Below are positions 1-64,000 of a stretch of 64,000 bases of DNA, piece after piece (position 1 is the stretch's first letter; every line of letters starts with the position of its first letter). The stretch covers positions 62,001 through 126,000 of the forward strand of contig JAMLGR010000009.1 in assembly GCA_023957775.1 (NCBI GenBank). Reading direction: 5' to 3'. The notes beneath the pieces are model-generated. The model saw only the letters and a list, made by a program, of their open reading frames with translations, made no database searches and was not told the origin of the DNA. The DNA comes from Fimbriimonadaceae bacterium. GTDB lineage: Bacteria; Armatimonadota; Fimbriimonadia; Fimbriimonadales; Fimbriimonadaceae. A program made the position numbers and the translations under genes.

Positions 1-557
1 TCGAAGAGAGGGTCGAAGGCCAAGGGCTCCTCGCCGAACATCTCGAGGAGCCGGTTCTTGTAGCCGAGCACCTCGCGCAGGCGGGTTCGAAACACCTCGG
101 GACGCACGAACTCGCTCATCCGGATGCCGAAGCGCGCGACTTTGTCCTGGTACGCCGGCCCGATCCCGCGCGACGTGGTGCCGATCTTGTTCTCGCCGCG
201 CGCGTCCTCTTCCAAACGGTCCAGCATGCGGTGGTACGGAAACACCAGGTGCGCGCCTTTGCTGATCAGGAGCGTGCCCAACTCCGGTTGTTGCGCGCGG
301 GTCGCGTCCAGCTCGGCGAGCAGCCCCTTGGGGCAGATCACCATGCCACTGCCGAGCACCGCGGTCACGTGGGGGTGCAGGATGCCTGCCGGAAGGAGAT
401 GGAACTTGTACTCCTCCTTCCCGATGATGACGGTGTGCCCCGCGTTGTTCCCGCCGCTGAAGCGCGCGACCACGTCGCTTTGCGCCCCGAGCACGTCCAC
501 CATCTTGCCCTTCGCCTCGTCGCCCCACTGGGCGCCGACGATCACCAGAGTCGCCAT
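1..557 (-). CDS. purA: adenylosuccinate synthase (3' part cut by window edge)
   Basis: It would join IMP and aspartate using GTP, the first committed step to AMP, in the cytoplasm. The N-terminus reads MATLVIVGAQWGDEAKGK, the family's GTP-binding start (GDEGKGK-type P-loop), followed by a NNAGHTV segment and, about 130 residues in, a GTTSRGIGPAY motif typical of PurA. About 185 codons are present; the family is usually 420-430 aa, so the rest lies outside the window. The ATG is preceded by a clear GAGGAGG ribosome site about 9 nt upstream, unlike many neighbours, which look leaderless. The identification is firm; the C-terminus cannot be judged. Confidence 0.95.
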   Translation of the reverse strand, partial: MATLVIVGAQWGDEAKGKMVDVLGAQSDVVARFSGGNNAGHTVIIGKEEYKFHLLPAGILHPHVTAVLGSGMVICPKGLLAELDATRAQQPELGTLLISKGAHLVFPYHRMLDRLEEDARGENKIGTTSRGIGPAYQDKVARFGIRMSEFVRPEVFRTRLREVLGYKNRLLEMFGEEPLAFDPLF

Positions 558-665
558 GTCGTTTGCCTCCTCGGAGGTTCGCAAAACAAAAACCGGCGAC
601 CCTCCCGTCGAGGATCCGCCGGCCTGCTCAGCCGTTGAGCCTTATCTCAACCCGAACAGTATCGC

Positions 666-693
666 ACAAACCACAAACGACAAACCACAAACC
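666..693. repeat. heptamer array, ACAAACC unit
   Basis: Four consecutive 7-bp units (ACAAACC, ACAAACG, ACAAACC, ACAAACC) end six bases before the ribBA stop codon. This is one of several arrays with a 7-bp period but different sequences in the window. Function unknown. Confidence 0.7.
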
Positions 694-698
694 AGGCC

Positions 699-1907
699 TT
701 ACTCTTCCTTCGGCATCCAGTGGCCCATCTTGGTGCGTTTGGTCTCCAGATACTTCGCTCGGGCCTTGGCGGGTGCGGCGACGAGGGGGACGTGTTCGAC
801 GATCTCCAATCCGTAACCCTGCAGCCCCGACACCTTGGTGGGGTTGTTGGTCATCAGGCGCAATTTGCGGAGCCCGAGGTCGGCGAGCACTTGGGCGCCG
901 AGGCCGTAGTCGCGGAGATCGGGCTTGAAGCCCAGCGCCTGGTTCGCCTCCACGGTGTCCATGCCCTGGTCTTGGAGGGCGTACGCGCGAAGCTTGTTGA
1001 GCAGGCCGATCCCGCGGCCCTCCTGCGCGACGTAGAGCACCACTCCGCGACCCTCCCGCTCGATGATCTCCAGCGCCATCGCGAGCTGGTCGCCGCAGTC
1101 GCAGCGAAGGGAGCCCAGCAAGTCGCCGGTGAGGCAGCTCGAGTGCACGCGCACGAGCACCGGCTCCTCCGTGCACACGTCGCCCTTGACGATCGCCAGA
1201 TAGGGGTGGGGCTCGACCGTCGTCTCGTACCCGTACAGGTCGAACTCGCCGAACTTGGTGGGAAAGGCGATCGGGCCCGCGACGCGCGTCACCAGGTTCT
1301 CGTGCTTGCGCCGATGCGCGATCAGGTCCGCGATCGTGATCGTCTTCAAGCCGTGCCGCTGGGCGAAGGCCGTCAGGCCGTCCACCCGCATCATCGTGCC
1401 GTCGTCGTCCAAAATCTCGCACAAGACGCCCACGGGTTTGAACCCGGCCATGACCGCGAGATCCACTGCGGCCTCGGTATGGCCGGAGCGCCGCAGCACG
1501 CCTCCCCGCTCAGCCTTCAACGGGATGATGTGGCCGGGTCGCGCGAGATCCGACGGGACGGCCAGATCGTCGCAAAACACTTCGACGGTGCGCGCGCGAT
1601 CGTATGCGGACACGCCCGTCGTGGTGCCGTGGATCGCGTCGACCGTCTCGCCCATCGCGGTGCCGAGCTTGGCGGTGTTCTGCTTGGTCATCATCGGAAT
1701 CGCAAGCTGCTCGAGGCGCTCCTCGGTGGTGGGGATGCACGGGACGCCACGGCCGTGGCGGATCATGAAGTTCATCGCTTCGGGCGTGCACGTCTCGCCC
1801 GGCATGATCAGATCGCCCTCGTTCTCCCGGTCGGGATCGTCGATCACGATGATCATGCGTCCCGCCTTCAGATCTTCCAGGGCGTCGGGAATCGAGGCGA
1901 ACTCCAT
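699..1907 (-). CDS. ribBA: bifunctional DHBP synthase / GTP cyclohydrolase II
   Basis: This 402-aa protein would supply both precursors for riboflavin: the N-terminal half makes 3,4-dihydroxy-2-butanone 4-phosphate from ribulose 5-phosphate, and the C-terminal half opens GTP. The RibB part has DDPDRENEGDL near residue 25 and an RSGHTEAAVDL segment near 150. The RibA part has HSSCLTGDLLGSLRCDCG (zinc cysteines) near 260 and QEGRGIGL near 300. The open frame continues upstream to 2204, but MEFASIPDAL is the normal family start and a TACAAT -10 box lies 7 nt before it, so I chose 1907. No FMN-type leader fits in the short upstream gap. Confidence 0.96.
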   Translation of the reverse strand: MEFASIPDALEDLKAGRMIIVIDDPDRENEGDLIMPGETCTPEAMNFMIRHGRGVPCIPTTEERLEQLAIPMMTKQNTAKLGTAMGETVDAIHGTTTGVSAYDRARTVEVFCDDLAVPSDLARPGHIIPLKAERGGVLRRSGHTEAAVDLAVMAGFKPVGVLCEILDDDGTMMRVDGLTAFAQRHGLKTITIADLIAHRRKHENLVTRVAGPIAFPTKFGEFDLYGYETTVEPHPYLAIVKGDVCTEEPVLVRVHSSCLTGDLLGSLRCDCGDQLAMALEIIEREGRGVVLYVAQEGRGIGLLNKLRAYALQDQGMDTVEANQALGFKPDLRDYGLGAQVLADLGLRKLRLMTNNPTKVSGLQGYGLEIVEHVPLVAAPAKARAKYLETKRTKMGHWMPKEE

Positions 1908-1913
1908 GGCCCT

Positions 1914-1919
1914 ATTGTA
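1914..1919 (-). promoter_or_regulatory. -10 box of ribBA, leaderless type
   Basis: TACAAT on the minus strand ends 7 nt before the ribBA ATG, so transcription should begin at or next to the start codon. The box overlaps the left arm of the adjacent hairpin. Confidence 0.6.
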
Positions 1920-1958
1920 GCTTCCGGTCGAGGGCTGGCGCCCTGGACCGGAAGCTAC
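1917..1958. repeat. near-perfect 42-nt inverted repeat
   Basis: The arms GTAGCTTCCGGTC and GACCGGAAGCTAC are exact reverse complements, and the interior adds AGGGC-TGGC-GCCCT, giving a very long stem with one mismatch. It lies between the ribBA start and the end of the upstream secreted-protein gene. It could end the 1994-2665 transcript or be a REP/MITE-like insertion. There is no U-tract. Confidence 0.75.
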
Positions 1959-1961
1959 TCG

Positions 1962-1989
1962 TTCTTTGTCCTTGGTCCTTCGTCCTTGG
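1962..1989. repeat. heptamer array, TCCTTGG unit
   Basis: Four 7-bp units (TTCTTTG, TCCTTGG, TCCTTCG, TCCTTGG) end four bases from the stop codon of the next minus-strand gene. The unit matches the reverse complement of the array near 9600, so these two belong to one sequence family. Confidence 0.7.
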
Positions 1990-1993
1990 GGTG

Positions 1994-2665
1994 TCAGTCG
2001 GTGATCTTGAACAGGGACGGGTCGACCTTTGCGCCGAGCTCCATCTTGTCGATGCGCACGTCCATCTGGATGTTGGTCTTGTCGTCGATCGGAGAGACGA
2101 CGGTCCGCATCATCAGGAACGTCTTGGGATCGATGAAGTAGCGCACGAACACGTTCTGCTCCTTCGCCGTCTCCTCGAGCACCGTCCATTCGCTGCCCTT
2201 CCACTTCTCGCCCTTGACGATCTTGAAGGTGCTCTGCTTCATGTTCCCGCCCTCGGCGGTGGAGAGCTGCCGCTTCCAGTCCCAGAAGTTGAGCGTCTCG
2301 AGGTTGACGGGCAGGGCCTGGACGACCATTTGGACGTCGTAGTTCTGCTCCACCTTGCCGGTGGGCAACCCCTCGACCACCATCTTCTTCCCGTCGGTTC
2401 GGAACGTCACTTCGGCCGCTCCGGCTGCCTCGAAACCCTTGACCTTCGCGTAGATCTTGTTCGGGGCGAGGTAGGAGACCTCGGTGATCACCTCGGCTTC
2501 GCCCAGGGGTCCGGGAATGATCGAGTGGGTCGTGAACTTGGCCGACTTGGCCGACTTGTACACGCCGGTCATCTTGGCGAGCAGGGCCTCGACGTCCTTG
2601 TCGGCGCCGAAAGACACGGCGCTCAGGGCAAGCAGCGTCGCGAGGGAGAGCAGTCGAATTCGCAT
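1994..2665 (-). CDS. secreted LolA/DUF2092-like protein
   Basis: A 223-aa protein with a signal peptide (MRIRLLSLATLLALSAVSFGA). The mature part has the pattern of LolA-fold lipoprotein-carrier relatives: an early helical segment (LLAKMTGVYKSAKSAKFTT), then alternating strands with phrases such as YFIDPKTFLMMRTVV and a final lysine/aspartate-rich strand ending DPSLFKITD. Proteins of this fold bind lipophilic cargo outside the cytoplasm, but no lol partner genes are visible, so the role is unknown. The ATG follows a GAGGGGG ribosome site. Family assignment is by overall pattern only. Confidence 0.6.
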   Translation of the reverse strand: MRIRLLSLATLLALSAVSFGADKDVEALLAKMTGVYKSAKSAKFTTHSIIPGPLGEAEVITEVSYLAPNKIYAKVKGFEAAGAAEVTFRTDGKKMVVEGLPTGKVEQNYDVQMVVQALPVNLETLNFWDWKRQLSTAEGGNMKQSTFKIVKGEKWKGSEWTVLEETAKEQNVFVRYFIDPKTFLMMRTVVSPIDDKTNIQMDVRIDKMELGAKVDPSLFKITD

Positions 2666-2727
2666 ACCCCCTCGTACGCTCCTTGCGGAGCCGAGGTTAC
2701 GCGGGCTGGGTCAAAAGTCGCCGGAGA

Positions 2728-2970
2728 TCAGTCGTCGAACTCCATCCCGTCGACGAACAACTCGAGGAAGTTGCAGCTCCGGCACATGCGTCCGTAGATC
2801 AACCCGGTGCCGCGCCCCGCGAGCTTGCTGGCCTCCGAGCGTGGTTCGAGTTGGAAATTGAGCCGATGCAGGTGGCTGTCGCGCACCCACCCCATCTCCA
2901 CCTCCTCCGAGCCGCAACGAGCACAGGGCCCCGAGACTTGGGGGACGGTGAAATCGCGGTGCACAGCCAT
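2728..2970 (-). CDS. small zinc-ribbon-like protein
   Basis: An 80-aa protein with two cysteine pairs, CARC near residue 17 and CRSC near 64, spaced as in a small zinc ribbon that could bind one zinc ion. No catalytic motif is visible. An AAGGAG ribosome site precedes the ATG. It starts 18 bp after the Acb2/Tad1-like gene and is probably the last cistron of the cyclase operon. It could act in nucleic-acid or protein binding, but nothing in the sequence decides this. Confidence 0.65.
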   Translation of the reverse strand: MAVHRDFTVPQVSGPCARCGSEEVEMGWVRDSHLHRLNFQLEPRSEASKLAGRGTGLIYGRMCRSCNFLELFVDGMEFDD

Positions 2971-2988
2971 GGTTCGCTCCTTGCGCGG

Positions 2989-3315
2989 TCAGCTTTTCCG
3001 CGCGGTGGTGGAGCTGACGTGAGGCTTCTGGGTGTTGATCACGCCCTGCTCCTCCCGGATCTTCCTACGCCTCAGGAGCGCCTCCCGAGCCAAATGGAGG
3101 TGTTCGAGGGCCTCGGCGTTCTCCGCGCACGCGAGGTCGCGCCCCTGGAAGTCGAGCAGACGATTGACCACGACCTCCAGCACGTCGTCGATCCGGCAGC
3201 CGTTGATCCCAACCTCGTTGGGATGGCCGTGCTGGAAGACGATCTTGATGAACGGTTGTTCGACGATCGCCGAACTGCCGTCCAAGCTTCGAAACTTGTC
3301 CATGTTCTCGCTCAT
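2989..3315 (-). CDS. Acb2/Tad1-hairpin-like small protein
   Basis: A 108-aa protein. The middle reads GHPNEVGINGCRIDDVLEVV, then a helix pair around CAENAEALEHLHLAREAL and RRRKIREEQGVINT. From memory, this order (short strand, NG turn, LL..V..RL..FQ, then C.EN..AL..L..A...L..R...R..GV.GT) matches a common phage protein type placed with the Acb2/Tad1 hairpin domain, whose founding members sequester cyclic oligonucleotide signals in anti-CBASS defence. This copy is divergent (QGVINT instead of RGVEGT). Its ATG overlaps the cyclase stop by four bases (ATGA), so the two are translationally coupled. The ligand is unknown, and a structural role is equally possible. Confidence 0.5.
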   Translation of the reverse strand: MSENMDKFRSLDGSSAIVEQPFIKIVFQHGHPNEVGINGCRIDDVLEVVVNRLLDFQGRDLACAENAEALEHLHLAREALLRRRKIREEQGVINTQKPHVSSTTARKS

Positions 3316-4400
3316 AGGTTCTCCCGCGCGGATTCCTGTTTACCCGGTTTCGAGTCCGCGGCCGGCGCCCTCACGCGCACGGCATGGATCACCACGGACT
3401 CGCTCTTGCCCTTGAACATTTGCGGCCCCAGACACTCGAAGGCCAGCGTTTCCTGGGGTGCCAACGCCAGCCGAGCGGCGTCGGAAGCAAGGAAATCCTC
3501 GCCCAGGGCCGCGCAGACGCCGGTGATCCGGGCCGTGGTGTTCAGCACATCTCCGTGAAACACGATTTCGCTCTTGATCTCGCCGACTTCGGTGGCCACG
3601 ACCGGCCCGCAGTGCAGGCCCGCCTTGAACCCGGGAAAGTGGCCGTAGCACCGCAAGTAGTGAGCACGCCTCGCTTCCAGCGCGTCGCGCATCAGGAAGA
3701 AGCAGCGCGCCGCGTTCGCCCGCGCCGCGCCGCGGTCCATCCGCCAAGTCAACACCGCCTCGTCTCCGATGAAGTGGCTGACCTCACCCCTCGTCTTCAC
3801 CACCGGGTCAGTCAAATCCTCGAAGAAATCCCTCACCAGAGCGCTGAACTTCTTGTTTCCGAGCTGCTCGGCCAGGGTCGTCGAATCCTTGAGGTCGAGG
3901 AACATGAAGAAGCGTGGCTCCTCGCTTGGCTCGTGGTACCGGCCCGTGACCCAGTTCCAGAGCACGCCCGGGCCCATCTTGCGGGAGATCTGGTAGATCC
4001 CTCCGATCGTCACGGCGAACACAAAGCAGGCGGCTGCAGGCCCAAGAACCGCACCGGAGACCAGGACCTGGCCAAACTGCCTCAGATATCCGGGATCGAA
4101 GGGGCTCACGTCGTTGAGGTGCGCGATGAACACCCAGAGCGAGACCGAGAACGACGCGGCGATGACGACCATGTAGAGCAACGCTTGGCCCAGGACCGTC
4201 ACAACGAACGAGCGGTGGCGCATCTTCGGCCGCACCCACGTCGCGGCGATGAACATCAGGATCGAGAACGGCACGGCGAAGAGCGGCACCGTAAACCAAA
4301 GCGGTACGCCCCGCATCTGAGGGACCACCAGAGCCGAGCTCGTTGCGAACCCCACTGAGATCGCGAGGTTGACCAGATACGCTCGGAGAAGAGGGTGCAT
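3312..4400 (-). CDS. membrane class III adenylate cyclase
   Basis: A 362-aa protein predicted to make a cyclic nucleotide, most likely cAMP. Residues 1-150 hold about four to five hydrophobic segments; the catalytic domain runs from about 165 to 345. Metal-binding aspartates are in FMFLDLKDSTTLAEQ and FIGDEAVLTW. IKSEIVFHGDVLNTTARI carries the purine-recognition lysine and aspartate (the K/D pair of adenylyl rather than guanylyl cyclases) and the transition-state N and R. All catalytic residues appear intact. It lies 9 bp after thyX and overlaps the Acb2/Tad1-like gene by 4 bp. No sensory domain other than the membrane segments is visible. Confidence 0.88.
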   Translation of the reverse strand: MHPLLRAYLVNLAISVGFATSSALVVPQMRGVPLWFTVPLFAVPFSILMFIAATWVRPKMRHRSFVVTVLGQALLYMVVIAASFSVSLWVFIAHLNDVSPFDPGYLRQFGQVLVSGAVLGPAAACFVFAVTIGGIYQISRKMGPGVLWNWVTGRYHEPSEEPRFFMFLDLKDSTTLAEQLGNKKFSALVRDFFEDLTDPVVKTRGEVSHFIGDEAVLTWRMDRGAARANAARCFFLMRDALEARRAHYLRCYGHFPGFKAGLHCGPVVATEVGEIKSEIVFHGDVLNTTARITGVCAALGEDFLASDAARLALAPQETLAFECLGPQMFKGKSESVVIHAVRVRAPAADSKPGKQESARENL

Positions 4401-4409
4401 GGGCAGGCC

Positions 4410-5282
4410 CTAGCCCGGCAGGACGGGTTCTTCCGGCGTTTCGGCCGCGTGGGCGGCGCGCAGTTTCGAGACCTTCTCCTCGAACGCGCCGAGGGGGCGC
4501 CCTTCCAGAGCGACCGGACGGCCCTCCAGCATGGCGGCAAGCGCCTCGCACTCGGCCCGCGAAAACGTGACGGCACCCAGAACGTGCTCCTCAAACGCCT
4601 CGTACGCAAGCGGCGCCACGGCCTGAGCGCAGCGCGCCATCGCCTCGGCGTACACCCGGATCTCGTACTGCGCGTGCGCGTCCATCCGCAGTCGCAGGAA
4701 GTGGAAGAGGTTGTGCAGATCGATCTGCCAGTACCACTCGGTGTAGAGGGAGTTCGGCAGGTTGACACGCGCCAGTTCGCGCGCGACGTTCATTTCGAGC
4801 AGCTTCTCGTAGTTGGCGTAGGTCTCCCTCTGCTCGCGCTCCAGCGCCTCGATGATCGCCAGCGCCTGATCGGCCGGCAGAGCTTCTGCGCGGCCCTGCT
4901 TGTTCGACTCGCTCTGGGCGCACACGTGCTCGGGATCCGGCAGATAGAACTCGTCCCGCATGATCGAGTAGCGTCCGGAAATCTCGTTCAGCCGCGCCGT
5001 GCGGTGGCGAACCCATTGCCTCGCCACAAAGATCGGCATCTTCGTGTGGAACGTGAGCTGCACCTGCTCGAAGGGCGACGTGTGCGCGTGCTTGAGCAGG
5101 TAGTGGATCAGTCCCCGATCCTGGCGGACCGTCTTGGTTCCGCTTCCGTACGAGACGCGCGCGCTCTGCACGATCCGCGCGTCGCCGCCGAGATAGTCCA
5201 CGAGCCGCACGAACCCCTTGTCCAGGACCTTGATCTCCTGGTCCAACATCGCCTCGGCCGCCTCCACGATCATCCGTGCCAT
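4410..5282 (-). CDS. thyX: flavin-dependent thymidylate synthase
   Basis: A 290-aa enzyme that would methylate dUMP to dTMP using methylene-tetrahydrofolate, FAD and NADPH. The ThyX signature is present as [15 protein letters not shown] near residue 95, preceded by [38 protein letters not shown] near 220 is the usual substrate-binding helix. No thyA is seen. A palindromic TATAAT element lies 6 nt before the ATG, so the transcript is probably leaderless. The cyclase, the Acb2/Tad1-like gene and the zinc-ribbon gene follow closely on the same strand. Confidence 0.95.
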
Positions 5283-5287
5283 GGCTG

Positions 5288-5295
5288 ATTATAAT
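5288..5295. promoter_or_regulatory. palindromic -10 box shared by thyX and fucI
   Basis: ATTATAAT is its own reverse complement, so each strand reads TATAAT. On the plus strand it ends 7 nt before the fucI ATG at 5302; on the minus strand 6 nt before the thyX ATG at 5282. One 8-bp element can therefore serve as the -10 box of two divergent leaderless genes whose start codons are only 19 bp apart. Confidence 0.7.
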
Positions 5296-5301
5296 TCCCC
5301 T

Positions 5302-7101
5302 ATGGCGCCCCTCACGCAGTGCTCCCCCATGAACCGCCTCCGCGGTCCCCTCCCGAAACTCGGGATTCGCCCGACGATCGACGGCCGCTACGGCGGCGTG
5401 CGCGAGTCGTTGGAAGAGGTCACGATGGGCATGGCGCGGTCCGTGGCCGCTTTGGTCCAAGGCGAGGTGCGCCACGCCTGCGGACTGCCGGTCGAAGTGG
5501 TGATCGCGGACACGTGCGTCGGCGGGGTGGCCGAAGCGGCCGAGTGCGCGGCGAAATTCGACCGGGAAGGTGTGGGCGTCTCCCTCACCGTGACGCCGTG
5601 CTGGTGCTACGGCAGCGAGACCATGGAGGCGGACCCGAAGCGCCCCACGGCCATCTGGGGCTTCAACGGCACCGACCGGCCGGGCGCCGTCTATCTTGCG
5701 GCGACCCTTGCGGGCCACAACCAGAAGGGGTTGCCCGCGTTCGGCATCTACGGACGCGACGTGCAGGACCTCGGTGATTCGACCATTCCCGCGGACGTGC
5801 GCGCCAAGATCCTCCGCTTCGTCCGCGCCGGCCTCGCCGTGGCCACGATGCGCGGGGCCTCGTACCTCTCGATGGGCGGCACGAGCATGGGAATCGCCGG
5901 GTCCATCGTCGAGCCCGACTTCTTCCACTCATGGCTGGGGATGCGCACGGAAGCCATCGACATGACGGAGTTCGTGGGCCGCATCGAGAAGGGGATCTTC
6001 GACGAGGAGGAGTTCGCGGCGGCGCTGAGCTGGGTGCAGGAACGCTGTCCCGAAGGCAAGGATTGGAACTCGAACCCGCGATCGCGCGCGCAGAAGGACG
6101 CCGACTGGGAGACGAGCGTGAAGATGGCGCTCATCGCGCGCGATCTCATGGTCGGCAACCCGCGCCTGGCCGAGAAGGGATTCCGCGAACAGGCGCAGGG
6201 GCACAACGCGTTGGCCGGCGGATTCCAGGGCCAGCGGCAGTGGACCGACCACTTCCCCAACGGCGATTTCATGGAGGCGATCCTCTGCTCGTCGTTCGAC
6301 TGGAACGGCATGCGAGAGCCCTTCATGCTCGCCACGGAAAACGACGCGCTCAACGGCGCCTCGATGTTGCTGGGGCACCTGCTCACCGGCACCGCGCAGA
6401 TGTTCTCCGACGTGCGCACCTACTGGTCTCCGGATGCGGTGCGGCGGGTGATCGGGCGCGATCTCACGGGCCACGGCGAGGAGGGGTTCCTTCACCTCAT
6501 CAACTCGGGCCCCTCGCCGCTGGACTTCACCGGCGAGCAGTTGGCCAGCGGGAATCCGACGGTGAAGCCGTGGTGGGACGTAACTCCGGGGGATGCCCAG
6601 GCGTGCCTCGACGCGACCTTGTGGTGCCCCTCGATGGTCGAGTACTTCCCCGGCGGCGGCTGGTCCACGGACTTCACCACGCGCGGCGGCATGCCGGTCA
6701 CCATGTTCCGAATCAACCTCGTGAAGGGGCTCGGTCCCGTGCTCCAGATCGCCGAAGGCATGACGATCGCCCTTCCCGACGACATCCACAAGACCCTCGA
6801 CGAGCGCACGAACCCCACGTGGCCCACGACGTGGTTCGTGCCTCGGGTGACGGGCAAGGGGGCGTTCCGAGATGTGTACACGGTCATGGCGCACTGGGGC
6901 GCGAACCACGGGGCGATATCGGCGGGCCACATCGGTGCGGACCTCCTGACGCTCGCCTCGATGGTGCGCATTCCGGTGGAGATGCACAACGTGGACGAGG
7001 CGGACGTGTTTCGCCCCACGGCGTGGCACCGGTTCGGCGGCGGCGAGGATTCGTACGGGGCCGACTACCGCGCCTGCGCGGCCTACGGGCCCCTCTATTG
7101 A
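5302..7101 (+). CDS. fucI: L-fucose isomerase
   Basis: A 599-aa cytoplasmic isomerase expected to interconvert L-fucose and L-fuculose (often D-arabinose too) with Mn2+. The N-terminus [20 protein letters not shown] is the classic FucI start. [14 protein letters not shown] near residue 195 and a late [18 protein letters not shown] segment are also family-typical. Length matches the usual ~590 aa. ATGs at 5302 and 5329 are both possible; I prefer 5302 because a TATAAT lies 7 nt upstream and no ribosome site precedes either. No fuculose kinase or aldolase is adjacent; a sugar-binding lipoprotein and a Gfo/Idh enzyme occur near 55 kb. Confidence 0.95.
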
Positions 7102-7136
7102 CGCAGCGGACCCGTGTGGGAGTGCGGCGATTCATC

Positions 7137-7264
7137 GACAGTCGCAAAACCCTGGGTGCCATGCCCCCTTGGCGGGTGTGCGGGGGCTTTCGGCTACAAC
7201 CTTGAACTCACGCCCGTCCAGCGGGCGTGGCACCCGGAGCCCTCCACTGCAGTTTGCGACAGTC
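7137..7264. repeat. long imperfect inverted repeat in a convergent gap
   Basis: Arms GACAGTCGCAAA (7137-7148) and TTTGCGACAGTC (7253-7264) pair with one mismatch. Inner arms CTGGGTGCCATGCCC (7152-7166) and GGGCGTGGCACCCGG (7223-7237) pair with two. The element fills the gap between the convergent fucI and glycosyltransferase genes and may end transcription from both sides or be a miniature insertion. Confidence 0.65.
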
Positions 7265-7280
7265 TCTTCATCGACGCTCT

Positions 7281-8114
7281 CTAGAGGTCGACGAACGAGA
7301 TCAAGAGGCGGCTCATCCGGTTCTCCCGTCTCCGAAACCGGTTGGTCAGGAACAGGGTCCCTGGCACGAACCTGCGCCGCCAAAATCGCCTCAGTTCGTT
7401 TCGCATCCGCACCGACGGAGCCTTGCGTTCCCGGCGCCGCTTCTCGGCCCTCCGGCTCGTGGATCGAAAAGGCTGGATCAGGCTGGCCGAGGCGGTGGGA
7501 TCGAGAAACTCGAACTCGGCGAACTTGGCCTGGACGGCCACCCCCGGAACCGCCTGGTACGTTGTGAGAGCCAGCGCGGGATCGAACAACAGGATGTCCA
7601 CCGCGTCCTGGTAGGTCGGGAACGCCTCAAGCGCGAAGCGGGCGCACTCGCGCGACATCAGATAGGCGCTGGCGTCGATCGTGCGCTGCATCAGCCGGTA
7701 GAGGGCGAGCGGCCCCATCCGGAGGTCCGGCACGTCAGCAAGGTAGATCGGTTTGTCGTAGCTGTTGAGCTTGACCAGATCCACCTCGGAGCGCTCCTCC
7801 AAGACCCGCTCGCAGATCTGGACGAAGCCCTTGGCGAGATACACGTCGTCCTCCAAGACGCACCCGTGCCGGCTTTCGCTCTCCGCGATCAGGCGCCAGA
7901 CCTTGCGATGGCTCTCAAAACACGCGATCTCCGGCGCGGCCAGCCGCCGCGCTCCGTCGACCGCGGGACTCACGCACTCAAGCTCCTCTTCGGTGAGAGT
8001 GGCGCCGTCCACGGCGGGCACCCGAACCGGGTCGAGCCCACGGTCGGCGCAGAGGGCTTGCATGAACTGCCACCGCTCGGGCGAGCGGTCGAGATTGATG
8101 ACGTAGCTGTCCAC
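7281..8114 (-). CDS. glycosyltransferase family 25 (LPS-type)
   Basis: A 277-aa predicted sugar transferase of the LgtB/GT25 type, acting on surface glycans. The N-terminus VDSYVINLDRSPERWQFM is the family's nucleotide-sugar start, and HGCVLEDDVYLAKGF near residue 85 carries the acidic EDD metal site. The C-terminal 60 residues are unusually rich in arginine (RRAEKRRRERK, RRFWRRRF), which may hold it at the membrane. I start it at GTG 8114, which shares one base with the stop of the M28 gene (TAGTG), as in a coupled pair; the open frame extends upstream without homology. Acceptor unknown. Confidence 0.82.
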   Translation of the reverse strand: MDSYVINLDRSPERWQFMQALCADRGLDPVRVPAVDGATLTEEELECVSPAVDGARRLAAPEIACFESHRKVWRLIAESESRHGCVLEDDVYLAKGFVQICERVLEERSEVDLVKLNSYDKPIYLADVPDLRMGPLALYRLMQRTIDASAYLMSRECARFALEAFPTYQDAVDILLFDPALALTTYQAVPGVAVQAKFAEFEFLDPTASASLIQPFRSTSRRAEKRRRERKAPSVRMRNELRRFWRRRFVPGTLFLTNRFRRRENRMSRLLISFVDL

Positions 8115-9505
8115 TACTTCCGCGGCAGCAACGAGGGCGCGCAGGCCAGGTTGTAGGCCATGACCGCCGAATTCGTGCTCGACTGCACGAGATACTCGGG
8201 GATCGCATACTCGAGGCGGTCGTTTTGGGTGTGCCACGAAAAGCCATAGTCAGCGCGGCCCGTCTCCATGAAGAAGAATCCGGGCACGCCCTTGGCCAGG
8301 AACGAGGCGTGGTCGCTGCCGCCGCCGCGCAGTTCTGGAACGGCGTTCACGGTCTGCGGCAGGTCGGGGAACGCCGCCGCCATGGGTGCGAGCGCCTCTT
8401 TGATCATCGCGACCTGGCTCTCCAGGCACGACACGCCGCCCTGGTAGTTCGTCCCTCCGTCGTCCACGAACACTGCGGAGATTCCGTCAAGTTCTGAGGC
8501 GTGTTTCTCTACGTAACCCGCGGATCCCAGGAGACCCTGCTCCTCGCCGGACCAGAGCACGAAGCGAATCGTGCGCTTGGGCTTGGCTCCGCTTGCCACA
8601 AGGATGCGGGCGGCCTCGAGCATCACCATCGTGCCCGTGCCGTTGTCCACCGCTCCCTGCGAGCCCGGCCCGTTCCACGAGTCCAGGTGCGCGCTGAAGA
8701 TCACGAACTCGTTCGGCTTCTCGGTGCCCGGGATGTCCGCCACGACGTTGTAGACGGGCTGGGGCCGCAAGAACCGGTTCTCGACGTCGAACTCCAAGAC
8801 CGTTTCGCGACCGAACTCGAGGTTGCGCACCATCCGGTCCCAGTCGCTCCTTCGCACCGTGAGGCGGACGTCTTTCGGCAGGTGGTCGCGCGACACGTCC
8901 TGGAATCGACCGTGCGTGTGCACTCGTTCATCGGCGGAGCCGTAAATGCGGCCGGCGATGCCCGCGGCGTCGAGTTTGGCCTGCACGGCCCGCCACTCGT
9001 CGCTGTCCACGGCCTGGGGCCCACGCATGGTGACCGGCGCGCGCATCACGATCCATGCGCCCTGGTAGAGAGCAGGGTTCTTCTCGAACTCGGCGAGGGT
9101 CGCGGGCTCCATCGCGGCAGGCGCGCGTACAAGGCCCTTGGTGCCGGCGGTCCACGCGTTCGTGGTGAATTCGATCGGGACGTCGAACGGCTTCACCATG
9201 CGTGCGAACTGCCGCGGTCCCCGCTCGAACCCGACCGGCACGACGCCCCATTCCTCCAGGTGCACGTTCTGCAGCCCGAACTCGCGGAACTTGCCCGCGG
9301 TCCACTCGCAGGCGCGCTGAAGTTGGGGCGAACCGGTCAACCGCGGCCCGATGCGCTGGGTGAGGTACGTGAGGTGGCGCATCACCTGGTTGTGCTGCTT
9401 GCCCTCGTCGAGAATGCGCGCGATCGTCGCGGCATCGCCTTGGCCGAGGGCGAAGGGGGCCACCCATGCGGCAAGCAGGGCGACGGAAAGGCCTCGTAGC
9501 TTCAT
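8114..9505 (-). CDS. secreted M28 zinc aminopeptidase with PA domain
   Basis: A 463-aa exported peptidase. A signal peptide (to about residue 21, ending APFALGQ) precedes a protease-associated region and the M28 catalytic core: FVIFSAHLDSWNGPGSQGAV (metal His/Asp), DNGTGTM, VLWSGEEQGLLGS (catalytic Glu pair), GSDHASFLAKGVP and WHTQNDRLEY (final metal His). All metal ligands appear present. The ATG at 9505 has a TAACTT -10 box 8 nt upstream and no ribosome site. The gene is a tandem paralogue of the next M28 gene and probably scavenges peptides outside the cell. Confidence 0.92.
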   Translation of the reverse strand: MKLRGLSVALLAAWVAPFALGQGDAATIARILDEGKQHNQVMRHLTYLTQRIGPRLTGSPQLQRACEWTAGKFREFGLQNVHLEEWGVVPVGFERGPRQFARMVKPFDVPIEFTTNAWTAGTKGLVRAPAAMEPATLAEFEKNPALYQGAWIVMRAPVTMRGPQAVDSDEWRAVQAKLDAAGIAGRIYGSADERVHTHGRFQDVSRDHLPKDVRLTVRRSDWDRMVRNLEFGRETVLEFDVENRFLRPQPVYNVVADIPGTEKPNEFVIFSAHLDSWNGPGSQGAVDNGTGTMVMLEAARILVASGAKPKRTIRFVLWSGEEQGLLGSAGYVEKHASELDGISAVFVDDGGTNYQGGVSCLESQVAMIKEALAPMAAAFPDLPQTVNAVPELRGGGSDHASFLAKGVPGFFFMETGRADYGFSWHTQNDRLEYAIPEYLVQSSTNSAVMAYNLACAPSLLPRK

Positions 9506-9564
9506 GGGAGCAAAGTTACCCCGGCCTCGCCCGGGCCGGGGAAAGACGCACGCAAAGAACGCCC

Positions 9565-9632
9565 CAGGCCCAAGGCCCAAGGCCCAAGAACAACCGGGCC
9601 CAAGGACCAAGGACGAAGGACCAAGAACGAAC
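9565..9632. repeat. heptamer array, GGCCCAA/GGACCAA units
   Basis: About nine units with 7-bp spacing (GGCCCAA three times, then GAACAAC, and after a short break GGACCAA, GGACGAA, GGACCAA, GAACGAA) end immediately beside the stop codon of the second M28 gene. The unit is the reverse complement of the TCCTTGG array at 1962. Confidence 0.75.
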
Positions 9633-9633
9633 C

Positions 9634-11040
9634 CTACCGTCCGGCCGGAGGCGGCGTCGGGCGTGGGAGCAGGGTCGGTGCGCACGCGACGATGTACGAT
9701 GCCGCCGCACTGTTCGTGGACGACTGCACCAGGTACTCGGGGATCGCCTTTTCATACCGGTCGTGCTGCGTGTGGTGCACGAAGTTGTAGTCCGAAGTTC
9801 CGGTCTCGAACCAGAAGAATCCGGGCACACCCACGGCGTTGAACGACGCGTGGTCGCTGCCTCCGCCAGGCGGAATGCGGTCTCCGACCCGAATCTGCAT
9901 CGGCATGTCCGGGAACGCGTCCATCGCCGGCTTGAACGCCTGCGCCAGCATCGATTCCATCTCCTTGGTGCACGACACGCCACCCTGGTAGTTGGTGCCG
10001 CCGTCGTCCACAAACACCGCCGAGATCTTGTCCATCTCGTCCTTATGGGCCTGCACGTAAGCGCGCGAGCCGAAAAGGCCCTGCTCCTCGCCGGTCCACA
10101 TGATGAAGCGGATGGTCCGTTTCGGCTTGGCGCCGGCCTTCATGAGGATGCGCGCGGCCTCGAGCGCCACCATCGTGCCCGTGCCGTTGTCCAACGCGCC
10201 CTGCGATCCGGGGCCGTCCCACGAATCGAGGTGCCCGCTCACGATCACCACCTCGTCCGGGCGCTCGGTCCCCGGGATCTCGGCCACGACGTTGTTGAGC
10301 TGGCGCGGCCCCTTCACAAAACGCTGCTCCATGTCGAATTCGAGCTCGACGTTCTTGCCTGCGTCGATCTGTTCGAAGATCGCGTCCATGTCGCTCTTGC
10401 GGATCGTCGGCCGCACCTCGGTGGGCAGCGCGTCCCACGTGATGTTGTAGCGGCCGCTGGTGAGGACCAGCTCGTTGCGCGAGCCCGACACGATTCCCGC
10501 GATGCCGGCATCGGCCACCGCCTCCTGGACCTGCTTCTGCTCGTCGGTGAGCTGGGGACCCCGGCGCCCCCCGGCGGCGGTGCGCCGCAGGACCCATGCG
10601 CCCTTGAGCGAGTCCTTGACCTTCTCGAAGTCGGCCATGGTGGCCGGCTCGGGAACGGCCTTGCCGCGGACGGGCCCGTTGGTGCCCGGAGTCCATGAGG
10701 GCGAGGTGAATTCGAAAGTGCGCTCCACGGGGGCCACCATCTTCGCGGACTGGCGCTTGCCGCGCTCGAAGCCCACTTCCCACTCGCCCCACTGCTCCAG
10801 GTGCACGTTCTGGAGGCCGTACTCCCTAAACTTGGACATGGTCCATTCGCAGGCTCGCTCAAGCTGCGGCGAGCCCGTGAGTCGGGGGCCGATTTCACTG
10901 GTGAGGTAGGCGAGATGCTGCATCACCTGGTTGTGATTCTTGCCTTCGTCGACGATCTTGGCCACGGTGGCGGGATCCGCCTGTCCAAAGACAAACACCC
11001 CCGCCGCCGCAACGAGCAACGTTGCGGAAATTCGTTTCAT
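9634..11040 (-). CDS. secreted M28 zinc aminopeptidase (paralogue)
   Basis: A 468-aa exported peptidase with the architecture of the adjacent M28 gene: signal peptide (MKRISATLLVAAAGVFVFGQ), PA-type middle region, then VVIVSGHLDSWDGPGSQGAL, DNGTGTMVAL, IMWTGEEQGLFGS, GGSDHASFNAVGVPG and HHTQHDRYEKAI. Metal and catalytic residues are intact. A GGAGGAATT ribosome site directly precedes MKRIS, so I chose this start over an in-frame ATG 18 nt upstream. The two M28 genes look like an old tandem duplication. Confidence 0.92.
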   Translation of the reverse strand: MKRISATLLVAAAGVFVFGQADPATVAKIVDEGKNHNQVMQHLAYLTSEIGPRLTGSPQLERACEWTMSKFREYGLQNVHLEQWGEWEVGFERGKRQSAKMVAPVERTFEFTSPSWTPGTNGPVRGKAVPEPATMADFEKVKDSLKGAWVLRRTAAGGRRGPQLTDEQKQVQEAVADAGIAGIVSGSRNELVLTSGRYNITWDALPTEVRPTIRKSDMDAIFEQIDAGKNVELEFDMEQRFVKGPRQLNNVVAEIPGTERPDEVVIVSGHLDSWDGPGSQGALDNGTGTMVALEAARILMKAGAKPKRTIRFIMWTGEEQGLFGSRAYVQAHKDEMDKISAVFVDDGGTNYQGGVSCTKEMESMLAQAFKPAMDAFPDMPMQIRVGDRIPPGGGSDHASFNAVGVPGFFWFETGTSDYNFVHHTQHDRYEKAIPEYLVQSSTNSAAASYIVACAPTLLPRPTPPPAGR

Positions 11041-11128
11041 AATTCCTCCGAAGGACACTACGTTCGACAGGTCCCGAATCGCTCCTGCGTGGCGGGCACG
11101 GATCGGGCCTTTTGTGCGTTCTTACCAA

Positions 11129-11560
11129 ATGATGGTGCGCTGGTCGGTTCCCCTGCTCTTTGCCCTCCTGGTCGCCGGTTGCCGCATGGATCCCTCGGCC
11201 GACGTCGTCGGGACGTGGGGAGTGGATTTGGCAAGTTCGAAGCTTCCCTCGACCAGCCCCGAGCAGGTCCTTTTCGCCCAAGCCGCCCTTTCGACCGTCC
11301 GCGTCGAGATCCGCGCGGATGGCTCGTTCGAGTTGAACTTGATGAAGTCCCAGAAGGGGACATGGAAGTACGACGGCGAGACCCTGTACCTCTCTCCCGA
11401 GTCAGGTTCCCGGGGCGCCCGGTCGCTGCGATTCATCGAGGGCCAAGGCGAAGTCAAGATGCGGTTCCTCTCGAAGGAAAACCGCTTGGAGTGGAAGCTC
11501 GAGAGCCCGATCAACGCGACCCTGCGGCTGATGCGTGTCGCCGAAGAGACCAAGGCTTAG
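11129..11560 (+). CDS. small lipoprotein, function unknown
   Basis: A 143-aa protein with a lipobox (LLVAGC, Cys about residue 18), so it is probably anchored to the outer membrane. The mature part (GTWGVDLASSKLP, GSFELNLMKSQKGTWKYDGE, RLMRVAEE) looks like a small beta-barrel or lipocalin-like domain, repeating GTW and KGTWKYDG phrases, but I cannot name a family. It is transcribed divergently from the second M28 gene. Confidence 0.7.
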   Translation: MMVRWSVPLLFALLVAGCRMDPSADVVGTWGVDLASSKLPSTSPEQVLFAQAALSTVRVEIRADGSFELNLMKSQKGTWKYDGETLYLSPESGSRGARSLRFIEGQGEVKMRFLSKENRLEWKLESPINATLRLMRVAEETKA

Positions 11561-11601
11561 GGCCACGCCGATGCTCGTCGACGTGGCCTTCAAAAGCGCG
11601 G

Positions 11602-12543
11602 CTAGCGCCGCCGCCGTCGCGCCAAGAGCCCCATGCCCGCTGCAAGGACGAGCATCGTCATCGGCTCTGGGACGGCAAACCCGGTCACCACGACGACCTG
11701 GTCTCCACCACCGAAGGTTGAGAAGAGGAAGTCGCCGGTCAGGGGGTCGATGTAGGCGCCCTCCGCACCCGAGAGCCCGACCATGAAGTCGCGCCGCGTT
11801 CCAACGATGGGATCTCCGTTGGCGTCGACTTCGTAGGTTGCGACGTTTCCGGCGGAGTACTCGGACACGATCATGCTGGGGGTCCCAAACAAAGCCGATC
11901 CGATCGGAACGTAGGCAAATCCCTCCGGCCCGCCGCCCAGCGTCGCCGTTTGCGACACGCCGACGAGATCGAACGTTCCAGAGCCGTCCGGTGTCACCGT
12001 CGCATCGTAGAATTCACCACCGCTCCACGAGACCAACTTCACGCGGCCGGCGCCCGGTTGCCCCGTCGGCACGAAACTGATCGCCGCGTGGGACCCAGCG
12101 ACCCCCAGGGCCGCCATGTCGATCACTTTGTCGGGGGTCGTGCTGCCGAACTTGTATTGGCCCAGTTCGTTGACCGGCCAACGCGAGGCAAACAGCACGC
12201 CGTTCGGGCCGTAGGTCACGCCGCCGTCGTTGTATGGCGCCTCGGCGAAGACCGTCGCGGTCCCCGAAAACCCGTTGATATGGCCCGACCCGTCGCGCGT
12301 GATGCCGATCTCATAGAGTTGGCCTCCAGCGGTGTTGGCCGAGCCGCCGATGAGCAATCGGTCCGTCGTCCCCGCCAGCAGGGTCAAACCCCCGTAGAGG
12401 GGAACCACACCTGGGACCGATCCCAGAGAAGTGAAACTGTAGTTACCCGAATAGTAGGGATCGATCGTCTGCGCGCCGGCGGTCGCCTGCAACGCCAAGA
12501 GACCCAACATCGCCATGGGCACCCGAACGTGATTCTTGAACAC
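11602..12543 (-). CDS. PEP-CTERM exported protein
   Basis: A 313-aa protein with an N-terminal signal peptide and a C-terminal sorting signal: VPEPMTMLVLAAGMGLLA followed by RRRRR. Such tails are recognised by exosortase, cut, and the protein is delivered to the surface, often with exopolysaccharide. The body is rich in Gly/Ser/Thr and contains strand-like repeats such as FAYVPIGSALFG and GVLFASRW, consistent with a beta-propeller, so it may bind carbohydrate or a partner outside the cell. It starts at GTG (MFKNHVRV) behind a GAAGGAGG ribosome site. No exosortase gene is in the window. A palindrome lies about 30 bp upstream. Confidence 0.85.
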   Translation of the reverse strand: MFKNHVRVPMAMLGLLALQATAGAQTIDPYYSGNYSFTSLGSVPGVVPLYGGLTLLAGTTDRLLIGGSANTAGGQLYEIGITRDGSGHINGFSGTATVFAEAPYNDGGVTYGPNGVLFASRWPVNELGQYKFGSTTPDKVIDMAALGVAGSHAAISFVPTGQPGAGRVKLVSWSGGEFYDATVTPDGSGTFDLVGVSQTATLGGGPEGFAYVPIGSALFGTPSMIVSEYSAGNVATYEVDANGDPIVGTRRDFMVGLSGAEGAYIDPLTGDFLFSTFGGGDQVVVVTGFAVPEPMTMLVLAAGMGLLARRRRR

Positions 12544-12570
12544 TTTGAACCTCCTTCCTCATGCAAACAA

Positions 12571-12586
12571 ATCTGTCAGTACAGAT
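12571..12586. promoter_or_regulatory. palindromic operator candidate of PEP-CTERM gene 1
   Basis: ATCTGT-CAGT-ACAGAT is a perfect palindrome apart from its centre. It contains the 12-mer CTGTCAGTACAG, which recurs as its reverse complement in front of the PEP-CTERM gene at 27477. A TATGAT that could act as a -10 box on the minus strand lies just upstream. Confidence 0.55.
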
Positions 12587-12635
12587 CACCTTCATCATAT
12601 CGCACATTTGTAAGAAAGTCGGCGTGTCTCATGCC

Positions 12636-13283
12636 TCAACCCCCGTGATCGAGGAGAAACGCCTTGAGCTCGGGGTGTTCGGCGGCGATGTCGGTCGCGG
12701 TCTGGCCGCGCTCGGTCGGGCGCTTGGGATCGGCGCCGCGGTCGATGAGGAGGCGCGCCGCCTCCCGATGCCCGTTCTGCGCCGCGCCGTGCAACGCCGT
12801 AAACCCACCCTCCTGCGGCGCGTCGACTTCGGCGCCGGCGTCCAGGACGACCCGCAGGCATTCAAGGTTGCGGCCGAACACCGCGGAGTGGAGCGGGGCC
12901 ACACCGCCCAGAGCCTCGGAACGCTGGTTCGGGTCGGCGCCCGCTTCGATCAACGCCTTCGCCACCTCCGGGTGCCCGAAGGCGACAGCGAGACAGAGCG
13001 GGGTGAATCCGTCGGGCGAGAGCTCCGCATAGTGGTCCGGGGCGAGACGGGTCACCGTGTCGAGATGGCCGACCGCGCACGCGGTCCAGAAATCGAGCTT
13101 CGCACCGAGTTCGATGAGCTTCTCGACCGCCGACCGGTGTCCATGGTAGGCCGCGGCCAGAACGACGGGGAGGCCCTGCTCGTTCACCGCGTCGACGCTG
13201 GCAGGATCTTCGGCTGCGCAGCGCGCGATCGCGTCCAAATCCCCCTTGCGGGCCGCGTCCATCATCGCCTTGTGCTCGATCAC
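12636..13283 (-). CDS. ankyrin-repeat protein
   Basis: A 215-aa soluble protein built of about six ankyrin repeats (for example GLPVVLAAAYHGHRSAVEKL, GFTPLCLAVAFGHPEVAKAL, GFTALHGAAQNGHREAARLL), used for protein-protein contact. It has no signal peptide or catalytic domain. The true start is GTG 13283, whose GTGA overlaps the stop of the upstream TPR gene by four bases; the open frame running to 13877 is an overlap artefact. The partner is unknown, and the TPR gene is its translationally coupled neighbour. Confidence 0.85.
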   Translation of the reverse strand: MIEHKAMMDAARKGDLDAIARCAAEDPASVDAVNEQGLPVVLAAAYHGHRSAVEKLIELGAKLDFWTACAVGHLDTVTRLAPDHYAELSPDGFTPLCLAVAFGHPEVAKALIEAGADPNQRSEALGGVAPLHSAVFGRNLECLRVVLDAGAEVDAPQEGGFTALHGAAQNGHREAARLLIDRGADPKRPTERGQTATDIAAEHPELKAFLLDHGG

Positions 13284-14116
13284 GACGATTCCATCCCCAA
13301 CTCGCGCAGTCGAGCGAGCCTCTCCTCGAACGCCGGATCGTCGCCCAACGTGTCGGCCAGCTTCTCCGCCGCCTTGGCAAACCAAGGCGCCGCCTCCGCC
13401 TTCCGCCCAAGTTCGAGAAGGCACTCGGCCCTCTCCTCGTGGGCGTATCCCGTCGGGTCCTCGTCGACGAGCTCGACCTGCATGGCAAGAGCCTCCTCCA
13501 AGCGCCCCAACGAGCGCAGGCATCGGGCTACACACCACCGGGCGATGGCCTCGGTGCGCGGATCTCCCAATTCCCGACGTGCGCGAAGGGCCTCCTCGAA
13601 CTTGGAAAGCGCTTCGTCGTAGCGACCCTGGTCGTGGAGCGTCCAGCCCATGTTGTTTGCGAGGCTCGCCCGCCATCGCCGCGCATTCGGGTCGGGCGAA
13701 GCCAAGGCCAGGGCGAGGGCCTTCTCGTTCCAGCCCATCTGTTCGGCGGTGGGCGAAGCGATGGCCACCATGTGCGCCGCGTCCACCGCCAGCGCGTCCT
13801 GACCCGTCTCGGTTGCCACGTTCCACGCCTCGACGAACAGCGGCCGGGCCTGTTCGGGATCCCCTCCCGAGTTGCACGCCCGCCCGCGTTCAAGCAGGTA
13901 ACGAACACGCAACCGAGGCGAGGGATCGGGAAGTTCGACGACTTCGTCCAGCAAGGCGTGCGCGTCGTCGAAGCGCCGCTGCAACCCGAGGGAGCGTGCC
14001 AACTGGGTCTTGAGTTCGGCTTGAAGCTCCGGCGCCTCAGCTTGGATCAGAGCCTTGCGAAACCGGTCTTCGGAGGCCGCCGGATCGTTGAAATCCCACA
14101 GAGCATCGATGTCCAT
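13280..14116 (-). CDS. TPR-repeat protein
   Basis: A 278-aa soluble protein of tandem tetratricopeptide repeats (LARSLGLQRRFDDAHALLDE, NNMGWTLHDQGRYDEALSKF, ARCLRSLGRLEEALAMQVEL), which form protein-binding superhelices. I start it at ATG 14116 (MDIDALWDFNDPAASEDRF). An earlier ATG at 14173 would lie inside a heptamer repeat array and add 19 low-quality residues. It is coupled to the ankyrin gene by a GTGA overlap, suggesting the two scaffold proteins are made together. No specific function can be named. Confidence 0.8.
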   Translation of the reverse strand: MDIDALWDFNDPAASEDRFRKALIQAEAPELQAELKTQLARSLGLQRRFDDAHALLDEVVELPDPSPRLRVRYLLERGRACNSGGDPEQARPLFVEAWNVATETGQDALAVDAAHMVAIASPTAEQMGWNEKALALALASPDPNARRWRASLANNMGWTLHDQGRYDEALSKFEEALRARRELGDPRTEAIARWCVARCLRSLGRLEEALAMQVELVDEDPTGYAHEERAECLLELGRKAEAAPWFAKAAEKLADTLGDDPAFEERLARLRELGMESS

Positions 14117-14171
14117 CGCCGCGATGGATTTCGACGCGCGCTGCGCCGGTCCTTCCGTCAGCCCCCCCGAC

Positions 14172-14199
14172 ATACGACAGACGACGGACGACCGACGAA
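14172..14199. repeat. heptamer array, NNACGAC unit
   Basis: Four 7-bp units (ATACGAC, AGACGAC, GGACGAC, CGACGAA) end one base before the stop codon of the pterin dehydratase gene. Confidence 0.7.
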
Positions 14200-14200
14200 C

Positions 14201-14491
14201 TCAAAGCCTCTCGATGCGCCGGGCGAGTTCGAAGTCGTAGGGGCTCAGCCCGCCCACGGCGTGGGTGTTCATCGACACGAACACCTTCTTGTAGCCGATC
14301 GAGATGTCGGGGTGATGGTCCAACTCCTCGGCAGCCTGGCCGATCTTCGCGGCGAACGCCACCCCGTCCAGATAGCGGTCGAATTCAAACGTCTTGGCGA
14401 GATGGCCGTCGATCGCCAGCCACCCATCCAGGAGATTCACCTCCCGCTCCACCTGCTCGTCGCTCAGCTTCACGTACTCGAGATCTGCCAT
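14201..14491 (-). CDS. 4a-hydroxytetrahydrobiopterin dehydratase
   Basis: A 96-aa protein of the PCD/DCoH family (often called phhB), which dehydrates pterin-4a-carbinolamine. The signature EELDHHPDISIGYKKVFVSM carries the catalytic His pair, and THAVGGLSPYDFELARRI matches the family's C-terminus. Its length equals the usual ~95-100 aa. No aromatic amino acid hydroxylase is nearby. Upstream, the TAGAATA element could act as a -10 box here (TATTCT) and for pckA (TAGAAT). Confidence 0.9.
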   Translation of the reverse strand: MADLEYVKLSDEQVEREVNLLDGWLAIDGHLAKTFEFDRYLDGVAFAAKIGQAAEELDHHPDISIGYKKVFVSMNTHAVGGLSPYDFELARRIERL

Positions 14492-14500
14492 GGCCAGAGG

Positions 14501-14507
14501 TAGAATA
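14501..14507. promoter_or_regulatory. shared divergent -10 element (TAGAATA)
   Basis: The plus strand reads TAGAAT (14501-14506) in front of pckA, 84 nt before its ATG. The minus strand reads TATTCT (14507-14502), 11 nt before the pterin dehydratase ATG. This is a second case of one element readable as -10 on both strands. Confidence 0.45.
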
Positions 14508-14589
14508 GCACGACAGCGAGGCCTCGCCCAACCCACTGATTCGACCGTCGGCGACCGCCCGTTCGCTGTCGAAAAGGATCAGAAACGAC

Positions 14590-16122
14590 ATGTCAACGAC
14601 GACTCCAAACCTCGCTCTTTCCGACGTCCTGGCCAGCGCCACCCTGCATGCCAACCTGCCCACGGCCGAGCTTGTCGAGCACGCGGTTCGCAGCGGCGAC
14701 CTTCTCGCCGCCAGCGGCGCGCTCGTGGCGTACACCGGCAAGTACACCGGGCGCACGCCCAAGGACAAAGTGACCGTCCGCGAGCCGGGCAGCGAAGCTA
14801 ACATCTGGTGGGACAACAACGCCGAAATCTCCCCCGAAGTCTTCGCGCGCCTGATGGACAAGGCCCACGCGTACATGCGCGGAAAGGACCTCTACGTGGT
14901 CGATACCTACGGGGGAGCCGACCCCAACCACCGCATCCGAGCCCGCTTCATCGTCGAACGACCCTACCACGCGTTGTTCATCAAGCAGCTTCTCCTGCGT
15001 CCCACCGACTCGGAATTGGCGACTTACGAGCCGGATTGGACCGTCATCGACCTGTGCTACCTCGAGGCGGACCCCGCGACAGACGGCACGCGAGGCGAGG
15101 CCTCGATCGCCCTGAACTTCGCGGAGAAAACCGTGCTCATCCTTGGCACGCAGTACGCGGGCGAGATGAAGAAATCGGTGTTCACCGTCCTCAACTATCT
15201 CCTGCCGCTGAAGGGCGTGCTGAGCATGCACTGTTCGGCCAACATCGGCCAGAACGGCGACACCGCGCTGTTCTTTGGGCTCTCGGGCACGGGCAAGACC
15301 ACCCTCTCCGCCGACCCCGGCCGAGGGCTCATTGGAGACGACGAGCACGGCTGGGACGATCGGGGCGTTTTCAACTTCGAAGGCGGCTGCTACGCGAAGT
15401 GCATCAAGCTGAGCAAGGAGGGCGAACCCCAGATTTGGGACGCGATCCGGTTCGGCGCGGTGCTGGAGAACGTCCCGCTGGACGACCACCGCGTGCCGGA
15501 CTTCGACGACAGCACGCTCACCGAAAACACGCGCTGCGCGTACCCCATCGAGTTCATCGAAAACGCCGTCCGACCGAGCATCGGCGGACATCCCAGGAAC
15601 ATCGTCTTTCTCACGGCCGACGCGTTCGGCGTCCTGCCTCCGATCTCCAAACTCACTCCGGAACAGGCGATGTACCATTTCCTCAACGGGTACACGGCCA
15701 AGGTCGCGGGCACCGAGGCGGGCGTCACCGAGCCCCAGGCGACGTTCTCCACGTGCTTCGGCGCGCCCTTCCTGCCGCTGAGGCCGAAGGTCTATGCCGA
15801 ACTCCTCGGCCAGAAGATCGAAAAGCACGGAGTGCAGGTGTGGCTCGTGAACACGGGCTGGACCGGCGGTCCCTACGGGGTTGGCAACCGCATGAAGCTC
15901 GCGCACACCCGCGCGATGCTCCACGCCGCCCTGGCGGGTCAGCTCGATGGATCGCACTACACGGTCGACCCTGTGTTCGGGCTCTCGATCCCCACCTCGT
16001 GCCCGAACGTGCCGGACGACGTGCTCGTGCCCCGCAAAACGTGGGCCGACAAAGAGGCGTACGACGCGAAGGCGCGCGAGCTGCACGCGATGTTCGAGAC
16101 CAACTACAAGAAGTTCGTGTAG
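14590..16122 (+). CDS. pckA: phosphoenolpyruvate carboxykinase (ATP)
   Basis: A 510-aa cytoplasmic enzyme that converts oxaloacetate and ATP to PEP, CO2 and ADP, opening gluconeogenesis. The P-loop [11 protein letters not shown] near residue 235 and [18 protein letters not shown] just after it are diagnostic of the ATP-dependent type. [15 protein letters not shown] and [16 protein letters not shown] also match. An AAAAGGAT ribosome site precedes the ATG and the mRNA has a leader of about 80 nt, unlike leaderless neighbours. With glpX at 29.5 kb it indicates a working gluconeogenic route. Confidence 0.96.
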
Positions 16123-16164
16123 ACCTGGGGGAGTGTCCCTGGAGGGCCTAGTAGACTGCCGCCT

Positions 16165-18642
16165 ATGGTCGCTCTGCTTGCCCTCGGCTGCGTCTTGCAC
16201 GCCACCCCGTTCGACTTCTACACCGACGGACCCTATCGGAAGGACGTTCCCCGTCCCGAGTCGATCCTCGGGTACGAGGCGGGGGCGCGCCAGACGACGT
16301 ACCGAGACCAGGAGCGGGTGGTGCTCGGCATCGCCGGGAAAGCCACCGACCGCGTGCGCGCCGTCGAGTTCGGCAAGAGCACGGAGGGCCGGCCGTTGCG
16401 CGTGTTCGCCATCAGCTCCCCGAAGAACATCGCGCGCCTCGAGGAGCTGCGGAAGGAAAATGCCGCCATCGCCTCCGGCAAGACGCCGGCCAAGCCCGAC
16501 AGCCCCGCGTTCGTGTGGATCAACGAGTGCATCCACGGGAATGAACCCGCCTCTTTCGAGTCCGGCATGTGGCTGCTCTACACCCTGGCCGCCTCGAACG
16601 CACCGGAAACCCTCGCCACGCTGGACCACGTCGTGGTGCTGCTCAACCCCGTCTACAACCCCGACGGACACGAGCGGTTCGCCGTCTGGTCCAACTCCGT
16701 CGCCGTCGGCAGCAGTGCCCGGGGCGCGTTCGAAGACCTGGAACCGAGCGTGATCGGGGGGCGCACCAACCACTACCGGTTCGACCTCAACCGCGATCGC
16801 GTGGCGTTCTCGCAAGAGGAGACCCGCGCGGAAGTCGCCGAGTTCCTGCGGTGGAACCCCCAGGTCTACGCCGACCAGCACGGCCAGACGCGCACTTACT
16901 TCTTCCCTCCCAACCCCATGTCGGTGAACGCCAACGCCGACCGCGCCCGCATCGAGAAGTGGACCGACACGTTCGGCCGCGCCCTCTCGCGCGCGTTCGA
17001 TTCCAACCAGTGGGAGTACAACATCCGCGACGCGTTCGATCTGTACTACGCGGGCTACTTGGATTCCTGGACAAGTCTCGCGGGCGCGATCGGCATGACC
17101 CATGAGACCGACGGCGGAAACACGTTGGCGATGGAGCGCGAGGACGGGACGGTCTGGACCTTCCGCGACGGGATCGCCAAACACTTCGTCAGCGCGCGCA
17201 CGCTCATCGCCACGGCGGCCGCCAAGCACGAGGAGCTCCTCGCCTCGTTTTCTCGGTTCAAATCGCAGATCGTGGACGGAACCGCCTTGGGCTCGTTCCG
17301 CCGCGTCGTGGTCGAGTCCGAAGACCCCCGCCCCCTCCAGCGCCTGGCACGGCAGCTTGCCCGCTCCGGCATCGTCGCCCGGGTCGCGGGCAAATCCTTC
17401 GAGCAGCCCGACGCCCACGACTACTGGGCGGACGAGGTCGGCTCCCACACGGTGCCGGCCGGCGCCCTCGTGATCGATCTCCAGCAGCCCCAGGGCGCCA
17501 TCGCCAAAGCCCTGCTGGAGCCGGGGTCGGACTTTGAAGAGGCGTTCACCCGCGAACAGATTCGAAAACGCAACGCCGAGAAGGGGGGCGAACAGTACCC
17601 CGGCGAAGAGGGCGCGGACTTCTACGACACGACGGCGTGGTGCCTGATCTACGCCCAGAACCTCGATGCTTGGTGGAGCGCCTCCACGCCCGACTTCCAG
17701 GACGCGTCACAGCCCACCGCACCAGCGAAGGTGGCGGAGTCGGCGATCGGCTGGGCGCGGCTCTACACCGATCGGGAGGATCTCCTCGATGCCGCACGGT
17801 TGCTCCGGGACGGCGTGCGCGTTCAGATCAGCGAGAAACCGATGCGGCTGGACGGCCGGACGTACCCTCGCGGCACCCTCCTCGTCCTGCGCGCGCGCAA
17901 CGAGGACGGCGTGCGGGAAAAGCTGGGTGCTTCGGGCCTTTGGATCCCTCTCCGGTCCGGCTACCCCGATGCGGGCAAGGACGCGCTCGGCTCCTCCGGC
18001 GTCCGCTCGTTGCGCAAGCCCGAGATCGGGATCGTGTTCGGCGATCGCGACTGGATGGGCGGCGCGGGGTCTCTCTGGTATCTGATGGAGCGCGAGTTCC
18101 GCTTGCCGTTCACGCCGCTGTCGGCCTCCGCGCTGAACGGCGACCTCTCGCGCTACACGTGCCTCGTGTTCCCCCGGGGCCGCTACGACGGCGTCTACGA
18201 GAACTTGAAGAAGTGGATCCAAGAGGGGGGCAACGCGGTGGTGCTCGGGTCGCCCCAATGGGTGAACCGGGACAAGGCCCTCGGCGGATTGGAGACCCGC
18301 GACGGCGCCGACCTGCCGGGCGCGCTGGTGCAGGGGACGCTGGACCTTCGGTTCCCCTGGGCGTTTGGCTACCGTTCGGAGCGGATCGCGCTGCCGGTCT
18401 CGGGCGGCACGTTCTTCCTGCCCAAAGAGGAGGGTGGGGCCGTGGTTCGGCTCCCGTCCAAACCGAAGGTGTTGAGCGGATGGGTGTGGCCCGACGAGAC
18501 CGAGAACGACCTCTCGGGCATCGTGTGGCTGCACGACCAGCCCGTAGGCCGCGGGCACGTGCTGCTGTTCACCAAGGACCCGACCGACCGGGCGTTGTGG
18601 CCAGGGCTCGAGAAGCTGCTGCTCAACTCGATCCTGCTCTAG
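16165..18642 (+). CDS. M14-family zinc carboxypeptidase-like protein
   Basis: An 825-aa protein whose first 300 residues match M14 metallopeptidases: WINECIHGNEPASFESG supplies the metal HxxE, NPVYNPDGHERF is the substrate-side segment, and ADQHGQTRTYFFPPNPM carries the third metal His. The C-terminal 450 residues resemble the glutamine-amidotransferase-like tail of large secreted M14-type proteins (CLVFPRGRYDGVYENLKKW), without a visible catalytic Cys. The first 16 residues are weakly hydrophobic, a poor signal peptide. A TAGACT -10 box lies 8 nt before the ATG. Probably peptide catabolism; substrate unknown. Confidence 0.8.
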   Translation: MVALLALGCVLHATPFDFYTDGPYRKDVPRPESILGYEAGARQTTYRDQERVVLGIAGKATDRVRAVEFGKSTEGRPLRVFAISSPKNIARLEELRKENAAIASGKTPAKPDSPAFVWINECIHGNEPASFESGMWLLYTLAASNAPETLATLDHVVVLLNPVYNPDGHERFAVWSNSVAVGSSARGAFEDLEPSVIGGRTNHYRFDLNRDRVAFSQEETRAEVAEFLRWNPQVYADQHGQTRTYFFPPNPMSVNANADRARIEKWTDTFGRALSRAFDSNQWEYNIRDAFDLYYAGYLDSWTSLAGAIGMTHETDGGNTLAMEREDGTVWTFRDGIAKHFVSARTLIATAAAKHEELLASFSRFKSQIVDGTALGSFRRVVVESEDPRPLQRLARQLARSGIVARVAGKSFEQPDAHDYWADEVGSHTVPAGALVIDLQQPQGAIAKALLEPGSDFEEAFTREQIRKRNAEKGGEQYPGEEGADFYDTTAWCLIYAQNLDAWWSASTPDFQDASQPTAPAKVAESAIGWARLYTDREDLLDAARLLRDGVRVQISEKPMRLDGRTYPRGTLLVLRARNEDGVREKLGASGLWIPLRSGYPDAGKDALGSSGVRSLRKPEIGIVFGDRDWMGGAGSLWYLMEREFRLPFTPLSASALNGDLSRYTCLVFPRGRYDGVYENLKKWIQEGGNAVVLGSPQWVNRDKALGGLETRDGADLPGALVQGTLDLRFPWAFGYRSERIALPVSGGTFFLPKEEGGAVVRLPSKPKVLSGWVWPDETENDLSGIVWLHDQPVGRGHVLLFTKDPTDRALWPGLEKLLLNSILL

Positions 18643-18667
18643 GCGCAAAACACGCTAAGATTCGAAC

Positions 18668-20056
18668 GTGAGAAAACTCTGGGGAGGAGCGTTCGCCGAG
18701 GGGAGCGACGCGCTGGTCGATCGGTTCGGACAGAGCATCGAGACCGACCTGCGCTTCTGGCGCGAGGACGTGCTCGGGTCGATCGCGCACGCCCGCATGC
18801 TCGGCGAGACGGGCATTCTTTCCTTGGAGGAGGCTTCGCATCTGGTGCGCGGGCTGGAGACCATCCTCAGCGAAGGCCCGCAGCGCCTCCCCCGAGACGT
18901 CGAGGACGTGCACACCGCCGTCGAGATGCGCCTGGGCGAGCTCGAGGGCGAGGTCGCCGCGAAGCTGCACACGGCGCGGAGCCGAAACGACCAGGTGGCG
19001 ACCGACACGCGCCTCGTGCTTCGCGTGCGGTTCGACGGTCTGCTGGGCGGCGTCAAACGGCTCCAAGAGACGCTTCTTGCCCAAGGGAGGCGCCACAAGG
19101 GGGCGCTGATGCCCGGCTGCACGCACCAGCAGCACGCCCAGCCCATCACCCTCGGCTACCATCTGCTCGCGCATTTCTGGGCGCTCCAACGCCAGGGCTG
19201 GCGCTTGGAGAACGTCGTCCGCGTCGCCAACTACTGCCCCTTGGGCTCGGCCGCGCTCGCCGGAACCGGCTTTCCGATCGACCGCCACGCGACGTCCCAA
19301 GCCCTGGGATTCACCGCGCCCATCCCCAGCGCGCTCGATGCCACGAGCGACCGCTCCTATGTGCTCGACGCCCTCCACGTCTGCGCGTCGCTGATGCTCG
19401 ACCTGAGCCGGATGGCGCAGGAGCTGGTCGTCTGGTCGGGCCCCGAGTTCGGGTTCGTCCGACTGGCCGATGCGGTGACCACCGGGTCGAGCATCATGCC
19501 CCAGAAGCGCAATCCCGACATGGCCGAACTGGTCCGCGGCCGCGCCGGACGGGCGCTCGGCAACTGGACGGCGTTTGCCGCCACGATGAAAGCCCTGCCG
19601 CTGGGCTACAACCGCGACACCCAAGACGACAAGCCGGGACTCTTCGAATCGATCGACCTCGCGCGCGACTCGCTGGCGCTGGTGCACCTCATGGTCGAGG
19701 GGGCCGAGTGGCAGACGCGCCGCATGCGCGAGGCCTGCAAGGGCGACTTCTCGACCGCTACCGACCTCGCGGATGCGCTCGCCGCGGGCGGCATGCCGTT
19801 CCGACAGGCTCACGAAGTGGTGGGGCGCGCCGTCCGTGCCTGCATCGAGCGCGGGTGGACGCTCGATCGTTTGGATGCCGAACGATTGGCGATCGTGGCG
19901 CCCGAGGCTCCGCCCGAGGTGCTGGAAGCTCTGAAGGCGGAGCGCAGCGTCCGCGCGAGGGAGTCGTTCGGAGGCACCGGACCCCGCGCGTTCGGTACGC
20001 AGTTTCGACGGGCGGGATTGTTGCTCCGGAGAGAGGGATTTCATGAGCCCTACTGA
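18668..20056 (+). CDS. argH: argininosuccinate lyase
   Basis: A 462-aa cytoplasmic enzyme that splits argininosuccinate to arginine and fumarate. It starts MRKLWGGAFAEGSDALVDRF, has HTARSRNDQVATDTRL near residue 100 and the superfamily signature GSSIMPQKRNPD near 278 with the catalytic serine. It begins at GTG with a TAAGAT -10 box 7 nt upstream, so it is probably leaderless. It is not in the argDF-argG operon 3 kb away on the other strand. Its last 14 bases overlap the acetyltransferase gene. Confidence 0.96.
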   Translation: MRKLWGGAFAEGSDALVDRFGQSIETDLRFWREDVLGSIAHARMLGETGILSLEEASHLVRGLETILSEGPQRLPRDVEDVHTAVEMRLGELEGEVAAKLHTARSRNDQVATDTRLVLRVRFDGLLGGVKRLQETLLAQGRRHKGALMPGCTHQQHAQPITLGYHLLAHFWALQRQGWRLENVVRVANYCPLGSAALAGTGFPIDRHATSQALGFTAPIPSALDATSDRSYVLDALHVCASLMLDLSRMAQELVVWSGPEFGFVRLADAVTTGSSIMPQKRNPDMAELVRGRAGRALGNWTAFAATMKALPLGYNRDTQDDKPGLFESIDLARDSLALVHLMVEGAEWQTRRMREACKGDFSTATDLADALAAGGMPFRQAHEVVGRAVRACIERGWTLDRLDAERLAIVAPEAPPEVLEALKAERSVRARESFGGTGPRAFGTQFRRAGLLLRREGFHEPY

Positions 20057-21209
20057 CGGCGTGCGCTTCCGCGAGTACACCGACGCCCAGGATCGGGAAC
20101 AAGCTGCCGAACTGCTGTCGCTGGTGTACCGATCGGGCGAGCCGTTGCCCGAGGACCGACCCCTGGTCGAAGGCGACGGCCACGCCTACGTGGCGGAGCG
20201 CGACGGTCGCATCCTCGCCTACTTCGAGGTGCTCCCGATGCGCGCCACGATGCCCCGCCACCCCGTTCGCTGCGCGGGCATCGCCGCCGTCGCGGTTCGG
20301 CCGGAGGCCCGCGGCGGCGGTCTGGGCCGGGAGATGATGCGCTGGTCGCTTCCCCGCCTGCGCGAACGCGGCTACGCGATGGCCTCGCTTTACGCGTTCC
20401 GCGAGAGCTTCTACCGGCCGGTGGGGTACGAGGTGGTCGGCAGGCGTTTCCGCATCGTCTGCCCTCAGTCGCGGCTGCCCTCCGTCGCCAGTCCTCTGGA
20501 GGTGCGGGCGATGGACGAGGAGGGCTGGACGCTGGCCGCGCCGGTCTACGAGGCGTTCGCCTCGAACTACTCGGGCATGAACCTCCGCTCGCCGGACCAG
20601 TGGAAGACCGTGACGCGCGGGACCGGCGGCAAGACCCGTTTGTTCGTGATCGGAGACCCGGCGGAGGCGTACGCCGTGGTGCATCTTCAGAGCGCGTTTT
20701 GGGAGCAACAGGCGGTTTCGGAAGTGGCCTGGTCGTCGGGGGCTGGTTACAACGGGTTGCTCGCGTTCTTCCGTTCTCTGGCCTCGAACAAGTCGGCCTT
20801 GGCTTGGTACGAGCCGGGCGACTCGCCCTTCCTCGCGCGTTCGCTGGACCAAGGGGTGCAGGTTTCTCTCGAGCGGTGGATGACGAGCCGCGTGCTCGAC
20901 GTACCCACCGTGCTCGCGGCCCTTCAGCCGGCGGGCGAGGGCTCGTTGGGAATCGACGTGCTCGACCCCGAGCTTCCCGAGAACGCCGGCCAGTGGACGG
21001 TGAGCTGGTCGGAGGACGGGATGGAGACGGTCCGGGGCGGGACCCCCGAAGCGTCGGCGTCCATCGGCGCCCTCACGCAAGCCGCGCACGGGGAGCCGTG
21101 TGCGGAAGAGTTGGTTATCGCGGGCGTGATGCAGTGCCAACCCGAGGCCCGCCGGCGCCTTCAAACCCTCTTCCCACGCGGCCGCGCGTACTGCATGGAC
21201 TTCTTCTAA
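20043..21209 (+). CDS. Eis-like GNAT acetyltransferase
   Basis: A 388-aa protein of the Eis type: an N-terminal GNAT domain with the acetyl-CoA loop VRPEARGGGLGREMMRWSLP near residue 85, a second GNAT-like domain, and a C-terminal sterol-carrier-like region ending CMDFF; a free C-terminal carboxylate on an aromatic residue is typical of Eis enzymes. Such enzymes acetylate amines, including aminoglycosides in mycobacteria, but the substrate here is unknown. It overlaps argH by 14 bp and is probably co-transcribed with it. Confidence 0.85.
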   Translation: MSPTDGVRFREYTDAQDREQAAELLSLVYRSGEPLPEDRPLVEGDGHAYVAERDGRILAYFEVLPMRATMPRHPVRCAGIAAVAVRPEARGGGLGREMMRWSLPRLRERGYAMASLYAFRESFYRPVGYEVVGRRFRIVCPQSRLPSVASPLEVRAMDEEGWTLAAPVYEAFASNYSGMNLRSPDQWKTVTRGTGGKTRLFVIGDPAEAYAVVHLQSAFWEQQAVSEVAWSSGAGYNGLLAFFRSLASNKSALAWYEPGDSPFLARSLDQGVQVSLERWMTSRVLDVPTVLAALQPAGEGSLGIDVLDPELPENAGQWTVSWSEDGMETVRGGTPEASASIGALTQAAHGEPCAEELVIAGVMQCQPEARRRLQTLFPRGRAYCMDFF

Positions 21210-21322
21210 TATGGGAGTGCGTGACCTTGGTCGTCGCCCTGACTGAGTCGGGTTTGCCCGACTTCTGACTCGCGGCGAGCCGCTCGGGGACAGGGCGACG
21301 CGCGAGCGCGCGCACTCCCATA
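21210..21322. repeat. nested inverted repeat between convergent genes
   Basis: Outer arms TATGGGAGTGCG (21210-21221) and CGCACTCCCATA (21311-21322) are perfect. Middle arms GTCGCCCTG (21233-21241) and CAGGGCGAC (21291-21299) are also perfect. Inside is a 7-bp stem AGTCGGG-TTTG-CCCGACT. It fills almost the whole gap between two convergent stops and is a candidate bidirectional terminator or miniature element. Confidence 0.75.
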
Positions 21323-21325
21323 CGC

Positions 21326-22720
21326 TTACAGCGCTTGGATCGCTTCCAGCCCACCGGCCACGTTGGAGGCGTCGATCCCGTGGCGCCTCAGGAAGCTGGT
21401 GGCCACCATGGACCGGCCGCCTCCCTGGCAGAACACTCCGACCGGCCTTGAGCGGTCGATCTCAGACAACCGGCCCGCCAGCTCCACGAGGGGAATCAGC
21501 TTCGCCTCGGCCACCTCGCCTTGTGCGAGTTCCGCCCGGCCCCTCACGTCGAGCCCAGCCATCGACCCATCCCGCAGCCGTTCCAGGTACGCGTTGGGCT
21601 CGATCATGGGCAAGGGGCCCGTGCGGCCAAGCCGGCGCATGGCCCAAAGCGCGGGCGCGGCTTCGAACCAGCCGAACACCCCCTCCAATCCGATCTTGAG
21701 CATCACCGCCGCCGCCTCCCGCGCCTGGCCCTCGTCGACTGCGATGAGATAGACGGGCGCCTTCTCGTCCAGCAGCGAGCCCGCCTCCTTGGCAAACGCG
21801 TCGTCGAGCGGCATCCCCACGGTCCCCTTCACATGCTCGGCCTCGAACGGATCGTAGTAGCGCACGTCGACCACCGTCGCGCCGGAGTCCAGCACGCTCG
21901 GAAGGCGCGAAGCTCCATACTGCGGAGGCGCGGCGAGCTTCCCCACGAGGGACGGACCCTCCTTGTTCACCCGCTTCATCGTGGCGAAGTAGCGAGGGGG
22001 TTCGGGCTGATCGCTCAGCACCTCGGCGACGAACGAACCTTCGTCGCCCTTGAAGGCCCAGTTCGTCGCCATCTCGTATCCCAGGGTCGTTTCGGGCAGT
22101 CCACCCAGCGCCTTGCCACACGCCGAACCCGCGCCGTGGCCGGGCCAGACCAGCAGGTCGTTGCGGAGCTTCCTCACCTTGGCCAGGGAGCCGAACAACG
22201 TTTCGGCCCCGACCCGCATCGTGTCTTTGACGCCTGCAGCGACCTCCAGCAGGTCGGGCCGGCCGACGTCGCCCACGAACAGGAAGTCGCCCGAGAGCAT
22301 GCCGACCGGTTCCGAGGAGCTGGCTTTGTCCGTCACGAGGAAGACCAGGTGTTCCGGCGTGTGCCCGGGCGTGTGCATCACGGTGAGCACGACCTTGCCC
22401 ACCCGCACCTCGTCGCCGTCGTGCAGCGCGACCGCGCCCTCTTCCGCGCCGTAGGTGTACTGCCAGTCGGGGCCGCCCTCGGCCGAGAGGTAGAGCGTGC
22501 CCCCCGTGCGCGCCGCCAGCTCCCGCGCACCCGACACGAAATCCGCGTGGATGTGGGTCTCGGTGATCGCCACGATCCGAAGCCGTTCGGTCTCCGCCGC
22601 GCGGATGTAGACCTCGACGTCGCGGTTGGGGTCAACGACGACGGCCTCCCCCGACTCGGCACACCCGATGAGGAAGCTCGCCTGCGCGATGGACGTGTCG
22701 TAGAAGCGGCGGAAGACCAT
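21326..22720 (-). CDS. metallo-beta-lactamase / double rhodanese sulfur protein
   Basis: A 464-aa protein of the persulfide-dioxygenase-like type. Residues 1-240 are a metallo-beta-lactamase domain with metal sites THIHADFVSG, MHTPGHTPEHLVF, LSGDFLFVGDVGRPDLLE and VWPGHGAGS. Two rhodanese domains follow: the first (about 275-365) lacks the catalytic Cys, and the second keeps it in VGVFCQGGGRS. It probably handles glutathione-type persulfides or sulfane sulfur in the cytoplasm. The start MVFRRFYDTSIAQASFLIG is the usual one. It stands alone between a hairpin and a heptamer array. Confidence 0.88.
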   Translation of the reverse strand: MVFRRFYDTSIAQASFLIGCAESGEAVVVDPNRDVEVYIRAAETERLRIVAITETHIHADFVSGARELAARTGGTLYLSAEGGPDWQYTYGAEEGAVALHDGDEVRVGKVVLTVMHTPGHTPEHLVFLVTDKASSSEPVGMLSGDFLFVGDVGRPDLLEVAAGVKDTMRVGAETLFGSLAKVRKLRNDLLVWPGHGAGSACGKALGGLPETTLGYEMATNWAFKGDEGSFVAEVLSDQPEPPRYFATMKRVNKEGPSLVGKLAAPPQYGASRLPSVLDSGATVVDVRYYDPFEAEHVKGTVGMPLDDAFAKEAGSLLDEKAPVYLIAVDEGQAREAAAVMLKIGLEGVFGWFEAAPALWAMRRLGRTGPLPMIEPNAYLERLRDGSMAGLDVRGRAELAQGEVAEAKLIPLVELAGRLSEIDRSRPVGVFCQGGGRSMVATSFLRRHGIDASNVAGGLEAIQAL

Positions 22721-22739
22721 GGCATCTATGATGCCATTT

Positions 22740-22817
22740 CGTTGGTCGTCTTTCGTCCGTCGCTTGTCGGGCAGAGTGGTGGGCCGATGGGCGACAAACG
22801 ACCGACGATCAGCGATG
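22740..22817. repeat. inverted pair of heptamer arrays
   Basis: CGTTGGT, CGTCTTT, CGTCCGT and CGCTTGT (22740-22767) are followed after about 18 bp by GATGGGC, GACAAAC, GACCGAC and GATCAGC (22786-22813), roughly the reverse-complement style, so the pair could fold together. The right half ends next to the argG stop codon. Confidence 0.65.
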
Positions 22818-24029
22818 CTACCGCCGTAGTTTCGCGTACAGCAGGCTCTCCATCCCGTGCGTGCGCACCATCCCGGTCATCTGGCTTTGCTCGAGCGCTT
22901 CGGTGTCGTCGAAGGAGGCGGCGGCTTCGCTGTAGAGCGCCCACTCGCTCTCGCGGCCGACGACCTGCATCCCGCCTTTGAACAGCCGCAGCCGCACCTT
23001 GCCGCTGACCCTCTGCTGCACCGAGCCGATGAACGCGTTGAGATCCTCCATGAAGGGATCCCACCACAGCCCCTTGTAGGCAAGGTCGGCCCACTGCTGG
23101 TCGACTTGCGCCTTGAAGGCGCGTTCCGCGTGCGTCGTGACCAGCGCCTCCAGGGCCTTGTGGGCCGCGATCAGCAGCACGGCGCCGGGGCACTCGTAGT
23201 TCTCGCGCACCTTGAGGCCTAGCAGGCGGTCTTCCATGATGTCCACCCGACCCACGCCGTGGCGTCCCGCAATGTCGTTCGCGGCGGCCACGATGTCGAA
23301 CGGGATCGGGGTGTCGGACAGGTGCAGCTCGTATTCGTGGCTCGTGATGTCCACCGGCGACCCGTTCTTGAACGTGATTTCGACCGTCTCGGGTGTGTCG
23401 GGCGCGTTCTCGAGCGAAGCCGTCCACTGGAAGATCTCCTCCGGCGGCGCATAGCCCGGCTCCTCCAGGCGTCCGCCTTCGATCGAGCGGCCCCAGAGGT
23501 TCTCGTCGATCGACCAGATCTTGTCTTTGCTCTGCCCGATGGGCGCGCCCACCTTCTCCGCGTACTCGATCTCCCACGTGCGGGTCAGGTTGCGCTCCCG
23601 AACGGGGGCGAGGATCGGGATCTCCGGAGCGAAGAGCCGCAGGCCGAACTCGATACGGAACTGGTCGTTCCCCTTGCCCGTGCACCCGTGCACGAACGCG
23701 TCCACGCCGCCGATCTCCTTGGCCTTCTCCGCAGCAGCCTTGGCAATCAAGGGGCGTGCGATCGCGGTGGAAAGCGGATAGCCGAAGTAGTCGGCGTTCG
23801 CGTGGATGGCGGGCATGCAGTACGACGCGGCAAATTCCGCCTTGGCGTCAACGACGTGGTGGTTGGTGCCGAGAATCTTTGCGCGCTCGGACGCTTGGGC
23901 GATGTCCTCAGCGGGCTGTCCCACGTCGATCGTGACGGTCGAGATCTCCTCGAACCCCTCCTCGCGCATGAGGGGAATGCACACGGTGGTGTCCAAACCG
24001 CCGGAGTAAATGATGAGTGCCTTCTTCAT
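22818..24029 (-). CDS. argG: argininosuccinate synthase
   Basis: A 403-aa cytoplasmic enzyme joining citrulline and aspartate with ATP. The N-terminal PP-loop LIIYSGGLDTTVCIP is diagnostic, and GCTGKGNDQFRIEFGLR near residue 120 and PIGQSKDKIWSIDENLWGRS near 175 match the family. It begins 14 bp after the argDF stop and should share its transcript. A gene frame of over 1000 codons runs antisense-in-phase through both genes' neighbourhood but has no homology. Confidence 0.96.
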   Translation of the reverse strand: MKKALIIYSGGLDTTVCIPLMREEGFEEISTVTIDVGQPAEDIAQASERAKILGTNHHVVDAKAEFAASYCMPAIHANADYFGYPLSTAIARPLIAKAAAEKAKEIGGVDAFVHGCTGKGNDQFRIEFGLRLFAPEIPILAPVRERNLTRTWEIEYAEKVGAPIGQSKDKIWSIDENLWGRSIEGGRLEEPGYAPPEEIFQWTASLENAPDTPETVEITFKNGSPVDITSHEYELHLSDTPIPFDIVAAANDIAGRHGVGRVDIMEDRLLGLKVRENYECPGAVLLIAAHKALEALVTTHAERAFKAQVDQQWADLAYKGLWWDPFMEDLNAFIGSVQQRVSGKVRLRLFKGGMQVVGRESEWALYSEAAASFDDTEALEQSQMTGMVRTHGMESLLYAKLRR

Positions 24030-24043
24030 TTCGTTAGGTTTCC

Positions 24044-26146
24044 TTATGATTCCAGTATCCTCTGCAGGAGCGCCTTCTGGGCGTGGAGCCGGTTCTCTGC
24101 CTGGTCCATCACGCGGCTCTGCGGGCCGTCGATCACGTCGTCGGTCACCTCGAAGCCGCGGTGCGCCGGCAGACAGTGCAGGAAGATCGCGTCGTCGTCG
24201 GCCAGCGAGAAGACGCGCCCGTCCACCCGGTAGGGCTCGAACACTTTGAGGCGGTGCTCCTGCTCGTGCTCGTCGCCCATGGAGATCCACACGTCGGTGT
24301 ACACGGCCTTTGCGCCGGCCAGTCCCTCCTCGAGGTCGCTGGTCTGCGTCACGCCTTCGATAGGCTCCAGGCGGAAGTTCTCCGGGCCGCAGATCGTGAA
24401 CGGGTAGCCCAGCTTGCCCGCGAGCTTCGCGAGGCTGCGCGCCACGTTGTTCCCGTCGCCCACGTAGGTGATCTTCACCTTCTCTCCGGGGAAGTTCTCC
24501 TGGATCGTCAGCATGTCCGCAAGCGCCTGGCACGGGTGCTCCCACTCGGTGAGCGCGTTGACCACGGGCACGTCGGCAACCTCGGCCATCTCGACGATCT
24601 GACGGTGCCAGTACAGCCTGGCCACGATCATGCACGCCCAGCGCGAGAGGTTCGCGGCGATGTCCTTCAGCGCCTCGCGCTCGCCGAGACCGATGTCGGC
24701 CTTCGTGAGATAGACGGCGTTGCCACCCAACTCTCGAATGCCGGCTTCGAAGCTCATGCGGGTGCGCAGGGACGGCTTTTCGAACACGAGGGCGACCGTG
24801 CGCCCTTCCACGGCGGCGATCGGGCTGGGCGATTCCCGGCGCCGCATCTTGAGATCGGCGGCCAAGGTCAGCACGTCCTGCAGCCGCGACGACGAGAGAT
24901 CGTCGATCGACAGGACGTCGTGTAGCGGCGTCGGCCGTTCCGTCGCCGCCGCGGCGACCTTGGGCGCGTCGACCCCGAGCACCTCGGCGAGCACCGAGAG
25001 GGCGTGCTGCACCTGGTCGGGCCTCAGCACCAGCGGGGGGACGAATCGGAGGGTGTGCTCGTCGGTCGCGTTGAGGATGAGGTGCTTCTCGAAGCACGCC
25101 GCCACCACGTCGCGCGCGATCGGCTTCTCCAGCACCGCGGCCAGCATCAGTCCCGCGCCCCGCACCTCGGTGAACGGCAGGGCCTCCAGTCCGGCGCGCA
25201 ACTGGCCGCCGATTTCGCGCGTGTGCTCCAGGAGGTTCTGGTGGTCGATCGTGTCGAGCACGGCCAGAGCCGTCGCGCACGCCAGCGGGTTGCCGCCGAA
25301 GGTCGTGCCATGATCGCCTTTCTCGAGGACGCTCGCCGCCTTGCCGCGCATCAGGCACGCCCCGATGGGCACGCCGCCGCCCAGCCCCTTGGCAAGCACC
25401 AACACATCGGGTTTGATGTCGTGCTGCTCGAAGTGGAACCACGTGCCGGTGCGGCCCACGCCCGTTTGGATCTCGTCGAGCACGAGCAACGCGTCGTGCT
25501 GGTCGGCGAGGCGCCGCGCCTCTTGCAGGAATGCGGTGGTGAGGGGAACGACGCCGCCCTCTCCTTGGATGGGTTCGAGGACGATCGCGGCCGTCTTGTG
25601 CGACACGGCATCGCGGAGCGCGGCGGCGTCGTTGGCGTCGATGTGCCGAAAGCCGGGCACGAGCGGCTCGAACGGGCGCTGGTACTTGCGCTGGCCCGTG
25701 GCGGAGAGCGACCCGAGCGTGCGGCCGTGGAACGAACGGTGGAGCGTGACGATCTCGTAATCGCCGTCCGGCCGCTTCGTGTTGCCGTGCTTCTTGGCGA
25801 CTTTGAGCGCGGTTTCGAGGGCGGTGGTGCCGCACGGAGTGAAGAACACGCGGTCCATGCCCGAGAGCGTGCACAGCCTCTGGGCGAGCTGGGCCTGGGG
25901 CGCGGTGAGCAGGAAGTTCGAGGTGTGGATCAGTTGCTGGGCCTGGCGGCTCAGCGCGGAGACCACGGCGGGGTGGCAGTGGCCGAGTTGGCACACGGCG
26001 ATCCCGGCCAGGAGGTCGAGGTACTCGTTGCCGCGGTTGTCCCAAAGGCTGCAGCCCGCGCCTTGGACCATGAGGGCGGGAAACCGGTTGTAGAGCGGAA
26101 GCACCGACTCGTCGTCGGCGTGTTTGATCGTGTCGTATTTGAGCAT
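24044..26146 (-). CDS. fused acetylornithine aminotransferase - ornithine carbamoyltransferase
   Basis: One uninterrupted 700-aa frame joins two arginine-pathway enzymes. Residues 1-385 are an ArgD-type class III aminotransferase (LLAGIAVCQLGHCHPAVV, LDEIQTGVGRTGTWF, PLP lysine in VLVLAKGLGGGVPIGA). After a short linker (APKVAAAATERPTPLHDVLS), residues 400-700 are ArgF: FEKPSLRTRMSFE binds carbamoyl phosphate, EHPCQALADMLTIQE and FLHCLPAHRGFEVTD bind ornithine. HCLPAHRG argues for ornithine, not N-acetylornithine, as substrate. Both catalytic halves look intact. I start at MLKYDTIKHADDE. argG follows after 14 bp, and an Arg-rich leader peptide lies upstream. Confidence 0.92.
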   Translation of the reverse strand: MLKYDTIKHADDESVLPLYNRFPALMVQGAGCSLWDNRGNEYLDLLAGIAVCQLGHCHPAVVSALSRQAQQLIHTSNFLLTAPQAQLAQRLCTLSGMDRVFFTPCGTTALETALKVAKKHGNTKRPDGDYEIVTLHRSFHGRTLGSLSATGQRKYQRPFEPLVPGFRHIDANDAAALRDAVSHKTAAIVLEPIQGEGGVVPLTTAFLQEARRLADQHDALLVLDEIQTGVGRTGTWFHFEQHDIKPDVLVLAKGLGGGVPIGACLMRGKAASVLEKGDHGTTFGGNPLACATALAVLDTIDHQNLLEHTREIGGQLRAGLEALPFTEVRGAGLMLAAVLEKPIARDVVAACFEKHLILNATDEHTLRFVPPLVLRPDQVQHALSVLAEVLGVDAPKVAAAATERPTPLHDVLSIDDLSSSRLQDVLTLAADLKMRRRESPSPIAAVEGRTVALVFEKPSLRTRMSFEAGIRELGGNAVYLTKADIGLGEREALKDIAANLSRWACMIVARLYWHRQIVEMAEVADVPVVNALTEWEHPCQALADMLTIQENFPGEKVKITYVGDGNNVARSLAKLAGKLGYPFTICGPENFRLEPIEGVTQTSDLEEGLAGAKAVYTDVWISMGDEHEQEHRLKVFEPYRVDGRVFSLADDDAIFLHCLPAHRGFEVTDDVIDGPQSRVMDQAENRLHAQKALLQRILES

Positions 26147-26199
26147 TTCTCGTCGGGAAGGCGGTGGGAGCGCTTCGTTGCGCGTGGGATCGAGAATGC

Positions 26200-26243
26200 G
26201 GGAACCAGTTGGCGGCGGTGCCGGGAAGAGGCGGCTGGCTCCC
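26200..26243 (-). promoter_or_regulatory. stem-loop in the arg leader
   Basis: On the transcript GGGAGCCAG (26243-26235) can pair with CTGGTTCCC (26208-26200), nine pairs including one G-U. The stem begins one base after the leader-peptide stop codon, so a ribosome stalled on the Arg codons or the stop would occlude it. The same GGGAG could instead pair with a downstream CTCCC near 26167-26171. No U-tract follows. Confidence 0.45.
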
Positions 26244-26318
26244 CTAGATACGGGCGCGTCGGCGCGCACGGCCCACGGCCACTGCGTACGAGATGCTGGC
26301 AAGGTTCGCCGACGTCAT
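26244..26318 (-). CDS. arginine-codon-rich leader peptide
   Basis: A 24-codon frame, MTSANLASISYAVAVG then RARRRARI and a TAG stop. Five of its last eight codons are arginine (CGT, CGC, CGA, CGC, CGT). A TATACT -10 box ends 9 nt before its ATG. It lies about 100 nt upstream of argDF-argG, two arginine genes. This is the layout of ribosome-mediated attenuation leaders such as trpL or hisL: low charged tRNA-Arg would stall the ribosome in the Arg run and change downstream folding. Too short for standard gene finding; the role is inferred. Confidence 0.65.
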   Translation of the reverse strand: MTSANLASISYAVAVGRARRRARI

Positions 26319-26326
26319 CGCGCGGA

Positions 26327-26332
26327 AGTATA
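26327..26332 (-). promoter_or_regulatory. -10 box of the arg leader transcript
   Basis: TATACT on the minus strand, 9 nt before the leader-peptide ATG, implies a transcript with little or no 5' leader before the peptide. Confidence 0.5.
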
Positions 26333-26352
26333 CCGGGTCGCTGCGGAGGGCT

Positions 26353-26396
26353 CCAAAAACAACACGGGCCCCGAAGAAAAGTCTTCGGAGCCCGTG
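26353..26396 (-). terminator. rho-independent terminator of the small lipoprotein gene
   Basis: On the minus strand a 15-bp stem (CACGGGCTCCGAAGA / TCTTCGGGGCCCGTG, one mismatch) with a CTTT loop is followed by TTGTTTTT. It lies 22 nt after the lipoprotein stop codon and also insulates the arg promoter just downstream. Confidence 0.9.
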
Positions 26397-26417
26397 GCGC
26401 TAAAGCGCTGTACTCGA

Positions 26418-26546
26418 CTAGCCGCCTTCTGCGGGAGCCGACGCTGCAGGAGCAGCGGCATTATCCGCGGCTTCTTCCTTGGCGCAACCACCGAGCACGA
26501 GGCTCATAACGCTCACAATTAGCAGAATCGAGAAAACTTTTTTCAT
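26418..26546 (-). CDS. tiny Ala-rich lipoprotein
   Basis: A 42-aa lipoprotein: MKKVFSILLIVSVMSLVLGG, then the lipidated Cys and a tail of Ala, Glu and Pro (AKEEAADNAAAPAASAPAEGG). The mature peptide is only about 22 residues, as in entericidin-like or Lpp-like tiny envelope proteins. A strong GGAGGAGGTG ribosome site, an apparent full promoter, a GC-rich leader of about 115 nt and a strong terminator make it a self-contained and probably highly expressed unit. Function unknown. The open frame extends upstream, but the ribosome site fixes the start. Confidence 0.75.
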   Translation of the reverse strand: MKKVFSILLIVSVMSLVLGGCAKEEAADNAAAPAASAPAEGG

Positions 26547-26689
26547 CAAACACCTCCTCCGTTTCAGAGGTCCCTGCCGGGAGCCTCGCTTTGCGGGTTT
26601 CCCCGCGCCCGTCGGCCGAAGCCGCCGGAAGCAGACAAGCCCTTGGGCCCGCCTACCTTGAAGACGATTATAGCCCCGCAAGAGTTGCA
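26547..26689 (-). promoter_or_regulatory. promoter and structured leader of the tiny lipoprotein
   Basis: TTGCCT and TATAAT (26672-26667) are separated by 17 nt, a good housekeeping promoter. The roughly 115-nt leader is GC-rich and foldable, including CGGG-GAAA-CCCG followed by CAAAGCGAGG and a CCTCTGAAACGGAGG stem that holds part of the ribosome site. The last stem could control translation. I could not match it to a known riboswitch. Confidence 0.5.
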
Positions 26690-26718
26690 AGGCAAGCAAA
26701 AAGTGTCAAACGACCCAA

Positions 26719-27477
26719 TCACCTCCTCTGCCCGGAGGGTCGGGGGGTCCCCTCCTGTCTGCGCCGCCTGGCCGCGCCCAGTGCTGCCGCACCCAAGAGG
26801 AGCGTGAACGGCTCCGGAACCGGCGCCGCCGACGCGCTGAACGCCAGGTCGTCGATCGCCAGCCCATGGTCCGAACCGGCCGTGTCGGGTTTGCTCCAAC
26901 GCAGCCAGAGATCCGAGCCATCGGCCCAGTTCAATCCGTTCACCGTCTCGGCGAGAGACTCCCGGTTGGCGGCGTCGTTGCCATCGACGGCGCCCCCGCC
27001 CGTCACGTTCGGGCTGTCGAAGTCGAGACTGGACACACCGGTGAAACCCGTGTCCGTGATGCCCGACGCGCCGATCTTGTAGTCGAAGAAGAGCGTTTCA
27101 ACCGCCGTGTCCGCCGAACGCCACTGCTCGCCTCGAAACGAAAGCGTAAACGACGTCAGCGTTCCACCCGTGTTGTTGCGCACGCGAACCGCGAAGAGCA
27201 CCGGATCGGCCGACCCGGACGAGAGCGCCCCCAGGGCCTTCTCCGCGCCCGAAGACGCGCCGTAGGCGTAGAGGCCGCCCGCCGTCCCCGTTCCCGTGCT
27301 GAAGAAGTAAGACGTGCGGTTGGAGTACCAGCCGACCAGCGTCGAATCGTCGGTCCACGTTCCACTCGTGAGGGTGTCGAACGATTCGTTGTACGTTCCC
27401 CCCACGTAGGACACCTGAGACCACGCGGCCCCCGCGACGGCCAAGAGAGCGGTTGCCAGGAACAGTCGTTTCCTCAT
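26719..27477 (-). CDS. PEP-CTERM exported protein
   Basis: A 252-aa secreted protein with signal peptide (MRKRLFLATALLAVAGAAWS) and C-terminal sorting signal VPEPFTLLLGAAALGAA plus RRRR, which exosortase is expected to process. The tail after the Arg cluster (QEGTPRPSGQRR) is longer than usual. The body (GTYNESFDTL, SFRGEQWRS, GLAIDDLAFSA) has the pattern of a beta-sandwich found in exported PEP-CTERM proteins whose middle ends in LAIDDLAF. An AGGAGGTGATTTC ribosome site and a TTGACA-17-TACTGT promoter precede it. Confidence 0.87.
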   Translation of the reverse strand: MRKRLFLATALLAVAGAAWSQVSYVGGTYNESFDTLTSGTWTDDSTLVGWYSNRTSYFFSTGTGTAGGLYAYGASSGAEKALGALSSGSADPVLFAVRVRNNTGGTLTSFTLSFRGEQWRSADTAVETLFFDYKIGASGITDTGFTGVSSLDFDSPNVTGGGAVDGNDAANRESLAETVNGLNWADGSDLWLRWSKPDTAGSDHGLAIDDLAFSASAAPVPEPFTLLLGAAALGAARRRRQEGTPRPSGQRR

Positions 27478-27488
27478 GAAATCACCTC

Positions 27489-27525
27489 CTGTACTGACAG
27501 TACCACGACACAGGTACTTTGTCAA
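27489..27525 (-). promoter_or_regulatory. promoter and operator of PEP-CTERM gene 2
   Basis: TTGACA (27525-27520) and TACTGT (27502-27497) with a 17-bp spacer form a near-consensus promoter. The -10 box lies inside the perfect palindrome TACTGTCAGTA (27492-27502), part of a 12-mer also present before the PEP-CTERM gene at 12543. A repressor bound there would block the polymerase. Confidence 0.65.
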
Positions 27526-27543
27526 GCCCTGTGCGGTCGTTCG

Positions 27544-29043
27544 TCAGTCGCCTTCGTGCTTGGAGGCGGGGCGCGAGCGGAGCTCGGCCCAGGCCCGCAG
27601 CTCTTCGATCTCCTCGCGCATCATCACGCTCAGGGGAACGACGGCTTCGGCCTCGGTCATCAAGTCTTCGGCGGTCAGTTCGCGCGCGCCGTCGAACGCC
27701 ACGAACAAGGCGCCCACCACCACCTGCTCGATCTCGGCGCCGGAAAAGCCCTTGGTCGCCCGCACCACCGGTTTCAGGTCGAACGTCGCGGGGTCGCGGC
27801 CCCGTTTCTTGAGGTGGATATCGAAGATCTGGCGCCGCTCCGCCGCGTCGGGCAGGTCCACGAAGAAGATCTCGTCGAACCGGCCTTTGCGCAACATTTC
27901 AGGCGGCAACTTGGTGACATCGTTGGCCGTCGCGATGAGGAAGACCGGGGCGGTCTTCTCCTGCATCCACGTGAGGAACGTCGCGAACACGCGGGCGGTG
28001 GTTCCGGAGTCGCCGGCGCCGCTTCCCGACAGGCCCGAAAAGCCCTTCTCCAGCTCGTCGGCCCACAGGACGCAGGGCGCGACGGACTCGGCGACGGCGA
28101 TCGCGCGCCGGATGTTCTCTTCGCTCTGCCCCACGAGGCTCCCGAAGATGCGGCCCACGTCCATCTTCAGCATCGGCAGGTTCCAATGCGCGGCGATTGC
28201 CTTGGCGATCAGCGACTTGCCGCAGCCCTGTACGCCCAGCAGCAACACGCCCTTCGGCGCGGGGAGGCCGAACGCCTGCGCCTTGTCCGTGAAGCTCTGG
28301 GTCCGTTTGCGGAGCCAGTCTTTCAGCAGCTCCATGCCGCCGACGTCGGTGAGGTGGTTCGAGGCGGGGTAGTACTCGAGGAGTCCCGATTTGCGGATGA
28401 TCTGCTGCTTCTCTTCCAGCACGACGTCCACGTCGAAGCGGCGTTTTTCGACGAGGCTGCGCGCGAACACCGATTCGATCTCGTCGAGGGTGAGCCCTTG
28501 CGCGGATTTGATGAGCAGCTCCCGCTCGAGGGGCGTGAGCGTGCAATCGACGTTCTTGTTCTCCTGGACGGCCTCGCAGATCTTGTCGAGGGACTTGGAG
28601 ATGTCCTCCGCATCGGGCAGGCCGAAGTCCACCACCGTGATGTCCTTTTGAAGCTCGGTGGGGAGGTTGAGGATCGGGCCCATGAGGACGACGGTCTGCG
28701 CGCGGCCGCGCAGGCGCTGGGCGAGATCGCGCAGGAGGCGGATGACCCGCGAGTCCTTCATGTAGGGATGGAAGTCTTTGAGCAGGAAGACCGTGAAGTC
28801 CTGCGCCTCGTGGACGAGCGCAAGCGCCTCCAGCTCGCCGGGGAGGCTGGGTTTCGAGCCGGTGCCCCGACCGGTCGTGGGCGGCCGCATCCCTTGGGTG
28901 ATGGTCCACGTGTGGAGGGTGCGTTTGAGGCCCGCGCACACCTTCTGAACCGCCTCCTCGACGCGCCGCTCCTCCCACGAAACGACGTAGAGGATCGGGT
29001 ATTTGGCCCGGATGAGGACCTCGATGCGGCTGGAAGCGTCCAT
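27544..29043 (-). CDS. Ycf46-like AAA+ ATPase
   Basis: A 499-aa ATPase. Residues 1-250 are an N-terminal region with a degenerate nucleotide domain (TVFLLKDFHPYMKDSRVIRL), typical of Ycf46 relatives. The AAA+ module spans 250-480: Walker A GVQGCGKSLIAKAI, Walker B VLWADELEKGF, sensor and arginine finger in LPPEMLRKGRFDEIFFVDLP. Ycf46-type proteins are implicated in cyanobacterial CO2 responses, but elsewhere their role is unclear. A TAGCAT -10 box lies 8 nt before the ATG. No partner is adjacent. Confidence 0.88.
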   Translation of the reverse strand: MDASSRIEVLIRAKYPILYVVSWEERRVEEAVQKVCAGLKRTLHTWTITQGMRPPTTGRGTGSKPSLPGELEALALVHEAQDFTVFLLKDFHPYMKDSRVIRLLRDLAQRLRGRAQTVVLMGPILNLPTELQKDITVVDFGLPDAEDISKSLDKICEAVQENKNVDCTLTPLERELLIKSAQGLTLDEIESVFARSLVEKRRFDVDVVLEEKQQIIRKSGLLEYYPASNHLTDVGGMELLKDWLRKRTQSFTDKAQAFGLPAPKGVLLLGVQGCGKSLIAKAIAAHWNLPMLKMDVGRIFGSLVGQSEENIRRAIAVAESVAPCVLWADELEKGFSGLSGSGAGDSGTTARVFATFLTWMQEKTAPVFLIATANDVTKLPPEMLRKGRFDEIFFVDLPDAAERRQIFDIHLKKRGRDPATFDLKPVVRATKGFSGAEIEQVVVGALFVAFDGARELTAEDLMTEAEAVVPLSVMMREEIEELRAWAELRSRPASKHEGD

Positions 29044-29071
29044 CCCCGGGATGCTACCTCTGGAGGGGCCG

Positions 29072-29155
29072 GGAATCGGGAATCGGGAATCGGGAGTCGG
29101 GAATCGGGATTCGGGAGCGGGAATCGGGAGACGGGAGTCGGGAACCGAGTTGGGG
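29072..29155. repeat. heptamer array, GGGAATC unit (plus orientation)
   Basis: About eleven units of GGGAATC and close variants (GGGAGTC, GGGATTC, GGGAGAC) with one indel. It lies between two divergent genes. The same unit occurs inverted on the other side of the 90-aa gene (29474) and again at 63202. Confidence 0.85.
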
Positions 29156-29194
29156 CAACGCCTTGATCGAAGTTGTCGTAGAATCTAAGGATCT

Positions 29195-29467
29195 ATGGAC
29201 CCCGGCATCTTCGCTGAATCCACGACGCCCCCCGAGGGGCCTCCAGCCGTTCGCGCCCTTTGGCACGACGCCCACGACGAGTGGGGCAAGGCCCACGCGT
29301 TGGTGCAGGACGATCCCGGCCGCGAGGCCGCCCTCGTGCACGCGTATCTGCACCGCAAGGAAGGCGATCTCGACAACGCGCGCTACTGGTACACCCGAAC
29401 CGGCGCCTCGGTGTTCTCAGGCTCGTTCCAGGAAGAGTGGACCCACCTGGTCCAAGAACTGACCTAA
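29195..29467 (+). CDS. small conserved-looking protein, unknown function
   Basis: A 90-aa acidic protein with many aromatic residues: VRALWHDAHDEWGKAHALVQ, then HAYLHRKEGDLDNARYWYTR. I recall this HRKEGD..NA.YWY phrase from small proteins of unknown function in many bacteria, so it is likely a real conserved gene. No signal peptide or membrane segment. A TAGAAT -10 box lies 11 nt upstream, with AAGG before the ATG. It is flanked on both sides by GGGAATC arrays in opposite orientations. Confidence 0.7.
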   Translation: MDPGIFAESTTPPEGPPAVRALWHDAHDEWGKAHALVQDDPGREAALVHAYLHRKEGDLDNARYWYTRTGASVFSGSFQEEWTHLVQELT

Positions 29468-29473
29468 CAAACT

Positions 29474-29546
29474 AGGCCCGATTCCCGTCTCCCGACTCCC
29501 GATTCCCGATTCCCGTCTCCCGATTCCCGTCTCCCGATTCCCGTCC
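29474..29546. repeat. heptamer array, GGGAATC unit (minus orientation)
   Basis: About ten units of CCCGATT, CCCGTCT and CCCGACT, the reverse complement of the 29072 array. It fills the gap between the convergent stops of the 90-aa gene and glpX. Confidence 0.85.
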
Positions 29547-29548
29547 CC

Positions 29549-30514
29549 TCAAAACTCATACCGCTCGGCGTAGCGGTGCATCGTTTCGATGCGACGGATC
29601 GTTCCCGTCCCGCTCCGCATGACGATCGATTCGGTAAGCACGTAGCCGCGGCGGTACCGGACGCCCTTGAGCAGGTCGCCCGAGGTGATGCCGGTCGCAG
29701 AGAACATGACGTTGCCGCTGGCGAGGTCTTCGCCTCGGAACACGCGGTCGATGTCGCCGTCCACCATCTTCTCGGCGCGTTCGCGCTGCTCCTTGGTGCT
29801 GAATTTGAGCCGGGCCTGCATTTCGCCGCCGTTGCACAGCACGGCGGCGGCGGAGAGCACGCCTTCGGGGGCGCCGCCGATGCCCATCAGCCCGTCGATA
29901 CCCGCTTCGGGATCGAGCGCGGCGATGGCGACGGAGAGGTCGCCGTCCGGCACGAGGTGGACGCGCGCGCCCGCCTCGCGGATTTCGGCGATGAGGGCGT
30001 CGTGGCGTTCGCGCTCGAGGACGCCGATGATCAGCTCGTCCACGTCCTTGCCCAGGGCTTTGGCCATGAGGCGGACGTTGACGCGCGGCGGGAGGGTGAT
30101 GTCGATGACGCCGACGCACTCGGAGCCGACGACGAGCTTCTCCATGTAGCAGTCGGGGGCGTGCATGAGGAAGCCCTCGCCCTCTTCGGCCGCCGCGAGC
30201 ACGGCGATGGCGTTGGGGGTGCCGTTGGCGCACAGGTTGGTGCCTTCCAAGGGGTCCACGGCGATCTGGATTTTGGGGCCGTCGCCGGTGCCCAGCTCCT
30301 CGCCGATGTAGAGCATCGGCGCCTCGTCGCGTTCGCCTTCGCCGATGACGATGGTGCCCTGCATGTCGAGCTCGTTGAGGGTCCGCCGCATCGCCTCGCA
30401 GGCGGCGTTGTCCGCGCCGTTGCGGTCGCCCTTGCCGACCCAGCGCGCGGACGAGAGGGCCGCGGCTTCGGTGACGCGGAGAAAGTCGAGATGGTGATTG
30501 CGGTCGAGTGACAT
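29549..30514 (-). CDS. glpX: class II fructose-1,6-bisphosphatase
   Basis: A 321-aa phosphatase completing gluconeogenesis by converting fructose 1,6-bisphosphate to fructose 6-phosphate. Motifs: VIGEGERDEAPMLYIGEELG (metal-binding acidic cluster), AVDPLEGTNLCANG and IGGAPEGVLSAAAVLC, all GlpX signatures. Length matches. The start MSLDRNHHLDFLRVTEAA follows an AAGGGAG ribosome site; an in-frame upstream extension adds nothing recognisable. Together with pckA it supports growth on non-sugar carbon. Confidence 0.95.
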   Translation of the reverse strand: MSLDRNHHLDFLRVTEAAALSSARWVGKGDRNGADNAACEAMRRTLNELDMQGTIVIGEGERDEAPMLYIGEELGTGDGPKIQIAVDPLEGTNLCANGTPNAIAVLAAAEEGEGFLMHAPDCYMEKLVVGSECVGVIDITLPPRVNVRLMAKALGKDVDELIIGVLERERHDALIAEIREAGARVHLVPDGDLSVAIAALDPEAGIDGLMGIGGAPEGVLSAAAVLCNGGEMQARLKFSTKEQRERAEKMVDGDIDRVFRGEDLASGNVMFSATGITSGDLLKGVRYRRGYVLTESIVMRSGTGTIRRIETMHRYAERYEF

Positions 30515-30667
30515 AGAAAGAACGCTCCCTTGCGCCCCGGGCGCGTCGTTGCGGCCGCGGGGTCTCCAGTTTATCACTTGCGGGTGCAATCTCCGGGCCG
30601 AACCCGGCGCGCAGGCGAGTTCGCTCTAAGGCGGGCCGAACTTCCAGCCAAGAATCAACCCGAGAGG

Positions 30668-30673
30668 TATAAT
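30668..30673 (+). promoter_or_regulatory. -10 box of tRNA-Asn
   Basis: TATAAT lies 15 nt before the mature tRNA 5' end, right for a short 5' leader. Confidence 0.6.
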
Positions 30674-30687
30674 CTCTCCTCTGGCGC

Positions 30688-30763
30688 TGCCGCATAGCTC
30701 AGTTGGTAGAGCAGCTGACTGTTAATCAGCGGGTCCATGGTTCGAGTCCATGTGCGGCAGCCA
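30688..30763 (+). tRNA. tRNA-Asn (GUU), CCA encoded
   Basis: The acceptor stem TGCCGCA pairs with TGCGGCA. The D arm is GCTCAGTTGGTAGAGC, the anticodon arm GCTGA-CTGTTAA-TCAGC with anticodon GTT, and the T arm contains GGTTCGAGTCC. The discriminator is G and the terminal CCA is encoded. It marks the left edge of the accessory island, a common integration site for tyrosine recombinases. Confidence 0.97.
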
Positions 30764-30859
30764 CTTTTCCAGGTTCAAATCCGCCATGGCCGGGTTACTT
30801 CGCCCCTCGACTGCGACCGGATTGACAGCAGAGGGCTTACGGGGCTCCTCGATTCGCTT

Positions 30860-31220
30860 CCGCCTTCCGTGCAGCGTGCCGAGCTAACCGGAAAGAGTCC
30901 TTTGATGTTCTTGACACTTTGGCGACGAGGCAATGGCAACCCGCTGGAGTTTCTTGCCGCCGTACAGCGCGGGGACGAGATCGCAGGCGAGAAGGCGAAC
31001 CTAGATCAGCGGATTCACGGTGCCAGGTTACTGCTCGACAAGGCGATGCCGAACCTAGAGGGCTGTGGGGATCGAGGGTCCGTATGCCCACCTGACGGAC
31101 GAGGAACTGCTGGAGCAGATCGGCATCATCCAAAGAGAAAGGGCCGAGATGGACGAGCGGGCGATTCTGGTCGCAGCCGACGAGATCCGCAGGAAGCAGG
31201 GCGAACTCCGGGAGGCTTGA
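30860..31220 (+). pseudogene. frameshifted phage-like gene remnant
   Basis: Two frames together read like one small phage protein. One has NPLEFLAAVQRGDEIAG and NLDQRIHGARLLLDKAMPNL; after a frame change near 31080 the other has YAHLTDEELLEQIGIIQRER and ends in TGA at 31218. The first part resembles terminase-small-subunit or packaging-type phage proteins (PLEFLL.V...., then an AA..LLP..HP.L helix). No intact start is visible. It supports a prophage origin for the island. The assignment is weak. Confidence 0.4.
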
Positions 31221-31303
31221 TTGCGGGATTGTGGGTTCTGCTAAGCACCCCTGAATGAGTCAACTGTGAGTCGCACATACTGTGGGCAGAGAGAGGTTTA
31301 TGG

Positions 31304-32206
31304 ATGATCGACAATGAAGGGCACCCCCTCATAGCTCGACTTGTCGAGATCTTTGGCGAGCCGAGGCGCCCGAGTGTCATCACGGAGATTCAATTCGACT
31401 TTGATCAGGAGGAGCTATGGAAGCTCCTGCGTGCTCCATGGGGCGAGACGAAACAACACGAGTTCTTTGGCTATCTAGATGACCTCAGATTTGAAGAACT
31501 ACAACCGGATCTGTTTACGTATCTCTTTCCCTCTCTCTTGATCACGTTGTGGCGAGGGATGGCGGATCGATCAGGGGGGCCCCAGAAGTTCTATGGGTCC
31601 GTGACAGACGGAGGGGTTCTGGAAAGGATGCTCGATGAGCGAGAACGCAATGCCGTGCTCACGTGGATGGTCGATGCGTTCATCGATGCCATTGATAATC
31701 CCACGGCCGGGACTAGTGCGGAGAGACATATGCCTGATGAGAGGGAATGCTCCATGTCTCTGTCGATCTTCAATGCCCTGGGGTGTTCGTTCGCTATCAC
31801 CGATCGCATCTGGGACCAATTGTGCGATGTTAAGACTGCTGGACGTGGGCAATGGTGGACCGCATTTGGCGCTGGCCTGATGGGTACCGATGTTCCTTCA
31901 GCATGGCGGGGGCGTGTTCAGATGGCCAAGATCCGTCTTTATGATCTAGATAGCCTACAGATCGAGCCGGCGTTCTTGCCGGCAAACCACGCATTCATGC
32001 GTAGAAAGGTCACGTTGGATCATGTTCATAAGCTCCTTGCCGCGGCGGAACCGGTCCTAGCGACATCCGCTTTCGGCCCGGTGCTTGCGGAGGTACGGCA
32101 GAAGATCCTCGCCGAACGCCAGAGCGCGAAGGCTGCTATTGAGGAGTACATTCAGCGGTTAGGAATACAGGATCTTGGAGAGCCGAGCTGGCGTAGAATG
32201 AAGTAG
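31304..32206 (+). CDS. hypothetical protein of the island
   Basis: A 300-aa soluble protein I do not recognise. It has an acidic N-terminal region (ITEIQFDFDQEELWKLLRAP), a centre with FPSLLITLWRGMADRSGG and MSLSIFNALGCSFAITDRIW, and an alpha-helical tail (AKAAIEEYIQRLG). No signal peptide, membrane helix or catalytic motif is seen. GC and codon use are lower than in the core genes around the island, suggesting transfer. Given the nearby Rhs fragments it could be an immunity-type protein, but that is a guess. Confidence 0.55.
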   Translation: MIDNEGHPLIARLVEIFGEPRRPSVITEIQFDFDQEELWKLLRAPWGETKQHEFFGYLDDLRFEELQPDLFTYLFPSLLITLWRGMADRSGGPQKFYGSVTDGGVLERMLDERERNAVLTWMVDAFIDAIDNPTAGTSAERHMPDERECSMSLSIFNALGCSFAITDRIWDQLCDVKTAGRGQWWTAFGAGLMGTDVPSAWRGRVQMAKIRLYDLDSLQIEPAFLPANHAFMRRKVTLDHVHKLLAAAEPVLATSAFGPVLAEVRQKILAERQSAKAAIEEYIQRLGIQDLGEPSWRRMK

Positions 32207-32258
32207 TGACAGAGGACACACATTCCCGTTCTGCCTGAACTGAAGCAGAAGAAAGAGC

Positions 32259-33587
32259 TTGTGGCTCCTCGCTATTTACTGTGGGTAGAGGTTCACGAGT
32301 GTAGCGCCTCCAAACGGCGGGTTGACGGGTCCGTCGACGGTCTTGGCAGTCGGTCTCGTGCTGGCGTATGCTCGGCGGCATGGATTCCACCAAGCTCTTC
32401 GAACTCGGCCTCGGACTCGTCTCGCCCTGGAAGATCGTCGAACTCGAGTTCAGAGACGGCGAGGTGCACATCGAGGTGGACTTCGAGCGGGGCGGCAGGT
32501 TCGAGGGCCTTCCGGTCCACGACACGGCCAAGCGCAGCTGGCGGCATCTGGATTTCTTCAAGTACCCGTGCTACATCGAGGCCAGAGTGCCGCGCGTGAA
32601 GGGCAAGGACGGGAAGGTGCGCACGGTCGAGGTTCCGTGGGCCCGGCCCGGCAGCGGGTTCACGATGGACTTCGAAGCGTGTGCGATCTCCCTGATGCGT
32701 GACATGCCTGTGTATGCGGCCGCGCGCAAGCTCAAGGTGCACGACACGCGCCTTTGGAGGATTCTCCACGCATATGTGAAGCGGTGTCTCGCCGCGACCG
32801 ACATCGGCGAGCCCAGCAGGGTCGGAGTGGACGAGACGTCGGCCAGACGCGGCCACGACTACGTTACGGCCTTCGTCGACCTCGTCGAGAGGAGAACCCT
32901 GTTCGTCACGGCGGGCCGTTCGGGGAGCACGCTCGGCAAGTTCAAGAAGTACCTGCGCTCCAAGGGAGTCAAGCCGGGCAGCGTGCTGGAGTTCTCCTGC
33001 GACATGAGCCCGGCGTTTCTCTCGGGAATCCGCCGACACTTTCCAAAAGCTGGAGTCACGCTGGACAAATACCATCTGGTCGCTCTGGTCTCCCGAGCCC
33101 TGGACGAGGTCAGGCGCGAGGAGAGCCGGGGATGTAGGAGCCTCAAGCGCACTCGGTGGCTCTGGCTGAAGAATCCGACCAGCCTGACGGACAAGCAGCG
33201 GCTGGCGCTGGAAGCCGCGCTCACAGCCGAGCCGTTCTCCAAAACCGCAAGGTGCTACGGCCTCAAGCTCGAGTTCCAAGAGCTGTTCCACCTTCCCAGA
33301 GAGCAGGCCTGCCACGAGTTCTACAGGTGGATCGCACGGGCCTTCGAATCCGGCGTCCGGCCTATTCAGGAAGCCGCGGTCACGCTCTTCAACGCCGCCA
33401 AAAACGTGCTCAACTGGTTCGAAACCCAAATCTCGACGGGCCTCCTTGAGGGTTACAACAGCGTGCTCCAGGCCACCAAACGCAAGGCCAGAGGCTATCG
33501 GACCACCAAGAACCTCATCGCGATGAGCTATCTGCTCCATGGCAAACTGGCGGAGGAGAACCCACAGTAAATAGCGAGGAACCACAA
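32259..33587 (+). mobile_element. ISL3-family insertion sequence
   Basis: A 1,329-bp element with 28-bp terminal inverted repeats (TTGTGGCTCCTCGCTATTTA... at 32259-32286 and its reverse complement at 33560-33587, one mismatch). The transposase stop codon lies inside the right repeat. The 8-bp flanks (gaaagagc and atgttgga) do not match, so no target duplication remains, suggesting an adjacent deletion after insertion. Confidence 0.9.
32368..33570 (+). CDS. ISL3 family transposase
   Basis: A 400-aa DDE transposase. The catalytic core includes RVGVDETSARRGHDYVTAFV (first Asp), LEFSCDMSPAFLSGIRRHFP (second Asp) followed by LDKYHLVALV, and the late TGLLEGYNSVLQATKRKARG carrying the Glu, all ISL3 hallmarks. 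The usual N-terminal zinc-finger region is poorly conserved or shortened. ATGs at 32368 and 32380 are both possible. The frame is intact, so the element may still be active. Confidence 0.92.
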   Translation: MLGGMDSTKLFELGLGLVSPWKIVELEFRDGEVHIEVDFERGGRFEGLPVHDTAKRSWRHLDFFKYPCYIEARVPRVKGKDGKVRTVEVPWARPGSGFTMDFEACAISLMRDMPVYAAARKLKVHDTRLWRILHAYVKRCLAATDIGEPSRVGVDETSARRGHDYVTAFVDLVERRTLFVTAGRSGSTLGKFKKYLRSKGVKPGSVLEFSCDMSPAFLSGIRRHFPKAGVTLDKYHLVALVSRALDEVRREESRGCRSLKRTRWLWLKNPTSLTDKQRLALEAALTAEPFSKTARCYGLKLEFQELFHLPREQACHEFYRWIARAFESGVRPIQEAAVTLFNAAKNVLNWFETQISTGLLEGYNSVLQATKRKARGYRTTKNLIAMSYLLHGKLAEENPQ

Positions 33588-34100
33588 ATGTTGGATCAAG
33601 AACTCCACGATAGAATCCTCCAAGCATGGTCGGTCTTCGAAACGCCCACGATACGCGACGTTCACGGGGATCCGCCTTATGATTACATGGCTGCGGAGAT
33701 GATTCGCGAGATTAATGATCGTCCATTTGATCGACTAAACTGCGAGGAGCTAGGGCGGATACATCCGCCGCTTGAGGAGATTGAGCAGTTCCAATATAAA
33801 TGGTACTACTTTGGTGGTCTCATGCTTTGCTACCTACGTGACTGGTACAGCGAAGTCATTTGCACGGACTACATAGTAGATAGACTGTTCTTATATACTG
33901 CTGATCTTGACAAGAACCAAGGTTACCGCAAATACGTGACCGTGGCGCAACTCGAAGTGTCCGTCGATGTACTGGAATGTGCATTGAGGCTCCCTGAGAA
34001 CCGCAGGCCGAGCGATTTAGAGAGAGTAAGGGCAACTATAGAGAGACTCATCAGATTAATCGGCGTGGGCGATAGTGGCTTGTTTAGGGAAGGTAAGTAG
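33588..34100 (+). CDS. hypothetical protein abutting the IS end
   Basis: A 170-aa acidic, aromatic-rich protein I do not recognise (PPYDYMAAEMIREINDRPFD, YFGGLMLCYLRDWYSEVICT, LEVSVDVLECALRLPENR). Its ATG starts on the first base after the ISL3 right repeat, so the native promoter and possibly part of the N-terminus were lost, or it now depends on outward transcription from the IS. AT-rich codons mark it as island DNA. Size and charge would fit an immunity protein near an Rhs gene, but nothing proves it. Confidence 0.5.
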   Translation: MLDQELHDRILQAWSVFETPTIRDVHGDPPYDYMAAEMIREINDRPFDRLNCEELGRIHPPLEEIEQFQYKWYYFGGLMLCYLRDWYSEVICTDYIVDRLFLYTADLDKNQGYRKYVTVAQLEVSVDVLECALRLPENRRPSDLERVRATIERLIRLIGVGDSGLFREGK

Positions 34101-34142
34101 GTTTCGTGCTTCTTTGCGTGTGTAATGATAGGATAATCACCC

Positions 34143-34564
34143 ATGCGTGATTGCGATGGTCTGAAACGCCGAGTACTTGCGAATGGTTCACCAACCACCT
34201 TGATCTGGGACGGCTCGGACTATCTTGGCGAGAAGAGCTGATGGCGACAACGTACTACCACACGGTGAACGGGCGGATCCGAGGGCAGAGCACGGGCGGT
34301 GTCAGCACGGACTACCTGACCGATGCTTTGGGTTCCGTTGTTGCAACAGCGAACTCTTCCGGCACGGTGTTCAACACCTACCGCTACAAGCCTTATGGGG
34401 AGCGGCTGGCCAAGACGGGAGCCCGGGCGGATCCGAGGTTCGGGTGGACGGGTGGCACTGGCAGCCTTAGGACCGACAGGACTTTCTCTGATCCACAATG
34501 GACGATGGCAAAATCCTTCCAATGCGTTCTTTCCCGACGAGACGTCTGTGGTTGTCACCTTTGA
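34143..34564 (+). pseudogene. Rhs core fragment, frameshifted
   Basis: Two adjacent frames carry an Rhs/YD-repeat core. The first (34143-34241) reads DGLKRRVLANGSPTTLIWDG and SDYLGEKS; a second frame continues with TTYYHTVNGRIRGQS, DYLTDALGSVVATANSSGT, YRYKPYGERLAKTG and FGWTGGTGSLRT. These phrases belong to the repeat-associated core that precedes the variable toxin tip in Rhs proteins. The 5' bulk of the gene is missing and the core breaks off after the TGGTGSLRT phrase. It is a remnant, not a working toxin. Confidence 0.8.
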
Positions 34565-34699
34565 GCAGGGAAACGAACGAGATTGGAATTGGACCTATGG
34601 ATCGGCGGAGTTTGACCTCGCTACTGGTGGAGTGCCCCCGAGAATTCAGACCATCCGAAGCGTTAGGCTCTCCGTCTTGAACAGACGAGGAGTCGTGCA

Positions 34700-34741
34700 T
34701 TGAAGAAATCGAGATTCAGCGAAGAACAGATCGTCCGGATC
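34700..34741 (+). pseudogene. IS3-type OrfA N-terminal remnant
   Basis: LKKSRFSEEQIVRI matches the start of many IS3-family OrfA proteins (MKKSRFSEEQI.). The frame then diverges and stops soon after. Only about 14 codons remain. Confidence 0.5.
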
Positions 34742-34854
34742 GACCTCGGGTGCTTGGGCGAGTGCACAAGGGATAGACTCCACATGTGAGCCCTACAAAG
34801 GAGAGGAATCGTTTGCCAGCAGGGGGCATTACCCCGAATCTGCGATCTTTGGCT

Positions 34855-35373
34855 ATGAATGTCTTACAGTGGATTGTGACTCTCGTGCTGGCCGGCATGG
34901 CAACTGGATGCTTAGGGGGCGGCGCTCATCCAAGCCCACAGGCGGTGGCCAAGGCGGAGTTGATGTACTATAGGTTGGGTTTTGGGCGTGGTGGTTGGGT
35001 GTGCAAGCCCTCGGTTGAGGGTGGGGTTTCGGTGATGCACATCAGGCCCCTAAACGGCCACGACTTTGAATTTGTCGTCCGGATCTTTCCGGGCAAGAAC
35101 GTGCATATAGAAACGTCTTTGAAGGGGTCTCCGCCTCCATCAAGTGGCCTTCGGACACCAATCGATCCAGCGCGCTTTGACGCTCTTAGGGTCGCAATGC
35201 ATGATCAAGACTTTCTGAGCTTGATTGGCGAGAGTCATCACACAACGCTGTCCTCAGTTCGACAAGGCATCTGGGTTACGGTCGATTTCAGTCCATTTAA
35301 GGGCTATTCAAGTAAGAGGTCCGTTCTTATCAATCCGACTGGGGAGATCGTTTCCGTTTCTTTGGGTCGGTGA
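34855..35373 (+). CDS. island lipoprotein, unknown function
   Basis: A 172-aa lipoprotein: MNVLQWIVTLVLAGMATGC, then a mature domain with MYYRLGFGRGGWVCKPSV, EFVVRIFPGKNVHIETSLKG and a C-terminal strand HTTLSSVRQGIWVTVDFS. No family recognised. An earlier in-frame ATG (34786) would hide the signal peptide, so I prefer 34855. Its stop overlaps the start of the next gene (GTGA), so the pair is translationally coupled and may be an accessory or immunity pair. Confidence 0.6.
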   Translation: MNVLQWIVTLVLAGMATGCLGGGAHPSPQAVAKAELMYYRLGFGRGGWVCKPSVEGGVSVMHIRPLNGHDFEFVVRIFPGKNVHIETSLKGSPPPSSGLRTPIDPARFDALRVAMHDQDFLSLIGESHHTTLSSVRQGIWVTVDFSPFKGYSSKRSVLINPTGEIVSVSLGR

Positions 35374-35755
35374 GACTTCCTGAAGAGGAGAAGTTGAGGG
35401 TCTTGGTGCGACTCGATCCGTGGCCTGAACGCGATCCGGGTTATGAGGTGGTGCCATGGCGTATCGAGGGAGATAGCTTGACATTGCCACCTCCAACGGA
35501 TTCCTTTTATCGGCCCGGCGAGCGGGTTGAGGCCTGGCTTCTGTGGCCGAGGTACCAGAGGTGGCATGTTCCACGTCGCAAGATTCAAAGCGTGGACGTT
35601 AATGGGATTCGATTCTCGCTATCGGCTCCCGAGGGACAGACCAAAGGGAAGGTCTCGGGGCCTGGAGCGATGGTGGTGCATATTCCGGCGAAAACGATCA
35701 CCAATTCCGGAGCATGGCGATCACGTTCAGAGCCTTGGCGCTGGATGGTCATAGG

Positions 35756-36511
35756 TTAGCGTGAAGCGATCGGCATGGTCAAGGAGGACCGGGCCTTGCG
35801 CTGGGATTCTCCCTTGAGATCGATACGGTTGGCGTTGTGGACGAGCCGGTCGAGAATCGCGTCGGCCAAGGTTGGATCGCCCAGCCGCGAATGCCACTCT
35901 TCCACCGGGATCTGGGTAGCCAGAAGCGTCGCCTTTGAGCCGTACCGGTCGTCGAGCACTTCGAGAAGGTCCCGAGCCTGGGCGATGGTAAGGGGATCGC
36001 GAAGCCAGTCGTCGAGGATGAGGAGCTCGACTCGCCGCAGCGCGTCGAGGAACTTGGGATACGAGCCGTCAGCGTGGGCGAGCGTGGAGCTGTAGAGGAG
36101 CCTCCCGAGCCGCTCGTAGCGCACGGTGAACCCGGCGCGGCAGGCGGAATGGCCCAAGGCGCAAGCGACGTAGGTCTTGCCCGCGCCGGTTGGACCGACG
36201 ACGATGACGCCCTGCCCCTGCGCGATCCAATCGCCCCCGGCAAGACCGAGAATGCGCGCGCGGTCCATTCCTCGGCCGGGTTTCATGTCCAGGTCCTCGA
36301 TAGTGGCGTTTTGGTGTAAGCGGGCGGCTTTGAGCCGGCGCTGGAACCGCGCGGCCTGGCGCGCGGTCCATTCCTCGTCGATGAGCAGCCCGAGCCGCTC
36401 TTCGAAGGAGAGTTCGGCGTATTGGGCGCTCTGCATCTGGACCGCCAGCCCGGCGCGAAGGCCGTTCAGTTGCATGGCGGTCAGCTTGTCGAGCATCGGT
36501 TGCGTGAGCAT
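35756..36511 (-). CDS. istB: IS21 helper ATPase IstB
   Basis: A 251-aa AAA+ ATPase that helps the IstA transposase choose and bind target DNA. Walker A GVIVVGPTGAGKTYVACALG, Walker B VELLILDDWL, and a DnaC-like C-terminus (ADAILDRLVHNANRIDLKGE). Intact, 12 bp downstream of istA. Confidence 0.95.
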   Translation of the reverse strand: MLTQPMLDKLTAMQLNGLRAGLAVQMQSAQYAELSFEERLGLLIDEEWTARQAARFQRRLKAARLHQNATIEDLDMKPGRGMDRARILGLAGGDWIAQGQGVIVVGPTGAGKTYVACALGHSACRAGFTVRYERLGRLLYSSTLAHADGSYPKFLDALRRVELLILDDWLRDPLTIAQARDLLEVLDDRYGSKATLLATQIPVEEWHSRLGDPTLADAILDRLVHNANRIDLKGESQRKARSSLTMPIASR

Positions 36512-36523
36512 GTTCTTTCCTCT

Positions 36524-38059
36524 TTAGGTGTAGTAGTCGGGGCCGCGCACATTGGCATGGGCGGCCGTCGGTTCGAGTTCAGGCTGGGGCAGCGGCGCTG
36601 CGTCCAGCCCGGTATCGAGAATGTTCTTGACGCCTTTGTATCCGGCCAGCCCGAAGACCAGCGCCCGCCGACAGGCGGCTTCAAGCCTCTCGGGGGTGTA
36701 CCGGTCTCCCAGGCGCAGCACCCCCAGACACGAGCGAAACGCCTGCTGCGGATGGACGCGCCTTTCGAGGAGTTCGGTGATCACGGCCTGCGTCTGGGGA
36801 CCGATGCGCGCCGCCCAGGCGATGAAGCGCTCGGGGGTCCATTGGGCGTGGGCGCGGTGGCTTTCGGGCATGTGCGCGGGATCGGTCGTGTGCCCGCCCC
36901 GACGCTGCGAGCGCACGTGGCTGGCCAGGCGCACGCCCCCTTCGAAAACCTCGATGGTGAGCGCGGCCGCGCGGATCTCGACCTGCTTGCCGATGAGCTG
37001 GTAGGGCACGCTGTAAAAGTGGTGGTCGAACTCCACGTGGTAGTCGATGGCGACCTTGGCCGGCTTCCAATCCGCCATCTCGAAGGGCCGATCGGGCAGC
37101 GGCAGGAGTGCTGGCCTGTCGACCAGGTCCATCAGCTCCCTGCGGCTCTGCCCGAGGTGACGCATGGTCCGTTCGTTGACGATCGCTAGGCGCTGGCGGA
37201 TTGCGTCGTTCGCGGCTGCGAGCCCGATGAAGGTCTGGTCGCGCAACGGCGCCAGCACGTCGCGCTCGACGATCTGCACGCCGGTCTCGACCTTGGCCTT
37301 GTCCCGGGGGGTTCTCACGCGCGCGGGCACCACCGCTGCTTGGCAGTGGACGGCGAACGCCAGGTACGTCGGGTTCAAGTCAGGCTCGTAGCGGCACGCC
37401 TTGTGAACACCCGACTTGAGATTGTCGGGCACCGTCAGCGGCACAACGCCTCCGAAGTGTTCGAAGGCGCGGATGTGGCCGCCGATCCAGTTGGCCAGTT
37501 CCTGTGTCCACTGCGCCTCGGCGTAGATGTAGTTGCTGGCCGCCAGCGTATAGACGAAGATCTGCGCCTCGCGCACTTCTCCGGTAGATGGATCGACCAC
37601 GGACATGGTCAACCCCGCGTAGTCGACGTAGCCTTCTCCCGCCTCGTGGCTCTGCCGCATCGTAGGGTTCAACGTCTTCTTCCAGCGTCCGTACAGTTCG
37701 CAGAACTGGCTGTAGCCGTAGCCGTTCGGGTGCTCGGCGCGGTACTCGCGCCAGAGCAACTGGAGCGTGACCCCCTTGCGGCTCAGCTCGGCGCGGACTT
37801 TGGCCCACTCCGGCAGGGGGACCGATGTCCCGGATTCGCGCTGCGGCACCGGGAACAGAAGAGCGAACAACGCCTTGTCGTCCATCTCTTCCGGCAACGG
37901 CCAACCGAGCTCTGCCGCTTTGGCGCGATTGACGTAATCGCTGACGGTGCTGGGCGAAACGCGGCAACTCCGGGCCACCGCCCGGTTGGGCAGCCCGCAG
38001 CCCAATTTCAACCTGATGACTTCTCTGATCTTGCGCACGGACAACTTCTCCTGTGCCAT
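36524..38059 (-). CDS. istA: IS21 transposase IstA
   Basis: A 511-aa transposase. N-terminal helix-turn-helix (MAQEKLSVRKIREVIRLKLG, NRAVARSCRVSPSTVSDYVN), then an RNase-H-like DDE core beginning near GYVDYAGLTMSVVDPSTGEV (first Asp), PDNLKSGVHKACRYEPDLNP (second Asp region) and PRDKAKVETGVQIVERDVLA (Glu), and a C-terminal Mu-type beta domain. An AGGAGGTGGGA ribosome site fixes the start at 38059 rather than the ATG at 38092. Intact. Confidence 0.95.
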   Translation of the reverse strand: MAQEKLSVRKIREVIRLKLGCGLPNRAVARSCRVSPSTVSDYVNRAKAAELGWPLPEEMDDKALFALLFPVPQRESGTSVPLPEWAKVRAELSRKGVTLQLLWREYRAEHPNGYGYSQFCELYGRWKKTLNPTMRQSHEAGEGYVDYAGLTMSVVDPSTGEVREAQIFVYTLAASNYIYAEAQWTQELANWIGGHIRAFEHFGGVVPLTVPDNLKSGVHKACRYEPDLNPTYLAFAVHCQAAVVPARVRTPRDKAKVETGVQIVERDVLAPLRDQTFIGLAAANDAIRQRLAIVNERTMRHLGQSRRELMDLVDRPALLPLPDRPFEMADWKPAKVAIDYHVEFDHHFYSVPYQLIGKQVEIRAAALTIEVFEGGVRLASHVRSQRRGGHTTDPAHMPESHRAHAQWTPERFIAWAARIGPQTQAVITELLERRVHPQQAFRSCLGVLRLGDRYTPERLEAACRRALVFGLAGYKGVKNILDTGLDAAPLPQPELEPTAAHANVRGPDYYT

Positions 38060-38316
38060 TCCCACCTCCTGGAGCGAACTCCGAGAAGCCAAGGATGGCG
38101 GATTCGGTTATCCAGCACCTGGGAAGATTCCGGAGCATGCCGATCGCTCATTCCGGACAAGAGCCCAAAACCGATCGGCATGGCCCGGAATCCGTGATCG
38201 CCATGCCCCGGAATCCGTGATCGGCATGGCCCGGAATGAGCGATCGCTTTGGGCCGGTGCATGCAATGGTGGATTTGCCGTTCACCTGGACCTTTCGGAA
38301 CCCCAGTGGTGCCTGA

Positions 38317-38919
38317 CCCATCGTTTCCCCTGAGCTCGCCTCCTGGCAATCTCCAGTCTTCCCATCTCGGAGATGTGTTGATAGGATGCGGTCAAGTCAG
38401 AATGGTTCGCCCTGCTCATGCTACTCCTCCATTCTTCGATGAGTCTGGGTTGCGGTCAAAAGGAGTTGCATCCACGAAACGCTGGTCGTCTTCGGACAAA
38501 CCTGCCAACAGAGTGCGAATGCGCTCCCGCCAAGCCCACCGAAGGGGAATGCTGAATTTCCCACATCTTAACCTGATGGTTCTCACATTGGGACGCCTAA
38601 TGGGAACGGTTTGAACTCCCTCTGTTGCGGAGTTCGATTCCCCTTCGAGGTTCAGCGGGAGACTTCTACAGCACGGACACACATCCTGTCGTATACTGGC
38701 TATTGGGGCACCTCTGACACGATCACTCTTGGAGCCGGCGTAGCAGTAACCGCAACGACCAATGCAATGTACAGGAAATGTGGTCTTCCAGGCAAGACCA
38801 GCTGGAGTTCGTGGTTGGTCTGTGGAATATATACTATAAGCAGTTGCTTGCTCTTTGTGCCAGTCTAACGAAATACGGATACTGCGAAGACGGCGGCTAT
38901 CGCAACAAGCAAAGAGAAT
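38317..38919. other. island segment without a convincing gene
   Basis: Short frames occur on both strands. A minus-strand stretch reads RWAWRERIRTLLAGL and EDDQRFVDATPFDRNP before a stop at 38416, which may be the C-terminal end of a lost gene. A plus-strand stretch near 38660 reads GDFYSTDTHPVVYWLLGHL. Neither has a plausible start, so I call no gene. Confidence 0.5.
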
Positions 38920-39357
38920 GTGAAGACGTTGAAAGGCCATTTTATTAGATTTCTGAGCGTTGCAGGTTTTACGCTGCTGCTTGCGTCGCCAGTACCGCTG
39001 ATCCTAAGCCTAAGTCAGGGACAAGCTCCTTCGTCTCAGTATTTCCAAGCAGGATTTCTAAGCGTTGTCGGCGGCGCTTGTTATTGCGTAGGGTCCACGT
39101 GCTTGCTTATCGCCAGTCTGCTAAAATCATGGAAATCTGTGGTTGGAGTGGTAGTCCTAGGTGTACTCGATTTCCTTCTATTGATTGCTTTGCTTCAGGT
39201 TGCAGGTACCTCCGATCCTGCAATCAGTGCTGGTGTCGGGTCGAATGCGAGGTTCGGGTGGCGAGGAATCGACGGTTTCAATGGTGACGTGAGCCTGAGC
39301 CAGTCCGAGGTCTACGGCCGCACCAAGGACTGCCTGAGCCTTGACTTGGCAACGTGA
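38920..39357 (+). CDS. membrane protein joined to an Rhs core remnant
   Basis: A 145-aa frame from GTG. Residues 1-100 hold about three transmembrane helices (FLSVAGFTLLLASPVPLILS, VVGVVVLGVLDFLLLIALL), like small membrane immunity proteins. Residues 101-145 change character and read GSNARFGWRGIDGFNGDVSL, an Rhs-core-like phrase comparable to ADPRFGWTGGTGSLRT at 34.4 kb. After the stop, translation continues NTIDGQLIGPNPYSYYVGNP, also Rhs-like. The gene therefore looks like a membrane protein whose end was replaced by, or runs into, an Rhs fragment. Confidence 0.5.
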   Translation: MKTLKGHFIRFLSVAGFTLLLASPVPLILSLSQGQAPSSQYFQAGFLSVVGGACYCVGSTCLLIASLLKSWKSVVGVVVLGVLDFLLLIALLQVAGTSDPAISAGVGSNARFGWRGIDGFNGDVSLSQSEVYGRTKDCLSLDLAT

Positions 39358-39480
39358 AATACGATCGATGGTCAACTCATTGGTCCAAATCCATACTCGT
39401 ACTATGTAGGCAACCCATCAAGTAACCCAGGGGCCATATCCAAGTGCAACTCGTACGGAGCTAAGTTAAGCCATTGGAAA
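39358..39480 (+). pseudogene. Rhs tail fragment
   Basis: In frame after the stop of the previous gene the sequence reads NTIDGQLIGPNPYSYYVGNP and SSNPGAISKCNSYGAKLSHW. NPY.YV.NNP is the usual end of the Rhs core before a toxin tip. The TGA at 39355 interrupts the core, so the fragment is dead. Confidence 0.45.
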
Positions 39481-39499
39481 TGCTGTAGCTCCGAAAATG

Positions 39500-40178
39500 G
39501 GTTTGGTGGTTGCAAGTGCACTTCTGGGGCTTGGCTGACCGCGTCGGCATTAGTGGCTGCCACCCGTGAGCGCCGATGCTGGCACGAACTGGAGCAGAGA
39601 CGGTGGGTACCGCGTCGTCAGGGCCAGCCATAGCCGTGCCCGTAGGGCGATCATAGCCCGTAGCGAAGCGAAGGGATCGATCAGGCGGCCCGAAAGGGCA
39701 TGGCTGAGTCCTGGCGTCGTGGGCGTGGGCGGAGACCGTCGTAGCGGAAGGGCGGGACGGCGGCGAAGCGGGTACCGAGTTGCAGGGTAGGACAAGGGGA
39801 ACGGGGTGAGGAGCCGAATCGGTGGCAGGGGAGAGCGCCGAAGAAGGCGCACGGACCGTACACCGGGGCGGCACCGTTAGAGACCGTCTACGCCTCGCAC
39901 GAGCCACGGAGAAGGGCAAGAGACGGCAATCCTCATGGTTCCTGCGGCTTCATAATGCCCGATTATCAGAGAGGGGGGACCCGCGCAGCGGGGGGGAGTC
40001 CTTTGCGAAGCGAACTGATAATCGCCATTATGAGAGCCGTGTCTCGCGTGGTTGGCAAACCCTTCGCCGGACCGAGTCCCACCCGTAGCGGTGGGCGAGG
40101 GAGGAGCGGTACGGCTCAACACCATGCCCGCATCGATGGTTGTGGGCGAGTGCGGATCTGCCGGGCCAAGTGGTCCGC
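39500..40178. other. hairpin-rich non-coding block
   Basis: About 680 bp with many short frames but no credible gene. It is crowded with small stems such as GCCCGAAAGGGC, CCCACCCG-TAG-CGGTGGG and repeated GTAGCGAAGCG or GCGAAGCGAA phrases, resembling a cluster of REP-type or miniature elements. It separates the Rhs remnants from the Fic gene. Confidence 0.55.
39951..40032. repeat. MITE-like inverted repeat
   Basis: CATAATGCCCGATTATCAG (39951-39969) and CTGATAATCGCCATTATG (40015-40032) are near-exact inverted ends of an 82-bp element. The interior holds a GGGGGGACCCGCGCAGCGGG segment. No transposase with such ends is in the window. Confidence 0.6.
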
Positions 40179-41318
40179 CTACGTTGAGGTGAACAGGTCC
40201 AGATACTCTCGATAGACGAATCTCCGCCCGTACTCGACAGTCTCGTCGGTCTGAACCAGGATTTCGGCATCGGTGAACTTGGCCACGAGGCGATTCGCAT
40301 TTGTTCGCGAGAGTTGAGTGACGCGTTCGACAGTCTTCACCGAAATGAAGGGGCTCCCGTAAAGGTGCTTGAGGAGAGTCATGGCCGTCGCCTGGTTTCG
40401 GCCAAATGCCGCAACTCGAGGAATGTCCTTGTCGCGGAGTCTGTTGACTCCTCTTGCGGTCTCAATCGCCTCGTCGGCAACTTGACGGATGCCTTCCAAG
40501 AAGAAGGAGAGCCATCCATTGATGTCAGAGGAATCGTGATATGCCTGCAACTGATCAAAGTACGCATCTCGGTAGCGCTTGAAGAACTCCGACAAGTACA
40601 GGACTGGACGCTTCAGCGCGCCTGTTTCACAGAGAAAGAACGTCACTAGCAAGCGGCCAGTCCGTCCGTTGCCGTCCACGAAGGGATGGATCGTCTCGAA
40701 CTGGGCGTGGGCAAGTCCTGCCCTAATGAGGATTGGTAGTGATGAGGGCGCGTGGATGAACTTCTCAAGATCGGCCAAAGCGCTCTTCATGGGATCCGGC
40801 GGAGGGGGAACGTACCGTGCATTTGCCGGCGATCCTCCCCCGATCCAGTTTTGCGTCGTTCTGAACTCGCCGGGATACACGTGGCCATGGGATCTACACC
40901 CCGAAGCAAGAAGTGTCTCGTGCACTTCCCGAACCAATCGAAGCGAGAGAGGAAGTTCCTTGAGGCGAGCCAGACCTTGGTTCATCGCTTGTATGTAGCG
41001 GCGGATGTCGTCAACATCATCTGGGAGCCCCGAGATCATCTGGGCCTCAGCTTTCATGGCATCCACCATAGTGGCTTGAGTACCCTCCACCTGGCTGGAA
41101 AGGGCAGCTTCCTTGCGGATGTACATCAAGATGAAAAGGTCAAGATCGGGCAGTAACTCAGTAATGCCATCAAGCCTTCCCAAGCTTAGGTTGGCAGCCT
41201 CAAGAACGGACAGGACACTCTCACTGAGTGTTAGATTTATGGGTGGGAATGCCTCTGGAATAAAGGCCTTGTAACCTGCTGGCTGAGAAATATATCTACC
41301 GATCATGATCCGTGACAT
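40179..41318 (-). CDS. Fic family protein with C-terminal winged helix
   Basis: A 379-aa enzyme expected to transfer AMP (or a related group) to a target protein. The Fic motif is intact as HPFVDGNGRTGRLLVTFFL near residue 215. An inhibitory helix with EAALSSQVEGTQATM near residue 70 has the (S/T)xxxE(G/N) form that keeps activity low. The last 90 residues look like a winged helix (TVERVTQLSRTNANRLVAKF), common in stand-alone Fic proteins. The upstream region is strikingly symmetrical, so autoregulation is plausible. No separate antitoxin is needed given the built-in helix. Confidence 0.9.
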   Translation of the reverse strand: MSRIMIGRYISQPAGYKAFIPEAFPPINLTLSESVLSVLEAANLSLGRLDGITELLPDLDLFILMYIRKEAALSSQVEGTQATMVDAMKAEAQMISGLPDDVDDIRRYIQAMNQGLARLKELPLSLRLVREVHETLLASGCRSHGHVYPGEFRTTQNWIGGGSPANARYVPPPPDPMKSALADLEKFIHAPSSLPILIRAGLAHAQFETIHPFVDGNGRTGRLLVTFFLCETGALKRPVLYLSEFFKRYRDAYFDQLQAYHDSSDINGWLSFFLEGIRQVADEAIETARGVNRLRDKDIPRVAAFGRNQATAMTLLKHLYGSPFISVKTVERVTQLSRTNANRLVAKFTDAEILVQTDETVEYGRRFVYREYLDLFTST

Positions 41319-41380
41319 CCCGATTGGAGTTGTAATGCCAAGTGGCGTTATCCATTACAACAGAGGATAACATGTCACGG
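41310..41380. promoter_or_regulatory. nested palindromic region at the fic promoter
   Basis: Two inverted pairs share one centre at 41345: GTTGTAATG (41329-41337) with CATTACAAC (41353-41361), and CCGTGACAT (41310-41318) with ATGTCACGG (41372-41380). The outer arms contain the fic ATG on one strand and a second ATG on the other. It is a candidate operator or the remains of an inverted duplication. Confidence 0.65.
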
Positions 41381-41506
41381 AAGACGTACAAATGGCCAAA
41401 AAAGACTCAACGGTTTTCCACAGCCCGTATTCCGAGGGTTCTTGAGCCCGTGCACAGATACCTGAGCCACAGAAGAGCCGACAATGAAGGACCCTGCGAA
41501 CCTTGA
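41372..41506 (+). CDS. possible small basic protein divergent from fic
   Basis: A 44-codon frame (MSRKTYKWPKKTQRFSTARI, then RVLEPVHRYLSHRRAD) with an AGAGGA ribosome site 6 nt upstream. Its first codons mirror those of fic (both begin MSR) because they lie in the outer inverted arms. It is rich in Lys and Arg, as in a small DNA-binding or antitoxin-like peptide, but could be chance. Confidence 0.3.
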   Translation: MSRKTYKWPKKTQRFSTARIPRVLEPVHRYLSHRRADNEGPCEP

Positions 41507-41534
41507 GCCTTCAGCTTCCCCGAATGATTGCCCG

Positions 41535-42105
41535 TCAAGGCCCCCCCAAACCCAAAGCAACCGACACGGGCTTCAACCGTCTTGCGTCAGCGTGCCCATA
41601 GAGATCGGCCGTCAGCGCGATCAGTGCGTGTCCGATCATCTTTCCCACCGCGTGGAGGTCCCCCGTTTCGGCCAAGGCCAGATTCGCAGCGGGGTGGCGG
41701 AGCTTGTGAGGCGAAACCTCGGGGAGCCCGCCTTCCGGCAGAGTGCCTTCAGGCGTTGCGCAACGTACTTCGGGTCGAGCCGACGACCGTAGGCGTTCAG
41801 AAACGCGATCCCTTCGGGGTCCTTGATTCCATCGAACATCTGACGGGACTCCATGTCCGTAGCGCCGCAACGAGGTCAGAGCCGATGGGTAGTATGCGGT
41901 CTTGGTTGGTCTTGGTGCCCACGCGTCGAACGAGCTTGCTCCCGTCTCGCTGAAGCTGGCCCGTGAAGTGGACCTGTCTCGCCGGCAAATCGAGATCAAC
42001 CCAACGGACTCCGGTAGCTTCTCCAATGCGAGTGCCGGTCGTAAGCATGAACCAAAGGAGTTCCGAGATCTCTGATGCCCGGTAGACGCCACACGGGTTT
42101 GGCCT
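41535..42105 (-). pseudogene. decayed tyrosine integrase
   Basis: Three frames together give the C-terminal half of a phage-type tyrosine recombinase: YRASEISELLWFMLTTGTRI followed by GEATGVRWVDL (first catalytic Arg region), then MFDGIKDPEGIAFLNAYGRR, and finally SPHKLRHPAANLALAETGDL and GHALIALTADLYGHAD with the H-x-x-R and Tyr regions. At least two frameshifts and the missing N-terminus show it is dead. It marks the right side of the island that begins at tRNA-Asn. I found no copy of the tRNA 3' end here, so the attachment site is lost or diverged. Confidence 0.8.
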
Positions 42106-42151
42106 AGAATGGGGTCATCCTTGCGACGCTTGGAATCGTGGGGACAAGAAG

Positions 42152-42886
42152 ATGCGACAGTCCCTTTCCCGTGATCGAAGAACGGCCACAAATGCCCTCG
42201 GGATGCTCCTCGGCTGCCTGGTCGTGCTTGCCGGCGGATGCGGGCCCTCGCATGCCGAACTTGATGCAGCGCTTGTGAAGGCCGTGGGAGAGGGGGACCT
42301 CGCGAAGACCCGTGAACTGCTTTCCCAAGGCGCAAACCCCAACGCGCGGGACCCCAACCCGGCACGCGGCTTCTCGGTCTTGATCTCGAGCCTGGAGCAC
42401 CTCGACATCCTCGACGTCCTGCTGGCCCACGGGGCCGACCCCAACCTGAAGGACGCAAACGGCCTAAGCCCGCTCTCCTACGCCGTGGGTCTCGCATCGG
42501 AGACGGGCCCCGAGCCGTTCAAGCGGCTTGTCGCGGCTGGCGCACGGTTGGATGAACGGGGTCAGAGCGGGGAGACGATCCTCCATTACGCCGCCAACGG
42601 CGGAGATCTCGAAATCGTGAAGTTCCTCGTGAATCAGGGCTTGGACGTAAACGCAAAGGACAACCGGGGAATGACCCCGCTGATGCACAGCGTCTTCTCT
42701 TCCGGTCTCCCGAAAGACAAGGCTCCGATTGAAATCGTCCGGCTGCTGATCGACCTCGGTGCAGACCTCGACGCAAAGGACGCGAAGGGCCAGACCGCCT
42801 ACGATTGGGCAGCGACGGGACTCTTCAAAGGGAGGTCGGGGGAGGGCGAACTCCTGAGCCTTCTCCGCCCATCCGCGGGCGGCTAG
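42152..42886 (+). CDS. ankyrin-repeat lipoprotein
   Basis: A 244-aa exported protein. Its signal ends in a lipobox (CLVVLAGGC, Cys about residue 30), followed by five to six ankyrin repeats (LLSQGANPNARDPNPARG, VLLAHGADPNLKDANGLSPL, GETILHYAANGGDLEIVKFL). It should sit in the outer membrane facing the periplasm, or be surface exposed, and bind protein partners. A TAGAAT -10 box lies about 42 nt upstream of the ATG. It is the first intact gene after the island. Confidence 0.85.
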   Translation: MRQSLSRDRRTATNALGMLLGCLVVLAGGCGPSHAELDAALVKAVGEGDLAKTRELLSQGANPNARDPNPARGFSVLISSLEHLDILDVLLAHGADPNLKDANGLSPLSYAVGLASETGPEPFKRLVAAGARLDERGQSGETILHYAANGGDLEIVKFLVNQGLDVNAKDNRGMTPLMHSVFSSGLPKDKAPIEIVRLLIDLGADLDAKDAKGQTAYDWAATGLFKGRSGEGELLSLLRPSAGG

Positions 42887-42987
42887 GCATTCGATGCGCG
42901 TCGATCCTCTGTTGAGGGGCATGGGCGGGGTCAGAGGAACCCCACCCATGCAGATGCCGTCGATCCTAAGTCCCTACAGGGATAGAC

Positions 42988-43659
42988 TCAGGAGCTCTTG
43001 CCCTTCCGTCGACGACGGGCCGCCGAGACCAGGGCCAACGCAGCGAGACCCATCGTTGCCGGCTCGGGAACGGGACTCGCAGTCACCACGAGTTCCGGGT
43101 TGTTGCCAGATGTGTTCTCCTTGGATCGGAAGTAGGGCCAAGGCGAGGTGTTGGGATCGCGAATGATCGCCATGCCGTAATTGGTGGCGCCACCATCGAC
43201 CCAAGACTGGACGAGCGACGTCACGTCCCACTCCTTCCAACCGGTCGCACTCGAGCTTGTCGTCAGACTCGCGGAAGGCGTGGCGGCGAGGCTTGGGCGA
43301 GTCGCGTAGGTCAGCGTTCCTTCGGCCCAGGGATCAAGAACTTGAAACACGTTGTAAGTGATCCCAGATACACCGTTGAAGTCCTGAAAGAGCCGCAGAG
43401 TTGCGCCAGTTACCGTGCCGCTTGCAAAGCTGGAGACATCGAACTGGATGTGCGCGATCACGTCGGTCGCGCCATCCCAGTTCTCAGCGATCCAAGGCCG
43501 ACCGCCGAAATTGTCATCGCTATAATCGTTGCCTGAGGCGCCGCCCGCAATGGCGTCAGCGTCCCCGATCGCACCGAGCGTCACCTGCGCAAAAGCGCTT
43601 CCGACCATGAACGCCGACAGCGCACCCACCAGAGCCAAACGGACAAAAAATTGCTTCAT
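42988..43659 (-). CDS. DNRLRE-domain PEP-CTERM protein
   Basis: A 223-aa exported protein: signal peptide (MKQFFVRLALVGALSAFMVG, cut near AFAQ), a DNRLRE-type beta-sandwich (IQFDVSSFASGTVTGATLRL, WDVTSLVQSWVDGGATNYGM), and the sorting signal VPEPATMGLAALALVSAARRRR. The domain occurs in extracellular carbohydrate- or peptidoglycan-associated proteins. A GGGAGAAATCAAT ribosome region precedes the ATG. The operator motif seen before the two other PEP-CTERM genes is absent. Confidence 0.88.
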   Translation of the reverse strand: MKQFFVRLALVGALSAFMVGSAFAQVTLGAIGDADAIAGGASGNDYSDDNFGGRPWIAENWDGATDVIAHIQFDVSSFASGTVTGATLRLFQDFNGVSGITYNVFQVLDPWAEGTLTYATRPSLAATPSASLTTSSSATGWKEWDVTSLVQSWVDGGATNYGMAIIRDPNTSPWPYFRSKENTSGNNPELVVTASPVPEPATMGLAALALVSAARRRRKGKSS

Positions 43660-43809
43660 ATTGATTTCTCCCTTAATTGCCAAAAAACCTATCCATGAGT
43701 GTAACAAACTCTCCACAGAACCGACTTCTGCAGAGCACACAACGTGGCAAAACTGGCAATACTGCCGGTCCGACGATCCCGAGGCTCGATGCCACTTCCT
43801 CGCCCCTTC

Positions 43810-45012
43810 CTACACTCTTGAAAGTCCGGCCGAGGCCAACGCCTGGTCCAAGTCGACCCCCATCGCCTGCACCCGCCGGCCCACCGACGGGTGTGTGAGC
43901 GTAAAAGCCATCAGAGGAGACCACTCGAGGGGCTGGTTCAGGAACGCGTGCAGCTTGAGCAGACCGGTCGCGAGCGATTCGGCGGAAACCCTCTCGGCGG
44001 CAAACCGGTCCGACTTGAACTCCCGGGCACGAGACCCGATCGAGTACAGGATGCGGGCGGCCCAGGCCGCGATCGGAAGGCCGGACCACAGGACAATCGG
44101 GAACCAGAAGATCCCCGACGCGTCACGATAAGCCTCGGCTGGATGGCCCACAAGCACCACCAGCAGGACGAGGACCGCGATCGAAAGCACGAAGTACACC
44201 CCCGTCGTCTTCTTCGCGTCCTTGTCGATGCGATGTGAGAACTCGTGGGCGAGCACCGCCTTCACCTCTTCGGGTTCCAGCAGCTCGAGCAGAGCCGTTG
44301 TCGTGATCACGTCTCCAGTCGGCGCGGCGATGGCATTGGCCACCAGCGATCGGAGCACGTAGGTCCGCCCCACCTCGACGCCGCTCGCATCGGCCGCACT
44401 GCGTACGACCTCGTGCCAGGACGAATCCTCCGGCAGTCGCACCCGGGTCGAGCGCGCCCACACGATCACAAGGCGTCTCGCCAACAGGAGCGCGATCTGG
44501 GCGATGAGCAACACGATCGCCAAGCGGAGAAGGAATTCGATCGACCTCGGCAAAAGGGGCGCCGTGAGTCCCACGATCGCCCCTACAAGCACCAGGACAC
44601 CCACGCCCACCAGCCGGCTGCCGAACGACGGCACACAATGCACAAACCGAGGGTAACGCTTGCCGAACGCTCGCTCCCAACGAAACTGGATGAACAGATT
44701 GCCGGCGAGGTAGAGGAGCATCGGGACCGCGGGCAGCAAACCGGCCACCGCAAAGGCCAACCTCCCATCTGTCCACAACATCCACGGCTTCCAACGGTAA
44801 GCCATGCCGAACAGGCCGACGACGAACAGTATCGAGAGCCCCACCCAACAGCCCACGATCTGCCGGGCGATTCGAGAGTGCAGCTCCGCGAGCGATGCGA
44901 AGCTCGGCCACGCATACTCCTCAGCACTCGAGGAACGTGGGCGACGCGCGTAAACCGACAGACTGGTCTGCCAAAGCAAGACGAATCCCAGAGCAAAGTA
45001 CGCGAGTTCCAC
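43810..45012 (-). CDS. M48-type membrane metalloprotease
   Basis: A 400-aa membrane protease with N-terminal hydrophobic segments and the zinc motif in KAVLAHEFSHRIDKDAKK near residue 260, followed by further membrane helices and an EFKSDRFAAERVSAESLATG segment carrying the third metal ligand Glu. HtpX/Ste24-like enzymes clear membrane proteins. It starts at GTG directly after the TAA stop of the SLH-like gene (no gap), so the two are translationally coupled. Confidence 0.88.
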   Translation of the reverse strand: MELAYFALGFVLLWQTSLSVYARRPRSSSAEEYAWPSFASLAELHSRIARQIVGCWVGLSILFVVGLFGMAYRWKPWMLWTDGRLAFAVAGLLPAVPMLLYLAGNLFIQFRWERAFGKRYPRFVHCVPSFGSRLVGVGVLVLVGAIVGLTAPLLPRSIEFLLRLAIVLLIAQIALLLARRLVIVWARSTRVRLPEDSSWHEVVRSAADASGVEVGRTYVLRSLVANAIAAPTGDVITTTALLELLEPEEVKAVLAHEFSHRIDKDAKKTTGVYFVLSIAVLVLLVVLVGHPAEAYRDASGIFWFPIVLWSGLPIAAWAARILYSIGSRAREFKSDRFAAERVSAESLATGLLKLHAFLNQPLEWSPLMAFTLTHPSVGRRVQAMGVDLDQALASAGLSRV

Positions 45013-45576
45013 TTAGTTCAACTCAGGGAGACCGCCTTGGAAGCTCAGGTCGGGATTGCCCACGAGTATGCCAGCCAACCGCAACTCCTCCACGGCCTCA
45101 GAAGCCCAGTGGTCGTTGGGTACATCGACGAACGGTCCGTTTGCTTGCGCGGTGAGCACAAGATAACGCCGAACGTATTCGCTCTGAGAGGTCAAGAGGG
45201 CGTCCACATTGATCTCCATGGCCTCGAGTTCGTAACGCCGCATGACGGTCAATCTGCGAAGATCGGCGAAGAGATAGCGCCAACCACTGCTGGCCTGTAT
45301 CATCTTGACGACCCCATCTCGATCAGGACCGGGATTGGCGTCGCGCAACAACTTCTCTCGCTCAGACACCACCTCCCGCAAATGGCGGGTGGTCGCGTGG
45401 GCGGCGACCGCCAGCTCGAACTTCGACCAAGCGCCGTTGTGGAAGTGTACGGGATACCCGGCAACCAGGTCCTCCGACCTCATGCGACCTAATGCAAACA
45501 CCTCCCAGTTGGTCGCCACGTCTTGCGCGGCGGACGCCACCGAAAGGGCAAGGATCGCTGGAAGAAAAGTGAACAT
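45013..45576 (-). CDS. secreted SLH-like protein
   Basis: A 187-aa exported protein with a signal peptide (MFTFLPAILALSVASAAQ), a helical middle (KFELAVAAHATTRHLREVVS) and a C-terminal segment FVDVPNDHWASEAVEELRLA ending GILVGNP, one S-layer-homology-like repeat of the kind that binds cell-wall polymers. One repeat alone is weak for anchoring. It is coupled to the M48 protease, which might act on it or on the same envelope layer. Confidence 0.7.
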   Translation of the reverse strand: MFTFLPAILALSVASAAQDVATNWEVFALGRMRSEDLVAGYPVHFHNGAWSKFELAVAAHATTRHLREVVSEREKLLRDANPGPDRDGVVKMIQASSGWRYLFADLRRLTVMRRYELEAMEINVDALLTSQSEYVRRYLVLTAQANGPFVDVPNDHWASEAVEELRLAGILVGNPDLSFQGGLPELN

Positions 45577-45680
45577 TCTGATGACAGGATACGTTACTTG
45601 CCTAACACCCGAACAGAGGGCAGCGGCACGCCCGAGAGGTTGCGGCCCCACGAAGACGACTTGAGTCGTACACTGGGAGC

Positions 45681-48572
45681 ATGCGTTGGGATCGATCACC
45701 GAACGCGCGCATCGACTCTTGGTGCTCCACATCGCCGAATCTGACGTTCGCGAGGCATCTCGTCGTTGCGGTCCTTCTTGCACCAGCTCTCGTGACCTCC
45801 TCTTTCGGACAGCAGCAAGAGCTCCTTGACGCCCGTACTGTTATTCGACGAATCTCGGAGAACGATCCCGAGGCCAAGATCGAGCGCGCGGAGAAGGCGC
45901 TCGCCGAGCACGCACGATCTCTCGCAGATCGCCGCAACACCGCGTCCTCGGCCTTGGCGACCGAGTGGTTGGCACTGGTCGACGAGGCGATCGCGCTTCC
46001 GCATCGCAGTTTCAACGGTGCTATGGCAGGTATGCCGCCGCAACCCGTCGGGACCCTGCTCAATGTTCTCATCACTCTTCCCACTCCCCAGGTCTGGCTC
46101 GACATTCGCGCCCTCGTGGCCAAGAGGCCGCCCTCGTTGGATCGGACCGCGCTGCTCATGTTGTGCGCGCGGCTTGTGGGCGACGACGAAGAGGTGCTGA
46201 AGCTCTGCGACGAGTACGACCGCCTCCTCGGCCCCGAGAAGCGCGAAGTCTTTCCCCCTCTTGGGACGACGAGGATCCGGATGGCCGCCGCGCGCCGGCT
46301 CGGAAGGTTTGGCGATCCACGGCTGATCGAGAGAATGCTCGGAGACTTTGACGCTGTTCAAGAGCTGCCAAACCTTGCGGACCTGTTGCCTCCGGGCCAG
46401 CTCCAGCAGGTGATGCTTCATGCGGTTCAGCAAGCCAAGCACTGGGTACCCTTCCGCAATCGACAGAATCGGAGAGTTGCCAGACAGACCGTCCTGGACC
46501 ATTTGGAAGACCTTCCCCGGGCGATCTTCGACTTGGCCGACGATTGGAGCGATTCATCCTATGTGCGCCAGCTCATCGACCACTACGGATACGCAAGCCT
46601 CCTCGACCCACGGAATCTAGGATCCTCCGCCCAGAAGATCTACTTTCGGGATCTCGCCCTGACCGGCAAGCTGGAGGAAGCCGCCCGATTGATTCAGGAT
46701 TGCAACGAGGCGCCCCGGATCGATCCGGAGGATTGGGGAGCAGCGAAGGACCTCGATGCGTTCGTCGCCAAGTTGCAGGAGCGGGTTCCGTCGAAGGATC
46801 TGTGGGACCTGTACGAGAGTGCGGCCGTCGCTTCCGGCCACACCGACAAGGCGGCAACGCGGCTTCGTTCCGTAGTCGCCGATCCAGGGGTCGCTCCGAA
46901 GCTGAGGCTTCGGCTGCTCCAGTCTCTCTATGGCTTGGACGCGAGACAGGGCGACCTTCCGGCGCTTGCCCGCGACAGGGAGATGCTTGGTAGCCTCGAC
47001 CGAACGCGTTCCGACTACGACCCGGACTCCATGATCCTCGGAATCGGACTCGCTGCCCGTGACGAGGGACTCATCGAAGACGGGATCCAGCATGACTTGG
47101 CGGCAACAGGGAACCCCATTTGGCCAGGTGGATCGCTCTTCCGGGCGCTCTCCCAGCAAGGGAAGTGGGTGCTGTTGGAACAGCTCGAGTTGAACTCGCT
47201 GCTGAAACGAGAGGGGAATGACTGGTACCACGCGAAGGGACTCTGCACGATCTACTATCTTGCCAAGCGCCCCATCGACGTCCTCGCGCTTCTTCGGAAT
47301 TACCCGGACTGGCCTGGGAAGGATCTCTCGGAACTCGACAACGGATCCAGCAGAGACTACAGCGACGCCGAGAGCGAAGTTAGCCAGCCCCTGGGGTTCT
47401 ACGCGGCTTGGGCGCTCAGCGAAACCGGACAGCCGGTGGTGGCCCTCTCCATCCTCCGCAACTTGCTGCTGCGCGACAGCCAGCTCTACCATTGTTACGC
47501 GCTTCTCAACAAAATCGGCGGCGATTCCCTGCTTGGAATCTACAACGACGTCATTCAGGCCGATCCCTGCGCCGCGATGCCCTTGCTGTGGAAGGGTGAT
47601 CTTCTGTTTGGCCTTGGCAACACCGACGAGGCCGAGGCGTGTTTGCGAAAGGCTGTGGCGATCGACCCCGTCGCCACAAGCTCCTACAGAACGAAGCTCT
47701 ACGAACTCCTCGGCCAGATCCGAAGGAAGAAGGGCGATCCGGTCGGGGCTGAAGAGGGCGAGCATCGAGCGACCGCCCTCGGTTTGGCGGCTCGGGCTGC
47801 GGAACTCGAAGCGGTCAAACTGCTCCCCCAAGCTCGTCAAGCGCTTGAGCAAGCGGTGGAACTCTGGCCAGAGGATGCCATCCTCCAAGCCCGGTTGGCC
47901 GAGGTCTTCGTCGCCCAATGTCTGCCGGAACGCGCCATGGAGCACTACAGGATGGCGCTGGAAAACGTGTCCGAGTGTCTTGGCAACGGTCCAGAAGCTC
48001 CTTCAGAAGTGGGAGTCCTATTCAGGAACGCGAGGGTGCGCGAGATGGCAAAGGTGATCCTTTCCAGACGCCTCCTTGAGAGTCCCGAAAGCGCCTCTGT
48101 CCACTACGCCCTGGGTCTGCTCGACATGAATCTGGGCGACACGAAGGAGGCGGTCTCCGACATGAGAAAGGTGACCGATCTGGACCCAACGCATGTCGGC
48201 GCATGGGCGTCGCTGGCATCGTTGGCGAGCAAGGGGCTCCCGAGCCCCACCGAGGCGCAACAGGCCGTCTTCAAGTTGATCGAGCTGAATGCAATTTCGA
48301 ACCGCGCATGGGATAGGTGGGTTGATCTCGACGCAGTGAGCGATCTGGGATCGGCCTACCAAGCGATCCAAACGAAGCTCGGGACATTGCCCGAACAGGA
48401 CCACGGCCCGCTCTTCGCACTTCACGGCGCGGAGCCTTATCCTGGGCAGACGATCTTCCCCGTATTTGACAGTCTCGATACCCGTGGTCGTCTTCCCGGC
48501 TCGTTCTTCCAACAGTCGGACATCGGCCAAATCGCTCAGCTCTTCCATCCCACCCGGTACCCGTTCGAATGA
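45681..48572 (+). CDS. large secreted TPR protein 1
   Basis: A 963-aa exported protein: signal segment (HLVVAVLLAPALVTSSFGQ), then long alpha-helical repeats, clearest in the C-terminal half (PLLWKGDLLFGLGNTDEAEA, VHYALGLLDMNLGDTKEAVS). No enzyme motif seen. It is a tandem paralogue of the next gene: QPLGFYAAWALSETGQPVVAL here matches EPLGFYAAWAFGKTGRTPLA there. A TACACT -10 box lies 7 nt before the ATG. Probably a periplasmic or surface scaffold; partners unknown. Its end overlaps the next start by four bases (ATGA). Confidence 0.75.
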   Translation: MRWDRSPNARIDSWCSTSPNLTFARHLVVAVLLAPALVTSSFGQQQELLDARTVIRRISENDPEAKIERAEKALAEHARSLADRRNTASSALATEWLALVDEAIALPHRSFNGAMAGMPPQPVGTLLNVLITLPTPQVWLDIRALVAKRPPSLDRTALLMLCARLVGDDEEVLKLCDEYDRLLGPEKREVFPPLGTTRIRMAAARRLGRFGDPRLIERMLGDFDAVQELPNLADLLPPGQLQQVMLHAVQQAKHWVPFRNRQNRRVARQTVLDHLEDLPRAIFDLADDWSDSSYVRQLIDHYGYASLLDPRNLGSSAQKIYFRDLALTGKLEEAARLIQDCNEAPRIDPEDWGAAKDLDAFVAKLQERVPSKDLWDLYESAAVASGHTDKAATRLRSVVADPGVAPKLRLRLLQSLYGLDARQGDLPALARDREMLGSLDRTRSDYDPDSMILGIGLAARDEGLIEDGIQHDLAATGNPIWPGGSLFRALSQQGKWVLLEQLELNSLLKREGNDWYHAKGLCTIYYLAKRPIDVLALLRNYPDWPGKDLSELDNGSSRDYSDAESEVSQPLGFYAAWALSETGQPVVALSILRNLLLRDSQLYHCYALLNKIGGDSLLGIYNDVIQADPCAAMPLLWKGDLLFGLGNTDEAEACLRKAVAIDPVATSSYRTKLYELLGQIRRKKGDPVGAEEGEHRATALGLAARAAELEAVKLLPQARQALEQAVELWPEDAILQARLAEVFVAQCLPERAMEHYRMALENVSECLGNGPEAPSEVGVLFRNARVREMAKVILSRRLLESPESASVHYALGLLDMNLGDTKEAVSDMRKVTDLDPTHVGAWASLASLASKGLPSPTEAQQAVFKLIELNAISNRAWDRWVDLDAVSDLGSAYQAIQTKLGTLPEQDHGPLFALHGAEPYPGQTIFPVFDSLDTRGRLPGSFFQQSDIGQIAQLFHPTRYPFE

Positions 48573-51409
48573 TGTTGATTCCCTTGCTCCTGATCGTCGC
48601 AGGGTTCCAAGACCGCACCAACCCACAAGGGCTGCTCGGAGCAGACGAGGTGACGCATAGACTCGCAGCGAACCCTCCGCGGTCGACGGAATCGGGTCCC
48701 CTTGAGGGCGTTCGAGCCGCGTCGCGGGCTCTGTCCGCCCGGTTGGATGCGCTGTCGCCCGAGCAAGCCGCTGCCGAGTGGTTGGCCCTGTTGAAGCGAT
48801 GGGAAACCGACACTTCGACGATGCCATCCCATCCGAATGGATACCAATGGGCGGAGATCATGATGCCGCCTCTCCCTGCGCCCGCGGCCTGGCCGTTGAT
48901 CCGGGCGGACCTGGCCAAGCAACCCGCCGACGCAGAGCGGAACCGGGTGATCCTTCTCTTCGACGACCTTCTCGGAAAGGACGCTGATGTGTTGCGTTCC
49001 CTGGAGGGCATGCGCAGCCCGAACGGGGACTCGAAGAAGGAAGACGCCTTTTCCCCCGAGAGCCCCATTTCAAAGGCCGAGCGACCCATCGCCTTACGAA
49101 CTGGAGACCTCGCTCTCCTTGAGGAGGTCTATGTTCGGTTGGCTGGCGGGGACGCATTCTGGGGCGGGGACGGAATTCCAGACCTGGTTCGGCAGTTCGG
49201 AAAGGAGAGGGCCGAATCGATGCTCCACAAGATTTTCGAGGGGTCCGGGACTCCGTTCACGCAGTTCCAAGGAACCGCAACGCAGGACCTTGCGATGGCC
49301 GTCGTCGTCGCCACGCTTTCCACTCAGAAGATGCCTCAATGGTATTTGGCCAGGGGCCTGGCCGATTTTCCTTACGTGGCCGCGCTGGTGGGTCGATTCG
49401 GCGAGGACGCGTTCACTCAGTATGGAACTTCCGGAGCCGCGGGCTTGATCTATGCCCTCGGATTGGCCAAGAGGGGCCAGATGGAGCAGGCGGAACGGGT
49501 GCTTGGCATCGCCGGAGGGTGGAGCGGCGACCTCGCCACCTACGTGAACGGCGGTTGGGACGAACAGACGCTCTTCGACCTGGTTGCGACGCTCCTCGAT
49601 CGCAAGCCCTTTGACGCGCTTTGGTCGCTCTACTCGGCTCTGGGCCGATCGCTTGGCCGATCCGAGGAGGTCGCGCAACGCTTGGACCGCTGGATCTCCA
49701 ACCCCGATCTGGCACCCGAATCCCGAGCGCTCTGCCTCGCCCAAAGGGCAACTCTCGACCTCGCACAAGGCCGTTCGAAGGCGGCCGTCGCTGCGTACAA
49801 AGAGTGCGTACGTCTGAACGCCAGGCAATATGCGGACACCCTCCTTCGCCTGGCAGCCGTGGTGGGGGATCGGGAAGCGTTGGACTTCGTCGCCGAGGCG
49901 GCAAAGTCGATGGGCACCGACGTGAATCGCCTCGACCTTTTCGGCGCCTACCTGTCTCAGGGTAGGGTCTCCGACGCTCAGGAGGCCGTCCTATCGGCGG
50001 CTCAGGACACTCAGAACGTCAATCTCAGCGCGGAAGGTCAGGGACGTTTGCTCAACGCGTATCCAGACAGGGGAGTCCAACTGGCTCACTTGTACTACAA
50101 AGCAGACAGACCTGCCGAGATCCTGACGCTGCTCGACGAGTATCCGAGTTGGGGAGCGAACGATCTCTTCGACCTTGTCGATTACCGTTCGGGCACCTAC
50201 TATTACCCAAGCATCGGGGGCCAGACCGAGCCCTTGGGGTTCTATGCCGCCTGGGCCTTTGGAAAGACCGGCCGCACACCTCTGGCCGTGCGCATCCTGC
50301 ACTCCCTGATCCCATTCGAGCCCAGGAGCGACGCAGCCTGCGCATTGCTCAACGAATTGGAGGGCGAGGCCGCCCTGTCCTTCTACGAGCAGCGCGTCGC
50401 TGCAAACCCTCTGGACGCCCGCTCCCTCGTGTGGAAGGGGGACCTCCTGCTGAGGGTTGGGAGGCTCAAGGAAGCAGAGGCGAGCGTTCGCGCAGCGATG
50501 GCCCTCAATCCCTCGGGCGTCACTTCGCATCATCAGGAACTGGAGATCTTCGCAGCCATCCTCGATGCAGAGGGGGATCACGCGGGCGCAGAGGCCTATC
50601 GCCAAAGGGTCGAGGCGGCACGTCTTGCCGATCAGGGCGATCGAGAGTGGCGGGTCGGACTCTACTCCCAAGCCGCCGACCACTACCGTCAGTCCTTGAA
50701 CCTCTCTCCGGCTCAGGGCTCGGTTCAAGCTCAATACGCCCAGGCCTTGGAGAGCCTTGGCAACCATCGAGAAGCGGTCGCCGCGTCCATGAAGTCGCTT
50801 GAGATCCTCCCCGGCCACCAAGCGGGAGCCATCGCGTTGCCCAACGTACGGATTCTTCAGAACGAGACCGATCGGCGCCAAGCACGCTCTTTGCTTGAGA
50901 GCCTGAAAGGGGACCATCCACGGGATCTGGGAATCCTCGTGGCCTGTGCCCAGTTCGAGTCTCGAACGGGACAAGACAAAGAGGCGCTTGCGAGTTATGA
51001 GGAGGCGCTCAAGATCGACCCCCGATGCATTCAAGCATGGTCTGGCATCGCCAGCCTCGCGCCAAGCGGTGTCGTGTCCAAGAAGCAAATCGAGGAGGCT
51101 TTGCTCGCTCTGATCGGCTTGTCCCCTGGGTCGGCGCAGTCCTACACCATCAGCCCCGCGTACGGGAGCATCAGCGACAAGTCGGGTCTGTGGCTGGCGT
51201 ACCACAAGGCAACATCATCTGCGCCCACGGCACCGGAGGGACCCCTCTATCCGCTGGAGGCATCGAAGCGCTCGATGGCCGCAGGCAGCCGTCCGGCCAA
51301 CAACCGGCGTCCCCCGGTTCGCGTCACGCCCGGCGAATTCCTGAGCGGGTTGCGGGAACTGGAGGACCTGATTGAGGTGGGTCGCACCCCCTGGGAAAAC
51401 GGCAACTGA
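48569..51409 (+). CDS. large secreted TPR protein 2
   Basis: A 946-aa exported paralogue of the preceding gene, with a short signal (MMLIPLLLIVAGFQ), a shared early motif (AAAEWLALLKRWETD, like SALATEWLALVDEA), and TPR-like repeats in the C-terminal half (AQYAQALESLGNHREAVAAS, ACAQFESRTGQDKEALASYE). No catalytic motif. Start and stop of the pair overlap (ATGA), so both are made from one message. Conservation of length and repeat order suggests they work as partners rather than as a recent redundant copy. Confidence 0.75.
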   Translation: MMLIPLLLIVAGFQDRTNPQGLLGADEVTHRLAANPPRSTESGPLEGVRAASRALSARLDALSPEQAAAEWLALLKRWETDTSTMPSHPNGYQWAEIMMPPLPAPAAWPLIRADLAKQPADAERNRVILLFDDLLGKDADVLRSLEGMRSPNGDSKKEDAFSPESPISKAERPIALRTGDLALLEEVYVRLAGGDAFWGGDGIPDLVRQFGKERAESMLHKIFEGSGTPFTQFQGTATQDLAMAVVVATLSTQKMPQWYLARGLADFPYVAALVGRFGEDAFTQYGTSGAAGLIYALGLAKRGQMEQAERVLGIAGGWSGDLATYVNGGWDEQTLFDLVATLLDRKPFDALWSLYSALGRSLGRSEEVAQRLDRWISNPDLAPESRALCLAQRATLDLAQGRSKAAVAAYKECVRLNARQYADTLLRLAAVVGDREALDFVAEAAKSMGTDVNRLDLFGAYLSQGRVSDAQEAVLSAAQDTQNVNLSAEGQGRLLNAYPDRGVQLAHLYYKADRPAEILTLLDEYPSWGANDLFDLVDYRSGTYYYPSIGGQTEPLGFYAAWAFGKTGRTPLAVRILHSLIPFEPRSDAACALLNELEGEAALSFYEQRVAANPLDARSLVWKGDLLLRVGRLKEAEASVRAAMALNPSGVTSHHQELEIFAAILDAEGDHAGAEAYRQRVEAARLADQGDREWRVGLYSQAADHYRQSLNLSPAQGSVQAQYAQALESLGNHREAVAASMKSLEILPGHQAGAIALPNVRILQNETDRRQARSLLESLKGDHPRDLGILVACAQFESRTGQDKEALASYEEALKIDPRCIQAWSGIASLAPSGVVSKKQIEEALLALIGLSPGSAQSYTISPAYGSISDKSGLWLAYHKATSSAPTAPEGPLYPLEASKRSMAAGSRPANNRRPPVRVTPGEFLSGLRELEDLIEVGRTPWENGN

Positions 51410-51428
51410 GACCGGACGGACGCGTGCG

Positions 51429-51980
51429 TCACATCCCTCGGTTGACAAAGAGAACGCGGCCATCCTCGCCTAGGCCAACGTTCGCATCCCATCCAATCCT
51501 TACAGGCCAACTCTGAATCCAAACGCAGTGGCATCGCACGTCTTTGCCGTCTACCTTGGAGTCGATTGGGAGTGCTCCCAGGCCGGAGTATTCAAAATCC
51601 CACGTGGTCGTACTCGGGTCAAGTTTGAGCACCTCCTTGAAGCAAGCCTGCAGCACCTTGGGCGGGACCCCTTCCGTTGCCAACTTCGATGCTGCACGCC
51701 TTGTCAAGTCCATCTTCACGTGGACTCGATTTCCCACGACTTGCCAAGCACACTCCTCGATCGAGCCCACGAGGTCCCTGCGTCGGCTCGAGAAGATCTT
51801 GAGAGACCGGGGCACCGCGCTTGAGTCGAGAACGACATGGTAGTTGGTCCCCTTCTGCACGAACCCGCTGAATTGGACGAGGCACTCTTCAACTTCGATC
51901 GATCGTCTAGCATCGTCCGGGATGGCCATTCGGACAGGTTGGCAACACAGTGCGAACAACGAGGGAATCGCGAGCATCAT
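51429..51980 (-). CDS. exported protein, unknown function
   Basis: A 183-aa protein beginning MMLAIPSLFALCCQPVRMAI, a short signal that could be a lipoprotein type (LFALCC). The mature part (EECLVQFSGFVQKGTNYHVV, RVHVKMDLTRRAASKLATEG) looks like mixed alpha/beta with a basic centre. No family recognised. The open frame extends upstream 11 codons (MGDEVLHNDYE) without improving the signal. It faces the TPR operon, convergently. Confidence 0.55.
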   Translation of the reverse strand: MMLAIPSLFALCCQPVRMAIPDDARRSIEVEECLVQFSGFVQKGTNYHVVLDSSAVPRSLKIFSSRRRDLVGSIEECAWQVVGNRVHVKMDLTRRAASKLATEGVPPKVLQACFKEVLKLDPSTTTWDFEYSGLGALPIDSKVDGKDVRCHCVWIQSWPVRIGWDANVGLGEDGRVLFVNRGM

Positions 51981-52056
51981 CTCGTAGTCATTGTGCAACA
52001 CCTCATCGCCCATCGCGCCGTACCCCGGATCAGGCGACGCCCAGTAGAATCCCTAC

Positions 52057-52836
52057 GTGGACCTCTCCCCTCTGCTGACCTCGCACCGCTCGATCCGCCG
52101 GTACAAGCCGGACCCCATCGACCCCGCCCTGATCGAAAAGGTCTGTCACGAAGCCATCATCGGGACGTCCTCCTCGGGGAATCTCAACTCGGTCTCGATC
52201 GTCCTCACCCGAGACCCCGAGCGGAAACGCCGCCTGTTCGAGCTTCACTCCGAGCAAGAGATGATCCTCCAGGCCCCGCTCGTGATGACGTTCTGCGCCG
52301 ACTGGTGGCGGACCCGCGAATGGCTGCGCCTGCGCGGCGCGCGGGACAATTTCAACAACCTCCTCGGGTACCACGTCGGGGCGTACGACGCGATGATCCT
52401 CGCCCAAAGCGTGTGCCTGGGATTCCAAGACGAGGGGCTGGGCATCTGTTACATGGGCACGACGCTCTTCAAACTTCGCGAAATCGGCGAAGCGCTCGGC
52501 CTTCCGGAGACCTGCATCCCCGTCACGACGATCGTGGTCGGCTACCCGGACGAAGACCCGCCCAAGCGGGACCGCCTCCCGCTCCAAGCGTTCCTGCACG
52601 ACGAGACCTACCGGATGCCGACCCCCGAGGAGATCGACGAGGTGTACGCCGAACGCGAGGTTCGGGGATGGGAACGCTACATGGCCTACCCCGAGCTCGA
52701 AGCCATGGCGAAGGAGCGGGGAATCACCACCCTCGCCCAGTTCTACACCAGCGAAATCAAGTACGACCCCGAGTTCTTCGCCGAGTGCTCGAAGGACATC
52801 CTGCAGGTCCTGAAGGAGAAGGGGTTCCTGCCCTAG
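52057..52836 (+). CDS. nitroreductase family oxidoreductase
   Basis: A 259-aa flavoenzyme of the NfsA/FRP-like type: LTSHRSIRRYKPDPID at the N-terminus (FMN phosphate contacts), GTSSSGNLNSVSIV, and EGLGICYMGTTLFKLREIGE with VVGYPDEDPPKRDRLPL later. It should reduce quinones or nitro compounds with NAD(P)H. It starts at GTG with TAGAAT 7 nt upstream, so it is probably leaderless. The C-terminal 60 residues (ERYMAYPELEAMAKERG) are typical of a subgroup of this family. Confidence 0.9.
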   Translation: MDLSPLLTSHRSIRRYKPDPIDPALIEKVCHEAIIGTSSSGNLNSVSIVLTRDPERKRRLFELHSEQEMILQAPLVMTFCADWWRTREWLRLRGARDNFNNLLGYHVGAYDAMILAQSVCLGFQDEGLGICYMGTTLFKLREIGEALGLPETCIPVTTIVVGYPDEDPPKRDRLPLQAFLHDETYRMPTPEEIDEVYAEREVRGWERYMAYPELEAMAKERGITTLAQFYTSEIKYDPEFFAECSKDILQVLKEKGFLP

Positions 52837-52881
52837 CGCTCCGGGGTGGCCAGGAGAACCCCGATACGGGTAAACGTCGCC

Positions 52882-53382
52882 ATGTCGAAGGAAACCACCC
52901 TCGCCCGCATCGATGAGGAGATCCGTCAGGGGCGGCTTGGCGTGGCCCGAGACCGGCTCCACGGCCTCGTCGGCTCGTATCCAGAGGATTTGGCCCTACG
53001 AAAGAAGCTCGGCGACCTCTACTGGAGCCTTGGATACCCCGCCTCGGCTGGCCAGTACTGGTTCCTCGTTCCCGAGCCCGGCGAGCACGCGGAGGAGGCC
53101 TTCGCAGCCTTCCTTCACTCCTGCCAACACGACCCTCGGATCGTACTCAAACGATTGCGGCTGCGTGGCGTGGCCGCCTCCTCCTTCGAGCCCATGGTTC
53201 GCGAACGCGTCGAGGCACAGAAGGACCGCTTTCGCAAGACCTACGGGACCGAGCCGCCCTCCGATTCCATCTACCAGCCGCGGCAACGAACAGTGGAGTC
53301 GGGTGCCTGCTGCCTCTTTTTGGCGCTCATCGTCATTCTCGCGGGGATCGGATTCGTTCAGGTGCTTGGCTGGTTGCGCTAG
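52882..53382 (+). CDS. DUF6584-like protein with C-terminal membrane helix
   Basis: A 166-aa protein. The N-terminal half (MSKETTLARIDEEIRQGRLG, ARDRLHGLVGSYPEDLALR, KLGDLYWSLGYPASAGQYWF) matches my memory of DUF6584, small helical TPR-like proteins of unknown function. The C-terminus is a single membrane helix (CCLFLALIVILAGIGFVQVL). I start at 52882 rather than 52846, since MSKETTLARIDEEI is the family-like start. It is downstream of the nitroreductase with a 45-bp gap. Confidence 0.7.
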   Translation: MSKETTLARIDEEIRQGRLGVARDRLHGLVGSYPEDLALRKKLGDLYWSLGYPASAGQYWFLVPEPGEHAEEAFAAFLHSCQHDPRIVLKRLRLRGVAASSFEPMVRERVEAQKDRFRKTYGTEPPSDSIYQPRQRTVESGACCLFLALIVILAGIGFVQVLGWLR

Positions 53383-53470
53383 CTACGCAGGCCCGCGTTG
53401 TGGTCCTCACGCTCGCCACGGGCAGATGCGTACGAGCAACTCTTCGCTCTCTACGCGCGCTCGAAGAGCC

Positions 53471-54535
53471 CTAGACCCCCGAACCCTTGGATGCTTCCTT
53501 CTTGAGGTCCTCGAGGGCCTGCTTCAGATCGGCGTTGTCCTTCTGCTCGCTGTTCGGCAACTCGGCGAGGCCGCGCTCCGCCCGATCGAAAGCGTGCTTC
53601 TTGTCTCCGCGCTGCATCGCATAGATGGCGCCAAAGTAGTAGCGGATCACATCGCCTTTGCCTGCGCTATCGACCATCAGGCCCATGATTCGATCGCCAA
53701 GGACCTTGTCGCCCGCGGGGCTCAGCTGATCCATCGCGAGCATGATCAGGGTCTGGGTGGTGGCCTCGTCCTTGGACGCCGCCATCTCCACCAACTTCGC
53801 GTCCGCGGCCGTGGGGTCTTCCTTGAGGAGGATCTGCAGCTTCACCCCGGCGAGACGGCCCACTTCCCCGGGGTACTGCTTCTCGAAGTCGGTGCACTTG
53901 GCCTTCGCCGCGTCGAGGTGGCCGGCCTGAAGATCCGTGCGGATGTCCGCGATCAGCTTCTCGGTTAGAGCGGCGAATCGCGCCTCCGCCGCCTGCTTCT
54001 CAAATCGAGCCTTCGACGCCTCGATGTCGAACGTCCCGGCCTTGAGCTGTTTCAGCGGCTCTTCAAGCTCCATCGGATGGCCGATCCACGCCACTTTGCC
54101 ACCGTCGATCACGAAGGCGGTCGGGATTCCGCGCTGGTCCGCGGCATCCATCCAAGTGGCTGCCATCCCGTCCTTGTTTCCGGCATAGCCCACGTGATAG
54201 TCCATCTGCGCGCCCATCTTGTCCACGAACGCCTTGACGTTGGTGCCATTGTCCTCCTCCCAGATGCTGAGGCCTAGGAACGTGACGTCCCGGTACTGCT
54301 TGGCGAGTTCGGTGAGATGCGGGATGCTCTCACGACAAGGTCCGCACCACGTCGCCCAAAACTCGACCACATAGGTCTTCTTGGGATCGAACTGCTTGAC
54401 CGGCTTGCCCTTGTACCACGTCTTGACCGCAAGGGCCGGCGCAGGCGAACCCACACCGACGCCCTCGGCATGAGCCAGCACCGAGGCAACCATCAGGATG
54501 GCAACCCAAGAAATCGAATGAAAGAACGCGCGCAT
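53471..54535 (-). CDS. TlpA-like thioredoxin with helical tail
   Basis: A 354-aa exported protein. After a signal peptide (ending VLAHA), a TlpA/ResA-type thioredoxin domain carries the redox motif EFWATWCGPCRESIP and a cis-Pro region GIPTAFVIDGGK. Residues 190-350 are a helical tail of TPR-like repeats (IADIRTDLQAGHLDAAKAKC). It would reduce disulfides outside the cytoplasm, as in cytochrome maturation, but no partner genes are present. TAGATT lies 6 nt before the ATG. Confidence 0.88.
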   Translation of the reverse strand: MRAFFHSISWVAILMVASVLAHAEGVGVGSPAPALAVKTWYKGKPVKQFDPKKTYVVEFWATWCGPCRESIPHLTELAKQYRDVTFLGLSIWEEDNGTNVKAFVDKMGAQMDYHVGYAGNKDGMAATWMDAADQRGIPTAFVIDGGKVAWIGHPMELEEPLKQLKAGTFDIEASKARFEKQAAEARFAALTEKLIADIRTDLQAGHLDAAKAKCTDFEKQYPGEVGRLAGVKLQILLKEDPTAADAKLVEMAASKDEATTQTLIMLAMDQLSPAGDKVLGDRIMGLMVDSAGKGDVIRYYFGAIYAMQRGDKKHAFDRAERGLAELPNSEQKDNADLKQALEDLKKEASKGSGV

Positions 54536-54660
54536 GGCCTAATCTACCAAACCAGCCTCCTAGGACCGCAAGCGACGTGGTACACCGAGTCCGGGATGCC
54601 GAGCTTGGTTGCGACCAAGGTGTTGGGCGACGACCGAGCTTCGGTCGTTGAAGCGGTGCC
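54536..54660. other. intergenic stretch with a repeated 16-mer
   Basis: TACACCGAGTCCGGGA at 54581-54596 recurs at 54820-54835, the end of the sugar-binding gene. In the same sense it encodes IPDSVY in both copies, so the left copy may be a remnant of a duplicated gene end. Confidence 0.5.
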
Positions 54661-54661
54661 C

Positions 54662-54703
54662 AAAAACAACAAAACACCCCTCACGTCAAAATGCGAGGGG
54701 TGT
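54662..54703 (-). terminator. rho-independent terminator after the sugar-binding gene
   Basis: On the minus strand ACACCCCTC and GAGGGGTGT form a 9-bp stem with a 12-nt loop followed by TTTGTTGTTTTT. It lies about 110 nt after the stop of the sugar-binding gene. Confidence 0.85.
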
Positions 54704-54815
54704 CGCAGCCCAGGCCAAGGCCCCGCTACTTTCGGCGACGACGCATGATCGCGGCCGCGACCATTGGCAACCGTATAAATGCTTGTTTCGCAGGAAACTT
54801 GCGGTGGATCTCTTT

Positions 54816-55808
54816 CTAGTACACCGAGTCCGGGAAGTAATACTCCTTCGCGTTCTCCGGCGTGATGAGGTCGAGGTCCAGCACGATGTGCCGCGGCGTG
54901 TACGGCCGCGCGTTCTCCTTCCCCGCACGCAGCATCGCTACGGTCGTCTGAATCCCGAACCCGATCATCGACGGCGGATACGTGATGTCTCCGGGATACA
55001 GCGGATCGCCGTCCATCACGCGCTTCACGATGTCCTTCATGCCCCCGCCGCCCAGAATCCAGATGTTCTTGTCCCGGCCCGCGGCCTTCAGCGCGATCTC
55101 GACCCCCAGCGCCATGTCGTCGTCCGCCGCCCACACCGCGTCGATCTGGGGGTTGTTCACGAGCATGTTCTCCGTCACCTTCTGCGCGACCTCGCGATTC
55201 CACATGCCCGTGTCGCGCGCGACGATCTGGATGCCCGGGTACTGCTTGAACACCGCCAGCGCCGCCTCGACGCGGTCCGTGTTCACCGAGATCGGAATGC
55301 CCTCGAGGATCGCGATCTTGCCCTTCCCGCCCAGCTTCTGAACCATGTACTCGGCCGACCGCCGCCCGAACGCCTTGTTGTCGCCCTCGATGAACACGTC
55401 GGCGACCGGCTCGGCGAAGTTGCCGCTCACGTTGACGATCAGGATGCCCGCCTCGCGCAGCTTCTTCGCGATCGGAGTGACCGGAACGGCCTCGGTGGTC
55501 ACCACCACGACCGCGTCCACGCCCTCGGCCTGCATGTTCTGCAAGTCGTTGATCTGCTCGTCGGGGCCCTTGGCGTCCTCGACGATCCAGTCCACGTCGG
55601 GATAGTCCTTCACCGCGCGCCGCGCCCAGTAGCCGAGCCCCGCGGTCCAACCGTGGTCGGCGGCGGGAAACGACACGCCGATCTTGAACTTCTTGCCGTC
55701 CTTCGGTGCCCCGGCTCCCGCATTGGAAGCCGTGCCTCCCGTGCCGGACTGGCAACCCACCAACAGGAGCGTGGCGACAACGCAAGCCAGAGTCTTCAAC
55801 CGCTTCAT
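54816..55808 (-). CDS. sugar-binding lipoprotein of an ABC transporter
   Basis: A 330-aa periplasmic-binding protein of the ribose/xylose class. The lipoprotein signal ends LLLVGC (Cys 19). The mature domain begins KIGVSFPAADHGWTAGLGYW and has QNMQAEGVDAVVVVTTEAVP, IAILEGIPISVNTDRVEAAL and VNNPQIDAVWAADDDMALGV, all typical. No permease or ATPase is adjacent, so the rest of the transporter is elsewhere or the protein serves as a sensor. CATAAT, which includes the upstream stop codon, lies 7 nt before the ATG. It is followed by a strong terminator. Confidence 0.9.
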   Translation of the reverse strand: MKRLKTLACVVATLLLVGCQSGTGGTASNAGAGAPKDGKKFKIGVSFPAADHGWTAGLGYWARRAVKDYPDVDWIVEDAKGPDEQINDLQNMQAEGVDAVVVVTTEAVPVTPIAKKLREAGILIVNVSGNFAEPVADVFIEGDNKAFGRRSAEYMVQKLGGKGKIAILEGIPISVNTDRVEAALAVFKQYPGIQIVARDTGMWNREVAQKVTENMLVNNPQIDAVWAADDDMALGVEIALKAAGRDKNIWILGGGGMKDIVKRVMDGDPLYPGDITYPPSMIGFGIQTTVAMLRAGKENARPYTPRHIVLDLDLITPENAKEYYFPDSVY

Positions 55809-55815
55809 GGCTGGA

Positions 55816-56844
55816 TTATGCCCCGGCCGGCTGCAGCACTTCCCCGATGGGCACGCGACGGCCCTCCTGCGAAGACCGGATGGCCGCGAACACCATCGCC
55901 AGGCTCTTGATGTTGTCGTGGCACTCCCCGTTGGGAACGGGTCCGCCGCCAAGGGCCGCGAGAAACTCCTCCAACGAACCCTCGATGCCGCCCTTTTGCG
56001 GAACCACGTCCGGCGAAGACTCCTCCATGTCGCTGTGGAATCCGCCCACATTCTTCACGGTCTGAACCACCGGCACCGAGCCCCCCTCCCACTTCGCCGA
56101 CCCGTTGGGGCCGACCGCGCGCCAGTCACCGTCCCAACTCGTGTGCAGCCCCTCGGCGCACCAGCTTCCGCGGTACGTGAACCGCAGCCCGCCCTCCATC
56201 TCGAAAAGCGCCGTCGCGCACGCGTCTCCCCGATACCAGCTCCACGACGGGTTGAACTCCTCGGCGTAGACGCTGATCGGGTCCCGCCCCGAGAGGAACC
56301 GCGCCTGGTCGAACGTGTGGATGGCCATGTCGAGCACCAGTGGACTCGCCATCGCGTCGCGAAAGCCCCCGAAGTGCGCGCCGATGAAGAAGTCGGCGTT
56401 GAGGACGCCGAGCGGGCCGAGTTGGTCCTGAATCGCCCGGCGAAACGCGGTCTGCTCCGCGATGTAGCGGCGGCTTTGGCTCACCATGTAGAGCTTTCCC
56501 GCACGGTCGGCCGCCGCCACCATCGCCCGCGCCTGCTCCATGCTCGCAGCCATCGGCTTCTCGCCCAACACCGGGAGCCCGTGGCCCAGCGCAGCCACCG
56601 TGATGTCGCGGTGCACCTCGGGGGGCGTCACGTCCACCACAAACTCGGGTGCGACGATCGGGATCGCCACTTCGAAGCCGCTGCCGCAGTGCGCGACCTC
56701 CAATTCCAGCTCGCGCGCGGCGTCCTCGGCGGCCCCGGGGCGAACGTCCACCCAACCGGCCAGCTCCACGTCCGGATGCGCGGCGAGGTTCTTCGCCCAA
56801 GCCCGGCCCATGCCGCCCGCTCCGACCAGAAGCGCGCGACGCAC
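55816..56844 (-). CDS. Gfo/Idh/MocA family oxidoreductase
   Basis: A 342-aa NAD(P)-dependent dehydrogenase, probably of sugar derivatives. The Rossmann start RRALLVGAGGMGRAWAKNL and the later LPVLGEKPMAASMEQARAM (EKP with the catalytic lysine) are diagnostic; MVSQSRRYIAEQTAFRRAI matches the substrate side. It starts at GTG 56844, two bases after the upstream peptidase stop, and ends 7 bp before the sugar-binding lipoprotein, so the three form one operon. A longer in-frame upstream extension overlaps the peptidase and is rejected. Substrate unknown. Confidence 0.9.
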   Translation of the reverse strand: MRRALLVGAGGMGRAWAKNLAAHPDVELAGWVDVRPGAAEDAARELELEVAHCGSGFEVAIPIVAPEFVVDVTPPEVHRDITVAALGHGLPVLGEKPMAASMEQARAMVAAADRAGKLYMVSQSRRYIAEQTAFRRAIQDQLGPLGVLNADFFIGAHFGGFRDAMASPLVLDMAIHTFDQARFLSGRDPISVYAEEFNPSWSWYRGDACATALFEMEGGLRFTYRGSWCAEGLHTSWDGDWRAVGPNGSAKWEGGSVPVVQTVKNVGGFHSDMEESSPDVVPQKGGIEGSLEEFLAALGGGPVPNGECHDNIKSLAMVFAAIRSSQEGRRVPIGEVLQPAGA

Positions 56845-56846
56845 GC

Positions 56847-58733
56847 CTATCGCCCCAGCGCTTTCTCGAACGCCGTCCTGCCGCCCACCACCGGGATTCG
56901 GACGCGCGTGGCATCGAGGTCCAACGTGAGTCGCGTCCCAGGCGCCGGCCACACCGTGAAGTCGCGGTCGCTGGAGAGGATCATCAGCGCGATCCGCTTG
57001 CCCGCGGGAACGATCTGGTCGTCCGGCTCCAGATCGAAGGTGAGCGTCACGAACTCGCCGGGTTGAAGAGGCGTGCCGGGCTCCATCGAGTGGTAGTCGC
57101 CACCGCTCACGAGCGACTTCGCGTTCTGCGGATCCGCCCACCCGCGCGTGATGAGGTTCGACGTGCCGATCGGCCCCTCGGTCCATGGCAGTTGCACGAG
57201 GTACACCGACAGGTTCGCCGCCGACTTGCTCGAGGCGAGCCGGATCGTCACACGCACGGTGCCCGAGATGTGCACCGGCGCGACAAGTTCGGGCGTAGCG
57301 TAGATCAAGCGGTTCGGCGACTCCGCCGCGAGTGCGAGCGACGGCGCGTTGAACGCCACGTCGTCGACGAGCACCTCGCGACCTTGGCCGGGCGTCGAAT
57401 CCACTGTCAGCCCGCCCACCTTGTTCCCGCCCGAGGAGGGCGCGAAGGTGACCGGAGAGGCCTCGGGATTCGGGTAGTCCGCGTAAGGGGTGGCCGCCTG
57501 CTGGGGGCCCCTTCGCCCGCCCGGGGCTCCCGGAGGCGCCTCGCGCACGATGTACGCCTTGGGACCGTCCTCCACGCCGTTCTTCACCCCGTAGAGGAAG
57601 CGCGTGAACCACTTGTTCATCAGCTCCAGGGGTGGCCCGCCGCCGTGCCCGCCTTGGTGGAAATACTGCACCAGCGGTACCTTGCCCTTGAGCGCCTCGC
57701 TGATCCGCACACTGTGTTCCGGCACGACGTTCCAGACGTTGAACGCGTGCGACATCAACACCGCGCACTTGATGTTGCCGACGAAACGAAGCAGGTCGCG
57801 ATCGGCCCAGAACGCGTTGTAATCGCCTGTGTTTCGCGCCCGACCCTTCACAAATGCCCCGTCCCGGTACAGCTCGTTCGCGCGAGCGCGACGGGCCGGG
57901 TCGCCGCTGTTGATGAAGTCGTAGAGCGAGTCGACGTCCTCGCCCAAATACCCTCCGGGGCTCCGCACGAGGCCGTTGGATCGGTAGTAGTGGTAGTACG
58001 ACGTGTTGGGAGCGATGGGAATGATCGCCTCGAGCCCGTCCACGCCGGTGGTGGCCGCGGCAACGGGAATCGTGCCGTTGTACGACGTGCCCGTCATGCC
58101 GACCTTGCCCGTGCACCAGGTGGCCTTGACCTCCTTCTGCCCGTCGGGAGTCGTGAACCCCTTGGCGCGGCCGTTCAGCCAGTCGATCACCGCTTTCGGC
58201 GCCAACCGCTCCGGCGCGCCCCCGATTGTGGGGCACCCCTGCGAGAGGCCGGTGCCCGGCGCCTCCGAGTGCACGACCGCAAACCCGCGCGGTACCCAGG
58301 TGCGCACCTGAGAGTTGGAGATACTCGTGCGGGTCGCATCAAAGGGGATGTCGGGGTGCGTCGTGCGCGGGGGCGGATCGGAATCCACCTCTTGGCGCAC
58401 GTCCCAGAGGATCGCTTGGCCGGACGTCGTCCCTGCAAAGTAGGGCGAGGACTCGTAGATCACCGGCACCTTCAACCCCTCGGTTTCCGTCTGCCTCGGC
58501 CGCGTCACGTCCACGTGCATGCGGTCGCGTTTGCCGTCCAGGTCGGAATCGAACTCCGTCTCCACCCAGAGCCGCTCGCGGATCCACTCGGCCGCGTTCG
58601 AAAAGGCGGGCACGACCTGCGACTGCCCGTCCTCGAACACCGGCTTCGCGCTTTGGGCGATGGCAAGGGCGGCGACAGTCAGCAGACTGCCGATCAGGGC
58701 AATACGGCCAAGCGACAACTTGAGTGGGCGCAT
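56847..58733 (-). CDS. Xaa-Pro dipeptidyl-peptidase-like S15 hydrolase
   Basis: A 628-aa exported serine hydrolase of the CocE/PepX type. A signal peptide (IALIGSLLTVAALAIAQS) is followed by an alpha/beta-hydrolase core with catalytic Ser in GMTGTSYNGT, an Asp region near AFNVWNVVPEHSV and His in YFHQGGHGGG, then the typical C-terminal jelly-roll (TVRVTIRLASSKSAANLSVY). It should clip X-Pro dipeptides or esters outside the cell. TATAAT lies 8 nt before the ATG. First gene of a three-gene operon. Confidence 0.87.
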   Translation of the reverse strand: MRPLKLSLGRIALIGSLLTVAALAIAQSAKPVFEDGQSQVVPAFSNAAEWIRERLWVETEFDSDLDGKRDRMHVDVTRPRQTETEGLKVPVIYESSPYFAGTTSGQAILWDVRQEVDSDPPPRTTHPDIPFDATRTSISNSQVRTWVPRGFAVVHSEAPGTGLSQGCPTIGGAPERLAPKAVIDWLNGRAKGFTTPDGQKEVKATWCTGKVGMTGTSYNGTIPVAAATTGVDGLEAIIPIAPNTSYYHYYRSNGLVRSPGGYLGEDVDSLYDFINSGDPARRARANELYRDGAFVKGRARNTGDYNAFWADRDLLRFVGNIKCAVLMSHAFNVWNVVPEHSVRISEALKGKVPLVQYFHQGGHGGGPPLELMNKWFTRFLYGVKNGVEDGPKAYIVREAPPGAPGGRRGPQQAATPYADYPNPEASPVTFAPSSGGNKVGGLTVDSTPGQGREVLVDDVAFNAPSLALAAESPNRLIYATPELVAPVHISGTVRVTIRLASSKSAANLSVYLVQLPWTEGPIGTSNLITRGWADPQNAKSLVSGGDYHSMEPGTPLQPGEFVTLTFDLEPDDQIVPAGKRIALMILSSDRDFTVWPAPGTRLTLDLDATRVRIPVVGGRTAFEKALGR

Positions 58734-58755
58734 GGACCGGATTATAACGCTTGGC

Positions 58756-59664
58756 TCACTCGACGTCGGCGGGGCACATCGCCTCGAGAAGCTCGAGCCG
58801 CGCCCAGCGGTCCGCGATGGCCCTCTCCACGTGCGCGACGTCCACCGTTCCCTTCCGGAACCGGCCCTGGCGCTTGAAGTACTCCTCGACCGAGGTGCCG
58901 TCGGGCCCCGCGTTGAGGCGGTACCGCTCGCCGTCGAACACCTCGTAAAGCGGGAACAAGCCGCTCGACACCGCCAGGCGCAACAGCTCGACCGAGTCCG
59001 CCGGATCGGACTTCCACCCCACGGGGCACGGCGAGTGGATCAGGAGGAAGCGGAACCCGCGAATACCCTTCGCCGTCTCCAGCTTCCGAAGGAAATCCTC
59101 CTGGTGCGCTGCGGAAAGCGTGGCGACATACGGCACCTTGTGCGCGGCGAGGATGGCCGCGACGTCCTTCTTCGGACGCAGCTTGCCGCCGGGCGTCGTG
59201 CTCGTCACCGCACCCTCGGGCGTCGCGCCGCTTCGCTGGCCGCCCGTGTTGCCGTAGACCTCGTTGTCGTAGCAGAAGTAGAGCACGTCCTCGTTCCGCT
59301 CGGCCGCGGCGGAGAGGGTGGCCATGCCGATGTCGTACGTGCCGCCGTCGCCCGCCCACACCGCCGTGTGGCCCGGGTCGCCGTTGAGTTGCGCCACGGT
59401 GCTCACGCCGCTCGCAACGGCCGCCGCCGAGGCGAACGTCGTGGCGATCACCGGCACCCCGTACGCAGAGGTGGGAAACGCCCCCGCGGTCACGATGCCG
59501 CAGCAGGCGGGAATGCAAAGGGTGAGCGGCTCATCGCCCATCCCGCGCTGCAGCAGCTGCAGCGCCAAGGACATGCCGCAGCCCGCGCAGTTGGTGTTGC
59601 CCGAGCGCAGGATGAACTCGCACGTGTCGACGTGCAGGTGGTCGCCCAGCCCGCTCGCGCTCAC
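58756..59664 (-). CDS. 2-oxoacid:ferredoxin oxidoreductase beta subunit
   Basis: A 302-aa thiamine-diphosphate subunit of a four-part pyruvate (or other 2-oxoacid) ferredoxin oxidoreductase. Fe-S cysteines occur as NTNCAGCGMSLALQLL and IPACCGIV. The ThDP site is AVWAGDGGTYDIGMATLSAA with a later YDNEVYGNTGGQRSGATP. It starts at GTG whose GTGA overlaps the alpha-subunit stop, so translation is coupled. Last gene of the operon. The substrate is not decided by the sequence; pyruvate is the simplest guess. Confidence 0.9.
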   Translation of the reverse strand: MSASGLGDHLHVDTCEFILRSGNTNCAGCGMSLALQLLQRGMGDEPLTLCIPACCGIVTAGAFPTSAYGVPVIATTFASAAAVASGVSTVAQLNGDPGHTAVWAGDGGTYDIGMATLSAAAERNEDVLYFCYDNEVYGNTGGQRSGATPEGAVTSTTPGGKLRPKKDVAAILAAHKVPYVATLSAAHQEDFLRKLETAKGIRGFRFLLIHSPCPVGWKSDPADSVELLRLAVSSGLFPLYEVFDGERYRLNAGPDGTSVEEYFKRQGRFRKGTVDVAHVERAIADRWARLELLEAMCPADVE

Positions 59665-60833
59665 GCCGCCACCCCCTTCCAGATCGGGTCGGTGGGCGTG
59701 TCGCGGCATTGGAGGTCGTCCACCACTTCGTGCACCACCGCTTCCGTCGCGTCGATCCCGGTGATCCCGACCAGGTAGTCCTGGAGCATCACGCCGGGCA
59801 CGCCCTGAAGGCTGGCTGCGGTCTCCTGCCAGAAAATGCCGCCCGAGCCCGGCGAGTGGTTGCGGTCGATCACGCCCACCTTCGCCACCCCCTTCAACGC
59901 GTTGCGGACCGCCTCGCGTGGGAACGGGCGAAACTGCTTGATCTTCACCATCCCGACCTTTTCGCCGCGTTCGCGCCGTTGCCGAACCACATCCCGCGTG
60001 GTGCTGGCCAGCGAGCTCGAAGCCACCAATACGGTCTCGGCGTCCTCGGTGGCAAACGTCTCGACGGCACCGTCCGGAAGCCGCCCAAACACGTCGCGAA
60101 ACTCGGCGCGCGCCTCCTCCAGCACCTCGGGGACGCGCTCCATCGCCTCCTGCAGCTCGGCTCGGTGCGCCGCGGTTTGGAACGGCCACGCCAAACCGCC
60201 CACCGCCGCGGGGTGCCCGTGGTCGATCGCGTGCGGCAGGTCGAGCAGCGGCAGGTACCGGTCCACCTGCTCCTGCTCGGGCAGTTCCACACCCGACGCC
60301 GTGTGGGAGAGGATGAACCCGTCGTAGCCCACGATCACGGGCAGCAGCACGCGCCGGTCTTCCGCGATGCGGAACGCCATGAGCGTCGTGTCCACGATCT
60401 CCTGGTGGGACTCGCAGTAGAACTGAAGCCAAGCCGCGTCGCGCAACGCCAAACTGTCGCCCTGGTCCGCCCAGATGTTCCACGGAGGCCCGAGCGTCCG
60501 GTTCACAGCGATCAGCACCACGGGAAGCCGGTAGTAGCCCGCGTTGAACACGTTCTCCGTCATGTACGCCAAGCCGTTCGAGGAGCTAGCCGTGAACGTG
60601 CGCGCGCCCGCGAGCGAGGCGCCGATGCACACCGCCATCACGCTGTGCTCGGACTCGACGGCGATCACGCGCCCCTTGGTGAAGCGCACGCCCCGCAGGT
60701 ACTCCACGACCTCGGTTTGGGGCGTGATGGGGTACGCCCCTGCAACGCAACCGCGCCCCTCGCGGTTCGCCTCCCCCGCCGTTGCAAGCGCATAGCCTGC
60801 CGCGTGGTTCCCGGTCACGAGCTTTCGAGCCAT
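59661..60833 (-). CDS. 2-oxoacid:ferredoxin oxidoreductase alpha subunit
   Basis: A 390-aa subunit with the pyrimidine-binding and transketolase-like domains. The family phrase GAYPITPQTEVVEYL appears near residue 35, with SEHSVMAVCIGASLAGARTF after it, SSNGLAYMTENVFNAGYYRL, and DVVRQRRERGEKVGMVKIKQ later. It works with the beta subunit to decarboxylate a 2-oxoacid to acyl-CoA and reduce an Fe-S chain. It starts one base after the gamma-fusion stop and overlaps beta by four. Confidence 0.92.
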   Translation of the reverse strand: MARKLVTGNHAAGYALATAGEANREGRGCVAGAYPITPQTEVVEYLRGVRFTKGRVIAVESEHSVMAVCIGASLAGARTFTASSSNGLAYMTENVFNAGYYRLPVVLIAVNRTLGPPWNIWADQGDSLALRDAAWLQFYCESHQEIVDTTLMAFRIAEDRRVLLPVIVGYDGFILSHTASGVELPEQEQVDRYLPLLDLPHAIDHGHPAAVGGLAWPFQTAAHRAELQEAMERVPEVLEEARAEFRDVFGRLPDGAVETFATEDAETVLVASSSLASTTRDVVRQRRERGEKVGMVKIKQFRPFPREAVRNALKGVAKVGVIDRNHSPGSGGIFWQETAASLQGVPGVMLQDYLVGITGIDATEAVVHEVVDDLQCRDTPTDPIWKGVAA

Positions 60834-60834
60834 C

Positions 60835-63057
60835 CTACACCTGCTCCATGAAGATCACGCCGCGCGGGCACTCGGACGAGCACAGTCCGCAGCCCTTGCA
60901 GTAGTCGTAGTCGAACGCGTAGGCCCCGTCGGTGCGCACCAGCACGCCTTCGGGACAGAAGTCGCGGCAGATATTGCAGAAATTGCACCCGCCGCAGCTC
61001 AGACACCGAGCGGCCTCGGCGAGCGCCTCTCCGTGGTCCGGCGAATCGACGAGTCCCCGCCGCACCTCGACGAACCCCTCTTGAAGCCGCTCGGCAACCC
61101 CCAGCTCCTGGCCCCGGTGTTGCGGAACCTGCTCGAAGCGGGCAAAGCGCATCTCGTCTTCGGGAATGACCGGCAACTTCTCCGCCGGGAACAGGTCTTC
61201 GCCGCTCAGGGTCCGGTGGATGTGCAACGTGGCCTTGCGCCCGCTGGCGATCGCGGCCGCCACGGTGCCGTCGTTGGTGGCCAAGTCGCCGCCGGCGAAA
61301 ATCGGGGCCCCCGCGAGGCCCAGGCGCACGGACTGGCCCGAGATCTCCGAGCCCTCCGGGAAGATCGAGTGGTCGCCCAGTTGTCCCAGCGCCAGGATCA
61401 CCCGGTCGCACGGGAGCGTGAACTCGGCGTTGGGGCCCGAGTCGGGGACGGGACTCCGTCGACCGCTCTCGTCGGGCTCGCCCAACGTCATCTTGAGGCA
61501 CGTCACGGTCACCCCGGAGTCGGTCCGATCGAGCCGCACCGGAGCTGCCAGCTCAAGAAGCTGCACGCCCTCTTCGACGGCCTCGTCGATCTCTTCGCGG
61601 ATCGCCGGCATCTCAGCCCGGGTGCGCCGGTAGATCACGCGCACCTCGCGCGCCCCGAGCCGCAGCGCCGTGCGCGCCGCATCCATCGCCGTGTTGCCGC
61701 CGCCGATCACGGCCACCCGCTCGCCCTCCGTGCGCACCGTCCCTCTTCGCGCGTCGTCCAGGAACACGATGCCTTGGCTGATGTGCTCAGGATCCTCGAC
61801 GCCCAGGTTGAGGTTGCGGGCCTCCTGGAGGCCCGTCGCGACGAACACCGCGTCGTGCGTCCGGCTCAGCGCGAGCAGGCGTTCGCGGTCCACTTTGCTG
61901 CCCGTTTCCGCGTTCACCCCGTGCCGCAAGATGAACGCGATCTCCCGGTCCAGCACCTCGCGCGGCAGACGGTAGGCCGGGATGCCTGTGCGCATCACGC
62001 CGCCCAGCTCCTCGTCCGCCTCGACGAGCGTCACGCGGTAGCCGAGCTTGGCCAGGTGGTACGACGCGCTCAGTCCCGCCGGACCCGACCCGACGACGGC
62101 CACGGACTCCGGGCGCTCCGCCTCGCGCACGGGTTCGGCGGTCGCGTGATCGCCGACGTAGCGTTCCAGCTCGCGGATGTTGACCGACTCGTCCAGATGC
62201 CGGCGGTGGCACGCCTCCAGGCACGGCCCGGGGCATACGCGTCCACAGATCGCGGGGAACGGCGTCGTCTGGTGGAGGATGGCCAGGGCTCGGTCAAACT
62301 CCTGGTCCTTCACCGCCGCGAGGAATCCGCGGATGTCGTTGCCCGCGGGACAGCCGTCGTTGCAAGGCGGGGTCCACTCGCGTCGGAGCGGACGCTGGGT
62401 CGCCCACGCCCCGGTTCCGATGGCGGGAGGCCCGCCCACGGAAGGGTCCAGGAGGCTGGTCGCGTACGGGGGTGCGCCCGGGGGGGCGACGCGGCGCACC
62501 TCCGCGTCCACCTCGCCGCCCATTTCGACGGATTCGTAGGCGGTCCTTGCCGCCACCACGTTGGGTCCGTCGAACCGGAAGTCCTCCATGGCGGCCTCGG
62601 CCGAGGCGAACGAGGTTTCGAACATGCGGGCCACGGCGCCCAGGAGCGTGGTGTTCACGATCGGGGTGGCCTGCGTGCCCAGCTCGTTCGCTACGGCGAT
62701 CTTGGTGGCGTCCACCGTTGCGATACGGTAGCCGGGAAACTGTTGCGCCCAATGTTCGGGCGGCTCCGGGCTGTTGAAGAGGATCCAGCCGCCGGGTTTC
62801 AGCCCGGCCACGATCCGCTCGCCGACCAGCGAACGGTCGAGCACGATCACGTGGTCCGGCTCGTAGATCTGGTTGCGGTTGGTGATCTCCCGGTCGTCGA
62901 TCCGCACGAAGGCGTTGAGAGGTGCTCCCGACCGCTCGGCCGCATACACTCCGAACGCCTGGACGAACTTGCCTTGGAGGAAGTAGGTGTTGGCGATCAG
63001 CTTGGCCAAGGTGACCCCACCCTGACCCCCGCGCCCGAAGATCACGATCTCGATCAC
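60835..63057 (-). CDS. gamma subunit fused to GltD-like flavoprotein and ferredoxin
   Basis: A 740-aa chain with three parts. Residues 1-185 are the gamma subunit (EIVIFGRGGQGGVTLAKLIA, GVYAAERSGAPLNAFVRID). Residues about 230-670 match the small subunit of glutamate synthase/NfnB: Fe-S cysteines in NDGCPAGND and ICGRVCPGPCLEAC, the FAD site VAVVGSGPAGLSASYHLAK, and the NAD(P) site VAVIGGGNTAMDAARTAL. The end (CLSCGGCNFCNICRDFCPEG and DYCKGCGLCSSECPRG) is a two-cluster delta ferredoxin. It could pass electrons from the 2-oxoacid straight to NAD(P)+. GTG start 63057; the frame upstream runs into a repeat array. Confidence 0.88.
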   Translation of the reverse strand: MIEIVIFGRGGQGGVTLAKLIANTYFLQGKFVQAFGVYAAERSGAPLNAFVRIDDREITNRNQIYEPDHVIVLDRSLVGERIVAGLKPGGWILFNSPEPPEHWAQQFPGYRIATVDATKIAVANELGTQATPIVNTTLLGAVARMFETSFASAEAAMEDFRFDGPNVVAARTAYESVEMGGEVDAEVRRVAPPGAPPYATSLLDPSVGGPPAIGTGAWATQRPLRREWTPPCNDGCPAGNDIRGFLAAVKDQEFDRALAILHQTTPFPAICGRVCPGPCLEACHRRHLDESVNIRELERYVGDHATAEPVREAERPESVAVVGSGPAGLSASYHLAKLGYRVTLVEADEELGGVMRTGIPAYRLPREVLDREIAFILRHGVNAETGSKVDRERLLALSRTHDAVFVATGLQEARNLNLGVEDPEHISQGIVFLDDARRGTVRTEGERVAVIGGGNTAMDAARTALRLGAREVRVIYRRTRAEMPAIREEIDEAVEEGVQLLELAAPVRLDRTDSGVTVTCLKMTLGEPDESGRRSPVPDSGPNAEFTLPCDRVILALGQLGDHSIFPEGSEISGQSVRLGLAGAPIFAGGDLATNDGTVAAAIASGRKATLHIHRTLSGEDLFPAEKLPVIPEDEMRFARFEQVPQHRGQELGVAERLQEGFVEVRRGLVDSPDHGEALAEAARCLSCGGCNFCNICRDFCPEGVLVRTDGAYAFDYDYCKGCGLCSSECPRGVIFMEQV

Positions 63058-63201
63058 GGGTTGCACCACCCGCCTGATTTGCGACGCTCCACGTTGAGGT
63101 CCTCGGCGCTGCCAGACCGGCACCGGCGCCAATGTCAGGCTACCATTGGTTTGAGCGAAGTGCCTGAGGCTGAAAAGTTGGACAAAGAAAGGTGTAGGGA
63201 C
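63058..63201. other. upstream gap of the oxidoreductase operon
   Basis: No ribosome site with good spacing precedes GTG 63057, and I see no strong promoter. The stretch contains only weak -10-like sequences before it runs into the repeat array. Confidence 0.4.
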
Positions 63202-63258
63202 GGGAATCGGGAATCGGGAATCGGGAATCGGGAATCGGGAATCGGGAATCGGGAATCG
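63202..63258. repeat. heptamer array, perfect GGGAATC repeats
   Basis: Eight uninterrupted, identical GGGAATC units. It is the purest array in the window and ends 8 bp before the stop of the lipid kinase gene. The unit is shared with 29072-29155 and 29474-29546. Loss-free copies suggest recent expansion. Confidence 0.95.
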
Positions 63259-63265
63259 GATGGGC

Positions 63266-64000
63266 TTACCCGGGTGCGAACACCTTGAGTGCGCCCGCCT
63301 CCACACGAAGCACCGTTGGCGTCGGATCGCGGGTTTCCCCGTCTAAATTCGTTGGCAGGCTCGGGGTGGTGGACACTTCGATGTGCGTGCCCGAAAACGC
63401 GTGGATGCCCGGCATCGAGCCCGGGTCCCCCACGGCGAGGCCCGCGACCAGTTGTGCCAACACCCCTTTGGATTCGGCATCCAAGGCGTAGCCGTAGAGC
63501 CGTCCGTCATTCCTCTCCGCGTCGGGGTGGAGACGAGCGACGCCGCCGTGCGTGGGACCGGGGCCGCACGCGACGAACAGGCTCTCCACCTCGATCGTCT
63601 CCCCCTCCGCCACGACCTTCAAACGAAACGACTCCAGGTCGGAAAGCGCCTCCGCTCCGGCAACCAGGTAGGCGAGCCGGCCCCACTTGCGTTTCAACTC
63701 AGGGGTGACGTGGCGAACGACCTCCGCCGAGGCTCCGACGCTGAACAGATCGAGGAAAAGCACCTCCCCGGCCCGACCCACGTCGACGGAGATCACCTCG
63801 CCGGACGCCACGGCCGAAACCCCCGATTCCACCCCTGGGGAGAGACCGACCTTTCGGGCGAAGGAGTTCCCCGTTCCGAGAGCCACCACACCGAGCGGCA
63901 ATCCGAGCCGCATCGCTTCCTCCGCGCCTGCGGCGATCGTGCCGTCGCCCCCGCAAGCGATCAGGCAATCGGGATGCGCCTGGGAAGCGCGCTTGAGGGT
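63266..64000 (-). CDS. diacylglycerol kinase family lipid kinase (5' end cut)
   Basis: A kinase of the DgkB/YegS/LCB5 type that would phosphorylate diacylglycerol or a sphingoid-like lipid at the membrane. The catalytic GGDGT motif occurs in CLIACGGDGTIAAGAEEAMR, with VVALGTGNSFARKVGLSPGV next to it; a C-terminal domain with FLDLFSVGASAEVVRHVTPE and ACGPGPTHGGVARLHPDAER follows. 245 codons are present and the N-terminal ~50 residues lie beyond the window. Confidence 0.9.
   Translation of the reverse strand, partial: TLKRASQAHPDCLIACGGDGTIAAGAEEAMRLGLPLGVVALGTGNSFARKVGLSPGVESGVSAVASGEVISVDVGRAGEVLFLDLFSVGASAEVVRHVTPELKRKWGRLAYLVAGAEALSDLESFRLKVVAEGETIEVESLFVACGPGPTHGGVARLHPDAERNDGRLYGYALDAESKGVLAQLVAGLAVGDPGSMPGIHAFSGTHIEVSTTPSLPTNLDGETRDPTPTVLRVEAGALKVFAPG

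Follow-up and report, generated by a model that had tools for sequence, protein, structure and literature searches.

The DNA analysed here (the window, a stretch of 64,000 nucleotides from a Fimbriimonadaceae bacterium whose genome, G000, comprises 3.5 Mb in 27 contigs) carries on its minus strand, in 5' to 3' order, a TATACT box, a short 'leader' reading frame, a hairpin, a spacer, a fused argD-argF gene and argG. These features are located as follows:

26327-26332, minus strand: -10 box TATACT, read in the sequence, 8 nucleotides ahead of the leader ATG
26244-26318, minus strand: leader reading frame, MTSANLASISYAVAVGRARRRARI followed by a stop; ATG at 26318-26316, 24 codons, TAG at 26246-26244
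26200-26243, minus strand: hairpin with arms 26243-26235 and 26208-26200, from covariation and folding
26147-26199, minus strand: C-rich, G-poor spacer of 53 nucleotides, a candidate Rho loading region by its composition
24044-26146, minus strand: argD-argF fusion of 700 amino acids, from NCBIfam matches, with the argD ATG at 26146
22818-24029, minus strand: argG, argininosuccinate synthase, 403 amino acids from the ATG at 24029 (NF010392, 537 bits; TIGR00032)

Arginine occupies codons 17, 19, 20, 21 and 23 of the 24 in the leader (five among the final eight), and the encoded peptide ends in GRARRRARI. An initial annotation of this DNA had described the TATACT box, the 24-codon frame, its five terminal arginines, the stop and an adjoining 9-bp stem, all of which are borne out by the minus-strand reading. 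It had also placed them ahead of an argDF-argG operon; arginine genes do lie downstream, but argD and argF prove to be one fused reading frame, in which residues 12-391 correspond to acetylornithine transaminase (TIGR00707/NF002874) and residues 409-699 to ornithine carbamoyltransferase (TIGR00658/NF001986), and argG adjoins the fusion in some relatives only. The single-protein ArgD-ArgF fusion is present in 31 genomes of the Fimbriimonadaceae.

The spacing of 8 nucleotides between the TATACT box and the ATG implies, as far as promoter spacing can tell, that the leader mRNA is itself leaderless, and 21 argDF leaders have a TAnnnT box 6-10 nucleotides ahead of their first codon. A sigma-70 scan requiring both hexamers returned no site at the leader promoter, which indicates a weak -35 side. 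Just upstream of this promoter lies a strong intrinsic terminator with a U-tract (26396-26363, minus strand), 3' of a small reading frame (26418-26546, minus strand) that begins MKKVFSILLIVSVMSLVLGGCAK, resembles a lipoprotein signal and has no NCBIfam match. Elsewhere in the neighbourhood are a protein (26719-27525, minus strand) with what looks, on visual inspection, like a PEP-CTERM tail (PVPEPFTLLLGAAALGAARRRRQ) and an AAA ATPase of 499 amino acids (27544-29043, minus strand), whose NCBIfam matches, to CDC48, proteasome-activating nucleotidase, FtsH and the anti-phage protein IteA, are weak and all far below the cut-offs.

The hairpin and its conservation among relatives

The stem of the hairpin (GGGAGCCAG/CTGGTTCCC) consists of nine pairs, one of them G-U, and its first base lies immediately 3' of the leader stop codon. 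As had been noted at the outset, no U-tract follows it, unlike the genuine terminator just upstream. A search of Rfam gave nothing at the leader and two nearby matches below gathering scores; a known cis-regulatory RNA (a T-box or another Rfam family) was rejected on the grounds that no curated covariance model matched there. The fold of the single sequence at this locus is not unusually stable (z = 0.35), and the case for the hairpin therefore rests on its conservation.

At least 35 related bacteria have an arginine-codon leader, followed by a hairpin, ahead of genes for arginine synthesis. Within the Fimbriimonadaceae, the arrangement occurs at 26 of the 31 argDF loci (the leaders of L040 and L009 are cut by contig ends, so that the 3' part alone is visible), with leaders such as VVTAEFKTNFAGAVALVARRRVSRRI, MFGASLTSGMNTIALLSREPRRRTPRI and VRSNLTPNAPASPPVRRVTRRR and, in a single-contig genome of 5.23 Mb (G062), VVGYFANLDRVFGPRPWRAARRSARRI, each followed by a stop. 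It also occurs at nine loci of stand-alone argF, four of them in the same family (G015, G022, G031 and G083) and five in a second family of the order (G040, G044, G046, G048 and G050); in one example of this 'argF-type', the leader VIPSGSAHILRKAGPAGRSLALRRVRRVRA and its stop are followed by the hairpin TAGGGGATTCGC...GCGAATCCCC. Several argF-type hairpins (L030, L031, L032 and L147-L149) contain a conserved internal loop, CCYUWRGGAN opposite CC or AC, which adjoins an inner GAUC-type stem.

When the argDF and argF groups were aligned together, 93.8% of the cells were paired, six of ten pairs varied on both sides, and 33 cells harbored double changes; none of 500 shuffles matched the paired cells, the double changes or the covariation score, and the signal was destroyed when the partner was shifted by a single column. 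Compensatory pairs of arms include AUUCGC/GCGAAU, UUUCGC/GCGAAA, AUUUGC/GCAAAU and AUUAGC/GCUAAU. On this comparative evidence, the hairpin is a real RNA structure. The same comparison refutes the notion of an arginine run that arose by chance in GC-rich DNA, or of an N-terminal extension of ArgD, to which the unexceptional single-sequence fold and a TTG codon upstream in frame with argD might otherwise have lent some color: the leader is conserved, with its compensatory changes, among relatives whose upstream GC content ranges from 41 to 66%, and it precedes stand-alone argF as well, leaving this explanation with practically no probability.

A covariance model built from both groups was run against 291 genomes of the phylum, and its confident matches (E below 0.001) were confined to these two families. 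The first covariance model was confident only at argDF, once per genome (on two contigs in G018), and thus gave no confident second copies of the leader; those of its weaker matches (E above 0.001) that were inspected all fell inside unrelated frames. Arginine leaders were looked for ahead of argC-argJ and none was seen; none of this build was present ahead of argD or argF among the candidates listed for family f2 of the order. Tryptophan or leucine leaders of the same build were not found ahead of trpE or leuA in eight genomes, so that it seems not to be in general use in these genomes. Two argDF genera, g14 and g18, have neither a recognizable leader nor ArgR, and two changes of the leader-present/absent label are needed on the ArgDF tree. 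In g14 (L033 and L035), a TACACT box lies right ahead of the argD ATG; there argD itself is probably leaderless, judging from the position of the box, and represents a natural loss of the attenuator. Relatives in which the leader is gone and argD is itself leaderless thus offer a natural experiment.

Arginine codon choice and the distribution of ArgR

In the 20 leaders that end at the hairpin, arginine accounts for 4.45 of the last ten codons, compared with 0.068 per codon earlier in the frame. Anchoring on the hairpin in 21 relatives, 82 of 210 in-frame codons encode arginine against 28.5 +/- 4.7 in shuffles, a count that is conservative because the anchor misread the frame of three rows and thereby lowered the observed value. 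The enrichment persists in AT-rich relatives (for example L011, with an upstream region of 41% GC), and all six arginine codons occur among the leaders. The comparison with relatives, named beforehand as a test of the initial annotation, thus found the short frame and its arginine run kept with synonymous changes and the hairpin kept with compensatory ones, and this conservation lends support to its proposal that the arginine-codon leader acts as an attenuator of an arginine operon.

The choice of codon is also uneven. CGT makes up 51% of arginine codons in argDF leaders and 8% in the argDF genes downstream (Fisher 2.6e-23, relatedness ignored), while CGA makes up 32 of 47 in argF-type leaders as against 3% in the argF genes of the second family (40 codons only). 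A preference in each group for a locally rare arginine codon agrees with a sensor based on decoding and would be difficult to attribute solely to what the peptide does. The passage of the ribosome along a short stretch of rare arginine codons is probably the means by which these bacteria sense arginine.

One feature has a different flavor. Arginine at codon -2 is invariant (20/20 argDF and 9/9 argF leaders, 29/29 together) while other positions drift; the counting of codons does not demand a fixed arginine at this point, which may slow release at the stop in the manner of arrest peptides. Conceivably, the nascent chain with its R-x-stop ending responds to free arginine by detaining the ribosome on the stop codon, with codon starvation secondary; a ribosome parked there is computed to keep the hairpin melted. 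The choice of rare codons and the variable placement of the arginines, however, point to decoding, and four leaders (L009, L044, L052 and L053) have lost that very stop and end inside the hairpin, with their arginine codons and arms retained; we consider an arrest peptide improbable as the principal sensor.

Control of arginine synthesis in bacteria is usually attributed to ArgR or to T-boxes. ArgR (PF01316) was detected in 28 of 85 Fimbriimonadaceae genomes; not one of these is among the 31 with argDF, so that all 28 fall within the other 54 (p = 1e-7). It was not detected in any leader-bearing genome, while 28 of the 55 others in the family have it: none was found in G000 (by a search that was positive in nine of 14 control genomes), in the four family genomes with an argF-type leader or in any of the five leader-bearing genomes from the second family. 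The pattern fits a substitution of the leader for ArgR in this lineage, the correlation being observed and a causal exchange its suggested reading; lineage alone could also produce such exclusion, the two being confounded by descent. The genomes with ArgR (G009, G034, G103 and others) have an argG of a different clade (about 300 versus 460 bits to TIGR00032), often located a few hundred bases from argR. The simpler claim, that an arginine-sensing leader precedes argF and argDF, we regard as very probably correct.

Ribosome position and the output of the leader

Folding was computed with a ribosome whose footprint ends 12 nucleotides past the first A-site base. In 17 argDF leaders, the mean computed formation of the stem was 0.86 for A-site positions 4-8 codons ahead of the stop, fell to 0.5 at codon 3 and to 0.03 at codon 2, and was 0 at the stop itself; nine argF leaders behaved alike on average, with weak predicted hairpin formation in two (L032 and L146). 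In every leader the terminal cluster begins with an arginine at codon -4 or farther upstream, and therefore an arginine-starved ribosome would leave the hairpin free, while a ribosome that finishes the frame would melt it. Because a biosynthetic operon should be on during starvation, the hairpin is most likely, in this model, the permissive state. The opposite assignment, in which the hairpin is a terminator-like off-state that a stalled ribosome prevents from forming, draws on the fact that a ribosome on the invariant arginine at -2 would melt it. It appears very unlikely: the first arginine of the cluster always falls where the hairpin is still free, such that starvation would promote the off-state, contrary to what a biosynthetic operon requires, and no U-tract is present.

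In the folding of the two ribosome states, the argD start comes out as accessible in one as in the other (0.58 versus 0.60), and masking of that start by the hairpin was rejected as not predicted by the folding. Folding of the leaders revealed neither a recurring alternative helix with the freed arm nor a competing terminator helix, and a '3:4-type' terminator pairing with the freed arm was rejected for want of a G-rich partner downstream. The caution of the initial annotation that control might act on translation or through Rho was apt in this respect, the predictions including neither another terminator nor an altered accessibility of argD. The missing U-tract and the lack of any sign of start masking favor a Rho-type off-switch, a step reached by elimination. 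The spacers of 21 relatives average 35% C and 17% G (L045 and L046 lack the excess of C over G), the leader stop and the gene start are mostly 90-111 nucleotides apart, and a rho gene is present in 8/8 genomes tested.

In the complete scheme, transcription would begin at or beside the leader ATG, as the box spacing suggests, and a ribosome would load at the 5' end. When charged tRNA-Arg is scarce, that ribosome would wait at the first rare arginine codon, short of the hairpin, which is computed to form; transcription would then enter argDF. When arginine is plentiful, the ribosome would reach the stop, its footprint covering the 5' arm of the hairpin, and the freed C-rich 3' arm, together with the C-rich spacer, would serve as a loading site for Rho and lead to termination ahead of argD. 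The hairpin can re-form once the stop codon has been vacated, so that switching off would depend on timing or on slow release of the ribosome. We lean, on balance, towards this full chain of arginine-codon leader, single hairpin and Rho-dependent off-switch.

Arginine-codon control might instead have a translational or mRNA-decay output, in which the position of the ribosome alters argD initiation, or in which the 5' end is shielded from nucleases by a stalled ribosome or by the hairpin. We hold this to be possible though unlikely: the absence of a U-tract and of a terminator alternative would suit it, and the related speF leader of Salmonella combines Rho, masking of the ribosome binding site and RNase G (PMC6386406), but predicted accessibility of the argD start is unchanged between states and most argD starts among relatives are without an obvious Shine-Dalgarno sequence to mask. 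A more elaborate, and decidedly speculative, reading would give the arginines two roles, the rare codons gauging charged tRNA-Arg and the fixed Arg-x-stop detaining the ribosome over the hairpin at termination when arginine abounds; one hairpin would thereby gate Rho in a leaderless, terminator-free system, which would have replaced ArgR in part of the order. We regard it as improbable. At about 180 nucleotides, the leader is compact enough to suit reporter testing, and would show how a single hairpin can suffice without a terminator.

Comparison with known leaders

Textbook examples of leader-peptide attenuation respond to Trp, His, Leu, Thr, Ile/Val and Phe, and trpL, hisL and leuL of E. coli are ribosome-mediated attenuators. 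Like the trpL type, the leader described here has a conserved short upstream reading frame with a run of end-product codons (here for arginine) and a conserved helix whose formation is computed to depend on ribosome position; as in trpL, hisL and leuL, the first regulatory codon lies a few codons before the stop and the post-stop hairpin is predicted to form only with the ribosome upstream. In the trp antiterminator geometry, a starved ribosome leaves the hairpin free, and the geometry of the Fimbriimonadaceae leader is the same. Unlike those systems, it has no 3:4 intrinsic terminator and no U-tract, appears to be leaderless, concerns arginine and belongs to the Armatimonadota.

Peptides that act on the ribosome form a second point of reference. 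The nascent chain of TnaC, in response to tryptophan, holds the ribosome at its stop; arrest on speFL is brought about by ornithine; and the fungal arginine attenuator peptide (CPA1/arg-2) is a conserved eukaryotic arrest peptide that senses free arginine, which, like the present leader, is encoded upstream of an arginine biosynthetic gene, but the leader here contains a run of arginine codons. To our knowledge, ribosome-mediated arginine attenuation is rarely described in bacteria. No leader-peptide attenuator of a bacterial arginine biosynthetic operon was found in the open-access literature, a scope that leaves most subscription papers outside and priority unproven. A conserved arginine-codon attenuator covering argF and argDF where ArgR is absent would fill a gap in arginine control.

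Three bacterial systems share individual elements with it. Mycobacterial leaders with cysteine codons encode peptides rich in the regulated amino acid, lack a conserved terminator and have been suggested to act through Rho; they differ in the amino acid, in having no conserved terminator-capable hairpin and in that no covarying helix after the stop was reported, and the same survey of Actinobacteria describes no arginine leader and credits T-boxes elsewhere (PMC1262725). The short rbfL leader of S. aureus likewise contains rare arginine codons, at which ribosomes pause at low arginine, but it controls a biofilm regulator by blocking of the ribosome binding site, and starvation turns the gene off (PMC13009471). 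In Salmonella, the orf34/speFL leader ahead of speF combines consecutive arginine codons, a hairpin past the stop and Rho, all of which have counterparts here (Rho by our reading), yet it controls an ornithine decarboxylase, lies within a long structured leader and has two arginine codons rather than a run (PMC6386406).
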